Positions 1 through 64,000 of a stretch of DNA of 64,000 nt are shown one piece after another. This DNA is from Bradyrhizobium cenepequi (GTDB lineage: Bacteria; Pseudomonadota; Alphaproteobacteria; Rhizobiales; Xanthobacteraceae): positions 62,001-126,000 of the forward strand of contig NZ_JAGKJI010000024.1 in NCBI RefSeq assembly GCF_020329485.1. Reading direction: 5' to 3'. Positions within the stretch are counted from its first letter, which is position 1; every line of letters starts with the position of its first letter. The notes under the pieces are model-generated. The model saw nothing but the letters and a program-made list of their open reading frames with translations, was not told where the DNA came from and did no database searches. Both the position numbers and the translations under genes were made by a program.

Positions 1-177
1 GGCGATGACGATTTCGTGAGGGGTGAGATCGTAGCCCGAACGAGGCGAAGCGAATCCACGACACGCCTTGTCGGTTCCCGGATTGCGCTTCGCTCGATTC
101 AGTCCATGCAGTCTCTATTCGAGGATTGCCGCAGCGCCTCGGCATGGCGGTATTAGTCCGAATGACGACGGATTGCT
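1..177. other. Intergenic, possible degenerate REP-like palindrome
   Basis: No convincing gene. Around 32-100 the sequence GTAGCCCGAACGAGGCGAAG is followed about 35 bases later by CCCGGATTGCGCTTCGCTCG, which is roughly its reverse complement. This looks like a worn copy of the GTAGCCCGGG-type palindromes seen elsewhere in the window (for example 41231-41326). Confidence 0.3.
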
Positions 178-519
178 CTACGCCGCAGGAATAAGCGTAA
201 TCCGGCCTCCCTCGCCACGCTTACGATGCGGCTTCAATCTGATTTCCACGTCTTGGTCGAACGCAGTGAGCATCCGCATCAGTTTCTCTACGGACGCAAG
301 CCTGAGGTGACCTCGCAGGAGTTTTGACAGGTCGGGTTGTTTCATTTCGACCAGTCTGGCCGCCTCGGTTTGAGTCAACTTCCGTTCGGCCATCAGCCGC
401 TTGAGCTGAACGACCAGCGCGGCCTTCAGCTGATGCTCCTCGGCGTTGGGCAGGCCGAGATCAGCGAAAATATTGCCGGAGCCTTTGGTATGGGCGGGCA
501 CTTTTTTCTTCGCGCTCAT
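178..519 (-). CDS. XRE-family HTH antitoxin of a HigBA-type pair
   Basis: 113 aa. Predicted antitoxin and DNA-binding autorepressor. A helix-turn-helix occupies about residues 33-86, with the typical pattern LTQTEAARLVEMKQPDLSKL followed by a leucine-rich helix. Members of this family bind their toxin and also repress the operon promoter. The ATG at 519 overlaps the stop of the upstream toxin gene (516-518) as ATGA, so the two are translationally coupled. The toxin-first order is that of higBA rather than relBE. Function is inferred from family pattern and pairing. Confidence 0.85.
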   Translation of the reverse strand: MSAKKKVPAHTKGSGNIFADLGLPNAEEHQLKAALVVQLKRLMAERKLTQTEAARLVEMKQPDLSKLLRGHLRLASVEKLMRMLTAFDQDVEIRLKPHRKRGEGGRITLIPAA

Positions 520-890
520 CGCTGGTCTCCCTTGGTCGCTTTGTGGATGGCCTCGGCGTCGCGCAGGCGTTGCCGGATCAGATCCATGTGTCGTTGCAGG
601 GTGGCGATCCCGCTTGTGGATTTCTTTTGGAACGCATGCAGGACGTAAAGGACGCCTTCGAGCCGGATTGTGTAGACGGCCCGGTAAGTGTCGCCGTCAA
701 AATTGCCTCGAATCTCCAGCACGCCGCCTAGGCCCTTCAAGGGCTTGGCGTTGCCTGGATGCTCGCCCAGTTGCGCTTCGAAAAGCGATTGACCGATTTC
801 GCTTCGGACAGCCGCAGGAAAGGCCCGCAAGTCCTTCTGGCTGGAGCCCACAAAAACGGCGGGCTTGATCGCGCGCAATGGATCATTCAC
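516..890 (-). CDS. RelE/HigB-like toxin (phage Gp49-like family)
   Basis: 124 aa with a GTG start at 890. The sequence matches the small RelE-superfamily toxins annotated as phage-derived Gp49-like or HigB-like. It has the core LKGLGGVLEIRGNFDGDTYR, then YRAVYTIRLEGVLYVLHAFQ, then a KKS motif and a C-terminal helix. Known members are ribosome-dependent mRNA endonucleases inhibited by the adjacent XRE antitoxin. It is first in a two-gene operon, with a palindrome immediately upstream (896-913). No disabling change is visible, so the pair looks intact. Confidence 0.85.
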   Translation of the reverse strand: MNDPLRAIKPAVFVGSSQKDLRAFPAAVRSEIGQSLFEAQLGEHPGNAKPLKGLGGVLEIRGNFDGDTYRAVYTIRLEGVLYVLHAFQKKSTSGIATLQRHMDLIRQRLRDAEAIHKATKGDQR

Positions 891-895
891 TTGCT

Positions 896-913
896 TATAG
901 TAATATACCTATA
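896..913 (-). promoter_or_regulatory. Palindromic operator candidate upstream of the toxin-antitoxin operon
   Basis: On the minus strand the sequence is TATAGGTATATTACTATA. It has perfect 5-bp inverted half-sites TATAG/CTATA separated by 8 bases, ends six bases before the toxin GTG, and is AT-rich in otherwise GC-rich DNA. Position and symmetry fit autoregulation by the XRE antitoxin. This is inference from sequence only. Confidence 0.45.
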
Positions 914-997
914 GGATTTGGTCAATGGCTGCTGCCAAAGACTGTTGCTTGGAAGATGCGGTCTGAATGTTGAATTCGGCGCACAGAACAAGATGGG

Positions 998-2617
998 TTA
1001 CCGCCCATCCTCTAAAATCATCGTCGCGCCTTTCTCGGCGATCATCGCAGTCGGCGTGTTGGTGTTGCCTGAGGTGATCGTTGGCATCACGGAAGCGTCG
1101 ACGACACGCAGGCCCGCAATGCCGTGGAAGCGCAGGCGTTCGTCGACCACGGCCATCGGGTCGTTGGCTGTGCCCATCTTCGCGGTGCCGACGGGGTGGA
1201 AGATCGTGGTGCCGATATCGCCGGCGGCCTTTGCCAGCGATGCGTCGTCGTCACCCACGGAAGGACCGGGCAAGAATTCCTCCGGTCGGTACTGCGCGAG
1301 CGCCTTCTGCTTCATCAGGCGCCGGGTGGTGCGGATCGCGTCGGCGGCGACCTGGCGGTCCTCATCGGTCGACAGATAATTCGGCGCGATCGACGGCTTC
1401 TCGTCCGGTTGGGCAGAGCGGATGCGGACGGTGCCGCGCGAGGTCGGCTGCAGATTGCAGGCGCTGACGGTGATGGCGGGGAAGCGGTGCAGGGGATCGC
1501 CGAACTTGTCGAGCGACAGCGGCTGCACGTGGAACTGGATGTTGGCGCGCTCGCGGGTGGCATCGGAACGGGTGAAGATGCCGAGCTGCGACGGCGCCAT
1601 GGTCAGCGGCCCGCGGCGGCGCAGCGCATAGTCGAGGCCCATCAGGCCGCGTCGGAACAGCGAGTAATAGGTCTCGTTCAGCGTGCGCACGCCAGTGACC
1701 TTGTAGATCGCGCGCTGCTGCAGATGGTCCTGCAGGTTGCGCCCGACACCCTGCTTGTCGAGCACGACATCGATGCCGAGAGAGGCGAGCCAGTCAGCGG
1801 GCCCGATGCCGGAGCGCTGCAACACCTGCACCGATCCGATCGCGCCGGCGGTGAGGATCACTTCTCCCTTGGTGCGGGCCTCAATGGTCTCATTGCCGCG
1901 GATGAAGCGCACGCCGACGGCGCGGCCCTGTTCGACGATCAGGCGATCGACCAGCACGTTCTTTTCGAGCCGCAGGTTCGGCCGGTGCAATGCGGGCTTC
2001 AGGAAACCGCGCGCGGAAGACCAGCGGCGGCCGCGCTTCTGGTTGACGTGGAAATAGCTTACGCCCTCATTGTCGCCGGTGTTGAAATCGGGAATGCGCT
2101 TGACGCCCATTTCTTCCGCGGCATCGCCGACCGCATCCAGGACTTTCCAGGACAGCCGCGGCGCCTCGATGCGCCAGCCGCCGCCGGTGCCATGGTCCTC
2201 GCTCGGCCCGAGGAAATGATCCTCAAGCCGATGGAACACCGGCCGCACGTCGTCATAACCCCAGCCGGCGAGGCCGAGCTGGCGCCAGTGATCATAATCG
2301 GTGGCCTGTCCTCGCATCGAGATCATGGCATTGATCGCCGAGCAGCCGCCGATCACCTTGCCGCGGGGATAGGCGAGCGCACGCCCGTTGAGGCCGGGCT
2401 CCGCCTCGGTCTTGAACATCCAGTCAGAGCGAGGATTTCCGATCGCGAAGAGATAGCCGACCGGGATGTGAAACCAGATCCAGTTGTCGTCGCCGCCGGC
2501 TTCCAGCACCAGCACGCGCTTTGTGGGATCGGCCGAGAGCCGGTTTGCCATGATGCAGCCGGCCGTGCCGGCGCCCACGACGATATAGTCGAAATCACCC
2601 TCGAGCTTTCCAGGCAT
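998..2617 (-). CDS. GMC-family FAD-dependent oxidoreductase (choline/alcohol dehydrogenase-like)
   Basis: About 539 aa. FAD-dependent oxidation of an alcohol is expected; the substrate cannot be read from sequence. The N-terminal ADP-binding motif is VVGAGTAGCIMANRL. The GMC signature GAIGSVQVLQRSGIGP is in the middle. The C-terminal catalytic block HPVGTAKMG is followed by the closing FAD motif ending SGNTNTPTAMIAEKG. The frame stays open to 2671, but the ATG at 2617 (MPGKLEGDFDYIVVGAG) puts the dinucleotide fold at the usual distance and has a purine-rich GGAAAGCAAGAGA upstream. It stands alone, divergent from the M20 amidohydrolase across about 210 bp. Confidence 0.9.
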   Translation of the reverse strand: MPGKLEGDFDYIVVGAGTAGCIMANRLSADPTKRVLVLEAGGDDNWIWFHIPVGYLFAIGNPRSDWMFKTEAEPGLNGRALAYPRGKVIGGCSAINAMISMRGQATDYDHWRQLGLAGWGYDDVRPVFHRLEDHFLGPSEDHGTGGGWRIEAPRLSWKVLDAVGDAAEEMGVKRIPDFNTGDNEGVSYFHVNQKRGRRWSSARGFLKPALHRPNLRLEKNVLVDRLIVEQGRAVGVRFIRGNETIEARTKGEVILTAGAIGSVQVLQRSGIGPADWLASLGIDVVLDKQGVGRNLQDHLQQRAIYKVTGVRTLNETYYSLFRRGLMGLDYALRRRGPLTMAPSQLGIFTRSDATRERANIQFHVQPLSLDKFGDPLHRFPAITVSACNLQPTSRGTVRIRSAQPDEKPSIAPNYLSTDEDRQVAADAIRTTRRLMKQKALAQYRPEEFLPGPSVGDDDASLAKAAGDIGTTIFHPVGTAKMGTANDPMAVVDERLRFHGIAGLRVVDASVMPTITSGNTNTPTAMIAEKGATMILEDGR

Positions 2618-2830
2618 TCTCTTGCTTTCCACCCGTCCGCTGGCCGCGTTGCCCGAAAATGTTCCAGGCATCCAAGCATTTTTCTGCTGTCCTAATAGTC
2701 AGAGGCGGGCGGCCGGGACAAGTCCAGCCATGACGGTTGGGCATGGGCAGCCACGCGCGCCTGTTGGGTGGACCGCAGCTTGCATGGTAGAGAGATCACA
2801 GACGTTTGAATCACAGATCTGAGAAGTGCC

Positions 2831-4003
2831 ATGCCCATCGTCAACCGCGTCGCCGATCTGCAGCCCGCCATCCAGGCCTGGCGGCGGGATATCCATGAAC
2901 GTCCCGAGCTAATGTACGATACCCACTGCACTGCAGCATTTGTGGCCGAGCGCCTGCGCGAATTCGGCTGCGACGAGGTCGCGACCGGGCTCGGCCGCAC
3001 CGGCGTGGTCGGCGTCATCAAGGGCAAGAAACCCGCCGGCAACGGCGACATCAGGGTGATCGGGCTGCGCGCCGACATGGATGCGCTGCCGATCGAGGAA
3101 GAGACCAATCTGCCATATGCCTCGAAGACGCAGGGCAAGATGCACGCCTGCGGCCATGATGGGCACACCGCGATGCTCTTAGGTGCCGCCCGCTACCTCG
3201 CCGAGACCCGCAATTTCGCCGGGGACGCGGTCGTGATCTTCCAGCCGGCGGAGGAGGGCGGCGCCGGGGCTGCCGCGATGATCAAGGACGGGCTGATGGA
3301 GCGGTTCGGGATCGAGCAAGTCTATGGCATGCACAACGGCCCCGGGATCCCGGTCGGATCGTTCGCTATCCGGACCGGCCCGATCATGGCGGCAACGGAC
3401 GCGATCGACATCAGGATCGAAGGCCTCGGCGGCCACGCCGCGCGGCCGCACAAATGCATCGACAGCGTGCTGGTCGGCTCGCAATTGATCACGGCGCTGC
3501 AGTCGATCGTCTCGCGCACTGTCGATCCCTTGGATTCGGCCGTCATCTCGATCTGCGAATTCCACGCCGGCAACGCGCGCAACGTGATCCCGCACACCGC
3601 CGAGCTGCACGGCACGGTGCGCACGCTGACGTCGGAGGTGCGGGCGCTGGTCGAGAAGCGCGTGCATGAAGTGGTCGCCGGCGTCGCGCAGATGACCGGC
3701 GCCAAGATCGACCTCACCTACGAACGCGGCTATCCCGTCACCGTCAACCACCGCTCGCAAACCGAGTTCGCGATCGAGGTCGCCAAGGAAATCGCCGGCG
3801 AGAACAACGTCCACGAGATGCCGCCGATGATGGGCGCGGAGGATTTCGCCTATATGCTGGAAGCGCGCCCCGGCGCCTTCATCTTCTGCGGCAATGGCGA
3901 CAGCGCCGGCCTGCATCACCCCGCCTACAATTTCAATGACGAGGCGATCGTCTACGGCACCTCCTACTGGATCAAGCTGGTGGAGAACACGTTGGCGGCG
4001 TGA
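2831..4003 (+). CDS. M20-family amidohydrolase (hippurate hydrolase / amino-acid deacylase type)
   Basis: 390 aa, full length for the HipO/AmhX-type M20D metallopeptidases, which hydrolyse N-acyl amino acids or amidated small molecules. Visible motifs are the metal-binding HACGHDGHTAMLLG near residues 102-116, FQPAEEGGAGAAAM near 138-151, the dimerisation-domain GLGGHAARPH near 199-208 and the late MMGAEDFAYML. The ATG at 2831 follows GAGAAGTGCC. A strong hairpin terminator lies just after the stop, so it is probably monocistronic. Exact substrate unknown. Confidence 0.88.
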   Translation: MPIVNRVADLQPAIQAWRRDIHERPELMYDTHCTAAFVAERLREFGCDEVATGLGRTGVVGVIKGKKPAGNGDIRVIGLRADMDALPIEEETNLPYASKTQGKMHACGHDGHTAMLLGAARYLAETRNFAGDAVVIFQPAEEGGAGAAAMIKDGLMERFGIEQVYGMHNGPGIPVGSFAIRTGPIMAATDAIDIRIEGLGGHAARPHKCIDSVLVGSQLITALQSIVSRTVDPLDSAVISICEFHAGNARNVIPHTAELHGTVRTLTSEVRALVEKRVHEVVAGVAQMTGAKIDLTYERGYPVTVNHRSQTEFAIEVAKEIAGENNVHEMPPMMGAEDFAYMLEARPGAFIFCGNGDSAGLHHPAYNFNDEAIVYGTSYWIKLVENTLAA

Positions 4004-4031
4004 CACGGCGCGAATAAAGGTGAGCAAAGGA

Positions 4032-4058
4032 AAAGGCCCGCGCATCGCGCGGGCCTTT
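4032..4058. terminator. Bidirectional hairpin terminator between convergent genes
   Basis: A perfect 11-bp inverted repeat AAAGGCCCGCG / CGCGGGCCTTT encloses a 5-base loop. It lies between the stops of the M20 amidohydrolase (+) and the phosphate transporter (-). The A and T ends of the stem can provide a short U tract on either strand. Confidence 0.8.
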
Positions 4059-4077
4059 GTTGTGGCAGGTTGGCTGC

Positions 4078-5706
4078 TCAGAACACATTCGCGAACAGCA
4101 CGTAAAGCGAAGCCGACAGCATGATCGCGGCCGGCAGCGTCAGCACCCAGGCCATCAGCAGGTTGCGGATGGTGGCCATCTGCAGGCCCGAGCCATTGGC
4201 GGCCATGGTGCCGGCGACGCCCGACGACAGTACATGCGTGGTGGAGACCGGCAGGCCGAAAGTATCGGCGGCGCCGATGGTGGCTGCGGCAACAAGCTCC
4301 GCGGAGGCGCCCTGCGCGTAGGTCAGGTGACTTTTGCCGATCTTCTCGCCGACCGTGATCACGATCCGCTTCCAGCCGATCATGGTGCCGAGGCCAAGCG
4401 CGATCGCGACCGCGATCTTCACCCAGGTCGGGATGAACTTGGTGGCGCTGTCGAGCGAGGCCTTGTAGGCGTTCAGCGTCGCGATCTCTTCCTTGCTGAG
4501 GTCGCTCTCCTTGTCCTTCATCAGGAAGCGGATCGCTTCCGAAATAAGGTACATGTCATTGCGGGTGTTGCCGACGGCTTCGGCAGGCACCTTGTTCAGC
4601 GAGCCGTACTTCATCACCTGGTCGCTGACATCCTTCACCAGCACGGCGAGCGAGGGGAAGGTGCCCTCGTTGAGGTGATGCAGCGAGATGTACTGCGTCA
4701 CCGCCGGACGGGGGTCGCCGATGATGCTGTGGCCGGCGCCCTTCGCCGCGATCACCTTGGAGGCGGCTTCCGAGTTCTTCTGGAACTGGACGACCATGGA
4801 TTCCGGCAGCGCGCGGTTCAGCGCATAGGCGGTCGGCACGGTGCCGATCAGGATCAGCATGATCAGGCCCATGCCCTTCTGACCGTCATTGGAGCCATGC
4901 GCGAAGCTGACGCCGGTGCAGGTCAGGATCAGGAGGCCGCGGATCCAGAGCGGCGGCGCCCTGTTGCCTTCGGGTGCGGCATAGAGCGCGGGGTTGCGCA
5001 CGATCATCTTGAGCACGAGCAACAGCACCGCGGCGCAGACGAAGCCGACCAGCGGCGACAGCAAGAGAGCATAGCCGATCTCGGTGGCCTTGCTCCAGTC
5101 GACGCCAGAGGTGCCGTCGCGGCCGCGCATCAGCGCATTGGCGATGCCGACGCCGATGATCGAGCCGATCAGCGTATGCGAGGACGAGGCCGGCAGGCCG
5201 AAATACCAGGTGCCGAGATTCCACAGGATCGCGGCGATCAACAGCGCGAACACCATGGCGAAGCCCGCGCTGGAGCCGACCTGCAGGATCAGTTCGACCG
5301 GCAACAGCGAGATGATGCCGAATGCGACCGCGCCGGACGAGAGCAGCACGCCGAGGAAGTTGAAGAAGCCCGACCACATCACCGCGACTTCGGCGGGCAG
5401 CGAATGCGTGTAGATCACGGTCGCGACCGCGTTGGCGGTGTCGTGAAAGCCGTTGACGAATTCAAAACCGAGCGCAATCAAGAGCGCAACGAACAAGAGG
5501 ATGTAGGGCAAAAAGGTGGTGACGCGGGTGCCGGTGGCATCGACATCGGAATAGATGCTGTAGGCGACGAACAGCAATCCCGCCGCGAGGATGCCGAAGA
5601 AGAGGATCATCGTCAGCGGATTGAAGCCTTTGTCGAGATTTGGTCTTGAGGCTGGCTGGATCGGTCTTTCGCCGCCCACTGATGAATTGAGTGCAAAATC
5701 GGTCAT
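4078..5706 (-). CDS. PiT-family inorganic phosphate (metal-phosphate) transporter
   Basis: About 542 aa, polytopic inner-membrane protein. The two PiT repeats are marked by FVNGFHDTANAVATVIYTHS (N-terminal half) and FAHGSNDGQKGMG (central). Family members import metal-phosphate using the proton gradient and serve as low-affinity phosphate uptake. A large hydrophilic loop lies between the halves (about residues 320-430), and the last segment repeats the transporter fold with FGLPVSTTHVLSSGV. The frame opens at 5862, but the ATG at 5706 has GGAGCG seven bases upstream and removes an Arg/Ser-rich extension without family character. No PhoU/Pit accessory gene is adjacent. Confidence 0.9.
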   Translation of the reverse strand: MTDFALNSSVGGERPIQPASRPNLDKGFNPLTMILFFGILAAGLLFVAYSIYSDVDATGTRVTTFLPYILLFVALLIALGFEFVNGFHDTANAVATVIYTHSLPAEVAVMWSGFFNFLGVLLSSGAVAFGIISLLPVELILQVGSSAGFAMVFALLIAAILWNLGTWYFGLPASSSHTLIGSIIGVGIANALMRGRDGTSGVDWSKATEIGYALLLSPLVGFVCAAVLLLVLKMIVRNPALYAAPEGNRAPPLWIRGLLILTCTGVSFAHGSNDGQKGMGLIMLILIGTVPTAYALNRALPESMVVQFQKNSEAASKVIAAKGAGHSIIGDPRPAVTQYISLHHLNEGTFPSLAVLVKDVSDQVMKYGSLNKVPAEAVGNTRNDMYLISEAIRFLMKDKESDLSKEEIATLNAYKASLDSATKFIPTWVKIAVAIALGLGTMIGWKRIVITVGEKIGKSHLTYAQGASAELVAAATIGAADTFGLPVSTTHVLSSGVAGTMAANGSGLQMATIRNLLMAWVLTLPAAIMLSASLYVLFANVF

Positions 5707-6105
5707 TCTGACGCTCCGTCGAATACAGGAGGAGGCTTTAGTTTTGACCGATTGCCTTGAAGGTTGGATGACAGCCGTAGTTTGCGTGAGCCGCGTAGCG
5801 CAACGGTGCGTGGGTGCTGCATCGATGATGTTATGCGCGCTCACGACACCAAAGCGGATCATTCGTATGGCAAACTACGCGCGTGGGCGAAGCGTCTGGG
5901 AGACGAAAGAGCGGTCGCGCGCTGCCTGGTGCCGGGGCTGTGGCGCCGTGGCAGCGCGCCGACCGCATGGGAACGTCATTGGCGTGAACAAGACGCTCCA
6001 AACTCCCCCCTGTAATAAGAAAGTATCGTCTATCAATGTAAGGTTGTAAACAGATATCAGTCTTATCAACGGCTTGATATTTGTGGCCTATGCATGGTGC
6101 CGTGC
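5707..6105. other. Intergenic region, no gene seen
   Basis: 400 bp between the starts of pit (leftward) and the stop of the udgX fusion. Reading frames here (for example 5764-6015 and 5875-6069) have no family resemblance or ribosome-binding sites. The 6000-6100 stretch is AT-richer. No remnant of the radical-SAM gene that often accompanies udgX was recognised. Confidence 0.5.
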
Positions 6106-7464
6106 TTATGCCGCGGCCTGCGCGCGTTTCCTCAATAGGTCCGCCGCGATCTTCAGATCCTCGACAAAGCGCTGATATTCCCGCGCTTTCGCCTCCTCAT
6201 CGGGAAGCCGCAGCAGATAGGAGGGATGCACCGTCACCAGCGCCTTAATGCCTTCGTCGAGATCGATCAGGTGGCCGCGGTTCTTGTTGATCGGCGTGAG
6301 CTTGTTGAACACGCATTGGGCTGCGGTCGCGCCCATCGCCACCACCAGGTCGGGTTTGATCGATGCGAGTTCCCGCTCATACCATTGGCGGCATGCCTTG
6401 ATCTCCGGCGTATTCGGCTTCTGGTGCAGGCGGATCTTGCCGCGCGGCACGAATTTGAAATGCTTCACCGCATTGGTGACGTAGACCTTCTTGCGGTCGA
6501 TGCCGGCCTCGATCAGCGCGCGGTCGAGCATCAGGCCGGCGGGACCGACGAACGGCTTTCCAGCGAGATCTTCCTTGTCGCCCGGCTGCTCGCCGACCAG
6601 CACCACCTGCGCGCTTTGCGGACCCTGGCCGAACACGGTCTGGGTCGCGTGCTTGTAGAGATGACAGGCGCGGCAATCCGCGGCTTCCTCGCGCAACGTG
6701 CTCAGGCTGTCGGCGTTGCGGCGGATCATGGCTGGTTCCGGTGGCGTGGCGCTGTCGCTTGTGGGCTTAATCGTCAAAGCCTCCGGCGGGTTCCTCGATT
6801 TCTTCGCCGCGAGCCGCGCCGGGTTGAAGATCGCAGCGTAATGGCGCTGCCAGATCTCCTCCAGCCGATGGCCTGCGGGCATCTCGGCCTCGCTGATACC
6901 CGGCGTGATCGACACCGCATGCCCGTCCCAATGCGCGCAAACGTCTGGTGTGAGGATCGACCAGGGCATGTCGGCATAGCGGCTGGCGAAGAACGGCGCG
7001 GCCAGCTCCACGACATGATGCTGCGGCTCGAACCAGGCGACGAAGTGCGATTTGTGCTCGCGTCCGATCTCGCGGAAGCGGATCGACGTCCGCGTCCGCT
7101 GCACCTCGTGATGCACGGCTTTCGCCATCGCATGGATACGCGCGACCTCGGGATCGTCAGCGACCTCGAGCAGGTCATGGTCGCGGCGCAGGCGGCACAA
7201 CAGGCGATAGAGCAGGGCGAAGCGCTCCGCGTCACGATGCAGGATTACAGCTTTCGCCAGCTCGACGAATTTGGCTGGTACGTTGAACGTGCCTTCCGGC
7301 ACTTCGAACGGGGCCTTGGCCGTCGATATTTCCGACAGGTCGGGCCCGTGGTCACGCACCGTCCAGGTCACGTAGTCGGGCGTCACGTCGTTCCATACCA
7401 GCGCCCGCGCCGTCGTACGCCAGCCGTCGAAATCAGTCTCGCTGCCCAGGATGATGTGGTGCAT
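6106..7464 (-). CDS. udgX: DUF4130/TIGR03915-like domain fused to UdgX-type uracil-DNA glycosylase
   Basis: About 452 aa in two parts. Residues 1 to about 235 resemble the DUF4130/TIGR03915 repair-associated domain of unknown activity. Residues about 246-452 are a family-4-like, Fe-S uracil-DNA glycosylase. Its motif GEQPGDKEDLAGKPF is near 290, HFKFVPRGKIRLHQKP is near 335-350 and VHPSYLLRLP is near 411. Cysteines at about 262, 265, 362 and 382 suit a 4Fe-4S cluster. In characterised UdgX the His of a KRRIH loop bonds covalently to the abasic site after uracil removal; here the loop reads KIRLH with the His kept. The ATG at 7464 has GGAG eight bases upstream; the frame continues to 7491. It is divergent from imuA. 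Confidence 0.88.
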   Translation of the reverse strand: MHHIILGSETDFDGWRTTARALVWNDVTPDYVTWTVRDHGPDLSEISTAKAPFEVPEGTFNVPAKFVELAKAVILHRDAERFALLYRLLCRLRRDHDLLEVADDPEVARIHAMAKAVHHEVQRTRTSIRFREIGREHKSHFVAWFEPQHHVVELAAPFFASRYADMPWSILTPDVCAHWDGHAVSITPGISEAEMPAGHRLEEIWQRHYAAIFNPARLAAKKSRNPPEALTIKPTSDSATPPEPAMIRRNADSLSTLREEAADCRACHLYKHATQTVFGQGPQSAQVVLVGEQPGDKEDLAGKPFVGPAGLMLDRALIEAGIDRKKVYVTNAVKHFKFVPRGKIRLHQKPNTPEIKACRQWYERELASIKPDLVVAMGATAAQCVFNKLTPINKNRGHLIDLDEGIKALVTVHPSYLLRLPDEEAKAREYQRFVEDLKIAADLLRKRAQAAA

Positions 7465-7497
7465 GATACCTGCTCCGCTCTCATCAACCATTTGATT

Positions 7498-7525
7498 TTA
7501 ATAAATAATTTTATCCCGTTACCAA
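7498..7525 (-). promoter_or_regulatory. Possible sigma-70 promoter for the udgX fusion
   Basis: On the minus strand, TTGGTA (7525-7520) and TATTAA (7503-7498) are separated by 16 bases, about 35 bases before the ATG. The match is modest. The LexA box at 7563-7577 lies roughly 40 bases upstream of this -35, so direct repression of udgX by that box is not obvious. Confidence 0.35.
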
Positions 7526-7530
7526 TCCGA

Positions 7531-7560
7531 TTGACTCCTCCCGCGCGGTTGGCTTTATAT
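7531..7560 (+). promoter_or_regulatory. Promoter of imuA-imuB-dnaE2
   Basis: TTGACT at 7531-7536 and TTATAT at 7555-7560 are separated by 18 bases, a good sigma-70 match. The LexA box starts three bases after the -10, where it would cover the transcription start. Confidence 0.65.
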
Positions 7561-7562
7561 TA

Positions 7563-7577
7563 GAACATATCATGAAC
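7563..7577 (+). promoter_or_regulatory. LexA (SOS) box, GAAC-N7-GAAC
   Basis: The sequence GAACATATCATGAAC exactly fits the alphaproteobacterial direct-repeat LexA site GAAC-N7-GAAC. It sits directly downstream of the -10 of the imuA promoter and 71 bases before the imuA start. This arrangement predicts DNA-damage induction of the whole mutasome operon. Confidence 0.88.
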
Positions 7578-7647
7578 TAATGGGCCGGCTTCTGGTTTCT
7601 CTCCGAAAAGCCAGCAACGGCCCGATATCTTCCTAAAGGAGCGGCGC

Positions 7648-8439
7648 ATGACGAGCGCACGCCTGAGCACGCTCGCGTCTCTGCGCGGGCACATCGAGCG
7701 CCTTGAGGCATCCAACGAAGCGCATGCGCTGCAGCGGATCGCGCTTGGCCATGCCGGTGCTGACGCGATGCTCAAGGGCGGGCTTGCGAAAGCTGCGGTG
7801 CACGAAGTGTTTGCCGAGGGTCACCAAGGCGCTTCCGCCACCGGCTTCATCGCAGGCCTCGCCGGCCGTCTTGCCGCGCGCAAGCCGCTGGTCTGGGTGC
7901 GGCAGGATTTTTCCGAAATCGAATCCGGTGCGCTGTCGATGAGCGGCCTGTCGGAACTCGGCCTCGATCCGCGTCTCCTCGTCACCGTGCGCGCCGCCGA
8001 CATCGACAATGCCTTGCGCACCACGGCCGATGCGCTCGCCTGCGACGCGTTAGGCGCCGTCATCATGGAGGTCTGGGGCGAGTCCAAGCAGCTCGATCTG
8101 GTCGCAAGCCGCAAGCTGACGCTTGCCTCGCAATCATCAGGCGTTCCCGCGCTGCTGCTCCGCCTGGCGGCAACGCCGCTTCCCTCCACCGCGGAAACCA
8201 GATGGATCGTGCGCGCAGCGCATTCGCCGCCGGGCGCCAGTTGGAGCACGTGGGGTGCGCCTCTGTTCGATGCGCAGCTCGTTCGCAATCGTCATGGCCC
8301 GGTCGGGCGATGGATCATGGAATGGAAATGTGATGAGTGCCTTTTCAGTGAACCGTCGTATCCTCAGCCTGTGGCTGCCACGCCTGCCCATCGACCGGAT
8401 CAAGCGGCAACTGGCGCGAAGCAGCGCCTCGCCGGTTGA
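7648..8439 (+). CDS. imuA: ImuA, RecA-like accessory protein of the SOS mutasome
   Basis: 263 aa. ImuA proteins are RecA/SulA-related and act with ImuB and the DnaE2 polymerase in error-prone translesion synthesis after DNA damage. The N-terminal half (LRGHIERLEA, then HEVFAEGHQGASATGFIAGL) and the segment VWVRQDFSEIESGALSMSGL are characteristic; a standard Walker A is not evident. The C-terminus carries the conserved MEWKCDECLFSE. The ATG at 7648 has AGGAG seven bases upstream, behind a LexA-controlled promoter. The last 107 bp overlap the start of imuB in another frame, tight coupling typical of this cassette. Confidence 0.92.
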   Translation: MTSARLSTLASLRGHIERLEASNEAHALQRIALGHAGADAMLKGGLAKAAVHEVFAEGHQGASATGFIAGLAGRLAARKPLVWVRQDFSEIESGALSMSGLSELGLDPRLLVTVRAADIDNALRTTADALACDALGAVIMEVWGESKQLDLVASRKLTLASQSSGVPALLLRLAATPLPSTAETRWIVRAAHSPPGASWSTWGAPLFDAQLVRNRHGPVGRWIMEWKCDECLFSEPSYPQPVAATPAHRPDQAATGAKQRLAG

Positions 8440-10093
8440 AACTATTTCTCACCACACGGGCGCTGCATCGCCCCCTCTCCCGCTTGCGGGAGAGGGTTGG
8501 GGTGAGGGTGTTTCCGCGGGCGAGACTCTTCGTATGGAGAGAGCCCTCACCCGGATCGCATCTGACGATGCGATCCGACCTCCCCCGCAAGCGGGGGAGG
8601 TGAAGAAAGAACTCCCAAGTGTGGTTGTCATCAAACAGCACAATGCGCTGGTGATCCACTCGCTCGACGACACCGCCGCGCGAAGCGGCCTGTCGATCGG
8701 CCTGCCGCTCGCCAATGCCCGCGCGATCTGTCCGGAATTGACGGTGTACGATGCCGACGAAGCCGCCGATGCCAAGACGCTCAACGACATCGCCGACTGG
8801 TGCGACCGCTTCACACCCCTGGTGGCGCTCGATCAGCCCTACGGTCTCTTCCTCGATATCACCGGCTGCGCCCATCTGTTCGGCGGCGAACGTGCGATGC
8901 TGCAGATCGTCTGCGGCGCGCTGACCCGGCGCGGCTTTGCCGTCAGCGGCGCGATCGCCTCGACCTCGGTCTGCGCCCGCACGCTGACGCGGCATTCCTC
9001 AGGCAGGAGCATCGAGGATGGTGCGGAGGCCGAGGCCGTTGCCCCGTTGCCGATCTCGGCATTGGGAGCCGATGACGCCATCACCAAAGGCCTGCGCCGC
9101 GCCGGCTTGAAGACGATCGGCGATGTCGCCGCCCGCGCGCGCCATGAGATCGCGGCGCGTTTCGGCGCGGCTTTCACCACGCGGCTCGAGCATGCGCTGG
9201 GGCAGGGCGATGCGCCGATCAGCCCGCGCAAGCCATTGCCTGACTACATCGTCGAAAAGCGTTTTCCCGAGCCGATCACGACCGAGCCTGTCATCGCGAT
9301 GATGCTGCAGAGCCTCGCCAAGATGCTGGTCCAAGCAATGGACAAGCAGGGCAAGGGCGCGCGGAAGCTGGAAGCAGGCTTCTTCCGCACCGACGGCGCG
9401 GTGCGCACGCTTGCCGTCGAGACCGGGCGTGCGGTGACCAAGCCCGAAGTGATCGACCGCCTGTTCCGCGAGCGGCTCGACGCACTGAGCGATCCCCTCG
9501 ATCCCGGCTTCGGCTTCGACCTGATCCGCCTGTCCGCTGGTCGTACCGAGATCGTGGTGCAGCAGCAGCGCGATCTCAATGCTCATGTCCATGACAATGA
9601 CGAGCTTGCTGCGCTGATCGACCGCATCGCAGCCCGCATTGGGGGAAAGCGCGTGGTCGTGCACCTGCCGGAGGATACCCATATCCCCGAGCGCGCGGTG
9701 CTTGCCGCGCCTGCGCAGCATCATCTGGCCGCAACGTCGCAAGCCGCCTGGCCGGCGCGCACCGAGGGCGAGCCGCCGCTCCGTCCGCTGCGACTGTTCG
9801 AAAGGCCAGAGCCGATCAAGGTGCCGTTCGCTACCGTGCCGGATGGACCGCCGCATCACTTCACCTGGCGGCGCGCCACGCATCAGGTGGTGCGGGTCGA
9901 GGGGCCCGAGCGCATCGCCATGGAATGGTGGCAGCGGGACGGAAAAGTGCTGACGCGCGACTATTTCCGTGTCGAAGACGAGCAGGGTCTGCGCTTCTGG
10001 ATCTTCCGTGATGGTCTCTACGAAAACGAACTGATCGACGAAGACGGCAAGCCCGTTCCCGCCAACTGGTTCGTGCATGGGCTGTTCGCATGA
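8333..10093 (+). CDS. imuB: ImuB, catalytically inactive Y-family polymerase homologue, with in-frame repeat insert
   Basis: 586 aa. ImuB is the hub that links ImuA, the beta clamp and DnaE2. The start at 8333 gives MSAFSVNRRILSLWLPRLPI, the usual N-terminus; the longer frame from 8123 is antecedent imuA sequence read out of frame. The catalytic acidic residues of active Y-family enzymes are not at their usual first position, as known for ImuB. Residues about 47-92 (PLPLAGEGWGEG to QAGEVKKE) are foreign to the family and are encoded by a palindromic repeat (8473-8600) that keeps the frame open. After it the fold resumes with VVVIKQHNALVIHSLD. The stop overlaps the dnaE2 start as ATGA. Confidence 0.92.
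   Translation: MSAFSVNRRILSLWLPRLPIDRIKRQLARSSASPVETISHHTGAASPPLPLAGEGWGEGVSAGETLRMERALTRIASDDAIRPPPQAGEVKKELPSVVVIKQHNALVIHSLDDTAARSGLSIGLPLANARAICPELTVYDADEAADAKTLNDIADWCDRFTPLVALDQPYGLFLDITGCAHLFGGERAMLQIVCGALTRRGFAVSGAIASTSVCARTLTRHSSGRSIEDGAEAEAVAPLPISALGADDAITKGLRRAGLKTIGDVAARARHEIAARFGAAFTTRLEHALGQGDAPISPRKPLPDYIVEKRFPEPITTEPVIAMMLQSLAKMLVQAMDKQGKGARKLEAGFFRTDGAVRTLAVETGRAVTKPEVIDRLFRERLDALSDPLDPGFGFDLIRLSAGRTEIVVQQQRDLNAHVHDNDELAALIDRIAARIGGKRVVVHLPEDTHIPERAVLAAPAQHHLAATSQAAWPARTEGEPPLRPLRLFERPEPIKVPFATVPDGPPHHFTWRRATHQVVRVEGPERIAMEWWQRDGKVLTRDYFRVEDEQGLRFWIFRDGLYENELIDEDGKPVPANWFVHGLFA
8473..8600 (+). repeat. Palindromic repeat element inserted in frame in imuB
   Basis: About 130 bp with three perfect hairpins. 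CCCTCTCCCGC/GCGGGAGAGGG is at 8473-8496, GGATCGCATC/GATGCGATCC at 8553-8576 and CCTCCCCCGC/GCGGGGGAGG at 8579-8600. GGGTGAGGG (about 8500) can also pair with CCCTCACCC (about 8544), giving a compound cruciform. It has no stop codon in the imuB frame. A near-identical copy lies in dnaE2 at 12648-12780, in the same reading frame. Confidence 0.9.
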
Positions 10094-13000
10094 TGGAGCC
10101 TGAGCCCGACTATGCCGAGATCGGCATATCAAGCAATTTCTCCTTCCTCCGCGGCGGATCGGATCCGCGCGCCTATGTGCATCAGGCGAGCATATACCGC
10201 ATTCCCGTGATCGGGCTTGCCGATCACAACACGCTCGCCGGCGTGGTGCGCGCCTACAAGGAACTCGAGAACCCCAAGGTAAAACACCCGCCAAAACTCC
10301 TGATCGGTTCGCGCATCGTCTTCATGGATGGCACGCCTGACATCCTGGTCTATCCGCGCGACCGCGCGGCTTACGGCCGGCTGTGCCAGCTTCTCACCCG
10401 CGGCAAGCGGGGCGATGACATCAAGCGGATCGAAAAGGGCGAGTGCCATCTGAAGCTGAGTGATCTTTTGGAGTTCGCCGAAGGCCAGCTCCTGGTGCTG
10501 TCATTGCCGCATCGTTTCGAGGCGGCCAAGGTGCTTGATCTGCTCGCGCGGTTGAAGGCGAGCCGTGCCGAGGGGGTCTGGCTCGCCGCAAGCCTGCTCT
10601 ATCGCGGCGACGACAAGCGTCGTTTGGCGCGGTTGCATCACCTTGCAACGAAAGCCGAAGTGCCGCTGCTCGCGACCAACGAGGTGCTCTATCACCATCC
10701 CGCGCGCCGTCCCCTGCAGGACGTGCTCACCTGTATCAGGGAGAAGACGACGATCGACGCGATCGGCAGGAAGCTGGAAGCCAATGCCGAGCGGCATCTG
10801 AAGCCAGCTTACGAGATGGCCCGGCTGTTCCGCGATTTCCCTGATGCGATCGCGGAGACCATGCGCTTTGCAGGTCGCATCAGCTTCTCGCTCGACCAGC
10901 TCAAATACCAATATCCTGATGAGCCGGTGCCGCCCGGCAAGACCGCGCAGCAGCATCTCGAAGACCTGACCTGGGCCGGCGTTGACCATTATTTCGGCGG
11001 TGATATTCCCGACAAGCTCCGTGCCACCTTGCACAAGGAGCTCGCGCTGATCGCCGAGCTGAAATACGCGCATTACTTCCTGACCGTGCACGACATCGTC
11101 CGTTACGCGCGCAGCCAAGGCATTTTGTGCCAGGGGCGGGGATCTGCGGCGAACTCGGCTGTCTGCTACGTGCTCGGCATCACCTCGGTCGATCCGACCA
11201 AGGTCGATCTGTTGTTCGAGCGCTTCATCTCGAAAGAGCGGCTGGAGCCGCCCGATATCGACGTTGATTTCGAGCATTCGCGGCGCGAGGAGGTGATGCA
11301 ATATGTCTATCGCCGTTACGGCCGGCATCGCGCCGCGATCATCGCGACCGTCATCCACTACCGTCCGCGCAGCGCGATCCGCGACGTCGGCAAGGCGCTG
11401 GGGCTGACGGAGGACGTCACTGCCGCGCTCGCCGATACCGTGTGGGGAAGCTGGGGCAAGGGCCTCAACGACATGCAGGTGAAGCAGGCCGGACTCGATC
11501 CGAAGAATGCGATGATCGGGCTCGCTGTCGATCTCGCCACCGAGCTGATCGAATTCCCGCGCCATCTCTCGCAGCATGTCGGCGGTTACGTGCTGACGCA
11601 GGACCGGCTCGACACCTATGTGCCGATCGGCAATGCCGCGATGGACGACCGCACTTTCATCGAATGGGACAAGGACGACGTCGATGCGCTCAACATGATG
11701 AAGGTCGACGTCTTGGCGCTGGGCATGCTGACCTGCATCCGCAAGAGCTTTGATTTGATCGCCGAGCACAAGGACAAGCGATACGAGCTGGCTACGGTCC
11801 CGCAGGACGATCCCAAAGTCTACGACATGCTGTGCCGCGGTGAATCGCTAGGCGTGTTCCAGGTCGAGAGCCGCGCGCAGATGAACATGCTGCCGCGGCT
11901 GAAGCCGCGAACCTTCTATGACCTCGTCATCGAGGTCGCGATCGTGCGCCCGGGGCCGATCCAGGGCGACATGGTGCATCCCTATCTGCGCCGGCGAAAC
12001 AAGCAGGAAAAAGAGAGCTACCCGTCGCCATCGCCCGAGCACGGTCCTCCGGACGAATTGTATAATGTCCTGCATAAGACGCTTGGCGTGCCGCTATTCC
12101 AGGAGCAGGCGATGCGGATTGCCATCGAAGCCGCAAAGTTCACCTCCGAAGAGGCCAACGGCCTGCGGCGTTCGATGGCGACCTTCCGCAACCTCGGCAC
12201 CATCGGCAAATACGAATCCAAGCTGATCGGCAACATGGTCGCGCGCGGCTACGATGGCGAATTCGCCAGAAGCTGCTTCGACCAGATCAAGGGCTTTGGC
12301 TCTTACGGCTTCCCGGAAAGTCACGCCGCGAGCTTCGCGCAACTCGTCTACATCTCCTCCTGGCTCAAGCATCATCATCCAGACGCTTTCTGCTGCGCGC
12401 TGCTCAACTCGCAGCCGATGGGCTTTTACGCGCCCGCGCAGATCGTCAGCGACGCCCGCAAGAACGATGTCGAGGTCCGTGAGATCGATGTGTCCTATAG
12501 CTTCGCCCAGAACACGCTGGAGGAGGGCACCGGCAAACATTGCGCCGTCCGCCTCGGCTTCCGCCAGATCGACGGTTTCAATTGGAAAGATCCAGATGAG
12601 GAGAGGCTGAAGCAAATCCAGGCGTCATTTCGGAAGATGCCTGCGCTCCCTCTCCCGCTTGCGGGAGAGGGTCGGGGTGAGGGTCTCTCCGCGGGCGAGA
12701 ACCTTCGTGTGGAGAGAGCCCTCACCCGGATCGCATCTAGCGATGCGATCCGACCTCCCCCGCAAGCGGGGGAGGTGAAGCAGGCAGAATTCTCTTTGAT
12801 CGAACCGGTGGCGCCGCAAGCTCCCACCTCTCCCCAGCGGGGAGAGGTCGACTTGCACATGACCATGTGCAAGTCGGGTGAGGGGGCTCAGGTCCCACGA
12901 GAGACCGCGCCCCTCACCCGGCGCGGAGCCTGTGCTCGGACGGCGCAAAGCGCCGATCCGAGTACGCCGACCTCTCCCAATGGGAGAGGTGAAGAAAGCA

Positions 13001-13815
13001 ACGACTGGGCCGATCGCATCGTCGCAGCGCGGCAGCGGCGTCCCTTTACCTCGCTGGAGGACTTTGCCCGTGACACCGGCCTGCCCAAGCGCGCGTTGAT
13101 CCTGCTCGCCGACGCCGATGCCTTCCGCTCGATTGGCCTCGATCGCCGCGCGGCGCTCTGGGCGGTGCGGCGGCTGCCCGATGACGTGCCATTGCCGCTG
13201 TTCGAAGCCGCTGTTGCCCGCGAGCAGCCGGACGAGAACGCAAAACCATTGCCGCAGATGCCGCGGCAGGAACAGGTGGTCGCCGACTACCAGACCATCC
13301 GCCTGTCGCTGAAGGGCCATCCGATGGAATTCCTGCGCGCGATGTTTGCAAAAGAGCGCGTCGTGCCCTGCAATGAGGTCTGCCATCGCAACGACCGTCG
13401 TCGCGTCAGCTGCGCCGGCGTCGTGCTGGTGCGGCAGCGTCCGGGCAGCGCCAATGGCGTGGTGTTCATGACGCTCGAGGACGAGACCGGGATCGCCAAT
13501 ATCGTGGTGTGGCCGAAGGTGATGGAGCAATACCGGAAAGAAGTGATGGGCGCACGGCTGATCCTGGTCGAAGGCTATATCCAGAGCAGCCCGGAGGAGG
13601 TGACCCACCTGGTCGCGCAACGCATGATCGACCGCTCCTACGACCTCTTCAATCTCTCTAACGACGCGTTCAGCGCAAAGCCCGCCGTGCCCGCCGGCCC
13701 CGCTCTGGTCGAACCCCTCAACGATGACCGCCGCGACCACGGCGAAAACACCCCGCAAAAAATCCGCCACCCCCGCAACGTGCGCATCCTGCCGGCTTCG
13801 CGGGATTTTCATTGA
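10090..13815 (+). CDS. dnaE2: DnaE2 (ImuC) error-prone DNA polymerase III alpha subunit with in-frame repeat inserts
   Basis: 1241 aa, about 100 longer than is usual. This is the C-family polymerase that carries out SOS mutagenic lesion bypass with ImuA/ImuB. The N-terminal PHP domain has SNFSFLRGGSDP and GLADHNTLAGVVRAY. The polymerase active-site acid motif PPDIDVDFEHSRREEVMQYV is near residue 386. Late in the protein are GLPKRALILLADADAF (helix-hairpin-helix) and an OB-fold (RRVSCAGVVLVRQRPGSANG). Residues about 853-968, between GFRQIDGF and WADRIVAARQ, are not family sequence and come from two palindromic repeats. The start ATG overlaps the imuB stop; ATG 10093 is an alternative. It ends in the family-typical SRDFH. 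Confidence 0.93.
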   Translation: MMEPEPDYAEIGISSNFSFLRGGSDPRAYVHQASIYRIPVIGLADHNTLAGVVRAYKELENPKVKHPPKLLIGSRIVFMDGTPDILVYPRDRAAYGRLCQLLTRGKRGDDIKRIEKGECHLKLSDLLEFAEGQLLVLSLPHRFEAAKVLDLLARLKASRAEGVWLAASLLYRGDDKRRLARLHHLATKAEVPLLATNEVLYHHPARRPLQDVLTCIREKTTIDAIGRKLEANAERHLKPAYEMARLFRDFPDAIAETMRFAGRISFSLDQLKYQYPDEPVPPGKTAQQHLEDLTWAGVDHYFGGDIPDKLRATLHKELALIAELKYAHYFLTVHDIVRYARSQGILCQGRGSAANSAVCYVLGITSVDPTKVDLLFERFISKERLEPPDIDVDFEHSRREEVMQYVYRRYGRHRAAIIATVIHYRPRSAIRDVGKALGLTEDVTAALADTVWGSWGKGLNDMQVKQAGLDPKNAMIGLAVDLATELIEFPRHLSQHVGGYVLTQDRLDTYVPIGNAAMDDRTFIEWDKDDVDALNMMKVDVLALGMLTCIRKSFDLIAEHKDKRYELATVPQDDPKVYDMLCRGESLGVFQVESRAQMNMLPRLKPRTFYDLVIEVAIVRPGPIQGDMVHPYLRRRNKQEKESYPSPSPEHGPPDELYNVLHKTLGVPLFQEQAMRIAIEAAKFTSEEANGLRRSMATFRNLGTIGKYESKLIGNMVARGYDGEFARSCFDQIKGFGSYGFPESHAASFAQLVYISSWLKHHHPDAFCCALLNSQPMGFYAPAQIVSDARKNDVEVREIDVSYSFAQNTLEEGTGKHCAVRLGFRQIDGFNWKDPDEERLKQIQASFRKMPALPLPLAGEGRGEGLSAGENLRVERALTRIASSDAIRPPPQAGEVKQAEFSLIEPVAPQAPTSPQRGEVDLHMTMCKSGEGAQVPRETAPLTRRGACARTAQSADPSTPTSPNGRGEESNDWADRIVAARQRRPFTSLEDFARDTGLPKRALILLADADAFRSIGLDRRAALWAVRRLPDDVPLPLFEAAVAREQPDENAKPLPQMPRQEQVVADYQTIRLSLKGHPMEFLRAMFAKERVVPCNEVCHRNDRRRVSCAGVVLVRQRPGSANGVVFMTLEDETGIANIVVWPKVMEQYRKEVMGARLILVEGYIQSSPEEVTHLVAQRMIDRSYDLFNLSNDAFSAKPAVPAGPALVEPLNDDRRDHGENTPQKIRHPRNVRILPASRDFH
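12648..12780 (+). repeat. Palindromic repeat element inserted in frame in dnaE2 (copy of the imuB element)
   Basis: Same modules, order and frame as the imuB element at 8473-8600. CCCTCTCCCGC/GCGGGAGAGGG is at 12648-12671, then the GATCGCATC/GATGCGATC hairpin, then CCTCCCCCGC/GCGGGGGAGG near 12754-12775. The encoded peptide differs from the imuB insert at only a few positions (for example GEGRGEGLSAGENLRVERAL against GEGWGEGVSAGETLRMERAL). Confidence 0.9.
12826..12990 (+). repeat. Second, different composite palindromic element in frame in dnaE2
   Basis: Starts about 45 bases after the first element. Its hairpins are ACCTCTCCCC/GGGGAGAGGT (12826-12848), CGACTTGCACAT/ATGTGCAAGTCG (12849-12876), an imperfect CTCGGACGGCGC/GCGCCGATCCGAG (about 12936-12963) and ACCTCTCCCA/TGGGAGAGGT (12970-12990). 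The architecture is related to the first element (terminal purine-run hairpins plus internal stems) but the internal modules differ. No stop occurs in the dnaE2 frame. Confidence 0.85.
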
Positions 13816-13835
13816 GGGAGCGCACCACCTCTTTC

Positions 13836-14092
13836 CTCCGTCATTCCGGGGCGCGCCAACGGGTCCGCGCGGAGCGCGGCCCGATGACAGGCTCCACGCG
13901 AACCCGGAATCCATTCGTCCACTTGCGCAAGCGGCGAAATGGATTCCGGGCTCGATGCTAACGTATCGCTCCGGAATGACCCCTCATCCCGAGGAGCCGC
14001 GAAGCGGCGTCTCGAGGGATGGGCCGCAAAAACCTCTCACTGTCGTTCCGGCGCGCCGCGATGCAGCGAGCTACGATGTGCAATTGCACATC
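13836..14092. repeat. Intergenic palindromic repeat cluster after dnaE2
   Basis: The 400 bp between dnaE2 and the next start hold no gene, but three repeat modules. The first is a palindromic unit bounded by TCATTCCGGGGCG and GCTCCGGAATGA (13839-13979). The second is CCTCATCCCGAGGAGCCGCG and its partner CGGCGTCTCGAGGGATGGG (13983-14025). The third is the perfect 18-bp palindrome GATGTGCAATTGCACATC at 14075-14092. The same modules recur at 15117-15310, and the second also at 26285-26330. Confidence 0.8.
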
Positions 14093-14216
14093 AGAGGAAT
14101 CCATTTCGCAATGCACTTGGCGTGGCTTGGCGGTTTTGTCTCGAAGGTTTAGCATGTCGAAAGTTAATGCTGTTTTGGCTGCGCTATCGTTCATTTGCAA
14201 CGAGCGGGAGCTGACA

Positions 14217-15056
14217 ATGAAGACGATTTTGGTACCAACCCAAAATACCCCGGCCATGACATCCACGCTCGAAACGGCGGTGCTGCTCGCGCAGCGCACC
14301 GGCGCCTATATCGAGGGTGTTCCACTGTGGTTTGGTACCCCCGAGTTTGTCGTGGCGGGGCTGGCCAGCAGCTATACCATGGAAGCCTATCGCGCGCGGC
14401 GCGAAGAGGAGGCCGCAGGGGAGCGCGAGCTTTTCGAAACCTTCATGCAGAAGCACGGTGTTGCTGCTGCGAGAGCGACCGCGGACCGACCTTGGTTTAG
14501 CTGGTTTGCCGAGGTGTCGCCGGGCGAGGGCATCGTCGGCAGCCATGGCCGCGCGTTCGACGTGATTGTTATGAGCAGGCCGGGCGCTAACACGGATCCT
14601 CTCTATAAGCGGGCGATCGAATCGGGACTGTTCGAAAGCGGCCGGCCTGTTGTGCTGTCGCCGCCGACCGCTCCGAAACAGGTCGCGACCAACATCATGA
14701 TCCATTGGAATGGCAGCACCGAGCAGGCTCGCGCCAATGCTTTCGCGATGCCTTTGCTGCGCCTGGCTGAGCGCGTGACAGTGTTGACTGTCGTCGGCGG
14801 ACAGGACGTACCGGGTCCATCAGCCGATCAGGTGCGCAAGCAATTGCGGTATAATGGCATTGCCGCCGAGCCCATGAGCGTTGAGCTGAACGGCCGCAGC
14901 ACCGGTGAAGCCGTCCTCGCCGCGGCCGGGGCGGAAGGCTGTGATCTGTTGGTCAAGGGAGCCTTCACAAGGGCCAGACTGCGGCAAATGATTTTCGGCG
15001 GCGCCACCAGCCACATCATGGAGCACGCAGACTTGCCGCTATTGATGGCGCATTAG
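14217..15056 (+). CDS. Universal stress protein (UspA-like, two tandem domains)
   Basis: 279 aa. Begins MKTILVPTQNTPAM, the usual first beta strand of a Usp domain. Domain 1 runs to about residue 145 and ends in DVIVMSRPGANTD plus SGLFESGRPVVLSPP. Domain 2 (about 150-279) ends in CDLLVKGAFTRARLRQMIFGGATSHIMEHADLPLLMAH, close to the GxxGS-type ATP-loop pattern. Tandem Usp proteins bind nucleotide and respond to stress or low oxygen; a specific role cannot be read here. The ATG at 14217 has GGGAG upstream; the longer frame from 14019 runs through repeat DNA. It stands alone between repeat clusters. Confidence 0.88.
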   Translation: MKTILVPTQNTPAMTSTLETAVLLAQRTGAYIEGVPLWFGTPEFVVAGLASSYTMEAYRARREEEAAGERELFETFMQKHGVAAARATADRPWFSWFAEVSPGEGIVGSHGRAFDVIVMSRPGANTDPLYKRAIESGLFESGRPVVLSPPTAPKQVATNIMIHWNGSTEQARANAFAMPLLRLAERVTVLTVVGGQDVPGPSADQVRKQLRYNGIAAEPMSVELNGRSTGEAVLAAAGAEGCDLLVKGAFTRARLRQMIFGGATSHIMEHADLPLLMAH

Positions 15057-15116
15057 AAAGTCGAGCCCGCCGGACGCCGTCGCGCGATTTTCATTAAAGG
15101 CGAGGCGCCACGAATT

Positions 15117-15310
15117 AACCCTCATCCCGAGGAGCTGCGAAGCGGCGTCTCGAGGGATGGGCCACGGGCATCTCACTCTCCGTCATTCCGGGGCGTGCGC
15201 AGCGCGAGCTATGATGTGCAATTGCACATCAGAGAATCCATTCGTCCATTTGTGCAGGTGGTGATATCGATTCCGGGCTCATCGCTTCGCGATGCCCCGG
15301 AATGACGGAG
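15117..15310. repeat. Intergenic palindromic repeat cluster after the Usp gene
   Basis: Carries the same modules as 13836-14092: CCTCATCCCGAGGAGCTGCG with CGGCGTCTCGAGGGATGGG (15119-15164), TCATTCCGGGGCG closed by CCCCGGAATGA (15183-15306), and GATGTGCAATTGCACATC at 15213-15230. Two copies of the composite on either side of a single gene. Confidence 0.8.
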
Positions 15311-15969
15311 AAAAATTCGCCAGCAATTCCAACATGATTTGCCCCGTCCAGCCCTGCGGCGAAAAACATTCCGCTTCCGTCGTCGGGCAAATCAGTGATT
15401 TAACTCCGCGCGTCTCACCCGAAATGAGGGGCGGCTCGCGATCGTCACGAACGTTGCGGTGAGATGCGGTGGACGCGGGTGTTGCAACTGACGAGCGTGA
15501 CTATCCGTGGACGGCGAAGTCGTGTGGTTCTGGCGCCCCGACGCTGGCGCTAAGTTTTTTGCGCAAACAAGTTTGCGCGAGAGATGACGGTGGCAAGAAA
15601 GCCCGGTCACCGGGAAGAGCACGAAGTAAAGCCGGTGTTGCTCCGGTTGACCTGTGGTCCTACCCCCGTGCTTTTTGTTGCACGGGGCCCACGGGTGCAA
15701 CCGGCACCCGGCTTTCCCTGCGCCCTCTGCTATCGAAGAGGGTGAAACGAGACGCAAACCTCGGGCGCAACGCGCCGCGAGAACGCGGACGCACATCTCT
15801 ACCAAACTCCACTACCCCGGAATTGTCCGGAGCCCGGCATTCAGCCGGCGTTCATGCCCGACTGTCCAAAAGATTAAAACCTGCGGCCAATTGTCGCTTT
15901 TTAGGTTGTCTAGAACGGTAATTCAGCACTATTAGCGCAGCGGAACCTCCGACGTCAGCCACGGGCCCC
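15311..15969. other. Non-coding region with two adjacent strong hairpins; probable dispersed repeat
   Basis: 660 bp with no credible gene. A minus-strand frame (15392-15805) is open, but its Cys/His/Arg-rich product has no domain character, and I recall similar peptides as recurrent dubious predictions in Bradyrhizobium, so it is not called. Two hairpins sit side by side: CCCCGTGC/GCACGGGG with an 8-base T-rich loop (15664-15687) and CGGGTGC/GCACCCG (15692-15710). Conserved repeat or structured RNA are both possible. Confidence 0.4.
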
Positions 15970-17214
15970 ATGGTCAACGACATTACCAAGCGATTGCAGA
16001 TCCTTAACCGCCAGCGCCTGGCGGTGGTCGTGGCCGTGCTGGCGATCGCCGGCGGCGTGGCTTATGGATCCCTGAATACCAAGTTGGCAAAAAACGGCCA
16101 TTCCGAGGTCTCGAGCCAATCCCGCAAAGGCCTGCAACGCTACACGCCGACCCCTGCCGAATGGGCGAGCCTCAGCCTGCAGCCGGTCTCCGAGCGTGCC
16201 TTTCGCGCCGAATACGTCACCGAGGGCAAGATCGGCATCGACGAGGATCGCTCCACCCCCGTGTTCTCGCCCTATACCGGCCGCATCACCAGGCTGCTGG
16301 CGCGGGCCGGCGACAGCGTCGTCAAAGGCCAGCCGCTGTTCGTGATCGAAGCCGCCGACACCGTGCAGGCGCAGAACGACTACATCTCGGCGATGACAAG
16401 CGTGAACAAGGCGAAGTCGGCGGTCGATCTGGCGCAACTCCAGGACAACCGCGCCAAGGACTTGTTCGAAGGCAAGGCCGTGCCGCTGAAGGATTATCAG
16501 CAGAGCCAGGCCACGCTGGTCCAGGCGCAGAACGATCTCCGCTCGGCGCAAACGACGCTGGAGGCGGCGCGCAACAAGCTGCGTATTCTCGGTTTTGCCA
16601 ACGAAGATATCGATACGCTGCGCCAGAAGGGCGGCATCAATCCGGAGATCACGATCTTTGCGCCGATCGGCGGCACCGTGGTGCAGCGCAAGGCCGGCCC
16701 TGGGCAGTATGTCTCCTCCGGCGCCAGCGATCCCGTCTACGTCATCGGCGACCTCTCGACCGTCTGGCTGCTCGCCTTCGTCCGCGAGAGCGACGCCGCC
16801 AAGGTCGCGGTCGGGCAGGACGTCACCTTCAGCGTGATGGCGCTGCCGGGCCGTTCGCTGACCGCGCGCATCAATTATGTCGCCGCCGCGATCGATCCAG
16901 TGACGCGCCGGCTTCTGGTCCGCGCCACCATCGACAACGCGGATGGCGCGCTGAAGCCGGAGATGTTCGCCAATGTCACGCTGTATTCGCCGGGCGATCA
17001 TCCGTCGGTCGGCGTGCCCAAGCAGGCGCTGATCTATGAGGGCGACCAGGTCCGCGTCTGGGTCGCGCATCAGGACAAAACGATCGAACTGCGCCAGGTC
17101 AAGCCGGGCATCACCAACGGCGATCTCGTCGAGATCGTCAGCAATCTGCGTCCAGGCGAGCAGATCGTCACCAAAGGCAGCCTGTTCATCGATCGCGCCG
17201 CCTCCGGCAGCTGA
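15970..17214 (+). CDS. RND efflux periplasmic adaptor (membrane fusion protein, CzcB/CusB type)
   Basis: 414 aa. Adaptor joining the inner-membrane RND pump to an outer-membrane channel. An N-terminal hydrophobic segment (about residues 17-34) serves as anchor or signal. A lipoyl-like half is at about 95-125 (SPYTGRITRLLARAGDSVVKGQPL). A coiled-coil hairpin lies around 125-205. The second lipoyl half and beta-barrel follow (IFAPIGGTVVQRKAGPGQYV onward). No His-rich metal-binding tail is present. It is followed 31 bases later by the RND permease, clearly one operon. Confidence 0.9.
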   Translation: MVNDITKRLQILNRQRLAVVVAVLAIAGGVAYGSLNTKLAKNGHSEVSSQSRKGLQRYTPTPAEWASLSLQPVSERAFRAEYVTEGKIGIDEDRSTPVFSPYTGRITRLLARAGDSVVKGQPLFVIEAADTVQAQNDYISAMTSVNKAKSAVDLAQLQDNRAKDLFEGKAVPLKDYQQSQATLVQAQNDLRSAQTTLEAARNKLRILGFANEDIDTLRQKGGINPEITIFAPIGGTVVQRKAGPGQYVSSGASDPVYVIGDLSTVWLLAFVRESDAAKVAVGQDVTFSVMALPGRSLTARINYVAAAIDPVTRRLLVRATIDNADGALKPEMFANVTLYSPGDHPSVGVPKQALIYEGDQVRVWVAHQDKTIELRQVKPGITNGDLVEIVSNLRPGEQIVTKGSLFIDRAASGS

Positions 17215-17245
17215 CATTCCCCAAATATTGAAAGCTCCGATCTGA

Positions 17246-20200
17246 ATGGATCGCCTTGTCGCTCTCGCAGTCAGCCGCCGCTATCTGATGGTCGGCATCT
17301 TCGCCGCCGTCCTGATCGGCGGCCTGATCGCCTTCCAGCACCTCAATATCGAGGCCTATCCCGATCCGACGCCGCCGATGGTCGACGTCGTGACGCAAAG
17401 CCCGGGCCTGTCTGCGGAGGAGATCGAGCGCTACATCACCATTCCCATCGAGACCCAGGTCGCCGGGCTGAAGAACCTGCGCACGATCCGCACCATCTCG
17501 CTCTACGGCCTCTCCGACGTCAAGCTGCAGTTCTCTTTCGACTACACCTATGACGAGGCGCTGCAGCAGGTGCTGAACCGCCTCGCACAACTGCCGCCTC
17601 TGCCGGGCAATGTGCAGCCGACCATCTCGCCGCTCAGCCCGATCGGCGAGATTTTTCGTTACCGGCTGGTCGGCCCACCCAATTACAGCGTCCTCGACTT
17701 GAAGACATTGCAGGATTGGGTGCTGCAACGCCGCTTCCGCGCCGTGCCCGGCGTGATCGATGTCACCGGGTGGGGCGGCAAGACCAAGACTTACGAGGTG
17801 CAGGTCGATTTCAACAAGCTCGTCGCCAACGGCCTGACTTTGCCCCAGGTATTGCAGGCGGTGAGCAACGCCAACATCAATGTCGGCGGCAACACGGTCG
17901 ATATCGGCAGTCAGTCGGCGGTGGTGCGCGGCGTCGGCTTGATCCGTTCGGTCGACGATCTCAACAACACCATGGTGTCGCAGTCCGGCGGCAACCCGGT
18001 GCTGGTCAGGGATATCGCAACCGTCACTGTCGGCGAGAAGCCGCGGCTCGGCATTGCCGGCCTCGACAATGACGATGACGTCGTGCAGGGCATCGTGCTG
18101 ATGCGGCGCGGCGAGCAGAGCTCGCCGACGATCGCCCGTGTCGAGCAGCTGGTCAAATCCATCAACCATTCCTCGATCTTGCCGCCAGGGGTGAGGATCG
18201 AGCGCATCTACGACCGCAAGGACCTGATCGATCTCACGACCCACACCGTGCTGCACAACATGGTGGTTGGCATCCTCCTGATCGTGCTCTTGCAATGGAT
18301 CTTCCTCGGCGATCTCCGCAGCGCGCTGATCGTCGGCTCCACGATTCCGTTCGCGCTATTTTTTGCCGTGATCATTCTGGTGCTACGCGGCGAATCCGCC
18401 AATCTGTTGTCGGTCGGCGCGATCGACTTCGGACTGATCGTGGACGGCACCGTCATCATGGTGGAGGCGATCTTCCGCCGCCTGTCGCAGACCACGGCGC
18501 TTTCGGAAGCCGAGCAGAGCCATATCTCCGCCGAAACCATGATGGGGATGAAGAGCCACGCGATCCTGTCGGCGTCTGCCGACGTGTCGCGCTCGATCTT
18601 CTTTGCCGCCACCATCATCGTTGCCGCCTTCCTGCCGCTGTTCACCCTGAGCGGCGTCGAGGGCAATATCTTCGGGCCGATGGCGCGGACCTATGCCTAT
18701 GCGCTCGCCGGCGGTCTGCTCGCGACCTTCACGGTGACGCCGGCGCTGAGCGCGATCATCCTGCCCTCGCATATCCAGGAGACCGAGACCTGGATCATGA
18801 AGCAGCTCCATCGCCTCTATCTGCCCGTCCTGAACTGGGCGATCACTAACCGGCGAATGGTGATGGCCGGCGCTGCCACCCTCGTGTTCTTGACCGCGCT
18901 GTCGGTGCGCTTGCTCGGGCTCGAATTCCTGCCGAAGCTGGAAGAGGGCAATCTGTGGATCCGCGCCACGCTGCCGCCGACGATTTCGCTGCAGGAGGGC
19001 AATGCCTATGTCAACGAGATGCGCCGGATGATCCGTGCCCGTCCCGAGGTGGAGTCGGTGGTGTCGCAGCACGGCCGTCCCGATGACGGCACCGACGCCG
19101 CCGGCCTGTTCAATGCGGAATTCTTTGCACCGCTGAAGCCAGCGAGCGAATGGCCCGACACACGCGACAAGGAGGAACTGACCGCGCAGCTGTTGGCGCA
19201 GTTGCAGGACAAGTTTCCCGGCGTCGAGTTCAACTTCTCGCAATATCTGCAGGACAACGTCTCGGAAGCCGTCTCCGGCGTGAAGGGCGAGAACTCGATC
19301 AAGCTCTACGGCAGCGACCTGCAGGCGCTGACCGACACGGCCAATCAGATCAAGTCGGTGCTCTCGACCGTGCAGGGCGTGACCGACCTTGCGGTGTTCA
19401 CTTCGCTTGGCCAGCCGACGATCCAGATCGACATCGACCGCGCCCGTGCCGCACGCTACGGCCTGTCACCAGGCGACATCAATGCCACGATCAAGGTCGC
19501 GGTTGGAGGCGACAGCGCCGGCGATCTCTACGAGCCCGGCAGCGACCGGCATTTCCCGATCATCGTGCGGCTCGCGCCGGAGTACCGCAAGAGCGCCGAA
19601 GCGATCCAGAACCTGCGCATCGGCGTTGCCGGCCCGAACGGCGGGATCACGCAGATTCCGTTGAGCGAGGTGGCCTCGATCAAGTTGATCTCGGGTGCCG
19701 CCTATATCTATCGCGAGCAGCAGGAGCGCTACCTGCCGATCAAATTCTCGGTGCGCGAGCGCGATCTCGGCAGCGCGATCCAGGAGGCGCAGCAGAAGGT
19801 TGCCGACCAGGTCAAGCTGCCGCCGGGATCGCATGTCGAATGGGTCGGCGAGTTCGGCAACCTGCAGGACGCCATCAAGCGGCTGTCGATCGTGGTGCCG
19901 ATCAGCCTCGGGTTGATCGCGATCCTGCTGTTCTTCAATTTCGGCTCGATGGTCGATACGCTGCTCGCCATGAGCGTGATCCCGATGGCGATCTTCGGCG
20001 GCGTGCTCGGGCTGCTTGTCTCCGGGATTCCCTTCAGCGTTTCGGCCGCGATCGGCTTCATCGCGCTGTTCGGCATTGCCGTGATGGACGGCATCATCAT
20101 CCTGTCGCAGTTCAATCAACTCATCGACGAAGGCTACGACCGGATGCGGGCCGTGGTCCGCACCGGTGAATTGCAACTGCGGCCGGTGTTGATGACCTGC

Positions 20201-20374
20201 GTCGTCGCCGGCGTCGGGCTGTTGCCGGCGTCGCTGTCGGAAGGGATCGGCTCACAGGTGCAGAAGCCGCTCGCAGTCGTGGTCGTGACCGGCATGATGC
20301 TGGCGCCGCTCGTCATCCTCGTGACGCTGCCGGTTCTGATCTCCTATTTCTCGCGGCGCGACTCTAGGAGGTGA
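17246..20374 (+). CDS. Heavy-metal efflux RND permease (CzcA/HME type)
   Basis: 1042 aa, usual length, proton-driven trimeric inner-membrane pump. Transmembrane helix 4 carries DFGLIVDGTVIMVE (about residues 394-408). The two Asp and one Glu match the CzcA pattern of HME pumps for divalent cations rather than the shorter CusA pattern for Cu(I)/Ag(I). Two large periplasmic loops and the duplicated six-helix halves are evident; the second half ends with FGIAVMDGIIILSQFN. Which metal is exported (Co, Zn, Cd or Ni) cannot be decided from sequence. The 3' end overlaps the convergent amidohydrolase by 11 bases. Confidence 0.92.
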   Translation: MDRLVALAVSRRYLMVGIFAAVLIGGLIAFQHLNIEAYPDPTPPMVDVVTQSPGLSAEEIERYITIPIETQVAGLKNLRTIRTISLYGLSDVKLQFSFDYTYDEALQQVLNRLAQLPPLPGNVQPTISPLSPIGEIFRYRLVGPPNYSVLDLKTLQDWVLQRRFRAVPGVIDVTGWGGKTKTYEVQVDFNKLVANGLTLPQVLQAVSNANINVGGNTVDIGSQSAVVRGVGLIRSVDDLNNTMVSQSGGNPVLVRDIATVTVGEKPRLGIAGLDNDDDVVQGIVLMRRGEQSSPTIARVEQLVKSINHSSILPPGVRIERIYDRKDLIDLTTHTVLHNMVVGILLIVLLQWIFLGDLRSALIVGSTIPFALFFAVIILVLRGESANLLSVGAIDFGLIVDGTVIMVEAIFRRLSQTTALSEAEQSHISAETMMGMKSHAILSASADVSRSIFFAATIIVAAFLPLFTLSGVEGNIFGPMARTYAYALAGGLLATFTVTPALSAIILPSHIQETETWIMKQLHRLYLPVLNWAITNRRMVMAGAATLVFLTALSVRLLGLEFLPKLEEGNLWIRATLPPTISLQEGNAYVNEMRRMIRARPEVESVVSQHGRPDDGTDAAGLFNAEFFAPLKPASEWPDTRDKEELTAQLLAQLQDKFPGVEFNFSQYLQDNVSEAVSGVKGENSIKLYGSDLQALTDTANQIKSVLSTVQGVTDLAVFTSLGQPTIQIDIDRARAARYGLSPGDINATIKVAVGGDSAGDLYEPGSDRHFPIIVRLAPEYRKSAEAIQNLRIGVAGPNGGITQIPLSEVASIKLISGAAYIYREQQERYLPIKFSVRERDLGSAIQEAQQKVADQVKLPPGSHVEWVGEFGNLQDAIKRLSIVVPISLGLIAILLFFNFGSMVDTLLAMSVIPMAIFGGVLGLLVSGIPFSVSAAIGFIALFGIAVMDGIIILSQFNQLIDEGYDRMRAVVRTGELQLRPVLMTCVVAGVGLLPASLSEGIGSQVQKPLAVVVVTGMMLAPLVILVTLPVLISYFSRRDSRR

Positions 20375-21335
20375 AACCGTAGAGCCGTGCCGGATTGTCA
20401 ACGAGGATCTTCTTGCGCGTCGCCGCGTCCGGCGCCCACACCGCGAGCTGATTGAGGAGCCGCCCGTCGTCGATCTGGTACAGCGGAATAACATCCGCGA
20501 CCTGCTTTCCGGGCGGGACGACCGTATCGGGATGCGGCCAGTCGGTGCCCCAGACGATGCGGTCGGGATTTGCCGCGATCAATGCCTTGGCGAGCGGGAT
20601 CGCGTCCTGATAGTCGGGTGCGAGCTTGGAGGCGCGGTAGGCGCCGGAGATTTTCACATAGGCCTTGCCGGACTTCACCAGGTCGACCATATCAGCAAAT
20701 CCCGGTTGCTCCACGCCAAGCGCGGCCTGCGCGCCGCCGAAATGGTCGAAGACAACAGGCACGGGCGATGCCGCAACCAGGTCCTTGACCGCGGGGATGA
20801 TCGGCAAGTTCGTGTAGACCTGCACATGCCAGCCGCGTCCCTTGACACGGTCTATTCCGCCAGTCAGGCGGGCGCGGGCGACATTGGGATCGTTGATGCC
20901 GCCGGTTGCGAGGTTGAGGCGGATGCCGCGGAAACCGTCCTTCTGCATCGCATCGAGATCGCTGTCCGGCGTCTTGTCGTCGATCACAGCCACCCCGCGC
21001 GCCGTCGCCCCGCGCGCCATCATGCCGAAGCGGGTCGCGGAATTGTCGGTGCCGTAGACGCTCGGCGTCACGATCACCACGCGCTCGATCCCCAGCGCCT
21101 TGTGCAGCGCGCTCATCTCCTCGGGCGAGGCCGGCTCCGGCGTATAGACGCGGCCGGCAAAGAACGGGAATTTCTGGGGATCGCCATGGATGTGGGTGTG
21201 GCAGTCGCAGGCGCCGGCCGGCACGTCGAAATTCACCGGTGTCGAGGGCTGCGCTGCCTTGGCGTAGACGTTTCTGTTGTTCATGATCACTCCGGCCGCG
21301 ATGGAGGCAAGCATCATACTGCGTCGCGTCAGCAT
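20364..21335 (-). CDS. Tat-exported amidohydrolase-2 family hydrolase (lactonase-like)
   Basis: 323 aa. Twin-arginine signal at the N-terminus (MLTRRSMMLASIAAG), so probably periplasmic. The catalytic fold is the amidohydrolase-2 family (PF04909), with CDCHTHIHGD at the first strand, a central VVFDHFGGAQ and the late IVWGTDWPHPD, close to 2-pyrone-4,6-dicarboxylate or 4-sulfomuconolactone lactonases. The substrate is uncertain. It is convergent with the RND permease, overlapping by 11 bases. About 120 bp separate its start from the TolC-like stop, so those two may be cotranscribed. Confidence 0.85.
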   Translation of the reverse strand: MLTRRSMMLASIAAGVIMNNRNVYAKAAQPSTPVNFDVPAGACDCHTHIHGDPQKFPFFAGRVYTPEPASPEEMSALHKALGIERVVIVTPSVYGTDNSATRFGMMARGATARGVAVIDDKTPDSDLDAMQKDGFRGIRLNLATGGINDPNVARARLTGGIDRVKGRGWHVQVYTNLPIIPAVKDLVAASPVPVVFDHFGGAQAALGVEQPGFADMVDLVKSGKAYVKISGAYRASKLAPDYQDAIPLAKALIAANPDRIVWGTDWPHPDTVVPPGKQVADVIPLYQIDDGRLLNQLAVWAPDAATRKKILVDNPARLYGFTS

Positions 21336-21458
21336 CGGTCTTCTCCCTGCGTTTCCTCGTTTGATCGGCGCTTGCTGCGCCCCAGCGTTATCGGCCGCTG
21401 GTCGAGCGAGGTTACAGGGCGAATGTGCGGGCGGGAAGGCGGCGGTGCGTATACCGGA

Positions 21459-22877
21459 TCACTGTCCCGACGGCGTGCGCAGCCCGTGCCAGGCGTCGCG
21501 CACCTGGTGGTAATGCACGTCCGGCAGGTAATCCGGCGTATTGAGATGGAGGTTCTTGACGTCGAGGCGGCCGATGGCACTTAGCAGGCTGTAGGAGGCG
21601 ATCACGCGGTCGCGCAGAGCGCCGATGAGCCGGGCCCTGGCCAGGATCAAATCCTGTTGTGCATTGAGCACGTCAACGGTGGTGCGCTGGCCGCCGGCCG
21701 CCTCGCGCTGCACGCCCTGCAGCGCAACGTTCGCGGCGCGGACTTCGGACTCGGAAGCGGAGACCGCCGTCTTGGCGCCTTCGTTGGCGACCCACGCGCT
21801 GATCGCAGCCGTGCGCGCCTGGTTACGAACGTGGTCGAGCACCAGCCGGCTCTGCGCCGCCACTTCCTTCGTTTGGCGGGTCTGGGACGCTGCCATGCCG
21901 CCGTCATAGATCGGCTGGTTCAACTGGCCGATGATGGAGGCCTGGTCGGTTCCGAATGTGCCAAGGGTCGGGTCCCCATCGCGGCTGCGGCTCACGCTGC
22001 CTTGTACGGTGACGTTCGGCATGAGGCTGCTCTCGGCGACACGGATTGTGGTCGAGGCAACGTCGACGTCATAGCTTGCTGCCATCACCGCCGGGTGCTC
22101 GCGGTAGGCGAGCCCGATCGCGTCCTCGCGGCTGCGCGGCAGCAGGCGGTCGATGGTCTCGGCCGGCCGCAATTGCCCGGGCGCATTGCCGATGATCTGC
22201 GCGTAAGTCGCCTGGCTGATCGCGAGATTGATCTCGGCGGCGTTGAGATCGGCAAGCCCGCGGTTCAATCGCGCCTCGGCCTGCGCGGTGTCGGTGGGCG
22301 TGACATCGCCGGCGTTGAGCCGCTTCTGGGTGATGCCTTGCGTCTCGCGCAGGAATGCGACGTTGGCGCGCTGTGCCTCGACCAGCGACTGGTTGGCGAG
22401 CACGTTGGTATAGACGGTGACGGCGTCCAGCAGCACGCCCTGGCCGACATTGCGCAGCGCCTCGCGGCCGGATTGCACCTGCAGTTCCGCCACGCGCACG
22501 CTGTTGGCGGTCTTGAAACCGTTGAACAACGTCTGCGTGACCGTCAGGCCGATCTGCCACGGCTTCAGGTTCGCAGTCTGAACGACGTTGTCCGGCAGAA
22601 GGTCGCGCACCGCCTGCAGACCGGCGGAGAGGGTTGCGACGATCTGCGGACGATAGCCGGCGAGCGCCTGGGGCACGTTTTCGTCGGTTGCACGCTGCCG
22701 CGCCCGCTCGGCATTCAGCGCCGGGTTGGTTTTGTAGGCTTTGGCAAGCGCGTCAGTGAGACTCTCCGCACGGACCGCCGAGGCGGCGAAATCGACACAA
22801 AGCAACACGCCAAGGCAAATGCCTGTCTGAAGCAAACGCCTTCTTACGTCGCTAATTCTAGCGGCAAGTCCGACCAT
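21459..22877 (-). CDS. TolC-family outer-membrane channel protein
   Basis: About 472 aa from the ATG at 22877; a GTG at 22925 in the same frame is an alternative and neither has a strong Shine-Dalgarno. Signal peptide with hydrophobic core GICLGVLLCVDFAASAVRA. The mature protein begins ESLTDALAKAYKTNPALNA, the TolC repeat start. Two repeats of alpha-barrel plus beta-strands follow, the second with AAGGQRTTVDVLNAQQDLI. TolC channels serve RND pumps and type I secretion. It could be the outer-membrane partner of the nearby czcA-like pair, but the genes are on opposite strands, so this is only suggested. Confidence 0.88.
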   Translation of the reverse strand: MVGLAARISDVRRRLLQTGICLGVLLCVDFAASAVRAESLTDALAKAYKTNPALNAERARQRATDENVPQALAGYRPQIVATLSAGLQAVRDLLPDNVVQTANLKPWQIGLTVTQTLFNGFKTANSVRVAELQVQSGREALRNVGQGVLLDAVTVYTNVLANQSLVEAQRANVAFLRETQGITQKRLNAGDVTPTDTAQAEARLNRGLADLNAAEINLAISQATYAQIIGNAPGQLRPAETIDRLLPRSREDAIGLAYREHPAVMAASYDVDVASTTIRVAESSLMPNVTVQGSVSRSRDGDPTLGTFGTDQASIIGQLNQPIYDGGMAASQTRQTKEVAAQSRLVLDHVRNQARTAAISAWVANEGAKTAVSASESEVRAANVALQGVQREAAGGQRTTVDVLNAQQDLILARARLIGALRDRVIASYSLLSAIGRLDVKNLHLNTPDYLPDVHYHQVRDAWHGLRTPSGQ

Positions 22878-23098
22878 AATAACCCGCAAACCACCCCGAC
22901 CGTCCGCCCCCGCCGACTGGGTCACATCTACTGTTTAGGGGAAGGTGCCGCTACTGACAAACGGTCGCGCGACATCTGCACATCAAATCGGTGCTTGTCT
23001 GTTGCCGGTTCGTCACAGCGACGACTTTTGCCGCGCGAGCTATGCCGTTATTCTGGGCTCGTGCTGCGCGGGCCCAGGAACGACGACGGTGATCTAAC

Positions 23099-23878
23099 TT
23101 ACCTGTTCTTGTTCACAGGCTGTCGCTTCTCGATGAAGGCGGCCATGCCTTCGGAGCGGTCTTCGAGCGAGAAGGTCGAGTGGAACAGGTTGCGCTCGAC
23201 GTTGAGGCCTTCCGACAGCGTGGTCTCGAAGGCGCGGTTGACCGCTTCCTTGGCCATCGCGGCCGCCGGGCGCGACATCGATGCGATCTTTTCAGCGGCG
23301 ACGAGTGCTTCTTCCATCAGCTTGTCGGCGGGTACGACGCGACTGACGAGGCCGGAGCGTTCGGCCTCGGCGGCATCCATCATCCGCCCGGTGAGGCAGA
23401 GATCCATCGCCTTCGACTTGCCGATCGCGCGCGTCAGCCGCTGCGTGCCGCCGATTCCGGGGATAGTTCCGAGCGTGATCTCGGGCTGGCCGAATTTTGC
23501 GGTATCGGCAGCGATGATGATGTCGCACATCATGGCAAGCTCGCAGCCGCCGCCAAGCGCATATCCGGCCACCGCCGCCATCGTCGGCTTGCGGCATCTG
23601 GCGACGCGGTCGCCGCCGATCGCGGCGAAGTCGCTGGTGAACATGTCGATGAAGCCTTTCGGCTGCATCTCCTTGATGTCGGCGCCGGCGGCAAAGGCTT
23701 TCTCGCTGCCGGTGAGGACGATGCATCCGATCGCGTCGTCAGCCTCGAGGTCATCGACTGCAGCCGCGATCTCGCGGAAGACGCCGAAGGAGAGCGCGTT
23801 GAGCATTTTGGGACGATTCAGCTTGATGATGCCGACCGCGCCTTTGCTCTCGACAATGATGTGTTCAAACGTCGACAT
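23099..23878 (-). CDS. Enoyl-CoA hydratase / isomerase family protein
   Basis: 259 aa, standard crotonase length. Hydrates trans-2-enoyl-CoA in fatty-acid or related beta-oxidation. The CoA-binding and oxyanion segment [16 protein letters not shown] is near residues 57-72. Both glutamates of true hydratases appear to be present: one in [11 protein letters not shown] and one in [20 protein letters not shown]. The ATG at 23878 follows GGGGTGGATC. It stands alone with no beta-oxidation operon around it. Confidence 0.92.
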
Positions 23879-23995
23879 GATCCACCCCGTTTTTCTGATC
23901 TAGCGGCAATGTGCCCGCTGACGGGGTGCGCTTCAAGTGGGCGCCCGGACGCGGCGGGGCGCTATTTGCGCTGCGCGTCCGGGCAGAAGGGGACG

Positions 23996-24706
23996 TCAGG
24001 CCATGAACATGCGAGCAGCCGACGCCATCGTCAGCAGCGCGCCCGCGGCGATGAAGATCTTTCCGATCAGGGAGGTTCGGTCCCAGGTCGAGTCGTCGGA
24101 GCTGGCGACCGGTGCCGCCGGTGCCTGGGCGGTCGTCATCGCGGCCGCCGGAGCAGGCTGCTGCGGCTGCGCGGCGGGCTGGTTCTGCTGCTGGCTCTCC
24201 TGCAACGCGCGATCGACTTCGTTGAGCTGGTCGGAGGCGACGACGTCGTCATCACCGGGCGCCTTCACCTCGTCCGGCTTGTCAGATGCGGCGAGAAGCG
24301 TGTTGACCTTCGCCGACATCGCGCTCGCATTGTCGGCCGGGACGTTGGGCGTCAGTTCGGCCTTGGCATTGGCGACCGATACCGGAAGCGCAGTCGACAC
24401 GGCTGCGGCGTCGACGACCTCGGCGCCATCCGGCTTCTTCGTCTCGGAGGACTTGGATTCGGTGGATTTGGATTCGGTGGATTTGGATTCGGTGGATTTG
24501 GATTCGCGGGATTTAGATTCGGTCTTGGCCGACTTGTTGCGCTTTCCGTGACGCGTGCTCTGTTTCTTAACGCTTGTCGCGTTATCAGTGTCCGAGGCAG
24601 TCGTGCCGCCCGAACCTGCCGCCTCGACCGGCGACGGCGCGGCGACGCCTGCAAACAGCCCTGCGGCCACAAGCACCGCCAGAAGCCCGCTGGCTTTGGT
24701 GATCAT
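23996..24706 (-). CDS. Hypothetical exported or membrane-anchored protein with Ser-Lys-Thr-Glu tandem repeats
   Basis: About 236 aa; family not recognised. N-terminal signal sequence (MITKASGLLAVLVAAGLFAG) after GGGGAG eight bases upstream of the ATG at 24706. A charged low-complexity region follows with five tandem five-residue units around ESKSTESKST, then a Pro/Gln/Ala-rich linker. One C-terminal hydrophobic segment, LIGKIFIAAGALLTMASAARM, looks like a membrane anchor. The body is probably periplasmic and disordered. It is divergent from the SigF-like sigma gene. The longer frame from 24874 adds residues without signal character. Confidence 0.7.
   Translation of the reverse strand: MITKASGLLAVLVAAGLFAGVAAPSPVEAAGSGGTTASDTDNATSVKKQSTRHGKRNKSAKTESKSRESKSTESKSTESKSTESKSSETKKPDGAEVVDAAAVSTALPVSVANAKAELTPNVPADNASAMSAKVNTLLAASDKPDEVKAPGDDDVVASDQLNEVDRALQESQQQNQPAAQPQQPAPAAAMTTAQAPAAPVASSDDSTWDRTSLIGKIFIAAGALLTMASAARMFMA
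24446..24520. repeat. 15-bp tandem repeat, five copies, within the hypothetical gene
   Basis: Three identical units GGTGGATTTGGATTC at 24461-24505, flanked by one diverged unit on each side (24446-24460 and 24506-24520). Units are in frame and encode repeated SKSTE-type pentapeptides on the minus strand. Copy number may vary between strains. Confidence 0.9.
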
Positions 24707-25071
24707 CTGACAATCTCCCCATTTGCCCGCCCCCGAGGGCGAAATGAGACCCCGGCGCATGTCCACAGCGGGGCAGAAAAAGGGAATCTTCGGGTTTTGC
24801 CGGGCCAAAACGGGGCGGCACTGTTGCGTCAAAGCGGCCGCTTTCGGGTGTGGTGCCGATTTTCCTCCAGACAAAATTCGGTGCCTGCGATCCGGCCGGT
24901 GCGAGCTCCGGCAATCGATGTTAAGAGCCCTGCGGATCTCAAAGGCACAGTCGACTTACCGTGATCCGAATTTGAGATTCTGGCGCTCGCGTGTACGTTC
25001 ACGACTTCGTGATCTATCGCTCCGGGCGTAACGAATTGAAGGATCGACCGAATTACGTTGTGGGAGCGCGC
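24707..25071. promoter_or_regulatory. Divergent promoter region between the repeat protein and the sigma factor
   Basis: 365 bp with no gene that I can support. It must hold promoters for both divergent genes. I searched for a SigF-type GTAACC with a downstream CGAA and found no clean match, so autoregulation of the sigma factor is unproven here. Confidence 0.4.
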
Positions 25072-25617
25072 GTGCGCGAGCGTGAGGATGAATGGACCGG
25101 CCTGATGCGGTCGGCCATTTCAGGCGACAGCACGGCGTATCATCGCCTGCTCAAGGCGATCACGCCGGTCCTGCGGGCGGCCGCGCGCCGCGGCTTGGCG
25201 CGCGCGGGGCAGCCGATCGATCAATCCGAGGATATCGTGCAAGACATTCTGCTGGCGGTGCATTCGAAGCGACACACATGGGACGTAAACGCCCCGTTTG
25301 CACCCTGGCTGTTCGCGATTGCCCGCAACAAGCTGATCGATGCGCTCCGGCGCCGGGGCAAGCGGGTGTTCGTCAACATCGACGATTTCGCCGAGACCCT
25401 GCCCGGCGAGACGCAGGAGCAGACGGCCTCCGCCAGCGAAATCGCCGCACATCTGAACACATTGCCGGCGCGGCAGCGCCAAGTCCTGCAGTCGATTGCC
25501 GTCGACAGCGCTTCCATCAAGGACACAGCGGCAAAATTCTCAATGAGTGAGGGAGCAGTGCGGGTGGCGCTGCATCGCGGGCTCGCCAGCCTGACGGCGA
25601 AGCTGCGGGAGAGTTGA
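25072..25617 (+). CDS. ECF sigma factor, SigF-like (paired with NrsF-type anti-sigma)
   Basis: About 181 aa from a GTG at 25072 (GGAG five bases upstream); a GTG at 24991 would give 208 aa. Sigma region 2 runs from about DEWTGLMRSAISGD through QSEDIVQDILLAVHSKRHTW and the core-binding FAPWLFAIARNKLIDALRRR. Region 4 is NTLPARQRQVLQSIAVDS plus the helix-turn-helix SMSEGAVRVALHRGLA. The next gene is a DUF1109/NrsF-like membrane protein three bases on, as in Caulobacter sigF-nrsF, where the pair responds to chromium, cadmium and related redox stress. The assignment rests on this pairing. Confidence 0.88.
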   Translation: MREREDEWTGLMRSAISGDSTAYHRLLKAITPVLRAAARRGLARAGQPIDQSEDIVQDILLAVHSKRHTWDVNAPFAPWLFAIARNKLIDALRRRGKRVFVNIDDFAETLPGETQEQTASASEIAAHLNTLPARQRQVLQSIAVDSASIKDTAAKFSMSEGAVRVALHRGLASLTAKLRES

Positions 25618-25619
25618 AG

Positions 25620-26258
25620 ATGGACACGGATCAGCTCATTCGCACGCTTGCCGCCGACAACGCCCAGCGCGCGCAGCCGGTGGGATTCGTCCTGATGCTG
25701 GCTTTGCTCGCCGCCGCACCGATTTCTTTGCTGATCTTCTTCGCCGAACTCGGCGTCAGGCCTGATGTCATGACCGCAATGCGCAACCCGTTCTTCGATC
25801 TGAAGTTCGCAGTCACGCTCGCGCTCGCCGCTTCCGCGATCGCCGTCAGCCTGCATTTGTCGCGCCCCGAGGCGTCGCTGCGCGGCTTTGGCTGGTGGCT
25901 GCTTGTCCCGGCCGGGCTGCTGGTGGCCGGGATCAGCGGCGAGATGATGATGCCGCAGCGCGCGCCGATGATGACGCGGCTGGTCGGCAACAATTCGCGG
26001 GCATGCCTGATCTCGATTCCCTTAATGTCGCTGCCGTTGCTAGCGGCCGCGTTGTTCGGCCTGCGCCATGGCGCGCCGACGCGTCCGGCCGTCGCCGGCG
26101 CGATCGCCGGCCTGATGGCCGCAGGACTGGCAGCCACGCTCTATGCATCGCACTGCACCGACGATTCCCCGCTGTTCGTGGCGACCTGGTACACGATCGG
26201 GACCGCGCTGGTCGCCGCGATCGGTGCGCTGATCGGGTCGAAGGTGCTTCGATATTGA
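25620..26258 (+). CDS. NrsF-like (DUF1109) six-helix membrane anti-sigma factor
   Basis: About 212 aa, ATG at 25620 with GGGAG upstream, starting three bases after the sigma stop. Six hydrophobic segments are visible (for example VLMLALLAAAPISLLIFFAE and WLLVPAGLLVAGISG). Two cysteines, at about 128 (NSRACLISIP) and 179 (ASHCTDDSP), match the positions of the conserved pair that in Caulobacter NrsF is needed to release the sigma factor on metal or redox stress. The protein is expected to hold the sigma factor at the membrane. The gene is followed by repeat DNA. Confidence 0.85.
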   Translation: MDTDQLIRTLAADNAQRAQPVGFVLMLALLAAAPISLLIFFAELGVRPDVMTAMRNPFFDLKFAVTLALAASAIAVSLHLSRPEASLRGFGWWLLVPAGLLVAGISGEMMMPQRAPMMTRLVGNNSRACLISIPLMSLPLLAAALFGLRHGAPTRPAVAGAIAGLMAAGLAATLYASHCTDDSPLFVATWYTIGTALVAAIGALIGSKVLRY

Positions 26259-26282
26259 TGGATCGGACGGGGCTATGGGCTC

Positions 26283-26450
26283 CACCTCATCCCGAGGAGC
26301 CGCGAAGCGGCGTCTCGAGGATGGGCCACGGGCGAGATCGGGGCCTCATGGTTCGAGACGGCGCTTCGCGCCTACTCACCATGAGGGTCTACTATCGCAC
26401 CAGTCCCGGACTGCGCGGCGCTCCATCCGGGCAACGGAATAGGACTAAGG
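26283..26450. repeat. Intergenic palindromic repeat (CATCCCGAGGAGC family)
   Basis: Third copy of the CCTCATCCCGAGGAGCCGCG ... CGGCGTCTCGAGGATGGG module (26285-26330). It is followed by GCCTCATGGTTCGAGACGGC paired with TACTCACCATGAGG (about 26343-26388). Lies between the ends of convergent genes. Confidence 0.75.
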
Positions 26451-27557
26451 CTACGCCGCGGGCGTGCTTTGCTGCATGCGGTGAAAGCGCAAGACCTGCT
26501 GCGCGGTCGATGGTCGCAGCCGTTCGTATGTCTCCAGGCAGGCCAGGAGGTCAGTCGGCTCGCCGCCCGACAATTCGTCGCGCAGGTTGATGATCGAGCG
26601 CACGGTCGACCAGGAGAAGCCAGCGACCTTGGCCAGGATCATCACGCCTTCGGCGCGGGTTTCGATCATCATGTTCTCGGCGACGGCGACGTTCACGTTG
26701 GCGAGAGCTGCGATCGAGGCATTGGTTTCGTCGAACTTGCCGGCTTCGGCAAACGCCGCCACCTGAAATTCGTCGAGACGGCCATCCTCGTACAGCGACT
26801 TCACCAGCGCATGGGCGATCGTTGTGTCGCGCGTAACCGCTGAGGGCGAGGAGCGCGCACGCCGCGTGGCCTCGCGCACCGCACTCGGCACCTGCTTGGC
26901 CTGCTGGGGATTGGCGGCTTCGAGCCGGTGCCGCACCGTGTCCGATGCCTTCGCCAGAAGCTTCAGATAGAGATGCCGCGGCATGCTCGGGCGCAACCCG
27001 ATGCAGGTTGCAAGGTCGTCGTCGCCTTCGGCGCGGCTGATCAGGCGGGTGAAGCCGCGCTCGGTGAATTCTGCGCCGGGATTGTTGACGGTGCTCTGGA
27101 TCACCTCGTCATTGCCGCGCAGCACCAGCACGTCGGTGACGGCGCCGCTCAGCGTCTTGCGCGCCGAGATCGCCATCAGGTGCGCCTGGCTCTTATTCCG
27201 CGCGGTCTCGATCAGGGTATCATCGTCGAGCTGGCTCGATTGTGCCAGCACAGGGCCGGCGACCTCGATCATGTCATCGAAGGCGAGAGTCCGGACAGTC
27301 AGCGGTGGAGCGGTGTCGATCGGCGCCAGCCGGTTGGACAATAGCGCCTTCGCTGAGGTTTCAATGTGAAGCAGCAGGCACTGGAAGACATCGTCGAACA
27401 GCGCGACTTGCTCATCCGAATAGTCCACTGCGCCGTTGATGAAGAGATCGGTCACACGGCGCAGGGTCTCGACGCGGCGCGCCACCGTTCCATGTGCGAG
27501 CGTCGTCTGCAGCTCGTCGAGCAGGTTCTCGGGACCGATTGCGGCTTTCGAAATCAT
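26451..27557 (-). CDS. DUF2336 domain-containing protein
   Basis: 368 aa, wholly alpha-helical in appearance (HEAT-like), cytoplasmic, no signal or membrane segment. The architecture fits the alphaproteobacterial DUF2336 family, whose function is not established: a repeat region near LVLRGNDEVIQSTVNNPGAE, a basic Ala/Arg linker around residues 215-240 and a C-terminal helical block ending in STVRSIINLRDELSGGEPTD. A second member lies at 57884-58855. The diguanylate cyclase starts its own unit upstream on the same strand, about 75 bp away, so cotranscription is possible. Confidence 0.8.
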   Translation of the reverse strand: MISKAAIGPENLLDELQTTLAHGTVARRVETLRRVTDLFINGAVDYSDEQVALFDDVFQCLLLHIETSAKALLSNRLAPIDTAPPLTVRTLAFDDMIEVAGPVLAQSSQLDDDTLIETARNKSQAHLMAISARKTLSGAVTDVLVLRGNDEVIQSTVNNPGAEFTERGFTRLISRAEGDDDLATCIGLRPSMPRHLYLKLLAKASDTVRHRLEAANPQQAKQVPSAVREATRRARSSPSAVTRDTTIAHALVKSLYEDGRLDEFQVAAFAEAGKFDETNASIAALANVNVAVAENMMIETRAEGVMILAKVAGFSWSTVRSIINLRDELSGGEPTDLLACLETYERLRPSTAQQVLRFHRMQQSTPAA

Positions 27558-27632
27558 GACTGTGACTCTGTCCTGGAGTATTGGCGATGCGACCGCGTCG
27601 TATTCTTCGACGCTGGGAGCGAATGCGTTTGA

Positions 27633-28781
27633 TCATGCACTGGCGATGCGATTGCGTCCCCGTGCCTTGGCCGAGTAAAGCGCGCTGTCGGCGCGCGCGA
27701 GAAGCATGTCCGGACCCTCGTTGGGCCGCAGCGTGGCGATGCCGGCGGATATCGTCACCTTCATGACCGGCGAGAACGCGCTCCAGTCGAGCTCGGCGAT
27801 GATCGCCCGCAGCCGGTCGAGCGCGCGCATGGCGCCATCTTCGTTCAACTCAGGCAGTATCAGCAGGAACTCTTCGCCGCCGTGGCGGCCGAAGCGGTCG
27901 ATGCTGCGGATGTTGGCGAACATGGAGATCGCGAAGGTCCTCAGCACCTCGTCGCCGGTCGGATGGCCATAGATGTCGTTGACGCGCTTGAACCAGTCGA
28001 GGTCGATCAGCGCGACCGAGCAGGTCGCGCCGGTACGCTCGCAGCGAACGATCTCCTCGTCCAGCATCCGCATGATGCTGCGCCGGTTGAACGCGCCGGT
28101 CAGTTCGTCAAGCTCGGCGAGCTCTTCGATGCGCTTGTAGGCTTCCTTCAGCTTCTGTCCGTTCTGGTACAGCGATTGCTGCATCGAACTGGAGAACATG
28201 CCCAAGAACATGCAGCGCCCGATGGTGAGCGCAAAGACCAGCATGGTGGCGAGCCGCTCCAGGGTGTTGCCGTGCGGCATCGCGATCGGCTTATCGGTCA
28301 GAAGGAACAGCACGGCGAGGCCAAGCACCATCACCGCCCAGATCAAGGCGGTCTGGCGCGCCGAAGTCCTGAGGGCGCCGAAGCCGAACACCACGAACAG
28401 ATTGCACAGGAAGAGCACGCCGACCTGCGGCGCGATGTAGGTGAATGCGAGCTGGTTCACCATGTTGAGGGCCGACTGCGGCGCGACCAGATAGTGATCC
28501 CTGAAGCGCTCGTGGAAGCCAAGCTCGGAAAGCAGCGCGTAAAGCGCGCACAGGCTCAACCCGCAGAGCGCGTAGGCCATGCCCAACGCCATCGGGACCG
28601 TGCCGGCGCTCGCATAGACGAGGAGCACGAGGGCGTCGACGACGTAGCAGGCGCCGATCATCGCCTGGATCTGGAGCCGACGTCTGGCGCGGCGCGACAG
28701 CTTCGTGGCGGCCAGCCGGGAGCCGCGGCCATCCAATCCGCCGGCAATGGGGTTCAGAAATGAGGACGCGGCGGTGCCCAT
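27633..28781 (-). CDS. Membrane-bound diguanylate cyclase (GGDEF)
   Basis: About 382 aa. Makes cyclic di-GMP from two GTP. The N-terminal 200 residues hold about six hydrophobic segments with no known sensor signature. The C-terminal GGDEF domain (about 215-380) has the intact active site GGEEF in FGRHGGEEFLLILPE, and an RSID inhibitory I-site five residues before it, so activity with product inhibition is expected. The ATG at 28781 begins MGTAASSFLNP; the frame continues to 28919 but the extension has no domain character and the ribosome-binding site is weak. Sits upstream of a DUF2336 gene. Confidence 0.88.
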   Translation of the reverse strand: MGTAASSFLNPIAGGLDGRGSRLAATKLSRRARRRLQIQAMIGACYVVDALVLLVYASAGTVPMALGMAYALCGLSLCALYALLSELGFHERFRDHYLVAPQSALNMVNQLAFTYIAPQVGVLFLCNLFVVFGFGALRTSARQTALIWAVMVLGLAVLFLLTDKPIAMPHGNTLERLATMLVFALTIGRCMFLGMFSSSMQQSLYQNGQKLKEAYKRIEELAELDELTGAFNRRSIMRMLDEEIVRCERTGATCSVALIDLDWFKRVNDIYGHPTGDEVLRTFAISMFANIRSIDRFGRHGGEEFLLILPELNEDGAMRALDRLRAIIAELDWSAFSPVMKVTISAGIATLRPNEGPDMLLARADSALYSAKARGRNRIASA

Positions 28782-29207
28782 GCGCTCGCCATTGGAAGGA
28801 AAACTCGCAAAATCTAAGGGGAAAGCCTTTAGGTTTGGTATCTTTCGGAGCCGAATCTGATCCGTGGAAATCGCGCCATCTCCCTTGTTTTCGCAGGTGA
28901 AAATCCCGGCGAATCGCAACGAGAGCCGGCGACGGATGAGCGCGGGACACGACGGGTTGGAATTGGCGGGAGGACTGCCTTATGGGCTGACTCTTGCTAA
29001 GGTTGCGAGCAGCCGGCATGGTCTCGGGGAAGGTTACCCTACCATGATACCGAAGGGGGGGGGGGTAAGGGTGCCGAATTCGCAGGGAATTCACGGCTTG
29101 TGGGTTAGCTCACACATGCGTTCTGCACATTGCGGTAATGTGAAGAATTCTGCCCTCGCCATCGAACCAGCCCCCACCTCCCTTCGACCAATCTTGCGAG
29201 ACGGCCA
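28782..29207. other. Intergenic region with an 11-G homopolymer
   Basis: About 425 bp between the divergent diguanylate cyclase and the ECF sigma gene. No gene seen. An uninterrupted run of 11 G lies at 29055-29065, about 145 bp before the sigma start. GAATTC occurs twice nearby (29077-29096). Promoters for both genes should lie here but none is clear. Confidence 0.5.
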
Positions 29208-29777
29208 TTGAGCGCGACACAGGCGGCTTCAGACGAGGCTCTGATCGCCAGAATCGCTCAAGGCGACCGGCTCGCCATGCAGGTGCTGTACGGGCGGCAC
29301 CACGTCAGAGTGTACCGTTTCGGACTCCGGCTTGTGCGGGACGAACAGGTCGCGGAGGACCTCATCAGCGAGGTGTTTCTCGATGTGTGGCGCCAGGCCG
29401 GTAAATTCGAAGGCCGATCTGCCGTCTCGACCTAGTTGTTGGCGATCACCCGGTTCAAGGCCCTGTCTGCGCTGCGGCGCAGGAAGGACGCTGAACTGGA
29501 CGACGAGGCCGCTAACGCGATCGAGGATGCGTCCGACGATCCGGAAGTGGCGGTGCAGAAGAAGGATACGGGTGAAGCGTTGCGCAAGTGTCTGACGGCA
29601 CTTTCGCTGGAGCACCGGGAGATTGTCGATCTCGTCTACTACCACGAGAAGTCCGTGGAGGAAGTCGCCGAGATCGTTGGTATCTCCGGGAATACCGTGA
29701 AGACGCGCCTATTCTATGCGCGCAAGAAATTGGCCGAACTGCTCAAGGCAGCCGGCATAGAGCGAGGTTGGCCGTGA
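29208..29777 (+). pseudogene. ECF sigma factor interrupted by an amber codon
   Basis: Reading through one stop gives a complete ~189-aa ECF sigma factor. TTG start at 29208; region 2 includes DEQVAEDLISEVFLDVWRQA, then GRSAVST followed by TAG at 29433-29435, then LLAITRFKALSALRRRK in the same frame and region 4 (LEHREIVDLVYYHEKSVEEV, SGNTVKTRLFYARKKL). Relatives have Trp at the stop (STWLLAI), so a single TGG-to-TAG change explains it. Translation would end before region 4, giving a non-functional factor unless suppressed or miscalled. The stop of the 3' part overlaps the anti-sigma start. Confidence 0.85.
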
Positions 29778-30508
29778 TGGCAGCGATAAGAAAAGTGCTG
29801 GATCAAGAGCCCAGCGACATCGAACTGCTGCTGCCCTGGCATGCCGCGGGCACGTTGAACGCGCGCGATGCGCGGCGTGTCGAAGAGGCGCTGGCCAGCG
29901 ATCCGGAGCTCGCCAGGCAATATGCTGTGATCCGCGAGGAATATGCCGAGACCATCCACCTCAATGACAGCCTGGGCGCGCCGTCCATGCGCGCGATGCA
30001 GAAGCTGTTCGCCGAGATCGACCAGGAGCCGGTGCGCACGGCGTCGACTTCGGTGAGGCTTTCGACGCGAATCTCGCAGTTCTTCGCGAGCCTGTCGCCG
30101 CGGACGCTGGCGTGGTCGGCGGGTGTTGGCGCGATCGTGCTGCTGCTGCAGGCCGGCGTGATCGGCGCGGTACTGATGATGAAGAGCCAGGGCAGTTCGT
30201 TCCAGACGGCGTCGCTCACGCTGGAGCCGCGGGCGGCGGCACCGGAGTTGCGCTCCGCAGCCCCGATTACCCGGAACCTCACTGCGGCGAGCCCGCTGCG
30301 TGCGTTGGTGCGCTTTGCGCCGGATGCGCGCATCTCCGACATCACGGCGCTGCTCGACAATTACCAGGCCTCGATCATCGGCGGTGCCCGTGAAGGCATG
30401 TTCCGCATTCAGTTCGGCAACGGCGCGATGAGCAGGAACGACGTCGCCGCGCTGCTCGGCAGGCTGCAGAGGGAAAAGATCGTCAGCCTCGCGGTGGAAA
30501 CGCCGTAA
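29777..30508 (+). CDS. Anti-sigma factor with one membrane helix and a C-terminal propeptide-like domain
   Basis: About 243 aa from ATG 29777 (GTG 29774 also possible), overlapping the sigma stop. The cytoplasmic N-terminus has a ZAS/RskA-like layout (ELLLPWHAAGTLNARDARRV, EALASDPELARQ) that would bind the sigma factor. One transmembrane helix is at about residues 118-138 (VGAIVLLLQAGVIGAVLMM). The periplasmic C-terminal ~70 residues (ALVRFAPDARISDITALLD to LQREKIVSLAVETP) look like the beta-alpha-beta inhibitor or propeptide domain of subtilisins. The next gene is a subtilase remnant, so the anti-sigma factor may once have inhibited, or been cut by, that protease. Confidence 0.75.
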   Translation: MAAIRKVLDQEPSDIELLLPWHAAGTLNARDARRVEEALASDPELARQYAVIREEYAETIHLNDSLGAPSMRAMQKLFAEIDQEPVRTASTSVRLSTRISQFFASLSPRTLAWSAGVGAIVLLLQAGVIGAVLMMKSQGSSFQTASLTLEPRAAAPELRSAAPITRNLTAASPLRALVRFAPDARISDITALLDNYQASIIGGAREGMFRIQFGNGAMSRNDVAALLGRLQREKIVSLAVETP

Positions 30509-30551
30509 GGCGCAGCCGTTCATAGATCTTCCCACGAAGCGCAAGCGCGAG

Positions 30552-31133
30552 ATGCCATGGCCTGATCGAGCGGGCGGTCGCCGCGAGCGCGGCGCGCGGC
30601 ATCGTGCTGGTCGCGGCCGCCGGCAATGCTGGGGCGAAATCGGCGCCGCTCTATCCCGCCGCGACCCGAACGTGATCGCGGTCAGCGGTACCGATGCGCA
30701 GGAGAAACTGTTCTCCGCCTCGAACCGGGGCAACTACATCGCGCTCGCCGCGCCCGGTGCCGACATCTTCCTGCCGGCGCCGGACGGCAAGTACCAGATC
30801 ACCTCGGCTACGTCGTTTTCCGCCGCCTTCGTCAGCGGCATCGCGGCGCTGATACTGGAGCGCAATCCGGCGCTGAAACCGAACGAGGTCCGCTCAATCC
30901 TCACCGGCACCGTGCGCGATCTCGGCGTCCCCGGACGCGACGATCTATTCGGGGCGGGGCAGGCCGATGCGTTGGCGGCTGTGTCCGCCGTTGCGGCACC
31001 GGCGGTTCCGCTCGCACCGGCTGCGCCCGCGCTGGATAACACTTCTGTGAGCCGGGCGACGGAACAACCGGCACCCTCCATGGCCGCGGACAAATCGGCG
31101 GCAAATGACGCGAAAAGCCCCGCCGCGCAGTAA
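30552..31133 (+). pseudogene. Remnant of an S8 (subtilisin-like) serine peptidase
   Basis: Only the C-terminal half of a subtilase survives. From about 30557 a frame encodes LIERAVAASAARGIVLVAAA with the oxyanion Asn in AAAGNAG, up to LYPAA. A one-base deletion near 30660 (GCG-ACC-CGA where relatives have GCG-GAC-CCG) moves the rest to another frame: PNVIAVSGTD, then ATSFSAAFVSGIAAL with the catalytic Ser, then a Pro/Ala tail. The Asp and His of the catalytic triad are missing with the N-terminal half, and the normal GTS before the Ser is ATS. Dead gene, third in the decayed sigma operon. Confidence 0.8.
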
Positions 31134-31305
31134 GTTTTCCGCGCTTTCGAGCCGCAGACCGGTCCCTGCGGCGGGTTAAAAAATCGGACGGGGATTTTGA
31201 ACGTCGGGCAGGATGTCGCGACCAATATGTGTGGGAGCGATCCATTCCTCCCCGTCAGCTATATCAGGCGCGAGCGCCCATCCACCCCAAGCGCCCATAT
31301 GGCTT

Positions 31306-31344
31306 GACCCGTCCGGTTGTCCCCCCGGACGGGTCTTTCATTTT
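31306..31344 (+). terminator. Rho-independent terminator
   Basis: A perfect 11-bp stem GACCCGTCCGG / CCGGACGGGTC (31306-31316, 31325-31335) with an 8-base loop, then TTTCATTTT. It lies 170 bp after the subtilase remnant in the 454-bp gene-free stretch 31134-31587. It could end the sigma operon or an unannotated small RNA; the intervening 31140-31300 contains GGCGCGAGCGCC and other short stems but no gene. Confidence 0.75.
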
Positions 31345-31587
31345 GGGCCGATGGTATTTTGTGGACCGCGCCCGCTGGTTGCGCGAACGGTCATGCAGGT
31401 GTCGCCTCGACGGTCTAATAGCGGCGGTCCCAATAATCCTAGTATTCACGCGGACTTCTCTGAGTGCCCCGAGTCGTTTACGAAAAGGTGTTAGACTTTT
31501 TTAACCTTTTCCACAGAATATCCCCATCACATTTTGATTCGGTTCGGTTGCGTCCTGCGTCCGTTTCTCTCTTCACGGGCTGTCTTA

Positions 31588-32046
31588 ATGACAAATCGAA
31601 CTGACGCGGCCAGAGGCCGCGAGATCGTGGCGCGCTGGTGCGCGCTGGCGGAAGCGCGTCTGGAACACCTCACCGAACTGTTCGAATCCGGGCGCTGGCG
31701 CCGCTATCACAGCGATGTGTCCTTCCTCGAGAACATCCAGGAGGCCAAGCAGGCGGTCGAGACCTGGCGCGACCTGTTGCGGCGCGAGGCTTCGCTGGAC
31801 AATTCGCCGATCGACATTTCCTGGCTCGGCCGCGGCCGGGTGACGCCGCTGCCGCCTCCGGTGCGGCTGCAGTCCCGACCGGTCGAACCGCCGGTGCCAG
31901 TGGTGCCCCAAGCGGCGCCGATCGAAATTGTCGCGCTCGAGCAGGCCGAGGAAGAGGAAGCGCCGGTGATGGAAGAGACGCCACTGCCGCTGCTCGACCT
32001 TGCCGCCATGCAGGCGCGCTATCCGCTGCTGCGCAACGCGCTCTAG
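31588..32046 (+). CDS. Conserved hypothetical protein (TIGR03809-like)
   Basis: 152 aa, no signal or membrane segment. Conserved N-terminal half (REIVARWCALAEARLEHLTE, then ESGRWRRYHSDVSFLENIQE and a helical AKQAVETWRDLLRRE) followed by a Pro/Val-rich and acidic tail. It resembles, from memory, family TIGR03809, restricted to Bradyrhizobium-type genomes. Its convergent neighbour resembles TIGR03808, and the consecutive numbers suggest they were defined as a linked pair. ATG at 31588; the frame from 31534 has an unlikely extension. Function unknown. Confidence 0.7.
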   Translation: MTNRTDAARGREIVARWCALAEARLEHLTELFESGRWRRYHSDVSFLENIQEAKQAVETWRDLLRREASLDNSPIDISWLGRGRVTPLPPPVRLQSRPVEPPVPVVPQAAPIEIVALEQAEEEEAPVMEETPLPLLDLAAMQARYPLLRNAL

Positions 32047-32049
32047 AAG

Positions 32050-33420
32050 TCATTTTCGTACCGCGTTGCCGCCGAGCACGACCTGCGCATATTGCTGCGC
32101 GCCGGCAACGGATAGATCCGCCGTGATCGCCCGCGCATGGTCGAGCCCGACCACGGCGCCGCGCGGCGCCTCCGAGATCATGTTGTTGTTGACCAGCGCG
32201 ATCCCGGCGCCCGGCACCACCGACACGCCGACACCGACAAAAGCCTTGCGGATCACGTTGCCGGTGATGGCGACGTCGCGCAGATATTTGCCCCAGCCGG
32301 CAACGATGCCGAAGGAGGGCGCGTTCTCGATCACATTGCCGGTGACGGCGCTGTCCGCCTCGATATAGATGCCGATGCCGGCGTCATCGTCCGGCGCGGT
32401 CCCGATCGGCCGCTTCGGGATCAAGTTGCGGATGATGTTGCCCTGGACCACCGCGATGCGGCCGCCCTCGTTAAAATTGCAGACGGAGACGCCGACGGCA
32501 GCGCCGTCGACCGTGTTGTTGGCGATGACGGCGCCCTCGAAGGAGAATTCCGAATAGAGTGCAACCTCGCGTACATCGCTGACGCTGTTATCGGTGATGT
32601 GGATGTTCGACGCCGAATTGCCGCGCACGGCGGAATAATCGCAGTTCTTGATGCGGTTGCCGCGCACGGTCACATTGCCGGCTCGGAACGCGTTGATGGC
32701 GTTGCCATACTGCCCGGAGCCGCCGGGACCGGCCTTGATGTCCTCGATGCGGTTGTCGGCAACGATCGTGCCGTCGTCGCCAATCGCGGTGCGCAGGATC
32801 TCGATGCCGTTGTCGTTGGTGCCCGAAATCGTGTTGCGCGCGACCATCAGGCCCAGCGCGTCGAACGAGACGATGGCGGTGGTCGCAATGTCAGTGAAGA
32901 TGTTGCCACTGACATCGCCCGACACCTGCTCGAACCAGATGCCGTTGCCGCCACTGCCGGTGATCTCGCAGCCGGTGATGCGGACATCGCGCGCGGTGAG
33001 GCAATGCACGAGGCCGCGCCGCGTCGGCAGCGGAACGTTGCCGCCGTCAAGCGTGAGGCCGGTGAGGCCGATGCTGTCGGCGCCCTCACCAAGAAACATC
33101 GACAGCCCGCCGTTGAAGACGAGCTTGGTCGCGCCGCGCACTCCAATGAGCTGCGAGCCGCGCTGCAGGCGGAGCGGGCCGGAGCGGTAAACTCCGGGCG
33201 GCAGCGCCAGCGGCGCTTGCGCGCGCGCCGCCTCATCGATCGCGCGCTGCAATACTTTGGTCTGGTCGTCAGGGTTGCCAGGGCGGACGCCATATTGCGT
33301 GGCATCGCGGCCGAGCGCGGAGGGAAGCGGCGCCGCGCGCACAGCATCCACGGGCAGCGCCAGCGCGCCGGCGGCGCCCGCTGTGGCAGCTCCGATGAGA
33401 TGACGGCGATTGACGTCCAT
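32050..33420 (-). CDS. Tat-exported right-handed beta-helix repeat protein (TIGR03808-like)
   Basis: 456 aa. N-terminal twin-arginine-type signal (NRRHLIGAATAGAAGALALP), then a pectate-lyase-like entry (QYGVRPGNPDDQTKVLQRAI). At least ten beta-helix turns of the kind NTISGTNDNGIEI, NRIKNCDYSAVRG and NVIENAPSFGIVAG follow. The fold suits polysaccharide binding or cleavage in the periplasm; no catalytic residues can be assigned. ATG at 33420 with GAGGG about ten bases upstream. It is convergent with the TIGR03809-like gene, three bases apart. Confidence 0.82.
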   Translation of the reverse strand: MDVNRRHLIGAATAGAAGALALPVDAVRAAPLPSALGRDATQYGVRPGNPDDQTKVLQRAIDEAARAQAPLALPPGVYRSGPLRLQRGSQLIGVRGATKLVFNGGLSMFLGEGADSIGLTGLTLDGGNVPLPTRRGLVHCLTARDVRITGCEITGSGGNGIWFEQVSGDVSGNIFTDIATTAIVSFDALGLMVARNTISGTNDNGIEILRTAIGDDGTIVADNRIEDIKAGPGGSGQYGNAINAFRAGNVTVRGNRIKNCDYSAVRGNSASNIHITDNSVSDVREVALYSEFSFEGAVIANNTVDGAAVGVSVCNFNEGGRIAVVQGNIIRNLIPKRPIGTAPDDDAGIGIYIEADSAVTGNVIENAPSFGIVAGWGKYLRDVAITGNVIRKAFVGVGVSVVPGAGIALVNNNMISEAPRGAVVGLDHARAITADLSVAGAQQYAQVVLGGNAVRK

Positions 33421-33515
33421 GGTGCATGGCCCTCGCGACACCGCAAATCGTAGCGCAGAACGGCAGTCGCGCGTGGTGAACGCGAGGGCGCGCGGGGATG
33501 ATTGTTGGGGTAGGG

Positions 33516-34175
33516 TTAATCGTGGGTGGAGACTACAGCGCGCCGCGCCAGCTTCACGATTTCCAGCAGCAGCGCCTCGCCGGCATCGACGAGATCTTCC
33601 AGCGTGATGCGCTCGGTTCCCTTGCGGCGCGCGGCGCCGTGGCGAGGGATCAGTGGCACATGCACGAATGCGGCGAGCCGCAGGCCATCGGTCTTGTCCA
33701 TCGCTTCGATCGCTCGCCAGCTCAAGTAGTTGCAGAGATAGCTGCCGGCGTCGCGGGAGGCGCGCGCGTCGATGCCGGTCGCGAGCGCGGCGCGCAGCAG
33801 TTTTGCGGTATGCGGTCCGAACATTGTTGCATCGGCGCCGTCGACGATCGAGCCCTTGCGCGCGCGGCGGCGGCCGGCATCGGCAACCAGCGTGGTGACC
33901 GCATTGCGGGCGCGGCTCTCGATCCGCAGATGCGCGGTGCGGTTGGCAAGCCCGGACATCAGAAGCGCCTGCGGACGGACGCGCGCGATCAATTCAGGCA
34001 ATTCGCGATCGACGGTGTCGTAGGTCACCCTGAAGATGTGGCTGGTCAGCTTGACGTCATCGAAAGCCGGACGGCGCAGCTCCGTCAGCCGCTTCACCAG
34101 CGGCATGGTCGGGTTGAACGGCGCGCCGGGAAACGGACCGAAGCCGGTGACGAGGACGGAGAGCTTTTCGCTCAT
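33516..34175 (-). CDS. pcp: Pyroglutamyl-peptidase I (peptidase family C15)
   Basis: 219 aa, usual length. Removes N-terminal pyroglutamate from peptides in the cytoplasm. Begins SVLVTGFGPFPGAPFNPT, the family's first strand and loop. The catalytic Cys is in DAGSYLCNYLSWRA (about residue 150), the His in AAFVHVPLIP (about 174), and an acidic residue in HLRIESRARN is in the region of the catalytic Glu. Last gene of the minus-strand mutase/meaB operon, its ATG overlapping the meaB stop by four bases. The longer frame from 34325 is antisense-like sequence within meaB. Confidence 0.88.
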   Translation of the reverse strand: MSEKLSVLVTGFGPFPGAPFNPTMPLVKRLTELRRPAFDDVKLTSHIFRVTYDTVDRELPELIARVRPQALLMSGLANRTAHLRIESRARNAVTTLVADAGRRRARKGSIVDGADATMFGPHTAKLLRAALATGIDARASRDAGSYLCNYLSWRAIEAMDKTDGLRLAAFVHVPLIPRHGAARRKGTERITLEDLVDAGEALLLEIVKLARRAVVSTHD

Positions 34176-35158
34176 CGCAGAAGGTCCGCGATCTGCTCGG
34201 CCGCCACCGCTGGGGAGATGCGGCCATCGGCAACCTCGGCCTCCGTCTTCTTCACCCTGGCGCGGATCGTGGGATCCGAGCGCAGCCGCGCCATGATCCG
34301 CTGCTCGAGCATCGACCACATCCATTTCACCTGCTGCTCGCGACGCCGCGCGGCAAACTCGCCGGAGGCGTTCATCGCGGTGCGATGCTCGACGATCTTC
34401 TGCCAGAGCTTGTCGATGCCCGCGCCGGTCAGCGCCGAATAGGTCTCGACCGGCGGATGCCAGTGTTCGGAGCGGGGCTTCAGGATATGCAGCGCGCTGC
34501 GATAGTCGGCGGCTGCGAGATTGGCGCGCTTGAGATTGTCGCCGTCAGCCTTGTTGATCGCGATCATGTCGGCGAGTTCGACCAGGCCCTTCTTGATGCC
34601 CTGCAGCTCGTCGCCGGCGCCGGGCAGCATCAGGGCAAGGAAGAAATCGGTCATCTCAGAGACCACGGTCTCGGACTGGCCGATGCCGACGGTTTCCACC
34701 AGCACCACGTCAAAGCCGGCCGCCTCGCACAGCAGCATCGCCTCGCGCGTCTTCGCCGCGACGCCGCCGAGCGTGCCAGAGGAAGGCGAGGGGCGGATAT
34801 AGGCCTGGTCGGACGCCGCGAGCCGCGCCATCCGCGTCTTGTCGCCGAGGATCGAGCCGCCGGTGCGCGCCGACGACGGATCGACCGCCAGCACCGCGAT
34901 CTGGTGTCCGTGCTCGATCAGGAACATGCCGAGCGCATCGATCGTGGTGGACTTGCCGACCCCGGGCGAGCCGGTGATGCCGACACGGAAAGCCTTGCCG
35001 GTGTCGGGCAAGAGCATTTGCACGAGATCGCGCGCCGCCGCCTGGTGGTCGGCACGACGGCTTTCAACCAGCGTGATCGCACGCGCCAGCGCCGCGCGAT
35101 TGCGGGCGCGCAAGTCATGGGCAAGGGCGTTGATGTCGAGCGCCTTCGTGCCGCTCAT
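34172..35158 (-). CDS. meaB: MeaB, GTPase chaperone of methylmalonyl-CoA mutase
   Basis: 328 aa, G3E-type P-loop GTPase. It protects methylmalonyl-CoA mutase and gates loading of adenosylcobalamin. P-loop GITGSPGVGKST near residues 58-69; VDPSSARTGGSILGDKTRM is typical of MeaB/ArgK; base-recognition NKAD near 195. In the same operon as both mutase subunits but separated from them by four genes. ATG overlaps the stop of the upstream DUF3298 gene (ATGA), and its own stop overlaps pcp. Confidence 0.95.
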   Translation of the reverse strand: MSGTKALDINALAHDLRARNRAALARAITLVESRRADHQAAARDLVQMLLPDTGKAFRVGITGSPGVGKSTTIDALGMFLIEHGHQIAVLAVDPSSARTGGSILGDKTRMARLAASDQAYIRPSPSSGTLGGVAAKTREAMLLCEAAGFDVVLVETVGIGQSETVVSEMTDFFLALMLPGAGDELQGIKKGLVELADMIAINKADGDNLKRANLAAADYRSALHILKPRSEHWHPPVETYSALTGAGIDKLWQKIVEHRTAMNASGEFAARRREQQVKWMWSMLEQRIMARLRSDPTIRARVKKTEAEVADGRISPAVAAEQIADLLR

Positions 35159-35937
35159 TGCTGATCGTCTTCATCAGCTTTGGGCCGCGATCCGCCGAAG
35201 ATCCTGGCACCCTCCGGAGTCAGATACGGCTTCAACGTCTCCCAGGGTACGAACGCGACATAGCGGCCCTCGGCGTAGGGACCCACGGCATAGGGCGGGT
35301 AGTGGAACGTCAGGCCGGAGCTCTTGCCCGCCTCGGTCGACGGCGCCAGCGTCACCGCGCCGAGCTTGAGCAGCGTCGGCTTCAGTTCCTTGTACCACTC
35401 GGCGGTCGCCGTTTCGCCGGCGCCGCGCTTCTTCTTCTCGATGTTTAGCGAAGCGATGACCGCTTCCAGCATCGCCTTCATGGTCGGCCCGTTGTCGGCG
35501 GTCTCCGTGAAGAAGGGGCGGATGCTGATACGCTTCTTCTCGGTAGAATTCCACAGGATGGTATTAACGTCCGAGTTCGGATGCGCGCCGTGGGTATCGA
35601 TATAGTCGTTGCGGACGATGCTCACGTAACGGCCATCGATCACCGAGCGGACATTGTACTTGCGCTCGAAGGTCCAGCCGCCACGATCGAACAGTTGCGG
35701 ATCCTGCTTCCGCGCGGATGCCGCCTCGGCGGCGCTCTTGTCGATCCACTTCCTGCCTTCGGCAAGGCAGTCCGCCGCCAGCGCCGCGTCGGCCTTGATC
35801 TTGTCGTCGAGATAGACGGTGGCTTCGATGCTCCTGTTCTTGACCAAAGCGTCGGGCTTTGGGTCGGCTGCGAAGGCAGGAACGAGACATATGATGCTCA
35901 GTGCCAGCGCGACGCTCAATTTGCTCAGCAGGGTCAA
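35155..35937 (-). CDS. Exported DUF3298/RsiV-like protein
   Basis: About 260 aa. A TTG start at 35937 has AGGAAG seven bases upstream and overlaps the hepT stop as TTGA; the frame is open to 36051 but the extension lies inside hepT and lacks a site. Signal peptide core LSVALALSIICLVPAFA. The mature part is the DUF4163/DUF3298 pair (VDGRYVSIVRNDYIDTHGAH, then TFHYPPYAVGPYAEGRYVAF), as in Bacillus RsiV, where the domain binds lysozyme. No membrane anchor or sigma factor is beside it, so a soluble periplasmic role is more likely. Confidence 0.8.
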   Translation of the reverse strand: MTLLSKLSVALALSIICLVPAFAADPKPDALVKNRSIEATVYLDDKIKADAALAADCLAEGRKWIDKSAAEAASARKQDPQLFDRGGWTFERKYNVRSVIDGRYVSIVRNDYIDTHGAHPNSDVNTILWNSTEKKRISIRPFFTETADNGPTMKAMLEAVIASLNIEKKKRGAGETATAEWYKELKPTLLKLGAVTLAPSTEAGKSSGLTFHYPPYAVGPYAEGRYVAFVPWETLKPYLTPEGARIFGGSRPKADEDDQQ

Positions 35938-36278
35938 GGTTTGGCTTCCTTGGCAATTTGTTCGGCAAAGTTCTTGAGAGGTTCGAGATCGCGCTCGACC
36001 ATGTTCCACAGCAAATCTGGGTCGGTTCTGTGATAGGCGTGGCGCAACCAATTTCCGAGATCAGCCAAACCTCTCCAATTGATGCCAGGTTCTTTCGCCT
36101 TCAATTCTGCTGGAATAAACCGGGATGCCTCACTGATGATTTCAAGCAACCGTTCCACCGCCAGTCGTACCATCAGATCGTTGGCAAAGCTTTCGCGCGT
36201 AAACTCGGCCACCATGTGTCGAATGTCGTCGATCGCTATAGCGATGTGATCGATTCGATCAGCGAGGGTCGGTCGCAC
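35934..36278 (-). CDS. hepT: HepT-like toxin (DUF86 / HEPN RNase)
   Basis: 114 aa, GTG start at 36278, one base after the mntA stop. HEPN-domain protein paired with a minimal nucleotidyltransferase. The C-terminal active region reads DLGNWLRHAYHRTD; the HxY half of the HEPN motif is kept (HAY) while the usual Arg five residues before the His is Gly. This may be a subfamily trait or weakened RNase activity. In Shewanella the toxin HepT is silenced by AMP addition by MntA. Sits between mntA and the DUF3298 gene with overlapping or touching ends. Confidence 0.85.
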   Translation of the reverse strand: MRPTLADRIDHIAIAIDDIRHMVAEFTRESFANDLMVRLAVERLLEIISEASRFIPAELKAKEPGINWRGLADLGNWLRHAYHRTDPDLLWNMVERDLEPLKNFAEQIAKEAKP

Positions 36279-36279
36279 G

Positions 36280-36576
36280 TCAAAATACTTCGACGATTTC
36301 GTCGGCTATTCGCTGCGCGAAGCGGGGAGTTAGGGATCGCCGCAGGGTGGCCTGCGCCTCCAGCCCAGTCGCGTCCTCGATGATGTGCTCAACACCAATC
36401 AAGTTGAGAAGCGAGAACGAGACGTCTGGCTCGATCTCCACAAGTACGTCGATGTCGCTATCGGAACGATTGTCGCCGCGGACGCGCGAACCGAAGATGG
36501 CGAGTTTCGACACGCCCGTCGCTTTGATGGCGTCGGCGTTATTCCGTATCGCGGCAATGATCTCGTCACGCGTCAT
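36280..36576 (-). CDS. mntA: MntA-like nucleotidyltransferase antitoxin
   Basis: 98 aa. Minimal nucleotidyltransferase of the pol-beta superfamily. The active-site signature GSRVRGDNRSDSDIDVLVEI (GSx10DxD) is intact near residues 29-48. In characterised pairs MntA poly-AMPylates HepT on the Tyr of the HxY motif and so neutralises it. The gene follows the mutase large subunit by 35 bases and precedes hepT by one base. Confidence 0.87.
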   Translation of the reverse strand: MTRDEIIAAIRNNADAIKATGVSKLAIFGSRVRGDNRSDSDIDVLVEIEPDVSFSLLNLIGVEHIIEDATGLEAQATLRRSLTPRFAQRIADEIVEVF

Positions 36577-36611
36577 CGCACAACCCGTAGGCGGTTTGGC
36601 CAGTCTATCAG

Positions 36612-38768
<2,157 letters not shown>

Positions 38769-38811
38769 GGTCATCAACTATAACATGTGCGATCGAAAGG
38801 GGACGGCCATC

Positions 38812-39276
38812 TCAATCATGGTCCGGATGCTGGTGGCTGACGATAGTCGCCATCTTCTCTGGTCCATAGTTCTGCTGCGTGGTCTGGCTCGGCAGGTTGG
38901 CGATGCCGACCACCCAGCCGAGGCGGGATTCGGCGCCGTATTGCCGGGTCGGCACCACCATGTCGGGTCGGTCGAAGGTGCCGGTCATGATCTCGATCCG
39001 GGGGCCGTCGATGACGCGGAAGCTCAAGGGTGTGCCGCAGGCGGGGCAGAAGTCACGCTCGGCGATCGTGGAGGAGCGGAACGAGGCCGGCTTGCCGCGG
39101 GTCCAGGCGAAATCGGCATGGTCGATGTCGGCGAAGGAGGCGAATGGCGCGCCGGAGGCCTTCTGGCACATCCGGCAATGGCAGATGCTGATCCGCGTGG
39201 GTGCCGCCGTCACCGCAAAGCGGATCGCGCCGCATTGGCAGCCGCCGGTCAGAACGGGTTTGGCGCTCGACGTCAT
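38812..39276 (-). CDS. GFA-family zinc protein (glutathione-dependent formaldehyde-activating-like)
   Basis: 154 aa. Mss4-like zinc fold with cysteines in GGCQCGAIRF, CHCRMCQKASGAPFASF and FCPACGTPLSF, the GFA family layout. Some relatives bind glutathione adducts, most are uncharacterised. ATG at 39276 with GGAG about seven bases upstream, two bases after the mutase small-subunit stop. The larger frame from 39480 lies within that gene. Located between the two mutase genes, so cotranscribed with them; why is not clear. Confidence 0.88.
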   Translation of the reverse strand: MTSSAKPVLTGGCQCGAIRFAVTAAPTRISICHCRMCQKASGAPFASFADIDHADFAWTRGKPASFRSSTIAERDFCPACGTPLSFRVIDGPRIEIMTGTFDRPDMVVPTRQYGAESRLGWVVGIANLPSQTTQQNYGPEKMATIVSHQHPDHD

Positions 39277-39278
39277 GC

Positions 39279-41144
39279 TCACTCCATCCGCCGATAGGCT
39301 TCCTGCAGCGTCGCCAGCGCGTCGAAGCCGGCAAAGATGAAATCGGTCACGCCGGAAGCACGCAGTGCGGTTTCCAGCTCCCCCGGCCGTCCAGCCAGAT
39401 AGATATGTCTTGCGGTGGCGGCTTGAAGGGCCTTGGCGGCCGCGGCGGCGTGTTCCGCGTAGACCTTGTCCGAGGAACACAGGCAGGCGATCGCGGCCCC
39501 CGACGCCTTGAAGGCCTCGGCGACCGCGCTGGGATCGGAGAATCCCTCGTTGTCGAGCGCCTCGATACCGCCGGTCTCGAAGAAGCTCTTCGCAAAGGTG
39601 GCGCGCGCGGTGAAATCGGCGGGCGTACCCAGATTGGCGAGGAACACCCTGGGGCGCGCCCCGCTCGACTTCAGCTTTGCGTCGGACTTGTCGCGCAGCG
39701 CCTCGAAAGGCTCGGCGAGCCGCATCGGCGACAGCGCATCGAACTTGAATTTGGCCTCACCATAAGGCGGCAGCACAATCGGCTCTGCGTCCAGCACCGT
39801 CGTGTCGGCTTCATGAAGGTTTGGAAACTCGCTGGCGCCGGTCAGCACATCGCGACGCTTGGCGATGTTGGCCTCGCGGGCCGCGCGCGTAGCGGCGACC
39901 TTGCGCTGGATCAGGTTCTGCCGAAGTGCGGCGAAAATGCCACCGGCCTTTTCGATCTCCTGGAATAACGACCAGGCCGCTTCGCAAAGCTCTTTTGTCA
40001 GCGCCTCGATGCCGCCGGAGCCCGCCGCCGGATCGGATACTTTCGCGAGGTTGGACTCTTCCAAGAGAATGAGTTGCGTGTTGCGCGCAACGCGCCGCGC
40101 AAAGTCGTCGGGCAGGCCGAGCGCCAGCGTGTGCGGCAGCACGGTGACGGCGTTGGCGCCGCCAAGGCCCGCGGAGAACGCGGCCATGGTGGCGCGCAGC
40201 ATGTTCACATAAGCATCGCGTTGAGTCAGCATCCGCCAGGCAGTGTCGGCAGCGATGAACACTGGCCGTGGCATCAATCCGCAAGCCTGTTCGATCCGCG
40301 CCCATAGCAGGCGTAGCGCGCGGAATTTCGCCAGCGTCAGGAACTGATCGGCATCGGCGCTGAGCCGCGCATAGACCATGCTTTGGGCATCCTCAAGCGC
40401 GACACCGGCTTGTTCAAGGGGGCGCAGGTAGGCGACGGCGCAGGCCAGCACGAAGGCGAGTTCCTGCACCTCCGATCCGCCCGCATCATGGATCACGCGC
40501 CCATCGGCGGCGGCGAAAGGCCCCTTGAAGCCGAGCGCCACAAGGCCTTTGATCGCGCCGGCCACAGCCGGCACGATCTCGTTCCAGTCATAGGGGCTAG
40601 AACCCCAGACCGCGCAGGCCGCCAGCGGATCGAGCCCGAAACGGATGTCGCAGTTGGCGGGATCGAAGCCCCTGCGCTTCACATATTCCGCGACGTGGAT
40701 CGCGGCCATCCGCGATTGCGGACCGATCTGGAGATCAAGGGCGATTCCGGCATCGAGGTAGATGTCTTCAAGCACCTTGTTGACGGTTTCGGCGGTCGGC
40801 TCGAGTCCAAAACCATGGGCGCCACTGCCGCCGGCGAAGACCAGCGCGAGGCCGGTGGCGCCATTCTCGAGATCATGCAGCGCCTGCGCATTGGCCCGGC
40901 GCGGATCGGGATCATCGATCCGCTGCATGACCTGCCAGGGCGCAGCCAGGCCGCGGCCGGCGATCGAGCTGGCAGTGGTGGCGCGACGATAGATCGGCTC
41001 GATTTTAATGCCATCATAGGTCTTGCCGACGAGCTTCTCGAACGGCGCGCCCTTCAGGACGCCGTCCACCAGCTTGCGCCAGTCCTCGTAAGTCGCCGGC
41101 GCAAAATCGGCCGCCAATCGCAGATCGTCAGTCGTGGTCGTCAT
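39279..41144 (-). CDS. Methylmalonyl-CoA mutase, small (non-catalytic) subunit
   Basis: 621 aa. Homologous to the large subunit but degenerate. It keeps the barrel sequences (FGLDPLAACAVWGS, DAYVNMLRATMAAFSAGLGG, LPHTLALGLPDDFARRVARN). The C-terminal domain has LGTPADFTARATF where the cobalamin-binding DxHxxG would be, as expected for the subunit that supports but does not carry the cofactor. First gene of the operon running leftward to pcp. ATG at 41144; no cobalamin riboswitch was recognised upstream. Confidence 0.93.
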   Translation of the reverse strand: MTTTTDDLRLAADFAPATYEDWRKLVDGVLKGAPFEKLVGKTYDGIKIEPIYRRATTASSIAGRGLAAPWQVMQRIDDPDPRRANAQALHDLENGATGLALVFAGGSGAHGFGLEPTAETVNKVLEDIYLDAGIALDLQIGPQSRMAAIHVAEYVKRRGFDPANCDIRFGLDPLAACAVWGSSPYDWNEIVPAVAGAIKGLVALGFKGPFAAADGRVIHDAGGSEVQELAFVLACAVAYLRPLEQAGVALEDAQSMVYARLSADADQFLTLAKFRALRLLWARIEQACGLMPRPVFIAADTAWRMLTQRDAYVNMLRATMAAFSAGLGGANAVTVLPHTLALGLPDDFARRVARNTQLILLEESNLAKVSDPAAGSGGIEALTKELCEAAWSLFQEIEKAGGIFAALRQNLIQRKVAATRAAREANIAKRRDVLTGASEFPNLHEADTTVLDAEPIVLPPYGEAKFKFDALSPMRLAEPFEALRDKSDAKLKSSGARPRVFLANLGTPADFTARATFAKSFFETGGIEALDNEGFSDPSAVAEAFKASGAAIACLCSSDKVYAEHAAAAAKALQAATARHIYLAGRPGELETALRASGVTDFIFAGFDALATLQEAYRRME

Positions 41145-41230
41145 CCGCCCTATCGTTCCTCAAGTCTTGCTCGCCGTTTGGCCGGAAATTGCCATGCCGG
41201 AGCCGACAAGCCAAACGGTAGTTTGGGGTA

Positions 41231-41326
41231 CCGTAGCCCGGGTGAACCGCTAGCGTAACCCGGGGCCGCTGGTAAACGTTGATGCAGATATCCCGGGTTG
41301 CGCGTTCCGCTCCACCCGGGCTACGG
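41231..41326. repeat. Imperfect palindrome of the GTAGCCCGGGT family
   Basis: Left arm CCGTAGCCCGGGTGAACCGC and right arm ending in CCACCCGGGCTACGG form a ~96-bp inverted repeat. Inner arms are GCGTAACCCGGG and CCCGGGTTGCGC. It separates the folate gene cluster from the mutase operon. Likely a dispersed REP-like element. Confidence 0.8.
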
Positions 41327-41328
41327 CG

Positions 41329-41613
41329 CTATTCGCCGGACTCCGGGAGCCGTACGATACCCTCGGTCGAAACCGCTGCCAGCGCATCCCTGATGCTGCG
41401 TCCCGCAATGACACGGTCGGGCGCGATTTCCGCGAGCGGCACCAGCACGAAGGCGCGCTCGAACAGGCGGGGGTGCGGAAGCGTCAATTCCGGACGGTCG
41501 ATCCGGGCATCGTCATAGGCGATCAGATCGAGGTCGAGCGTGCGCGGGCCGAAGCGGCGTTCATGGGAGCGATCGCGACCGAACTTGCTCTCCACCTTCT
41601 GAAGACAGAAGCG
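41329..41613 (-). pseudogene. folK: folK, 5'-truncated (6-hydroxymethyl-7,8-dihydropterin pyrophosphokinase)
   Basis: Only the C-terminal ~94 residues of HPPK are present (a normal enzyme has about 160). The remnant begins immediately after the folB stop with FCLQKVESKFGRDR, then the HPPK signature FGPRTLDLDLIAYDD with the metal-binding DxD, then PHPRLFERAFVLVPLAEIAP. The N-terminal half (LGSNLGD-type start and pterin/ATP contacts) is absent, with no trace in other frames inside folB. A GTG at 41595 could start an 88-aa product, but it should be inactive. The gene order folP-folB-folK is otherwise normal. Confidence 0.8.
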
Positions 41614-41994
41614 CTAGCCATGCGTGGCCGTTTGCCGCGTGCGGGTCAGCACCACGCCGACGTCCTCGAAGATCGCGGCGATCGGCGCATGCGGCTTGTG
41701 TACGGTGACCTTGACGGCGCTGACGCGAGGAAACGTCGACAGCACCGCGTCCGCCACCGCGCCGGCAGCCCGTTCCAGCAGCTTGTAATTGGTATCCTTG
41801 AATGCCTCGGTCGCGGTCGCCACCACATTGGAATAGGACACGGTGTCGGCGAGCTTGTCGGTGCGCGAGGATTCCGAGAGTTCGACGGCGAGCTCGAGAT
41901 CGATGACGAAGCGCTGGCCGACCTCGGTCTCGTGTTCCATCACGCCGTGTCGGGCATGGATGACGATGCCGGTGATGAAGATCGTGTCGGTCAT
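41614..41994 (-). CDS. folB: Dihydroneopterin aldolase
   Basis: 126 aa. Converts 7,8-dihydroneopterin to 6-hydroxymethyl-dihydropterin in folate synthesis. Begins DTIFITGIVIHARHGVMEHE, with the conserved Gly-Val-x-x-x-E. The Lys-rich end VKVTVHKPHAPIAAIFEDVG supplies the catalytic Lys region. The ATG overlaps the folP stop by four bases. The stop codon is directly joined to the truncated folK. Confidence 0.93.
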   Translation of the reverse strand: MTDTIFITGIVIHARHGVMEHETEVGQRFVIDLELAVELSESSRTDKLADTVSYSNVVATATEAFKDTNYKLLERAAGAVADAVLSTFPRVSAVKVTVHKPHAPIAAIFEDVGVVLTRTRQTATHG

Positions 41995-42839
41995 TCCTGT
42001 TCCCTGATCGCTGCCGCCACCCGCAACGCCTGCACAGTCTCCGCAACATCGTGGGCGCGGATGATCTGCGCGCCGCCGTGTGCGGCGATAAGATGCGCCG
42101 CGATCGAGCCGCCGATGCGTTGGTTCGGCTCCGACGGCGTCACGGTGCTGATGAAGCGCTTGCGCGAGGCGCCGACGAGCAGCGGCAGGCCGAACGCGCG
42201 AAGCTCGGCAAGCCGCGCCAGCACCATCATGCTTTGCTGCGGCGTCTTGCCAAAGCCGATGCCAGGATCAAGCACGATCTGGTCGGGTGAAATGCCGGCC
42301 TTGGCGGCGATGTCGAGCGAACGCGCGAAGAAGGCCGCAAGGTCCTTCATGATATCGATCGAGGGATCGGCCCGCTCGCGGTTATGCATGATGATGACGG
42401 GTACATGCCGTGCCGCCACCAAGGGCGCCATGCCGGGATCGCGCTGCAGGCCCCAGACGTCATTGGCGATGAGCGCGCCGTGATCTAGCGCCCAGGCCAT
42501 GACTTCCGATTTCATGCTGTCGATCGACACGGGTACGCCTAGCGAGACGACACCAGGCAGCACCGGCTGCAGTCGGCGCAATTCTTCTTCCGCCGAGATC
42601 GGCTCGGAACCGTAGGGGCGGGTGGACTCGGCACCGATGTCGATGACGTCGGCGCCTTCAGCGACCATCTTGCGTGCTTGCGCCAGCGCCTGTTCGGGCG
42701 CGGCAAACCGGCCGCCGTCGGAAAAGGAATCCGGGGTGATGTTGAGCACGCCCATCACGGCCGGGTAGGGCCGGGATAGCAGCGCCGGCAGCACGGCAGC
42801 GGCGCCGGAATGGATGTCCCTTTGCATCGCAGCGATCAT
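41991..42839 (-). CDS. folP: Dihydropteroate synthase
   Basis: 282 aa. Condenses hydroxymethyl-dihydropterin pyrophosphate with p-aminobenzoate; the sulfonamide target. Both family signatures are present: MGVLNITPDSFSDGG near residues 29-43 and DVIDIGAESTRPYG near 64-77, plus DPGIGFGKTPQ near 191. ATG at 42839. First gene of folP-folB-folK'. Because the upstream kinase gene folK is truncated here, its substrate supply would need another HPPK. Confidence 0.95.
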   Translation of the reverse strand: MIAAMQRDIHSGAAAVLPALLSRPYPAVMGVLNITPDSFSDGGRFAAPEQALAQARKMVAEGADVIDIGAESTRPYGSEPISAEEELRRLQPVLPGVVSLGVPVSIDSMKSEVMAWALDHGALIANDVWGLQRDPGMAPLVAARHVPVIIMHNRERADPSIDIMKDLAAFFARSLDIAAKAGISPDQIVLDPGIGFGKTPQQSMMVLARLAELRAFGLPLLVGASRKRFISTVTPSEPNQRIGGSIAAHLIAAHGGAQIIRAHDVAETVQALRVAAAIREQE

Positions 42840-42887
42840 GCGGTGGCTTTGCGCGTCCCGCCACGGCGAGTCAAGATGGGAGTGGGT

Positions 42888-43295
42888 TTAGTACGTGATC
42901 TTGGGCGGCAATTTACGTGCGCGCTCGATCAGCCGCTCAACCGATTTTTCCGATGGCAGGACGCGGACCAGCTTACGCCTGGTGTTCACGTCCTTCATGT
43001 TCTGCGCAAGCCGTGCCGGATTGCGCAGCGCGAGTTCGCGAACGGTCGTGACGCCGGCGGCGCGAACCAACCCGACCTTTGCCTTGCCCATCCCGGGAAT
43101 GCGCATGTAGTCGGAGACATTGGCCCATTCGAGCAATTGTTGTTCGCTGATGCCGGTCTTGGCCGCGAGCGCCTTGCGTCCCTTGACGGTGCGGGCGGCT
43201 TCAAGCAGCGCGTCCGTGGTGCGAATGCCCTGCGCCTTCAATTTCGAGGCGCAATAGGCGCTCAGCCCTTCGATCTCGGAAAGTGGGTATGTCAT
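42888..43295 (-). CDS. DUF4332 domain-containing protein
   Basis: 135 aa. Two helix-hairpin-helix-like repeats (EIEGLSAYCASKLKAQGIRT with TDALLEAA, then SDYMRIPGMGKAKVGLVRAAGVTT), the layout of DUF4332. These helices usually contact DNA without sequence specificity, but no activity is known. ATG at 43295; the frame to 43445 overlaps the next gene. A separate unit from folP, about 50 bp away on the same strand. Confidence 0.8.
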   Translation of the reverse strand: MTYPLSEIEGLSAYCASKLKAQGIRTTDALLEAARTVKGRKALAAKTGISEQQLLEWANVSDYMRIPGMGKAKVGLVRAAGVTTVRELALRNPARLAQNMKDVNTRRKLVRVLPSEKSVERLIERARKLPPKITY

Positions 43296-43332
43296 GATGT
43301 CTGGTATTGAATGACTCAACCTGAGGGTGCGT

Positions 43333-43698
43333 TCAAGCAAATTGGCTGAGTCCTGGCGTCCCCGCGACGATCTCGCCCATCTGATCCGCTCCGAGTTTGT
43401 CGCGCCCGAACCGGAAAAGTTCACGCGCAAGCTTCTGAACCTCATTCATGCTGAGGCCGAGCGCCATCAGCCTGGTGCCGGCAGCCATCAATCCGCCGCC
43501 CATCAATCGCACGAGACCTGCACTGTTATCCGAAGCCGCAATCGCCGCTTCCGCGCCCGGAATCTGATAGATCAGCGCTTCAACCTGGCTGGATGGCCCC
43601 TCCCGACGGAGGAAACCCAGAACGATGCCGACGGCTTTTTCGGCGACAACGCTATCGATGCCGGCCTCGGCGGCCAGCCGTCCAACCAGTTCGTCCAT
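43333..43698 (-). CDS. Conserved hypothetical protein (DUF2267-like?)
   Basis: About 121 aa, small helical protein with no signal. Begins MDELVGRLAAEAGIDSVVAE, AVGIVLGFLRREGP, a pattern shared with DUF2267-type proteins, and ends in a Gly-rich middle (RLMGGGLMAAGTRLMALGLS) and a helical tail. Family membership uncertain. The ATG at 43698 follows GGGGACGGGGCAAG; the frame is open to 44118, but that part has no ribosome-binding site and runs into the divergent ATPase gene. Confidence 0.65.
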   Translation of the reverse strand: MDELVGRLAAEAGIDSVVAEKAVGIVLGFLRREGPSSQVEALIYQIPGAEAAIAASDNSAGLVRLMGGGLMAAGTRLMALGLSMNEVQKLARELFRFGRDKLGADQMGEIVAGTPGLSQFA

Positions 43699-43938
43699 CT
43701 TGCCCCGTCCCCAGCCGGCTTGCCGCCGGACCTTGCTTGGGAATTGATCTTGAGCGCCTGTGCTGCGAATTACAAGCGAGGAGCGCAGATGACCCCGCTT
43801 TTCGCCTTCATCACAGGCGAAGTGTTGCAGTAATGCAAGAGTGCATATGCCAGCCGCGCTGTTCTTTCGCGTTGCGTCATCGTTTTTTGAACGGCTCGTG
43901 AGAGTAAGACAAGATAAGAAGCATCGCATCCGGGCGGC

Positions 43939-43960
43939 AAAAAAAGCGCCGTCGGCGCTT
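43939..43960 (-). terminator. Orphan rho-independent terminator, minus strand
   Basis: Reading leftward, AAGCGCC-GAC-GGCGCTT is followed by an unbroken T tract (seven T overlapping the stem end). It lies in the 347-bp gap between two divergent genes (43698 and 44046), where no minus-strand gene ends. It may stop antisense transcription out of the ATPase gene, or end a short RNA starting near 44040. Nothing else was recognised in the gap. Confidence 0.6.
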
Positions 43961-44045
43961 GACAGTTTCAATCGACGGGCAAGATGCAATATGATGGGCA
44001 CGTTCGGTGAAGATGCCTTCCCGATACGCGCGAAGAGGCGATGCG

Positions 44046-45668
44046 ATGGCGACTTCCGATAACAAGATTGCCGATACGGATGAGAAGATTTTTGTCGGTA
44101 AGGGCGAACAGGCGGCATGGCTGACGCTTGCGCTTGCCAATCGCCACGGCCTTGTTACCGGTGCGACGGGAACCGGAAAGACCGTCACGCTGCAGGTGAT
44201 GGCGGAAGGATTTGCGCGCGCAGGCGTTCCGGTGTTTGCCGCCGATATCAAGGGAGATCTGTCCGGAATCGCCGAAGTCGGTGAGGCCAAGGACTTCATT
44301 GTCAAGCGCGCCAGCGAGATGGGGCTCGCATTCCAGCCGGATCAGTTCTCGACGGTGTTCTGGGATGTGTTCGGCGAGCAGGGGCATCCGGTGCGCGCTA
44401 CCGTCACCGAGATGGGCCCGCTGTTGCTCTCGCGCATGCTCGATCTGAACGATGTCCAGGAAGGTGTTCTCAACGTCGCGTTTCGCGTGGCCGACGAGAA
44501 CGGACTTACGCTGATCGACATGAAGGATCTGCGCGCGCTTCTCGATGCGATTGTGCCGTCTAGCGCCAAGAAAGCCGCCGATGACGAGGAGGATCCGCTG
44601 GAGCCAATCCGGAAAGCCGCGCAGAGCTTCGGCAATGTCAGCAAGGCGACCGTTGGAACCATTCAGCGCCAGCTCCTGGTGCTGGAAAACCAGGGCGGCA
44701 CGAAATTCTTCGGTGAGCCGGCGTTGACGCTGAAGGATTTCATGAAGACCGACAGCGACGGCCGCGGCATGGTCAACATCCTGACGGCCGACAAGTTGAT
44801 GCAGAGTCCGCGGCTCTATGCAACCTTCCTGTTGTGGATGCTTTCAGAATTGTTCGAAGAACTGCCGGAGGCAGGCGACCTGCCGAAGCCGAAGCTGGTG
44901 TTCTTCTTTGACGAGGCGCATCTCTTGTTCAACGATGCGCCGAAGGCGCTGTTGGACAAGATCGAGCAGGTGGTGCGGCTGATCCGCTCGAAGGGCGTCG
45001 GCGTCTACTTCGTCACCCAGAATCCAATCGACGTGCCGGACAAGGTGCTCGCGCAATTGGGCAACCGCGTGCAGCATGCGTTGCGCGCTTTCACTCCACG
45101 CGATCAGAAGGCAGTTGCGGCCGCCGCAGGGACGTTCCGTCCCAATCCGAAGCTCGATACCGCCCGCGTGATCATGGAACTAGGCAAGGGCGAGGCGCTG
45201 GTATCTTTCCTTGAAGGCGGCGGTACGCCGTCGATGGTCGAGCGCGTGATGATCCGGCCACCGTCGGCGCGGATCGGGCCGGTCACGCCGGAGGAGCGCA
45301 AGAAGATCATCGACGCCAGCCCGTTCAAGGGCAAATACGACACCGCAGTCGATTCCGAATCCGCCTACGAGATGCTGCAGAAGCGGATCGAGGGCACGGC
45401 GGTGACGGCGGACGGTCCGGAGGCCGGCGGAGGCGGCGGCATTCTCGGCCAGATCGGCGATATTGCCGCCGCGATTTTCGGCACCAATGTCAGGCGCGGC
45501 AGGCTCTCGACTGGCCAGGTCGTCGCGCGCAACGTCACCCGCTCGGTCACTAACAAGGTGATCGGCGGCCTCGTGGCCAACGTCGGCAAATCGGTCGGCG
45601 GTCAGCTCGGCGGCTCGATCGGACGCGCACTGGTGCGCGGCGCGCTCGGCGGGCTGTTGCGGCGCTAA
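44046..45668 (+). CDS. HerA-like DUF853 ATPase
   Basis: 540 aa, YjgR/DUF853 family of the HerA-FtsK superfamily. Walker A in [16 protein letters not shown] near residues 35-50; Walker B in [13 protein letters not shown] near 280; arginine-finger region in [16 protein letters not shown]. The last ~80 residues are Gly-rich with small residues ([39 protein letters not shown]). DNA translocation is assumed from the superfamily; the biological role is not known. The ATG at 44046 has AGAGG upstream. The nuclease partner NurA is absent, as usual for this subfamily. Confidence 0.87.
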
Positions 45669-45713
45669 CATGTTTTCCTGCCGCGACCTGCCCACGATTC
45701 CTGGAACGAGCTT

Positions 45714-47039
45714 GTGCTGAGATATCCATCGCTTCGGGCACCGCTCGACATCCTGTTTTTCCTCGCTTGCATCGCATTGACGGCGAATGTGCTCGTCCCC
45801 GAGATTTTCGGGCACGGCAAAACCAAGGATTATCCGCTGTGGTATTGGGCCGGGCAGCAGGTGGTGCAGGGCAAGGATCTCTATCCTGCCGATCCCCACA
45901 CCTATTTTGATTTCATCTACCCGCCGCTGCCGGCGGTGCTGCTCGCCGTGCCCAGCTATTTCGGCAAGATTGCGCTCTATCTTGCGCTCTGCCTGCTTAA
46001 TATCATCGCGTGGTGGACGACGGCGCAGCTGTCGCACGCGATGGCGGGATCGGGCCGCAAGCCGGGCTGGCTGTTGGAAGCGCTGCCCGGCATCGTCACG
46101 CTGTCGTTTGTCTTTGATATGTTCGATCTCGGCCAGCCGAACCTGATGCTGCTGGCGATGATGCTCTACGGATTTTGGCTGTTGCGGCTGAAACGGTCGT
46201 GGTTCGCGGGAAGCATGTTTGCGCTGGCGACCGCGATCAAGGTGTTTCCGGTAGCGGTATTGCCCTATCTGATCTGGCGCAGGCACTGGACGGCGGTTGC
46301 TAGCACGCTCGTATTTCTTGCCGTGTTCCTGTTCGTGCTGCCGGCGCCGTTCCGCGGCTTCCAGCACAACGTCACGGAATTGAAGACCTGGTATCAGGGC
46401 ATGGTCGGCTCGAGCTCGGAAAAAGGCTTCGGCCAACGCGACGAGCAGAACTGGTCGTGGGTCAATCAGTCGATCATCGCGATGACGCATCGGCTGACGC
46501 GTCCGGTGAACTACAATCAGGACGATCCGTTCGTGGCCAAGCCGGCGCGCACGATGAATATCGTCAATCTCGATTTCAAGACGTCGAATCTCATCGTGCT
46601 TGCGGTCTCGCTCGCACTCGGTCTCGGCTATCTCGCGGTGATGCCGCCGGCGTCACGCCGGACCGAGAAATCCGATGCCGAGGAAATCGGCATCCTGTTC
46701 TGCCTGATGACGGTCGCCTCGCCGCTGGCGCGACAATATTACTTCCTGTGGCTGTTCTTTCCGATGACGGTCCTGATGCATCGCGCCGCCTATGATCCGC
46801 GGCCGGCGGTCAGGACCGGGACCTGGATCGTGCTCGCCGCCGCCGGATGCCTGATGCTGTTGTCGCTGCCGCTGTTTCCGATCGATGTGCAGGCCTACGG
46901 TAACAATCTCGTGGCGACCATCGTGCTTGCAGGTGGATTAGTCTGGCATATACGGGATCGGCCTCCAGCCGATGCGGCCGGCGCTTTGCCTCCAGCGGCA
47001 GGCGAGCTAAAACTCGGTGACAACACCGCCCACAGCTAG
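45714..47039 (+). CDS. GT87 (DUF2029) membrane glycosyltransferase-like protein
   Basis: 441 aa, GTG start at 45714 after GGAACGAG. About ten transmembrane segments (for example ILFFLACIALTANVLVPEIF and VFLAVFLFVLPAPF). Family GT87 transfers mannose from polyprenyl-phosphate donors in actinobacteria; in rhizobia members are uncharacterised. The periplasmic motif KDLYPADPHTYFDFIYPPLP in the first loop is typical. It sits between a HerA-like ATPase (45 bp) and an M20 peptidase (11 bp), perhaps one transcript. Confidence 0.82.
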   Translation: MLRYPSLRAPLDILFFLACIALTANVLVPEIFGHGKTKDYPLWYWAGQQVVQGKDLYPADPHTYFDFIYPPLPAVLLAVPSYFGKIALYLALCLLNIIAWWTTAQLSHAMAGSGRKPGWLLEALPGIVTLSFVFDMFDLGQPNLMLLAMMLYGFWLLRLKRSWFAGSMFALATAIKVFPVAVLPYLIWRRHWTAVASTLVFLAVFLFVLPAPFRGFQHNVTELKTWYQGMVGSSSEKGFGQRDEQNWSWVNQSIIAMTHRLTRPVNYNQDDPFVAKPARTMNIVNLDFKTSNLIVLAVSLALGLGYLAVMPPASRRTEKSDAEEIGILFCLMTVASPLARQYYFLWLFFPMTVLMHRAAYDPRPAVRTGTWIVLAAAGCLMLLSLPLFPIDVQAYGNNLVATIVLAGGLVWHIRDRPPADAAGALPPAAGELKLGDNTAHS

Positions 47040-47050
47040 GGAATTCAGCG

Positions 47051-48454
47051 ATGTCCAATCCAAAGCTCCAGGCGGTCCTCGACCGCATCGACGCCGATTT
47101 CGACAACAGCCTGGAGCGGCTGTTCGCGCTGCTGCGGATCAAATCGATCTCGGCCGATCCAGCTTTCGCGGCTGACTGCAAGGCGGCGGCAGAGCACCTT
47201 GCCAAGGACATCGCGACGCTCGGCTTCGCTGCCGAAGTCAGGCCGACCGCGGGCCATCCAGCCATCGTCGCCAAGGCCAATGGCAGCACGGACGGACGGC
47301 CGCACGTGCTGTTCTACGGACATTACGACGTCCAGCCGGTCGACCCGCTCGATCTCTGGCACCGTCCGCCGTTCGAGCCCGTTGTCACCGACCATGCCGA
47401 TGGCCGCAAGATCATCGTTGCGCGCGGCGCGGAGGACGACAAGGGCCAGTTGATGACCTTCGTCGAAGCCTGCCGCGCCTGGAAACAGGTCGCGGGTTCG
47501 CTGCCGGTCGACGTCACCATCCTGATCGAGGGCGAAGAGGAAGTCGGCTCGAAGAATTTCCTGCCATTCCTGGAAGCGAACAAGGCGGAGCTGAAGGCCG
47601 ACTTCGCGCTGGTCTGCGACACCGGCATGTGGGATCCGAACACGCCGGCGATCACGACCTCGCTGCGTGGACTGGTCTATGACGAGGTCAAGATCAAGGC
47701 CGCCAACCGCGACCTGCATTCGGGCGTGTTCGGCGGCGGCGCGCAGAATCCGATCCGCGTGCTGACCCGCATTCTCGGTGGACTGTTCGACGACAACGGC
47801 CGCATCACCATTCCCGACTTCTACGACGGGGTGAAGGACCTGCCGCCCGATGTCTTCGAGCAGTGGAAGAAGCTGAACCTGACGCCCGACACTTTCCTGA
47901 AGCCGATCGGGCTCTCGGTGCCGGCCGGTGAGAAGGATCGTCTGTTGATCGAGCAGATCTCCTCGCGCCCGACCTGCGACATCAATGGCATCGTCGGTGG
48001 CTATATCGGCGAGGGCTCGAAGACGGTGATCCCGTCGCTCGCCTCCGCGAAGGTCTCGTTCCGCCTGGTCGAGGGCCAGGATCCAGCCAAGATCCGCAAG
48101 GCGTTCCGCGATTACGTGGCGGCGCGAATCCCGGCGGATTGTTCAGTCGAGTTCGGCGACCATTCCAGTGCGCCCGCGATCGCGCTTGACTGGAACATGA
48201 AGCCGCTCGCCGCCGCCAGGCGCGCGCTGACGGACGAGTGGGGCAAGGAAGCGGTTCTCATGGGATCAGGTGCGTCGATCCCGATCGTCGCCGATTTCAA
48301 GCGCACGCTCGGCCTCGATTCGCTCCTGGTCGGCTTTGGGCTCGACGACGACAATATCCATTCGCCGAACGAGAAATACGACCTCAAGAGCTTCCACAAA
48401 GGCATCCGCTCCTGGGCGCGGATTCTCGCGGCGCTGGCGGAGCAGCCGAAATAG
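47051..48454 (+). CDS. M20-family metallopeptidase (dipeptidase / deacylase)
   Basis: 467 aa. Di-zinc exopeptidase with ligands in LFYGHYDVQPVDPLDLW (about residues 89-105), RGAEDDKGQLMTFVEA (about 129-144) and the catalytic IEGEEEVGSKNF (about 158-169). The dimerisation domain contains RDLHSGVFGGGAQNP. Closest to the M20 dipeptidase and CPG2-like group; substrate not determinable. Begins 11 bases after the GT87 stop. A REP sequence lies immediately after its stop. Confidence 0.9.
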   Translation: MSNPKLQAVLDRIDADFDNSLERLFALLRIKSISADPAFAADCKAAAEHLAKDIATLGFAAEVRPTAGHPAIVAKANGSTDGRPHVLFYGHYDVQPVDPLDLWHRPPFEPVVTDHADGRKIIVARGAEDDKGQLMTFVEACRAWKQVAGSLPVDVTILIEGEEEVGSKNFLPFLEANKAELKADFALVCDTGMWDPNTPAITTSLRGLVYDEVKIKAANRDLHSGVFGGGAQNPIRVLTRILGGLFDDNGRITIPDFYDGVKDLPPDVFEQWKKLNLTPDTFLKPIGLSVPAGEKDRLLIEQISSRPTCDINGIVGGYIGEGSKTVIPSLASAKVSFRLVEGQDPAKIRKAFRDYVAARIPADCSVEFGDHSSAPAIALDWNMKPLAAARRALTDEWGKEAVLMGSGASIPIVADFKRTLGLDSLLVGFGLDDDNIHSPNEKYDLKSFHKGIRSWARILAALAEQPK

Positions 48455-48463
48455 ACCGGAATT

Positions 48464-48499
48464 CGTAGGATGGGTAGAGCGAAAGCGAAACCCATCATC
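48464..48499 (+). repeat. REP sequence, left flank of RAYT
   Basis: CGTAGGATGGGTAGAGCG followed by AAAGCGAAACCCATCATC. Internally palindromic (GATGGGT / ACCCATC) with an asymmetric foot. It lies 22 bases before the transposase start and is nearly identical to the reverse complement of the right flank at 49071-49102. Confidence 0.9.
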
Positions 48500-48520
48500 T
48501 AACCATACGAGCGCCTGACA

Positions 48521-49051
48521 ATGACTGACTACCGCCGCAACTTTGTTCCCGGCGGTAGCTTCACTGTGAACCTAACGGACCGGCGGCTGCAGTTACTAAC
48601 GGAGCACATCGAGACGCTGCGCCTTGCCTTTCGGGAGACCCGCGCGCGTCATCCATTTACGATTGATGCTATGGTGGTGCTGCCGGATCATCTCCATGCA
48701 GTTTGGACGTTGCCCGAGGGGGACACAGCCTTCGCAACGCGCTGGCGGCAGATCAAGTCAACGTTTTCGCGCAATCTTTCATCTGACGAACCGATCTCAG
48801 CCAGTCGTGCCGCAAAGGGCGAACGCGGCATATGGCAGCGGCGATATTGGGAGCATACCATTCGCGACGAGGACGATTTCGCGCGCCACATCGACTACAT
48901 TCATATCAATCCGGTCAAGCATGGACTTGTGACCCGGGTCAGGGATTGGCCGTATTCGTCATTCCACCGGATGGTGAGGCTCGGCATCTACCCAGAGGAT
49001 TCGGCAGGGGACATTGCGGAGCTTGGCGGGAATTTCGGCGAGCGATCTTAG
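48521..49051 (+). CDS. REP-associated tyrosine transposase (RAYT, Y1_Tnp family)
   Basis: 176 aa, full length for this family of single HUH/Y1 transposases, which cut and join REP hairpins as single strands. The HUH site is DAMVVLPDHLHAVWTLP (HLH near residue 57), and the catalytic Tyr lies in HIDYIHINPVKHGLV (about 125-139). A C-terminal WPYSSFHRMVRLG motif is typical. Flanked by inverted REPs at 48464-48499 and 49071-49102, the organisation of an autonomous REPtron, possibly still able to spread REPs. No frameshift or stop. Confidence 0.93.
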   Translation: MTDYRRNFVPGGSFTVNLTDRRLQLLTEHIETLRLAFRETRARHPFTIDAMVVLPDHLHAVWTLPEGDTAFATRWRQIKSTFSRNLSSDEPISASRAAKGERGIWQRRYWEHTIRDEDDFARHIDYIHINPVKHGLVTRVRDWPYSSFHRMVRLGIYPEDSAGDIAELGGNFGERS

Positions 49052-49070
49052 AGCGACGATATGACGATAT

Positions 49071-49102
49071 GATGGGTTTCGCTGCGCTCTACCCATCCTA
49101 CG
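49071..49102 (-). repeat. REP sequence, right flank of RAYT (inverted)
   Basis: GATGGGTTTCGCTGCGCTCT followed by ACCCATCCTACG. Its reverse complement matches the left flank except for one missing base and one or two changes in the loop. The two REPs face each other around the transposase gene. Confidence 0.9.
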
Positions 49103-49120
49103 GCAAGCCCACAAAGCTAA

Positions 49121-49150
49121 AACGCCGCCCGGAATTGGGCGGCGTTCTTA
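49121..49150. terminator. Hairpin terminator between convergent genes
   Basis: AACGCCGCCC (49121-49130), loop GGAATT, GGGCGGCGTT (49137-49146), then CTTATT. A perfect 10-bp stem between the RAYT gene and the leftward class II aldolase. Confidence 0.75.
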
Positions 49151-49202
49151 TTCGGTAGTGCAGAGGTTGTTGGACCCAACCTTACACCAAAATCCCGAAA
49201 AT

Positions 49203-49982
49203 TCAATTGCGGAAGCTCGGGTCGATGCGGTCGAGCTTGCGGAGGAGGGGCGGCCAGACCAGCGTCGTCGAGCGCAATTCGGCGCGGTCGGGATTGGAGA
49301 GCAGCGCGGCGTTCTTGTCGATCACGGACTGCTCGACCGGGTGGACGGTCGGCCCCAGCATGCGGGTGCGCACCTGCATCGTGCAGGCCCGCTCCAGGTG
49401 GTACATGCGCTCGAAGGCGGACGCGACGGAGCGGCCGACCGTGAGCGTGCCGTGATTGCACAACAGCATGTGGTTCTTGTTGCCGAGATCGCGCTGCAGC
49501 CGCGGGCGCTCGTCATGATCGAGCGCGATGCCTTCGTAGTCGTGATAGGCGAGATCGTGGGTGACGAGTTGGGCGGTCTGGTTCAGTGGCAGCAGCCCTT
49601 CGGGACAGCTCGAGACCGCGGTCCCGTCAGGCGTGTGCAGATGGAGCACGCAGCCGGCGTCCTCGCGCACCTCGTGGATGGCGGAATGGATCGTGAAGCC
49701 GGCAGGATTGATGTTGTAGTCGGTCTTGGACAGCAGGTTGCCATCGAGATCGACCTTGACCAGGCTGGAGGCCGTGATTTCCTCGAACATCAGGCCATAC
49801 GGATTGATCAGGAAATGATGCTCTGGCCCGGGCACACGCGCGGAGATGTGGGTATCGACCAGATCATCCCAGCCATAGAGCGCCACGAGGCGGTAACAGG
49901 CGGCGAGGTTGACGCGCTGCTGCCACTCGGCATCTGTCATATCCGACGGCACTTCCTTTAGGCGAGCTTCCGCTGGCGACAT
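49203..49982 (-). CDS. Class II aldolase / adducin family protein
   Basis: 259 aa. Zinc-dependent aldolase or decarboxylase fold. Zn ligands are in CVLHLHTPDGTAV (HxH near residue 113) and probably in LLCNHGTLTVGRS (near 176). Early family block YGWDDLVDTHISARVPG near residues 36-52. Similar to the eukaryote-like adducin head group common in rhizobia, whose substrates are unknown; not a confident fuculose- or ribulose-phosphate aldolase. ATG at 49982; ATG 49940 (MTDAEWQQ) is an alternative start. Monocistronic by spacing. Confidence 0.87.
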   Translation of the reverse strand: MSPAEARLKEVPSDMTDAEWQQRVNLAACYRLVALYGWDDLVDTHISARVPGPEHHFLINPYGLMFEEITASSLVKVDLDGNLLSKTDYNINPAGFTIHSAIHEVREDAGCVLHLHTPDGTAVSSCPEGLLPLNQTAQLVTHDLAYHDYEGIALDHDERPRLQRDLGNKNHMLLCNHGTLTVGRSVASAFERMYHLERACTMQVRTRMLGPTVHPVEQSVIDKNAALLSNPDRAELRSTTLVWPPLLRKLDRIDPSFRN

Positions 49983-50085
49983 GACCGGCTTCTCCCATGT
50001 GTCGATTTGTCAGCGCGGAGCGTAGCCTTGCCGCCGCCGAGCAGCAAGCCAGGCTCGGCGTGACTGATATGCGGCGCGCGGTAAC

Positions 50086-51798
50086 TTAGGGGGCGGGGAT
50101 CGCGAGCAGGCTCGAGATGCTGCGGCCGCGGATATCGTAGACACGGGCGAACACGACGTCGTCGCGCTTGATCTCGACCATCACGGGCGCGGTCAGGCCC
50201 TTGCAATAGAACTCGCCGAGCGTCATCGCGAAATCGGCGGACTGGCTGTCCCAGCCGATCGTGAAGTCAGGCCCGAGCGCAACCTGCGCCGGGCGCTGCG
50301 GGCCGCAGACGGCGACCTTCCATTTGCCGTTCTGCGGCGGAATTTCCTGTCGCTCGATCAATTGCTCGCGCAGGCCGTCGGAGGCTTGCTTCAGGGCAAG
50401 CCCCCAGTAATCCAGCATGAACAGCTCGTCGGCACCGCGGACCGTGCCGGCGATGTGGTTGAAGTGGGTATATTGATACGGATGGAGCCGGATCATTTCG
50501 CTGAGCGGTAGCAGTAGGCCGAAGGTGAAGACGGCGAGCGCCACCGGCTGCCAGCTCCTGCGCTTTTCGCCGAGCCAGTCCATGGTGCGCGCAAAGGCGA
50601 AGCCGGCCAGCACCGCCATCGGCGGGATCACGAAGATGAAATGGCGGATGCCGTTATAGAGCGCCGGCCGCTTCACCATCGCGACGACCAGCGGCAACGT
50701 TGCCGCCAGGGTCAACATCAGCAGGATGGTCTTGCGCCGCGCGGCAACGTCGGCACGCGACAGCGACATCAGGCTCATGACGACCGCTGCGATCAAGAGG
50801 CCGAGCAGCACCTCGGGAAGCTGCAGCGCGAACAGCGTCGGCAGATAGGACCACGGCATGTCCGGCACCGAGACCAGCGCGCCGTCGAACATCTCCTTCC
50901 AGGGCTTTTCAAAGAAGTGCGAGAAATAGGTGACGGCCTCGAGGGGATGGCCCGGTTCCATGATCGACCACGGCCAGATCAGGCCCATCACGAGATAGCC
51001 GAAGATCAGCCCGGGCAGCAGCACGTAGACCGCGTGGGCGAAGCGGTACGCCGCCTCGCGCAGGCCCTGCTCGCGGACCTCTTCAAGCAGCAATGGCAGA
51101 AAACCAACTGCGGCGTAGATCAGCGCCAGCCCGCCGAGGACCCGGCAGCCGAGCGAAAGGCCGGCGCCAAATCCGACGATCAGGATGGTGCGCGGCGAGG
51201 CCGCCGGATATTCCTCGACAAGGCGCACAAGGCCCATCAGCAGGATCACCATCGCCACCGCGAATGGCGCGTCCTTCGGGTTCATGAACATGTGGCCGTA
51301 GAACGTCGGGCACAGCGCGAGCAACAGCAGCGCGGCAAGTCCGGCCAAGGGGCCGCCCACGCGGCGACCGAGCCGCCAGGTGACCGCGAGCCCGATCACG
51401 CCAACGACCGCGCCGAGCAGCCGGCGCGTTTCGAACAATTCGAGCGGAATAACCTTGTGCAGGAGCGCCGCGGCCATATCGAAACCGCCGCCATACATGT
51501 AGAGGTTGGCGAATGACAGCGCGCCGGTGTCCTTGAAACCGGAACCATACATGCGCAGCAGGAGATCGGCATATTCGGCGTGGGTGTAGTCGTCCCAGCC
51601 CAGCCCGTAATCGCGGAACGTGAGGCCTGCGATCAAGGCGACCGCAGTCAGCACGACGATCGCGAGATCGTCGCAAGTCTTTTCCACCGAGCGCCGCGCG
51701 GGCGTTTCGATGGCAGAAGTCGTGATGGATGACATGGCTATTGGTGACCCGGCGTCCCTCGGCCCTGCTGACGCTTTAAGGGCCTCATTCCCCGGCAT
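50086..51798 (-). CDS. GT39-like polytopic glycosyltransferase (dolichyl-phosphate-mannose transferase type)
   Basis: 570 aa with about twelve transmembrane segments. The first periplasmic loop has FRDYGLGWDDYTHAEYADLL, an acidic pair placed as in GT-C enzymes (PMT/ArnT), where it is catalytic. The middle contains NPKDAPFAVAM. The C-terminal ~90 residues form a soluble domain (MLDYWGLALKQASDGLREQL). Expected to transfer a sugar from a lipid carrier at the periplasmic face; acceptor unknown. Start uncertain: MPGNEAL at 51798 or MSSITTS at 51735, neither with a clear ribosome-binding site. Confidence 0.8.
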   Translation of the reverse strand: MPGNEALKASAGPRDAGSPIAMSSITTSAIETPARRSVEKTCDDLAIVVLTAVALIAGLTFRDYGLGWDDYTHAEYADLLLRMYGSGFKDTGALSFANLYMYGGGFDMAAALLHKVIPLELFETRRLLGAVVGVIGLAVTWRLGRRVGGPLAGLAALLLLALCPTFYGHMFMNPKDAPFAVAMVILLMGLVRLVEEYPAASPRTILIVGFGAGLSLGCRVLGGLALIYAAVGFLPLLLEEVREQGLREAAYRFAHAVYVLLPGLIFGYLVMGLIWPWSIMEPGHPLEAVTYFSHFFEKPWKEMFDGALVSVPDMPWSYLPTLFALQLPEVLLGLLIAAVVMSLMSLSRADVAARRKTILLMLTLAATLPLVVAMVKRPALYNGIRHFIFVIPPMAVLAGFAFARTMDWLGEKRRSWQPVALAVFTFGLLLPLSEMIRLHPYQYTHFNHIAGTVRGADELFMLDYWGLALKQASDGLREQLIERQEIPPQNGKWKVAVCGPQRPAQVALGPDFTIGWDSQSADFAMTLGEFYCKGLTAPVMVEIKRDDVVFARVYDIRGRSISSLLAIPAP

Positions 51799-52073
51799 CC
51801 ATATAGCGCAGTTCCATTACCGAGTAATTGGGAATTGTGGCGTAATTTCCGGATGCATCGCAGCAATTTGGCATCAATTCGTAGCCGGTAAATTTACGGG
51901 GACGCGTTGCCGGCCGACTGTCCCAGAGGAGCGGAGTCGGCGCTAATCTCCTGGTTCAAGATCCGGATAGGAACCGTCTCCGGAATTGTTGGTTGGCGAT
52001 GCACATAATATGACGGTATCGTGGCATAGGGGGCCGGCGCATAGATTTAGCGCGGTTTTCGGGGGTGAGTTCG

Positions 52074-52964
52074 ATGATGATCGGGATGTTGGTCGCGGGT
52101 TTTGGCGTGCTTTTGGCAGGCCTGCTAGCGATCGGCTATGGCATTCAATACAAGGAATTCAGCGTCGGCAGCACGCTGATTCTCTCCGGTGTGTTCGGGT
52201 TCTGCACCGGCCTGATTATGTTCGGCCTCTGGCTCAATGTGCGGGAGCTGCGGAACCTCGCCCGGCGCCTGGAAAGCGGGATGCCTGCAGAGCCGCGCCC
52301 GGAATTTCCGCTGTCGCCCGTCGCGCCGCGTGCTGCGGCTGCTTCCGAGAGCAGGTTCCCATTCAGGCGTGACCAATCGGCGGCCGAAGATTCTGGGGCA
52401 GCGGCAACGGCGCCCGGCGCGACGCCGCCGCCTTGGTATCATGAGGCCGCGGCCCGCGATCGCGTCCGCAATGAAATGCCGCCCGTCGCAGAATCGTCGG
52501 AGGCTACCCCGGCAGCACCCAAGCGGCGCAACCTGATGTTCTCGTCCACGCGCAAGGAGCGCGAACGGGCGCGCGGAGGCGAATCTTTGACCCCCGACAT
52601 GGCTTCGCCAGACCTGCGTTCGAATCCGCCGGCACCAGACGCCGAATCGGGCGAGGCGCCGCAGGTGAACTTCGATGACACATGGCCAAGATCGGAGCGG
52701 CAACGACCTTCCGACCTTCCGCCGCGCCGCGCGCCCCGGACGCCGCTGACGTCAGGCGAGAGCCCCGGCGCGCCCGCGGCCGACCGTCGTCCGCCGCAGC
52801 CGCAGGAGCAGCCGCCGGTAACGGTGCTGAAATCGGGCGTCGTCGATGGCATGGCCTATTCGCTCTATTCCGACGGCTCGATCGAGGCGCAGATGCCGGA
52901 AGGCATGATGCGCTTCGCCTCCATCGACGAGTTGCGGGCGCATCTCGACCAGCGTTCGTCGTAG
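52074..52964 (+). CDS. Hypothetical membrane-anchored protein with disordered proline-rich middle
   Basis: About 296 aa; family not recognised. Two N-terminal transmembrane helices (IGMLVAGFGVLLAGLLAIGY and STLILSGVFGFCTGLIMFGL), then ~190 residues rich in Pro, Ala, Glu and Arg, likely disordered and cytoplasmic. A short conserved C-terminal domain follows (TVLKSGVVDGMAYSLYSDGS, then MMRFASIDELRAHLD), which resembles cell-envelope regulators of rhizobia but is unassigned. ATG 52074 has GGGGGTG six bases upstream; GTG 52065 would add three residues. Precedes mucR by about 170 bp on the same strand. Confidence 0.72.
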   Translation: MMIGMLVAGFGVLLAGLLAIGYGIQYKEFSVGSTLILSGVFGFCTGLIMFGLWLNVRELRNLARRLESGMPAEPRPEFPLSPVAPRAAAASESRFPFRRDQSAAEDSGAAATAPGATPPPWYHEAAARDRVRNEMPPVAESSEATPAAPKRRNLMFSSTRKERERARGGESLTPDMASPDLRSNPPAPDAESGEAPQVNFDDTWPRSERQRPSDLPPRRAPRTPLTSGESPGAPAADRRPPQPQEQPPVTVLKSGVVDGMAYSLYSDGSIEAQMPEGMMRFASIDELRAHLDQRSS

Positions 52965-53137
52965 GGTTGAGAAATACTTGCAATCGCGCTGTGTTGAAAA
53001 ATAAAGGCGCGTAGTTCTTGCTAGAATCCTGGTAGTCCACCCATATTTGCAAGTAATGCGTGGCTCCGCCGATGTATTGGTGTTGGCCGATACTGTCTGC
53101 GGGATCCGCCCTTCAAGCCTCAAGAGAAAATTGCGCG

Positions 53138-53551
53138 ATGACCGATGCAACCGGCAAAAACCCCGTCGAACTGACCGCCAACATCGTATCGGCCTATCTC
53201 AGCAACAATCCGACCCAGGCTTCCGAGATCCCCAACCTGATCAGCCAGGTTCATGCTGCCCTGACGCGGGTTGCCAGCGGACGGACCGAGGCTCCGCTCG
53301 AACCGGCCAAGCCCGCGGTATCGGTGAAGAAGTCGGTTACTCCCGAATATCTGGTCTGCCTGGAAGACGGCAAACGATTCAAGTCGCTGAAGCGTCACCT
53401 GCGCACGCAGTACAACATGACGCCAGAACAATATCGGGAGAAATGGGGGCTGCCGGCCGACTATCCGATGGTCGCGCCGAACTATGCGGTAGAGCGCTCG
53501 CAGCTTGCCAAGAAGATGGGCCTTGGCCAGCAGCAGCGGAAACGCAAGTAG
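53138..53551 (+). CDS. MucR/Ros-family transcriptional regulator
   Basis: 137 aa. MucR regulators control exopolysaccharide, motility and symbiosis or virulence genes by binding AT-rich DNA as oligomers. N-terminal oligomerisation half (ELTANIVSAYLSNNPTQASE), C-terminal zinc-finger-like half (CLEDGKRFKSLKRHLRTQYN, MTPEQYREKWGLPADYP, MVAPNYAVERSQLAKKMGLG). In Ros the ligands are Cys-Cys-His-His; here they read Cys-Asp-His-Gln, so the fold may be metal-free as in some Mesorhizobium homologues. The ATG at 53138 gives the usual N-terminus. Confidence 0.92.
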   Translation: MTDATGKNPVELTANIVSAYLSNNPTQASEIPNLISQVHAALTRVASGRTEAPLEPAKPAVSVKKSVTPEYLVCLEDGKRFKSLKRHLRTQYNMTPEQYREKWGLPADYPMVAPNYAVERSQLAKKMGLGQQQRKRK

Positions 53552-53643
53552 CACAGCCAGGGGGTGCCGCATTTGAGCAGCGAGTTCGCTTCACCTTTCC
53601 CGCAAGCGGCGCAAGCCGGAGAGGGAGCGTATATCTCAGATGC

Positions 53644-54069
53644 CTAGGAAGCGGCGGTCGCGAGCGTCTCGCGCGCGTCCGAGCGGATACGCTCGATCAT
53701 CGAGCGAAATCCGTTGGAGCGCTGTGGCGTCAGGTGCTCGCGGAACCCGAATTCGTCGAAGATCGCAGCCGCATCCGTCGCCAGGATTTCCTTGGGCGTG
53801 CGGTCCGAATAAAGCGTGAGCAGGATCGCGATCAGCCCACGCACGATATGCGCGTCACTGTCGCCGAGGTAGTGCAGCCGCGGCTCGCCATTGCGGTCGA
53901 TCTTCCTGGAGAGCCAGACCTGGCTTGCGCAACCCTGCACCTTGTTGGCCGCGGAATGCTCTTCCTCCGGCATCGGCGCAAGCGTGCGGCCGAGCTCGAT
54001 GACGTAGCGGTAGCGGTCGTCCCACTCGTCGAGCAGCGCAAAATTGTCCCTGATTTCGTCGATCGTCAT
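53644..54069 (-). CDS. sufE: SufE-family sulfur acceptor protein
   Basis: 141 aa. SufE takes persulfide sulfur from the cysteine desulfurase SufS for Fe-S cluster assembly. The acceptor Cys lies in NKVQGCASQVWL (about residue 49), within the family's usual layout. C-terminal LTPQRSNGFRSMIERIR is typical. Of two starts in the frame (GTG 54075, ATG 54069) the ATG is preferred. It lies apart from any suf operon in this window. Confidence 0.92.
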   Translation of the reverse strand: MTIDEIRDNFALLDEWDDRYRYVIELGRTLAPMPEEEHSAANKVQGCASQVWLSRKIDRNGEPRLHYLGDSDAHIVRGLIAILLTLYSDRTPKEILATDAAAIFDEFGFREHLTPQRSNGFRSMIERIRSDARETLATAAS

Positions 54070-54160
54070 CGTCACCCGCGTCCCGTCTCTCCACCCGTTA
54101 TATAGGGACGCGGGCGGCTGAATGCGATGAAAATGCTGCGGGTTCCGGCTTATTTTGCAG

Positions 54161-54544
54161 TCACGGTGCGATCGGCGGCCGCCATTCGATGGCCTGGTCG
54201 TCGACCGTCAGGGTGTCGCGGGACGCGATGGAGACCTCGGCATCCCCAGACGAGCCGATCGAGCCGGTGTGGTCGGGCGGCTTCTTGTCGATGATGATCT
54301 GATAGATTTTTCTTGCGCCATCGGTGGCGCGCTGGCCGATCGCAGTTGCGGCCTGGCCGCCGACCTCGCAGGCTGCGGGCTGGCGCTTGCAAAACTGGCC
54401 CATGTCGCTGACCGCAGCGGTCGCCGCCTGCACGGCTTCGGCGGCGCCGATCTGCGGCAGCTTTTCCGATTCAGGTGCTTTATCCCTTGGCAGCAGCACG
54501 AGCACGAGCCCGAGCCAGAATGCCATGCGCAGCAGGAAAAACAT
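54161..54544 (-). CDS. DUF5330 domain-containing small protein
   Basis: 127 aa. One N-terminal hydrophobic segment (MFFLLRMAFWLGLVLVLLPR) acts as signal anchor. The periplasmic part has two cysteines, in DMGQFCKRQPAACEVGG, which could form a disulfide, then a Lys/Ile helix (ARKIYQIIIDKK). I assign it to DUF5330, an alphaproteobacterial family of unknown function. Lies about 90 bp upstream of sufE on the same strand. Confidence 0.78.
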   Translation of the reverse strand: MFFLLRMAFWLGLVLVLLPRDKAPESEKLPQIGAAEAVQAATAAVSDMGQFCKRQPAACEVGGQAATAIGQRATDGARKIYQIIIDKKPPDHTGSIGSSGDAEVSIASRDTLTVDDQAIEWRPPIAP

Positions 54545-54915
54545 CTCGCGACCCCGTCATCTTCGTTTGCGGTTGATCCGCAATTCGCACGTGACTATCA
54601 GCGGTCAATAAAACGCGAGTGTTTGCCTTGAAGTTAAATCGTCGAAAATTCGCGGAAAATGCGCGCTGAAATCCGCGGGCGTCTGGATTCGGTGTAAATT
54701 TTCGATTGATGCTCCGCGCCGCGGCAACATGTCGTTGCCCGTCTTGTCCACCATTTCGAAACCATAAGATCATCGATCGCGGAAACCTAACGTTCACCAT
54801 CCGCGCCAAATGCGCCGGTTGTGATGTGCAAAAGCTGCGCGAACGCACAGAGACTGGCGGCCAGGCGCTGTGCCTTAGCGTTCGCTTAAGTTCACTCTGA
54901 CACGGTGAGTCCAAG
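54545..54915. other. Intergenic region with a possible small zinc-ribbon-like reading frame
   Basis: 370 bp between divergent genes. A plus-strand frame (54706-54900, 64 aa) contains CRCPSC and, about 25 residues later, KCAGC, a spacing that a zinc ribbon would have. It has no clear ribosome-binding site and a Ser/Arg-rich tail, so it is not called as a gene. It would end 16 bases before the kinase start. Confidence 0.35.
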
Positions 54916-56787
54916 ATGAAGGGGGCGTTCCGACGCGTCTTTGACGCAGGATCGGAAAGCGCGAGAGCCGTGAGTGTTTTGAATATTATCCGCGATTGTC
55001 TCGATGCCCTGCTGCATCCGTCGGCGAGATATGACGCGTTGACGCGGGCGCGGCATCGCGCCTTCATGGCGCCGCGCCTGCTCGGCAGCCTGGCCGCGTT
55101 CGCCGCGTTTCCAGTTTTTCTCGCGCTGCGCGGCGCGCCCACCGCGATCGAGGTCGCGGCTTTCGCCTGGCTGATCGCGCCGATCCTGTTGTCCTGGTTC
55201 CTGTCGCGCACAGGCCGTTACGAAGGCGCGCATGTGCTGTCGTCACTGGCGCTTGCCGGCTTCGTCATGATTGTGGCGGCGGCCACTGGCGGGATCACAT
55301 CCTTCGCCGCCGTCTGGCTCATCGTCGTTCCGATCGAGGCTGCGCTATCGGCGTCGCGCCGCGTGGTGGCATTCGCCTTTGCGCTTGCGATGTCGTGCGC
55401 GGCGGCCTTGATCGTGCTCGGCCATTTCCATTTGCTGCCACCGTCAAATCTCAGCATGCCGTTGCAGGAGGCGTTGATCGGGTTCGGCGTCGTTTCAGCG
55501 ACGCTCTATGCCGCCGGCCTTGCCTTCGGCGCCGAGTCGCTCGCGCGCACCAGCGTGGCGCTGCTCTATCGCGAGGAAGAACGCTATCGTCTGTTGGCGC
55601 ACAATATGAGCGATGTGTTGTCGCGCCATAGCCGCAACGGGGCGGTGCAATTCATCTCGCCGGCGGCGGAAGCGATGCTCGGCGCGCCGGCGCCGCGGCT
55701 GCTGGGGCATGGCCTATTCGATCGCGTCCATGTCGCCGATCGTCCGGCCTATCTCACCGCGCTGTCGGATGCAGCGCGGGGCGGCGAGGGGGGCAGTGTC
55801 GAATTCCGGCTGCGGCGGGAGGCGCCGCGCGGTTTGCCGCAGTCGGCGGATTTCATCTGGGTCGAGATGCGCTGCCGGCCGCTCGACCAGGCCGGAGGCG
55901 AAGGCGAGGTCGTCGCCGTGATCCGCGACGTGACCGATCGCAAGATGCAGCAGGAGGCGCTGGAGCAGGCGCGCAACGCTGCCGAGCAGGCGGACGCGTC
56001 GAAGACGCGGTTCCTCGCCACCATGAGCCACGAATTGCGCACGCCGCTGAATGCGATCATCGGCTTCTCCGAGATGATTGCTCAGGAAGATGTGCTGATG
56101 CTCGATGCAGCGCGCCGCAAGGAGTATGCGCAGCTCATCCGTGATTCCGGCCAACATCTGCTGTCGGTGGTGAACGGCATCCTCGATATGTCCAAGATGG
56201 AAACGGGCACTTTCGAAATTGCGCCAGAACCGTTCGCGCCGCGCCCGGCGCTGCTCAACTGCTGCAATCTGCTGGCGCTGAAAGCGCGGGAGAGCGGCGT
56301 CGACTTGATCACGCGCGCGCCGGAGGATCTGCCGATGATGAACGGCGATCCGCGCGCCTTCAAGCAGATCACGCTCAACCTGGTATCCAACGCCATCAAA
56401 TTCACCGAGCGCGGCGGCAGCGTCACGGTGTCGGCGGCGGTCGAGGGATCGCGGCTGGTGCTGCGCGTCACTGATACCGGTGTCGGCATCGATGCCGACG
56501 ACCTCAAGCGGATCGGCAATCCTTTCTTCCAGGCCGGCAAGACCTATCAGCGTCGCCATGAAGGCACCGGACTTGGACTGTCGATCGTGAAGGGCCTGGT
56601 CAGCTTGCACCAGGGCGAGATGAGTGTAGAGAGCAAGCTTGGCGAAGGCACTACCGTGGCCGTGACGCTGCCGCTCTCGTTTGTGCCGCCGGCGGTGCAG
56701 GAGCCTTCCGGCAAGATCGCGACGCTGAAGCCCGCCTTGCGATCCGGATTACAGGAACAAGCCCAGCAGGTGAAGAAGAGTGCCTAG
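54916..56787 (+). CDS. PAS-domain sensor histidine kinase (PleC/DivJ-like layout)
   Basis: 623 aa. Six hydrophobic segments within residues about 50-205 form a membrane module. A PAS domain follows at about 220-345 (EERYRLLAHNMSDVLSRHSR, FISPAAEAMLGAPAPRLLGH). The HisKA block is FLATMSHELRTPLNAIIGFS with phospho-acceptor His near 372. The ATPase has DTGVGIDADD near 520 and GTGLGLSIVKGL near 550. The layout resembles the DivJ/PleC cell-cycle kinases of alphaproteobacteria, but no response regulator is adjacent. Its last eight bases overlap the GTG start of a peptidoglycan-binding protein gene. Confidence 0.9.
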   Translation: MKGAFRRVFDAGSESARAVSVLNIIRDCLDALLHPSARYDALTRARHRAFMAPRLLGSLAAFAAFPVFLALRGAPTAIEVAAFAWLIAPILLSWFLSRTGRYEGAHVLSSLALAGFVMIVAAATGGITSFAAVWLIVVPIEAALSASRRVVAFAFALAMSCAAALIVLGHFHLLPPSNLSMPLQEALIGFGVVSATLYAAGLAFGAESLARTSVALLYREEERYRLLAHNMSDVLSRHSRNGAVQFISPAAEAMLGAPAPRLLGHGLFDRVHVADRPAYLTALSDAARGGEGGSVEFRLRREAPRGLPQSADFIWVEMRCRPLDQAGGEGEVVAVIRDVTDRKMQQEALEQARNAAEQADASKTRFLATMSHELRTPLNAIIGFSEMIAQEDVLMLDAARRKEYAQLIRDSGQHLLSVVNGILDMSKMETGTFEIAPEPFAPRPALLNCCNLLALKARESGVDLITRAPEDLPMMNGDPRAFKQITLNLVSNAIKFTERGGSVTVSAAVEGSRLVLRVTDTGVGIDADDLKRIGNPFFQAGKTYQRRHEGTGLGLSIVKGLVSLHQGEMSVESKLGEGTTVAVTLPLSFVPPAVQEPSGKIATLKPALRSGLQEQAQQVKKSA

Positions 56788-57505
56788 AAAAGTTGCCGAT
56801 GATGATGAGATGCCGCGCCGCCGCCGTCGCGGCGCGCAGGCGGTCGCGATCGAAGCCGAGGAAGAGCGCGGCCTCCTGATGCGCGTGCTGCTGCATAGTC
56901 CAAAGGACACGGTCGCCGGCGTGCTCGCGGCCGGCACCGTCATTGCCATCATCACCAACGCGTTGTTCCTGCAGGCCGGCCGCCATCCATCGCCGATGTT
57001 CGGCTCGGTCGTGACGTTGCCGCCGCCAGCGCCTGCCGTCACGAGCCCGCTGCCGCGTCCGCGACCGGTCGAGGCTGCGCGTCCCGTTGAGTCACAGGCT
57101 GTGGAAGCGAAGCCGGCCGAACCCGCGAAGCCTTCCGAATCCAGGGTGGAACCGAGGCCATCCGATTCCAAAACCTCTGATTCGAGGACTTCCGACCCGA
57201 TGACCAATCTCGTCGTGAAGTCGACTTCAGCTCCACCGGCTCCAGCAAACGTCGTGCGACCGCCTGCGCCGATTCCCTCGCGCGGCGAGACCACCCAGAG
57301 TGCGGCATCGAAGCGCATCGCGGCGGTCCAGCGCGCGCTCACCGAATATGGCTACGGCCAACTCAAGCCGACTGGCACCATTGGTTCCGACACGCAGGCC
57401 GCGATCGCCAAATTCGAGCGCGACCGCAAGCTGCCGGTGACCGGCCAGATGTCGGACCGGGTCGTGCGCGAACTCTCGGCGATGATCGGACACCCGGTCG
57501 AATAG
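56780..57505 (+). CDS. Membrane-anchored peptidoglycan-binding domain protein
   Basis: 241 aa, GTG start at 56780 overlapping the kinase stop by eight bases. Basic N-terminus (PRRRRRGAQ), one transmembrane helix near 42-66 (VAGVLAAGTVIAIITNALFL), a long Pro/Glu/Ser linker (about 75-165) and a C-terminal PG_binding_1 domain (about 175-238: RIAAVQRALTEYGYGQLKPT, then TIGSDTQAAIAKFERDRKLP). A type II membrane protein reaching the cell wall. Overlap with the kinase suggests a joint role, perhaps coupling wall state to signalling; this is inference. Confidence 0.85.
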   Translation: MPRKVADDDEMPRRRRRGAQAVAIEAEEERGLLMRVLLHSPKDTVAGVLAAGTVIAIITNALFLQAGRHPSPMFGSVVTLPPPAPAVTSPLPRPRPVEAARPVESQAVEAKPAEPAKPSESRVEPRPSDSKTSDSRTSDPMTNLVVKSTSAPPAPANVVRPPAPIPSRGETTQSAASKRIAAVQRALTEYGYGQLKPTGTIGSDTQAAIAKFERDRKLPVTGQMSDRVVRELSAMIGHPVE

Positions 57506-57542
57506 GGTAGCGTCGCGCCAAGCGCTGACCTATCGTTGTCCA

Positions 57543-57887
57543 ATGCGATTGAAATCAAGCATCTGGGTATCCGCATACCTGCGGCGCTGCCAGAAAGAAG
57601 GCGTTTTTGGCGCTGTGCGCCGGCGTGGCGCGGAGGAGGCGGGGGCGGTGTTCGTGAAAGTGGCGCTGCTTGACGGCAACGCCATGCTTTACACGCCCGC
57701 GCCGCAGACGGCCTATGAAGACAGCCGGCCATTCGACCGCATCTTCGTGCCCATGACGAAAGAGCCGGTACCGGAGCACTCGGTGGAGCAACGGCTTGCC
57801 AAGGAAATCCGCTTCGATCCCGATGCCTGGGTCGTCGAGACCGAGGACAAGGCTGGGCGGCACTTTCTAGACCTGGCGAAGGGTTAG
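57543..57887 (+). CDS. DUF1491 family protein
   Basis: 114 aa cytoplasmic protein. Begins MRLKSSIWVSAYLRRCQKEG, AGAVFVKVALLDGNAMLYTP, and ends RFDPDAWVVETEDKAGRHFL, the DUF1491 pattern conserved among alphaproteobacteria. Function unknown. It starts 37 bases after the preceding stop and probably belongs to the kinase operon. Its stop overlaps the convergent DUF2336 stop by four bases. Confidence 0.87.
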   Translation: MRLKSSIWVSAYLRRCQKEGVFGAVRRRGAEEAGAVFVKVALLDGNAMLYTPAPQTAYEDSRPFDRIFVPMTKEPVPEHSVEQRLAKEIRFDPDAWVVETEDKAGRHFLDLAKG

Positions 57888-58855
57888 CGTCCGGAGCTCT
57901 GCGAGCGGATCGCGGGCGCATTACCCGGCTGAACGGCGGGGCGCCTCTCACCGGATGTGGTGCGTGCACGATGGCGCTCGTCATCGTAGAGCGAAGGGCG
58001 ATATTTGGCACGCGCGACCGCCATGGTCGAGCCTCGCCATGCCGCCAGCATGATGAGCGCGGTGCGTTCGCTCAGACGATCGTACATTCGCGACAGACGG
58101 AACACGTAGTGCACCGATGAACCCAGTGCCGGATTGAGGAACATCAGCACCCGCTGGAACACCGGGCTCGGCATGTTCAGCGCTCTCGCTGCGCAGGCCA
58201 GCGGCTCGCCGCCGGGATCATTCACCACCTGCTCGGCGATGCGCGATGGCAGGATCAGGGCCTCGCCAACTTCGCGCGCGAAATTCTCGATGTCTTCGGC
58301 GAAGGCCGCCATTTCCAGGATCTCGATGGCGCGCGCGGCGCGTGCTGCAGGAATCCGCGCTGACGCCTTCAGTGGGGTCTGCACGATGTTCTGCAGAATC
58401 TGGACCCGCTCGCTGCCCGTCGCGGCAAAGAATATGTCGGTGATCTCCGCGGCATCGTTGGGCCGCATCGCGAGACTCGATGCCATCCGAAGCTGCGCCT
58501 CGGTCGGGGGTTTGAGCGATGGTGGCGGGGAGGGCGCCGCCGGGATCTGAGCGGCAACCGGCACCGGCTGGTCCGGGTCGGTGCGCCGCAGGCGGAGCTT
58601 GCCGAGCAACTCCTCCGGCGTCGCCTGATAGACGGCGAGCCGCGCCCGCACCGCCGCGCGGGTCGCATCGTCGACCTGGTCGATCAGGCGCGAGGCCAGT
58701 TCGACGAATTGCCGCTCTTCATCGGCGGAGTGAGCCTTGGCTTGCACATAGAGGTCGGTGAGCACGCGCAGCAGCGTCGGACGGATGTCGACGCCCTCGC
58801 GGCGGGACAAGGTCATCAGCCCATCGAGGCCTGGAATGACTGGAGCTGCGCTCAT
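57884..58855 (-). CDS. DUF2336 domain-containing protein
   Basis: 323 aa, predicted all-helical and cytoplasmic. The N-terminal block (SRREGVDIRPTLLRVLTDLY, EERQFVELASRLIDQVD) and the central repeat region (ARAIEILEMAAFAEDIENFA, ILPSRIAEQVVND) mark the DUF2336 family. The tail is Arg/Gly-rich and disordered. Only weak similarity to the other member at 26451-27557. Family function unknown. ATG at 58855. Confidence 0.83.
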   Translation of the reverse strand: MSAAPVIPGLDGLMTLSRREGVDIRPTLLRVLTDLYVQAKAHSADEERQFVELASRLIDQVDDATRAAVRARLAVYQATPEELLGKLRLRRTDPDQPVPVAAQIPAAPSPPPSLKPPTEAQLRMASSLAMRPNDAAEITDIFFAATGSERVQILQNIVQTPLKASARIPAARAARAIEILEMAAFAEDIENFAREVGEALILPSRIAEQVVNDPGGEPLACAARALNMPSPVFQRVLMFLNPALGSSVHYVFRLSRMYDRLSERTALIMLAAWRGSTMAVARAKYRPSLYDDERHRARTTSGERRPAVQPGNAPAIRSQSSGR

Positions 58856-59123
58856 GGGAAGGCGTACGCGACTTTCAAAATGCGCAAAACGTTCTGACGC
58901 CAGCCTATGTCGTGCGGCTTTAAGGGGCGGTTAAGGAAAACGGGCCGTGAAGGTATCCGCTAAAATGTGAACTATCTGACGGAAGCGATCTGACGAATAA
59001 GGCACACTCGCCACATCCGTAACCGACCGGCCGTCCCGATTAAGAGCTCATTAACCACGTGCGGTTCTTAATCCGGACGTCGCCTGGCAAATCATCGCCG
59101 TGCGGCAGGCAGAGAGAACAGAA

Positions 59124-59324
59124 ATGGGCACCATCATTGAGTTTCCGGCGGATGCGGCTTCGCGGCGGCCGGGCGCAGTCGTGGGTGGCGCTGCAAGCGA
59201 TGGCATGGGGACTGTTCTGATCCTTCCCGTTATCCGGATTGAGCGCGTGACCGACGAGACCGATGGCGGGCGCGGGCCGGCAGAAGGTACAGCGCCTCGT
59301 CGCCGTCGCCGTCGGCGCACCTGA
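59124..59324 (+). CDS. Small conserved hypothetical protein with Arg-rich tail
   Basis: 66 aa. Begins MGTIIEFPADAASRR, has a hydrophobic middle (MGTVLILPVIRIERV) and ends in a run of arginines (PRRRRRRRT). I recall similar short proteins in Bradyrhizobium at this locus but cannot check. ATG at 59124 follows AGAGAGAACAGAA. It precedes the lipoprotein gene by 16 bases, so cotranslation is plausible. The 268 bp upstream (58856-59123) hold no gene. Confidence 0.6.
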   Translation: MGTIIEFPADAASRRPGAVVGGAASDGMGTVLILPVIRIERVTDETDGGRGPAEGTAPRRRRRRRT

Positions 59325-59340
59325 CCATTGGACGTTTGAA

Positions 59341-60120
59341 ATGCGCGAGGCGCGTCTTCCGAGCCGGAGCACCGGAAGCCGGCGCTCACGCCCGGTGTTT
59401 ACACTGCTGCTGATCGGCGCGGCGCTCGGCGGCTGCAGCGGTGGCGATTTCGGCCGCACGCGTGCCGACTTCCGCAACGACGACATGCACCGCTGGCTCG
59501 GCGCTGAAGCGACCGGCAGCATCGGCATGAGGCCCTCGCAATTCCAGCTTACCGAGAACGAGCGCCAGCTCCGCGACCTCGCCTATCCCCTGATCGAGCC
59601 GCCGCATTCGCGGCCGGCCTGGAAGAGCGTGTTCGGCGACTATCAGCCGCTGCCCTCGCCATGGCGCCAGAAGGTGGTATTCGACCGCACCGCTTACGGA
59701 CGCGCGCTGATCGACGAGCCGCACCGCGCACACACCTCGCGCTATATGCAACTGATCGACGACGTGCGCGACGACATCGCGCGGTTCGAGCCGTTCTTTG
59801 CGACGGCCTGGCGCGTCATCGAGCTTGACCGCAAGCGCAACGCCAGCCTCGGCATGGTGTCGGATCTGTCGCCGCACGAGCGGGCGGACGCGATTGCCCG
59901 GATGGAAGAGAACACGTTGATCGTGCAGTGGGTCCAGCAATGCCTGGAGCGGCGGATCTCGTCCTATCGCTGGGCGCTGGAGCGATTGGTGATCCAGGCG
60001 CCCGACAATGTCGCGGCCGATGCCGACCGTCTGATCGGCGAGCTCGCCGCGCTGACTGCCAATCCGCCCGTCGCCGCTCAGCCGCCGGTCATCGGGCACG
60101 CCACCGTCGTGAAGGGCTAG
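59341..60120 (+). CDS. Predicted lipoprotein of unknown function
   Basis: 259 aa. Signal with lipobox LLLIGAALGGC near residue 31, so probably lipid-anchored. The mature part is helical and charged (RQLRDLAYPLIEPPHSRPAW, QLIDDVRDDIARFEPFFATA, VQQCLERRISSYRWALERLV) with no recognised domain. The ATG at 59341 puts the lipobox at the usual distance; the longer frame from 59263 overlaps the small gene before it. Convergent with the DUF1254 gene, overlapping by four bases. Confidence 0.78.
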   Translation: MREARLPSRSTGSRRSRPVFTLLLIGAALGGCSGGDFGRTRADFRNDDMHRWLGAEATGSIGMRPSQFQLTENERQLRDLAYPLIEPPHSRPAWKSVFGDYQPLPSPWRQKVVFDRTAYGRALIDEPHRAHTSRYMQLIDDVRDDIARFEPFFATAWRVIELDRKRNASLGMVSDLSPHERADAIARMEENTLIVQWVQQCLERRISSYRWALERLVIQAPDNVAADADRLIGELAALTANPPVAAQPPVIGHATVVKG

Positions 60121-60737
60121 CGCCTGCCGGAAGGGCGAGCCGCGGGCGCAGGGGCGGGAAGCGGGATTTCGGCCTGTTTCGGCGCCAGGGGTTCGGTCTG
60201 CACCTTGCAGCTTGCGGCCGCGAGCGAGGCCTGTGCCTGCGGCATCAGGCCGGGCTCCGCCGCCAGCGCCTTCAACAGGATCAGGCCGGTCGCGGTCGGA
60301 GAATCGATGATCAGCCGGTCGGCGGCGGTGATGTCTTCGTCCTCGGGCAGCTCGTTGTGCTGAGCCTCGGTCATCAGATCGAGCTCGATCACCTTCTTGC
60401 CCGCGGAGCGGTCGTTGATGGCGTAATAGGCGAGCTCGTTGCGGGTGTAGAACGACACCGAGGTATAGGACTGGCTCACCGGCACCGTCAGCTTGATCGG
60501 CCCGGTCGAGAGATCGTAGCGGCAGACCGCCATCGCGAATGCTGGGTCCATGAACGGCATCAGCGAATTGCCGGGATCCGCTGATGGCAGCGGTGTGACC
60601 GCATTGAGCTGCGTGATCGGCGCCAGCCGCGAATAAGCGTCCTGGGAGGCAATCCGCGGCAAGGCCAGCACGCTGACGAGATGCACCACGCCGCCCAGCA
60701 GCACGCCTGCGATGATCGTGAAGGCGAGGCGGATCAT
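60117..60737 (-). CDS. Short DUF1254 domain protein
   Basis: 206 aa. N-terminal hydrophobic anchor (FTIIAGVLLGGVVHLVSVLA), then the DUF1254 core (YDLSTGPIKLTVPVSQSYTS, VSFYTRNELAYYAINDRSAG) and a Pro/Ala-rich tail. Partner of the adjacent DUF1214 protein: the two halves are fused in larger envelope proteins elsewhere and here form two genes with a four-base overlap (ATGA). Function unknown. ATG 60737 chosen over TTG 60743. Confidence 0.83.
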   Translation of the reverse strand: MIRLAFTIIAGVLLGGVVHLVSVLALPRIASQDAYSRLAPITQLNAVTPLPSADPGNSLMPFMDPAFAMAVCRYDLSTGPIKLTVPVSQSYTSVSFYTRNELAYYAINDRSAGKKVIELDLMTEAQHNELPEDEDITAADRLIIDSPTATGLILLKALAAEPGLMPQAQASLAAASCKVQTEPLAPKQAEIPLPAPAPAARPSGRR

Positions 60738-61312
60738 GGGCAACCCACCGTCGAGATCGCCGGCATCGGCGCGTCGCGCTGGGTCCGCGTCGCCACCCCG
60801 ACCGGCGTGTCGTACAACCGTAACACCAGCGCGTAGCGCTCGATGCCGCCCGTCGGCAGCCAGTTGCCGGCACGCGAGCGCGAGGCGATTCGGATCTCGA
60901 ACGTACCGTCGGAGGCGCGGATGATTTCCTGACTGGTGAAGCCGTAGCGTTGCAGCGAATTGGCCACCAGATGGCCCTTGCGGTCGAACAGCGTCAGTGT
61001 CCAGAACCGCGCCGGCGGGGTAACACCGCTGACGATGACGTCGCAGCGTCCGTCGAGCGGCTTCTTGTTGTCATCGGTGGTAGCAGTGAAGCCTATGCCG
61101 TCGCCGGTGCCGACCGGCAATTCGCCGGAGCGGGCGATCGTCGCGCGGTTATAGGGGTCGATGTCGGATGTGCCATTCCTCGGCCGCGCGGTCCAGGCGC
61201 CGATCTTGAGCGTGCCGATATTGGTGCCGCGCGTCGCGGCGACGTAAGTCGAGCCGAGGCCGATCCCGGCGGCAAGTATCAGCGCGACCAAGGTAATGAG
61301 GATCAGCCGCAC
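60734..61312 (-). CDS. DUF1214 domain protein
   Basis: 192 aa from a GTG at 61312 with AGGG just upstream. One N-terminal transmembrane helix (LILITLVALILAAGIGLGST), then the DUF1214 core: IGAWTARPRNGTSDIDPYNR, the central GRCDVIVSGVTPPARFWTLT, and NWLPTGGIERYALVLRLYDT. Upstream member of a two-gene unit with DUF1254. The longer frame to 61486 is Arg-rich and overlaps the penicillin-binding protein gene antisense-like, so it was rejected. Confidence 0.83.
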   Translation of the reverse strand: MRLILITLVALILAAGIGLGSTYVAATRGTNIGTLKIGAWTARPRNGTSDIDPYNRATIARSGELPVGTGDGIGFTATTDDNKKPLDGRCDVIVSGVTPPARFWTLTLFDRKGHLVANSLQRYGFTSQEIIRASDGTFEIRIASRSRAGNWLPTGGIERYALVLRLYDTPVGVATRTQRDAPMPAISTVGCP

Positions 61313-61337
61313 GGCCCTAACAGCTCCGAAGCTGGCA

Positions 61338-63608
61338 TCAGTTCTTGCGCGGCGTCGGCGCCGCCACCTGATCGCCGGCCGCCGCGACGTAATTCTCGGG
61401 GAAAGCCAGCGCGCTCGACGACGACTTATCCGGTTTCGCCGGCGCGTTGGACGACGTCTTGCCCAAGGTCTTGGCTGCCTCGTCAAGCATCTTCTCGACC
61501 CGCACCAGGATATCGGCGCCGCGCTTGGTCAGCACGGGCGGTGGTCCGGGCTTGGTCTCGAGCACCTTGGGCGCGGCGTTCGCCTGCGCCGCCGGCTCCT
61601 TCGGCAGCTTCTGGCCCATGCCGACGCCGGGAATTTCCCGGACCTCGACGCCCTGATGCGCGGCGACCATGATGTCGTGCCAGGTCTGCGCCGGCAGCGA
61701 GCCTCCGGTCATGCGGTTGGTCGGCGAGTAGTCGTCGTTGCCGTACCAGACCGCGCAGGTGAAGTTGCCGGTGTAACCGACGAACCAGGCGTCACGATAG
61801 GCGTTCGTGGTGCCGGTCTTGCCGGCGGTCGGAATACCGTCGAGCGCGGCGCGGCGCGCGGTGCCTTCGCTCACCACGTGGCTCATCATCCCCGCCATAT
61901 CGGCGGCAACGGAGGCCGGGATCGCCTGCTTGGGCTGCGGCCCGTCGCGGTCCCAGCGCCACACCAGGTCGCCGGCGCCGGTGCGGACTTCCAGCACCGT
62001 ATGCGGCGTGACGGAGCGGCCCCTGTTCGGGAACGTCGCGTAGGCGACCGCATGCTCGAGCACGGTGACTTCGTCGGAGCCGATCGGCAGCGAGGGCGTG
62101 TCCGGCAGCGGCGCCTTGAGGCCGAAACGGCGCGCCACTTCGACGATCTTGGCGCGGCCGGCCTTCGGGCCTTCCTTGCCGCCGAGCGCGATCGAGAGTT
62201 TCACCGGCACCACGTTGATCGAGCGCGTGATCGCCTGCGTCAGTGTCACCGAACCGGAATAGGAGTGCCCATAGTTCTGCGGGCACCAGTTGCCGATGCA
62301 CACGGGCCCGTCGACGATCTTCGAATTCGGTGTGAACCCGTTCAGGAGCGCGGTCGTATAGACGTAGGGCTTGAACGACGAGCCGGGCTGCCGGTACGCG
62401 TCGGTGGCGCGGTTGAATTGGCTGGCGCCGTAGTCGCGGCCGCCGACCATCGCGCGCACACCGCCGTCGAGATCGGAGACCACGGTCGCGGCTTGCGTTG
62501 CGTGGTAATCGCGGCCGAACTGGCGGAGCTGGTTCTCGATCGCTTCCTCTGCGGAGCGCTGCACGTTCATGTCGATGGCGGTGCGGACCACGAAGACGCG
62601 CTCGGTATAGGATTTCGGGAAGGTGTCGACCAGCCTGCGCATCTCTTCGAACGCCCAGTCGAGATAGTAGTTCGGCGAATTCTCGTCGCGCCGGTCGACA
62701 GCAACCGCAGGATTGCGGCGGGCGCCGAACACCTGGCCCTCGGTCATGAAGCCGGCATCGACGAGGTTGTCGAGCACGACGTTGGCGCGGGCGCGCGCCG
62801 CCGGCAGGTTGATATGCGGCGCGTATTTGGTCGGTGCCTTGAACAAGCCGGCGAGCATCGCGGCTTCCGCAAGGTTCACGTCGCGCGCCGACTTGTTGAA
62901 GTAGAAATGCGCCGCGCCGTCGACGCCGAAAGTGCCGCCGCCCATATAGGCGCGATCGAGATAAAGCTTCAGGATCTCGTTCTTGGTAAGGCGGTGCTCG
63001 AGCCAGATCGCCAGGAACGCTTCCTTGATCTTGCGCTCGATCGTGCGCTCGTTGTTCAGGAACAGGTTCTTGGCGAGCTGCTGCGTGATCGAAGAGCCGC
63101 CCTGGCGCACGCCGCCGGCCTGCGCATTGGTGATGAGCGCGCGTGCGGTGCCGGCGATGTCGATGCCGAAATGATCGTAGAAGCGGCGGTCCTCGGTGGC
63201 GAGGGTGGCCTTGATCAGGACGTCGGGAAAGTCCTCCAGCGGGATCGAGTCGTTATGCTTGATGCCGCGGCTGCCGATCGGATTGCCGTAACGGTCGAGG
63301 AAGGTCACCGCGAGATCGGACTTCTTCAGCCAGTCGTCATCGGCGGTTTCGCGGAATGCCGGGACCGCGAGCGCCAGCAGCACGATCATGCCGCCGAGCC
63401 CCATGGTGGCGGCCTCCGACAGCGGCTCGATGAACACCCAGCGCTTCCAGCGGCCGACATAGAAGCGGTCCATGAAGGTAGAATAGCGCTCATAAAGTTC
63501 GCGCAAGCCACGGCCGGAGGAGAACAGCGTGGAATCGATCCGCGCATCCAGATCCAGAAAGAAATTCCGGAGCTTGGTCTTCCACTGCGGTGATAGGATC
63601 TGGCGCAC
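61338..63608 (-). CDS. Penicillin-binding protein 1A (bifunctional class A PBP)
   Basis: 756 aa, GTG start at 63608. One transmembrane helix near residues 68-85. The glycosyltransferase GT51 domain contains ATEDRRFYDHFGIDIAG (catalytic Glu near 138) and RQGGSSITQQLAKNLFL. The transpeptidase carries PGSSFKPYVY (SxxK, about 410), RSINVVPV (SxN, about 463) and TAGKTGTTN (KTG, about 595). Makes and cross-links peptidoglycan in the periplasm. A Lys/Ser/Pro-rich disordered tail follows the last domain. Located 25 bases upstream of the DUF1214 gene on the same strand, so readthrough is possible. Confidence 0.93.
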   Translation of the reverse strand: MRQILSPQWKTKLRNFFLDLDARIDSTLFSSGRGLRELYERYSTFMDRFYVGRWKRWVFIEPLSEAATMGLGGMIVLLALAVPAFRETADDDWLKKSDLAVTFLDRYGNPIGSRGIKHNDSIPLEDFPDVLIKATLATEDRRFYDHFGIDIAGTARALITNAQAGGVRQGGSSITQQLAKNLFLNNERTIERKIKEAFLAIWLEHRLTKNEILKLYLDRAYMGGGTFGVDGAAHFYFNKSARDVNLAEAAMLAGLFKAPTKYAPHINLPAARARANVVLDNLVDAGFMTEGQVFGARRNPAVAVDRRDENSPNYYLDWAFEEMRRLVDTFPKSYTERVFVVRTAIDMNVQRSAEEAIENQLRQFGRDYHATQAATVVSDLDGGVRAMVGGRDYGASQFNRATDAYRQPGSSFKPYVYTTALLNGFTPNSKIVDGPVCIGNWCPQNYGHSYSGSVTLTQAITRSINVVPVKLSIALGGKEGPKAGRAKIVEVARRFGLKAPLPDTPSLPIGSDEVTVLEHAVAYATFPNRGRSVTPHTVLEVRTGAGDLVWRWDRDGPQPKQAIPASVAADMAGMMSHVVSEGTARRAALDGIPTAGKTGTTNAYRDAWFVGYTGNFTCAVWYGNDDYSPTNRMTGGSLPAQTWHDIMVAAHQGVEVREIPGVGMGQKLPKEPAAQANAAPKVLETKPGPPPVLTKRGADILVRVEKMLDEAAKTLGKTSSNAPAKPDKSSSSALAFPENYVAAAGDQVAAPTPRKN

Positions 63609-63900
63609 CGGGGCCCTTGCTCGGTTAGAAAGCGCTCACATGCTCGTCGACTTGGACGTCGGTCGAGCGTCTTGGTTCCAGGTTGCGGCAAACCCAAGGC
63701 GCTGTTCGCGCCACTTGGGGGACTCGGCTATCGTTTCTATCTGAGCGGAAACTATAAACCAATGGTGTTGCTTGCGATTTTAATGTCAGGTTGAACCCGT
63801 TTGTGAATTCATTGGCGATCCGTAGATGGCCGGCTTGCATGGTGGCCGCCGCAGCCCCTAGATGGACTGCAAGCCGACTTAAACCAAATTCTCGATTTCC
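63609..63900. other. Divergent intergenic region, no gene seen
   Basis: 290 bp between the starts of the penicillin-binding protein (-) and the YcgN-like gene (+). No gene, repeat or clear operator was recognised. Confidence 0.4.
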
Positions 63901-64000
63901 ATGACCGCACCGCCCAAGCGCGCCTCGAGCCAGGAGGGATTCTTCTGGAAAACCAAGACGTTGGAGGAAATGTCCAATGTCGAATGGGAAAGCCTGTGCG
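63901..64000 (+). CDS. Start of a YcgN-like (UPF0260) cysteine-cluster protein, cut by the window end
   Basis: The first 33 codons only. After a short polar lead the sequence reads [20 protein letters not shown], the family's conserved opening, ending at the first Cys of the cluster. The rest (the Cys-rich Fe/Zn-binding part) lies beyond 64000. ATG at 63901 without a strong Shine-Dalgarno. Confidence 0.75.

Follow-up and report, generated by a model that had tools for sequence, protein, structure and literature searches.

Recurrent in-frame palindromic inserts in two apparently tolerant linkers of the Bradyrhizobium mutasome proteins ImuB and DnaE2

Two linkers, one in ImuB and one in DnaE2, apparently tolerate recurrent palindromic inserts in Bradyrhizobium. 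The window analysed here, a stretch of 64,000 nucleotides from Bradyrhizobium cenepequi, carries both genes with such inserts. A preliminary description of this DNA had seen one palindromic repeat in frame inside imuB and dnaE2, an observation that is confirmed and that turned out to be larger than described, with a second element in dnaE2 and four families across relatives. On balance, it is probable that permissive linkers in conditionally needed proteins act like short convergent spacers and collect in-frame palindromic elements.

Inserts in the mutasome operon

The operon and its inserts comprise the following features of the window.

7648-8439, + strand: imuA-like open reading frame (263 aa) that overlaps the beginning of imuB; name taken from synteny and place in the operon
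8333-10093, + strand: imuB, 586 aa with the insert, a mutasome protein resembling Y-family polymerases
8473-8605, + strand: in-frame family A palindromic element in imuB, placed in the linker that joins the first strand/helix to the following strand
10090-13815, + strand: dnaE2, 1241 aa with the inserts, an error-prone polymerase of the C family
about 12623-12641, + strand: possible family D (CGTC-type) remnant, a half-element head CGTCATTTCGG directly before the dnaE2 A element, recognised by eye
12648-12780, + strand: family A palindromic element in dnaE2, in frame, within the HHH_6 region
12826-12990, + strand: family C palindromic element in dnaE2, in frame, second insert of the same linker (E 9.1e-33 with a profile partly seeded from this copy itself)

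The family A element is 133 bp long by its profile bounds. Both window copies lie on the same strand and in the same frame, encode the peptide PLPLAGEG[W/R]GEG..QAGEVK, and are 93% identical in an ungapped pairwise alignment over 137 nt (8469-8605 against 12644-12780). Their palindromic folds are strong in comparison with shuffled sequences (RNA z -9.7 for the imuB copy and -10.2 for the dnaE2 copy). Counted over 132 nucleotides, the copies show 8 differences, and 39 of 44 residues are identical (residues counted by eye), which bears out the earlier statement that near-identical peptides of about 40 residues were added to both proteins. It was also right that neither frame is broken, since uninterrupted open reading frames run through the inserts of imuB (8123-10093) and dnaE2 (10090-13815).

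ImuB matches the Pfam domains IMS (PF00817, E 1.7e-8) and IMS_C; its insert comes after the first strand/helix, and not until residue 95, at profile position 22, does the IMS match begin. In DnaE2 the matches are to DNA_pol3_alpha, finger, HHH_6, OB and PHP, with HHH_6 starting downstream of the inserts at position 36 of the 90 in the profile. The imuA-like frame gave no Pfam match and, in the profile search of the window, no repeat match, and an Rfam scan of the window returned a single match, Rhizobiales-2. The profile search did not report the possible family D remnant at 12623-12641 (+); in relatives, whole family D elements occupy this place. As for family C, it is also found in imuB or dnaE2 of six related loci (L032, L033, L034, L036, L061 and L106).

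AlphaFold2 confidence within the inserts is very low (pLDDT about 22-33) and is also low in much of the remaining model, and the predictions for ImuB (mean pLDDT 56.5, pTM 0.26) and for the C-terminal part of DnaE2 (mean pLDDT 43.0, pTM 0.28) are too poor to place the inserts.

Occupancy and turnover among relatives

The comparison set comprised 80 related loci, 71 of them titled Bradyrhizobium. Scored with profiles, the imuB linker is filled in 34 of 77 rows and the dnaE2 linker in 59 of 74, by families A, B and C in the former and A, B, C and D in the latter, with turnover between species. The minimum number of state changes on the tree, gains and losses together, is 13 for A, 17 for B and 2 for C in the imuB linker, and 10, 8, 4 and 24 for A, B, C and D in that of dnaE2 (for these counts and for co-occurrence, L031 and six other cut dnaE2 rows were dropped, together with four rows without the imuB 5' part). 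Genes are unbroken throughout, in all 76 imuB with a readable 5' part and all 73 dnaE2 that are not truncated at a contig end. Composites occur as well, possibly a D remnant followed by A and C in the window dnaE2 and A within D-type flanks in relatives.

Across the 80 loci, element copies number 43 in imuB, 61 in dnaE2 and 13 in 137,564 bp of spacers, four of these 'spacer' copies being family A copies at locus ends, with their left side unseen. The other called genes, 393,408 bp in all, contain no profile match. Of 30 genome copies retrieved, 29, among them the two window copies, went into profile A; the profiles for B, C and D were seeded from linkers, so their counts at other places are minimum values and any comparison between linkers and spacers favours linkers. 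All 30 family A inserts have the same orientation, although they do not represent 30 independent events; such an arrangement is more uniform than tolerance predicts.

Among strains compared by alignment, the inserted repeat is absent from L079, L085, L105, L110 and others, which have short linkers. Linkers are short in the outgroups and, for imuB, in a Bradyrhizobium clade of 19 rows, and therefore the segment is not ancestral. Outside the genus, the DnaE2 linker is absent at this place in 32 of 43 order-level loci, in a sample where 16 stretches were chosen for gapped matches. No strain pair close enough to give a clean empty and filled site was found among the strains compared.

Distribution across the genome

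A census over 2.06 Mb of the window's genome placed 110 of 116 element copies in spacers. Four copies are clearly intragenic, three of them in imuB and dnaE2, and two more are ambiguous (C178:107516 and C2:142449, contig and position; they are among three cases, found in a check for genes called as starting after a repeat, in which the coding signal ahead of the repeat is weak or absent). These counts rest on a home-made gene caller trained on the window's genome, which starts imuB after the insert, so that this copy was reassigned by homology; some contigs, C36 above all, were picked because earlier repeat matches lay there. With frames anchored at the element end, 11 of 46 full-length copies have the imuB and dnaE2 reading frame open, against 18-26 for each of the other five; no other frame is open so rarely. 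Taken together, the location in spacers and the frame counts show no specialisation of the elements for coding DNA; the pattern is one of many copies at very few permissive sites.

Two further genes carry inserts. One, for indolepyruvate ferredoxin oxidoreductase, is metabolic (4 inserts among the rows listed) and uses the same peptide frame as imuB and dnaE2. The other, uvrD, carries a family A insert in reverse orientation; this search was made with a query that held the insert, 30 of 117 genomes were read, and in 17 more the best match begins only at query residue 43-70. The preliminary description had proposed that intragenic copies in random frames with stop codons would speak against it: those flanked by coding sequence on both sides are indeed free of stops, but they do not always keep one frame, the one in uvrD being reversed. 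A choice of frame through charge and cysteine was considered as well; it fits the window copies but fails elsewhere, as 54 of the 95 expanded linkers contain a cysteine.

Taking the empty targets as 16 and 18 codons, the linkers contain roughly 12 and 15 copies per kb, which is near the 9.5 per kb that the window's genome shows in convergent spacers no longer than 60 bp; in this respect the linkers behave like free DNA, and an initial view that their repeat density far exceeds that of all free DNA was dropped. Of such short convergent spacers 23 of 105 are filled, and linker occupancy is 2-4 times that share, so that tolerance may not be a sufficient cause by itself; elements may land preferentially in the linkers or be retained there by selection.

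Selection and divergence

The polymerase cores are under purifying selection, with dN/dS of 0.104-0.112 for imuB (against four close relatives) and 0.076-0.091 for dnaE2 (against three relatives), whereas the compared dnaE2 linker lacks it (1.09-1.64 in three comparisons). From their low core dN/dS, the genes with inserts look functional.

Many same-family pairs combine a core dS of 0.15-0.45 with inserts that are 2-15% apart, a likeness that, judged from these divergences, exceeds what neutral vertical descent would allow; it also counts against tolerance. Exceptions occur in family D, with divergence of up to 0.50 in many pairs, and among some pairs of imuB A inserts, with up to 0.31. Exchange of the linker between species by recombination was rejected as the general cause of the low insert divergence, since in 21 of 23 chosen pairs the 60 codons upstream of the linker have a dS of at least 0.23. 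It may nevertheless apply to some family B pairs, in some of which dS drops toward the linker (L035/L059, from 0.35 to 0.18; L064/L076, from 1.79 to 0.52).

Origin of the inserts

We propose that several short palindromic element families move about these genomes, presumably by transposition, and persist mainly in spacers. The ImuB linker (first helix to second strand of the Y-family fold) and the DnaE2 linker (in the helix-hairpin-helix region), which we infer to be surface loops, would tolerate unstructured peptide, and therefore frame-keeping, stop-free insertions, about 1 in 9 for family A, would survive in them. As both proteins are needed only under DNA damage, selection against the added peptide would be weak and the inserts about neutral. 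An enlarged linker would be a bigger target, so that new elements could nest in older ones, replace them or delete them; linker turnover would be rapid, beside conserved polymerase cores.

A possible alternative, though a rather unlikely one, is that an element resident in the linker attracts new ones and sites are refilled preferentially, either by nested insertion or by recombination or gene conversion with other genomic copies or between the two mutasome genes, which lie 4 kb from each other. The composites point this way, as do the 94% likeness of the window imuB and dnaE2 copies, insert divergence well under core dS in many pairs alongside dS of 0.23 or more before the linker in most of the chosen pairs, and inserts that are nearest to the other gene of another species (imuB of L060 to dnaE2 of L074, 93%; dnaE2 of L054 to imuB of L076, 94%). 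However, the dnaE2 insert of L032 (95%) resembles the window dnaE2 copy more closely than the window imuB copy does, and an intergenic copy (C36:54912) is 92% like the imuB one; a common active subfamily therefore explains the likeness equally well. Moreover, the first filling of empty linkers requires another cause.

Retention of inserts for altering mutasome assembly or activity, and hence the induced mutation rate, was proposed by Di Nocera et al. 2013 (PMC3733652), who described REPs in DnaE2, UvrABCD and RecBCD. Both partners of one complex carry inserts, UvrD adds a third repair-type protein, and linker occupancy exceeds that of short convergent spacers; even so, we hold this explanation to be improbable, since the dnaE2 linker shows no constraint on its peptide, peptides from four different families serve, and a metabolic gene carries inserts too. 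Coordinated insertion in both genes was also considered: filling of the two linkers co-occurs (Fisher p 0.0003), which 7 independent tree pairs of little power did not bear out (dnaE2 changes the same way in 0.6 on average and the opposite way in 0.1).

The first suggestion, that an open sense frame lets the repeat spread through coding DNA, is already largely refuted and very improbable. The shared peptide frame of imuB, dnaE2 and the oxidoreductase gene would fit it, and 24 of 25 compared mutasome copies (those under 86 bp omitted) have another mutasome copy as their nearest match, in a comparison whose intergenic sample came mostly from the window's genome; against it stand the location of nearly all copies in spacers, the rarity of the open frame and the reverse strand used in uvrD. 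An ancestral protein segment resembling the repeat by chance or borrowing is refuted by the short linkers of outgroups and many Bradyrhizobium, by different families at one site and by over a hundred copies elsewhere in the genome, and nothing was found in its support.

Relation to known elements

REPs inside DnaE2 were already reported in 2013 (PMC3733652). In the available part of that study, REPs are likewise short and palindromic, mostly intergenic and near gene 3' ends, with some in frame in replication and repair genes including DnaE2, and recB carries one at about the same site in two Xanthomonas; ImuB, genus-wide shared sites, multi-family turnover and selection tests are not mentioned in that part. 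Family D resembles these REPs in its CGTC head and inverted dimers: the end tag and the head-to-head dimer are present by eye in a 17-row alignment, and the change of the tag to TGTC in some rows is allowed in the same source. Families A-C are unlike them, with no GTAG or CGTC start and, by eye, no GTAG tag at element ends. Some family D elements, e.g. in L107, contain by eye the core CCGGAATCTCGAGATTCCGG of Br-REP1, which together with Br-REP2 was described, in the accessible part of Hahn et al. 2016 (PMC5082802), from Bradyrhizobium spacers and 3'-UTRs, whereas family D lies inside the dnaE2 linker.

A search for a mobiliser, with RAYT transposase genes in view, gave two Y1_Tnp matches in the whole genome, one of them in the window. 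Their flanking inverted repeats belong to another family, so these genes were rejected as mobilisers of the linker elements; at E 10 no A-C match lies beside either, and a weak D match (E 0.01) lies about 1.5 kb off.

The likeness to Rickettsia palindromic elements drawn in the preliminary description is right in kind. Compared by description, those elements are likewise palindromic and in frame in seemingly working proteins, and the inserts studied here share their strong fold, in-frame position in proteins that look functional from dN/dS, and absence from relatives. They differ in extent: elements of the Rickettsia type enter many different proteins, whereas in the genome examined here intragenic copies are rare (the four clear ones in 2.06 Mb) and concentrated in few genes.

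Meaning for the mutasome

In our literature search, no report was found of such repeats in ImuB or of recurrent shared sites. It is conceivable, though we rate it as quite doubtful, that both linkers serve the mutasome as evolvable adaptor segments, refilled with disposable repeat-derived peptides whose length or flexibility adjusts the cooperation of ImuB and DnaE2; if so, each lineage would get its own damage-induced mutation rate. In any case, palindromic DNA repeatedly and in parallel supplies new peptide to the same loops of two partner mutation-making, polymerase-type proteins, while the cores of both stay under selection. An older observation, palindromic inserts in repair proteins, thus becomes a replicated natural experiment across one genus, with filled and empty alleles at hand for testing the effects of linker inserts on induced mutagenesis.

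Palindromic Elements in imuB and dnaE2

The window's genome (8.47 Mb in 188 contigs) was compared with related genomes by means of four palindromic repeat families, A to D, each with its own search profile. Three elements lie in the mutasome genes of the window:

8469-8605, palindromic element copy 1 (family A), in imuB
12644-12780, palindromic element copy 2 (family A), in dnaE2
12826-12990, second palindromic element, of another family (C), in dnaE2, profile match

The preliminary description had reported one palindromic repeat in frame in both genes with neither frame broken, and this stands: the two family A copies share 93% identity across 137 nt and the same reading frame (8 differences in 132 nucleotides), with folding z-scores of -9.7 and -10.2, and both ORFs are intact despite the elements and keep their Pfam matches (IMS domains in ImuB, DnaE2 domains). 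In DnaE2 the inserts are located in the HHH_6 region. The element at 12826-12990 was absent from that description. Two minus-strand family D elements, called intergenic, are found past the 3′ end of dnaE2 (13836-13980 and 15177-15307), and a Rhizobiales-2 small RNA (RF01723, 95.4 bits) at 31233-31335.

Judging from the sequences compared, the segment where the elements sit, here termed the linker, is not ancestral, a possibility that had been raised as a check. Linkers are short in both genes of the two Tardiphaga loci, and in a clade of 19 Bradyrhizobium rows imuB gave no match to any profile. Moreover, in an order-level DnaE2 set of 46 loci read (3 from Bradyrhizobium; 16 of the 46 chosen for gapped matches), the linker is missing at this place in 32 of the 43 non-Bradyrhizobium loci and measures 7 residues in one and 23 in another; the remaining nine (L271-L276, L280, L282, L283) have inserts at positions close to it. 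By eye, some of these inserts look repeat-like, such as HSGESRNPEA..DPGLRRGD in L275.

Recurrence at the Two Linkers

A search with ImuB lacking its insert gave 121 related loci, of which the best 80 were kept (71 named Bradyrhizobium, 2 Tardiphaga and 7 with other MAG names). The ImuB linker, after RILSLWLPRLPIDRI, ranges from 11 to 148 residues (76 measured), and the DnaE2 linker, before DWADRIVAAR, from 12 to 103 (68 measured); the fillings of the former belong to families A, B and C, those of the latter to all four. Among these best 80 of 121 loci, imuB holds 43 copies in 37 loci and dnaE2 61 copies in 58, the spacers 13 copies in 137,564 bp, and 393,408 bp of other called genes gave no profile match. 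Family A alone, with a profile derived from the window's genome, accounts for 18 copies in imuB, 12 in dnaE2, none in other called genes and 4 in spacers. Linkers are filled in 34 of 77 scored imuB rows and 59 of 74 dnaE2 rows, window included. On a tree of linker-free proteins, with 18 of 78 inner branches open, the fewest state changes, gains and losses mixed, are 13 (A), 17 (B) and 2 (C) for imuB and 10 (A), 8 (B), 4 (C) and 24 (D) for dnaE2, counts to which recombination may contribute. The imuB linker differs even between the window and the four named relatives nearest to it in imuB, all Bradyrhizobium with 93-95% identity in the ImuB core: it holds A in the window, short remnants in L031 and L034, C in L032 and A plus C in L033.

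The favoured model is that permissive linkers in conditionally needed proteins would gather palindromic elements; a landing-pad model is its strongest rival. Per kb of assumed empty target, roughly 12 copies are found in the imuB linker and roughly 15 in that of dnaE2, against 0.35 in all spacers and 9.5 in convergent spacers of ≤60 bp (23 of 105 occupied). Since linker density is near that of short convergent spacers, tolerance explains most of it, and a 2-4 fold occupancy excess is left over.

Selection and Possible Adaptive Tuning

Core dN/dS is 0.104-0.112 for ImuB (against four close relatives) and 0.076-0.091 for DnaE2 (against three); for the dnaE2 linker the values are 1.64, 1.09 and 1.59, from 108, 72 and 59 codons, respectively. 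No break in the reading frame occurs in any of the 76 imuB genes whose 5′ part is readable or of the 73 dnaE2 genes that no contig end cuts. The chance that a random full-length insertion stays in frame and open is 0.112 for A (46 copies), 0.093 for C (9 copies) and 0.153 for D (36 copies). Within reach of this comparison, selection thus maintains gene function and is indifferent to the insert peptide. Adaptive tuning of the mutasome by the inserts is possible, but neither peptide evolution nor co-occurrence in both genes gives it support. Such tuning was put forward for REP-tagged repair proteins by Di Nocera et al. (2013; PMC3733652), the one direct forerunner recognised among the papers listed in searches, of mostly non-subscription literature, on ImuB inserts and REPs in DnaE2.

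Frame, Orientation and Kinship of the Inserts

In imuB and dnaE2 all 30 family A copies are in plus orientation, with mixed orientation in B (25 plus, 7 minus) and D (28 plus, 6 minus). Among 46 full-length, end-anchored family A copies outside the window, 11 have the frame used by the mutasome copies open, and each of the other five frames is open in 18-26; its use is therefore not accounted for by openness, contrary to the open sense frame previously suggested as a driver. The nearest match is another mutasome copy for 24 of 25 mutasome copies compared, with intergenic copies nearly all from the window's genome and a poorly resolved tree of 85 copies; the exception is the L046 dnaE2 copy, nearest to intergenic C36:54912, and the L033 imuB copy stands apart at 77%. 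Full-length mutasome copies have the GATCGCATC hairpin variant in common. Many same-family pairs show insert divergence of 2-15% at core dS of 0.15-0.45, although divergence is far larger in many pairs of family D and in some of the imuB A pairs. Over the 60 codons preceding the linker of dnaE2, dS is ≥0.23 in 21 of 23 chosen pairs, and in some family B pairs it drops towards the linker. Such likeness is hard to reconcile with simple neutral vertical descent; it could come from a shared active subfamily that inserted recently, from conversion between copies, from local recombination or from DNA-level constraint.

Distribution across the Genome

A 2.064 Mb sample (24%) of the window's genome yielded 116 copies over the four profiles, 60 of A, 44 of D, 10 of C and 2 of B. 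A home-made gene caller assigned 111 to spacers (54 convergent, 51 same-direction, 5 divergent, 1 without class), and homology moved the imuB copy inside its gene; the resulting 110 of 116 copies in spacers speak against the proposed spread in coding DNA. Four copies are clearly intragenic: the A copy of imuB, the A and the C copy of dnaE2, and one in a gene which we take, by its motifs, to be that of a UvrD/PcrA-type helicase. This count leaves out a weak D match ending an 89-residue ORF as well as a copy that overlaps a called gene, and two further copies are ambiguous. In a whole-genome family A peptide search (118 of 118 candidates scored, 71 matches at E up to 1), the only stop-free frames above 600 residues were imuB (657) and dnaE2 (1267).

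For families A-C, the search for a mover in this genome found two Y1_Tnp genes, both flanked by other repeats. The RAYT-like one in the window (48464-49102, match 48566-48904) lies between inverted repeats at 48464-48507 and 49060-49102, and the second, at G000:C1:134424 in the same genome, has flanking repeats of the same kind; in the 2-Mb sample, pieces of these repeats have roughly 12-30 short matches for each flank. Family D copies have the CGTC head that Di Nocera et al. (2013) described for REPs, and some contain the Br-REP1 core given by Hahn et al. (2016; PMC5082802).

Other Genes Carrying Family A

The helicase gene carries its element as follows:

G000:C2:442819-445359, UvrD/PcrA-type helicase gene of the window's genome, in-frame insert spanning roughly residues 275-310 (of 847)

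This family A element, flanked by LAQAPS and ICCVGDDDQSIYGW, is reversed and in a frame other than that of the mutasome genes. The corresponding place was matched in all 30 loci read (L211-L240), by family A in 29 and by family C in one, and for 17 of them the flanking peptides were read. The insert thus looks old and inherited, as far as can be told from a query that contained the insert and favoured insert-bearing loci, 17 other genomes matching only beyond it.

A composite family A peptide searched against 98 genus genomes gave, among the matches listed, at least 29 stop-free frames of ≥600 residues: 8 in dnaE2 and 6 in imuB (assigned by flanking peptide or by neighbourhood to ImuB matches), 4 in a gene for indolepyruvate ferredoxin oxidoreductase (two checked, both NF009589; flanks alike in all four), 9 where no coding signal precedes the repeat, and two unscored (L297, L303). 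The oxidoreductase element is in frame near the C-terminal part in four genomes (L337-L340). In eight loci (L311, L312, L314, L315, L342, L343, L344, L346) a family A element immediately precedes what is apparently one PQQ-associated beta-propeller gene (TIGR03866 checked in L346 only) and shares its frame; the element is probably 5′ untranslated DNA there. With 8 dnaE2 and 6 imuB against 4 oxidoreductase frames among the matches listed, the mutasome leads as a target but does not stand alone, and the targets include non-repair genes.
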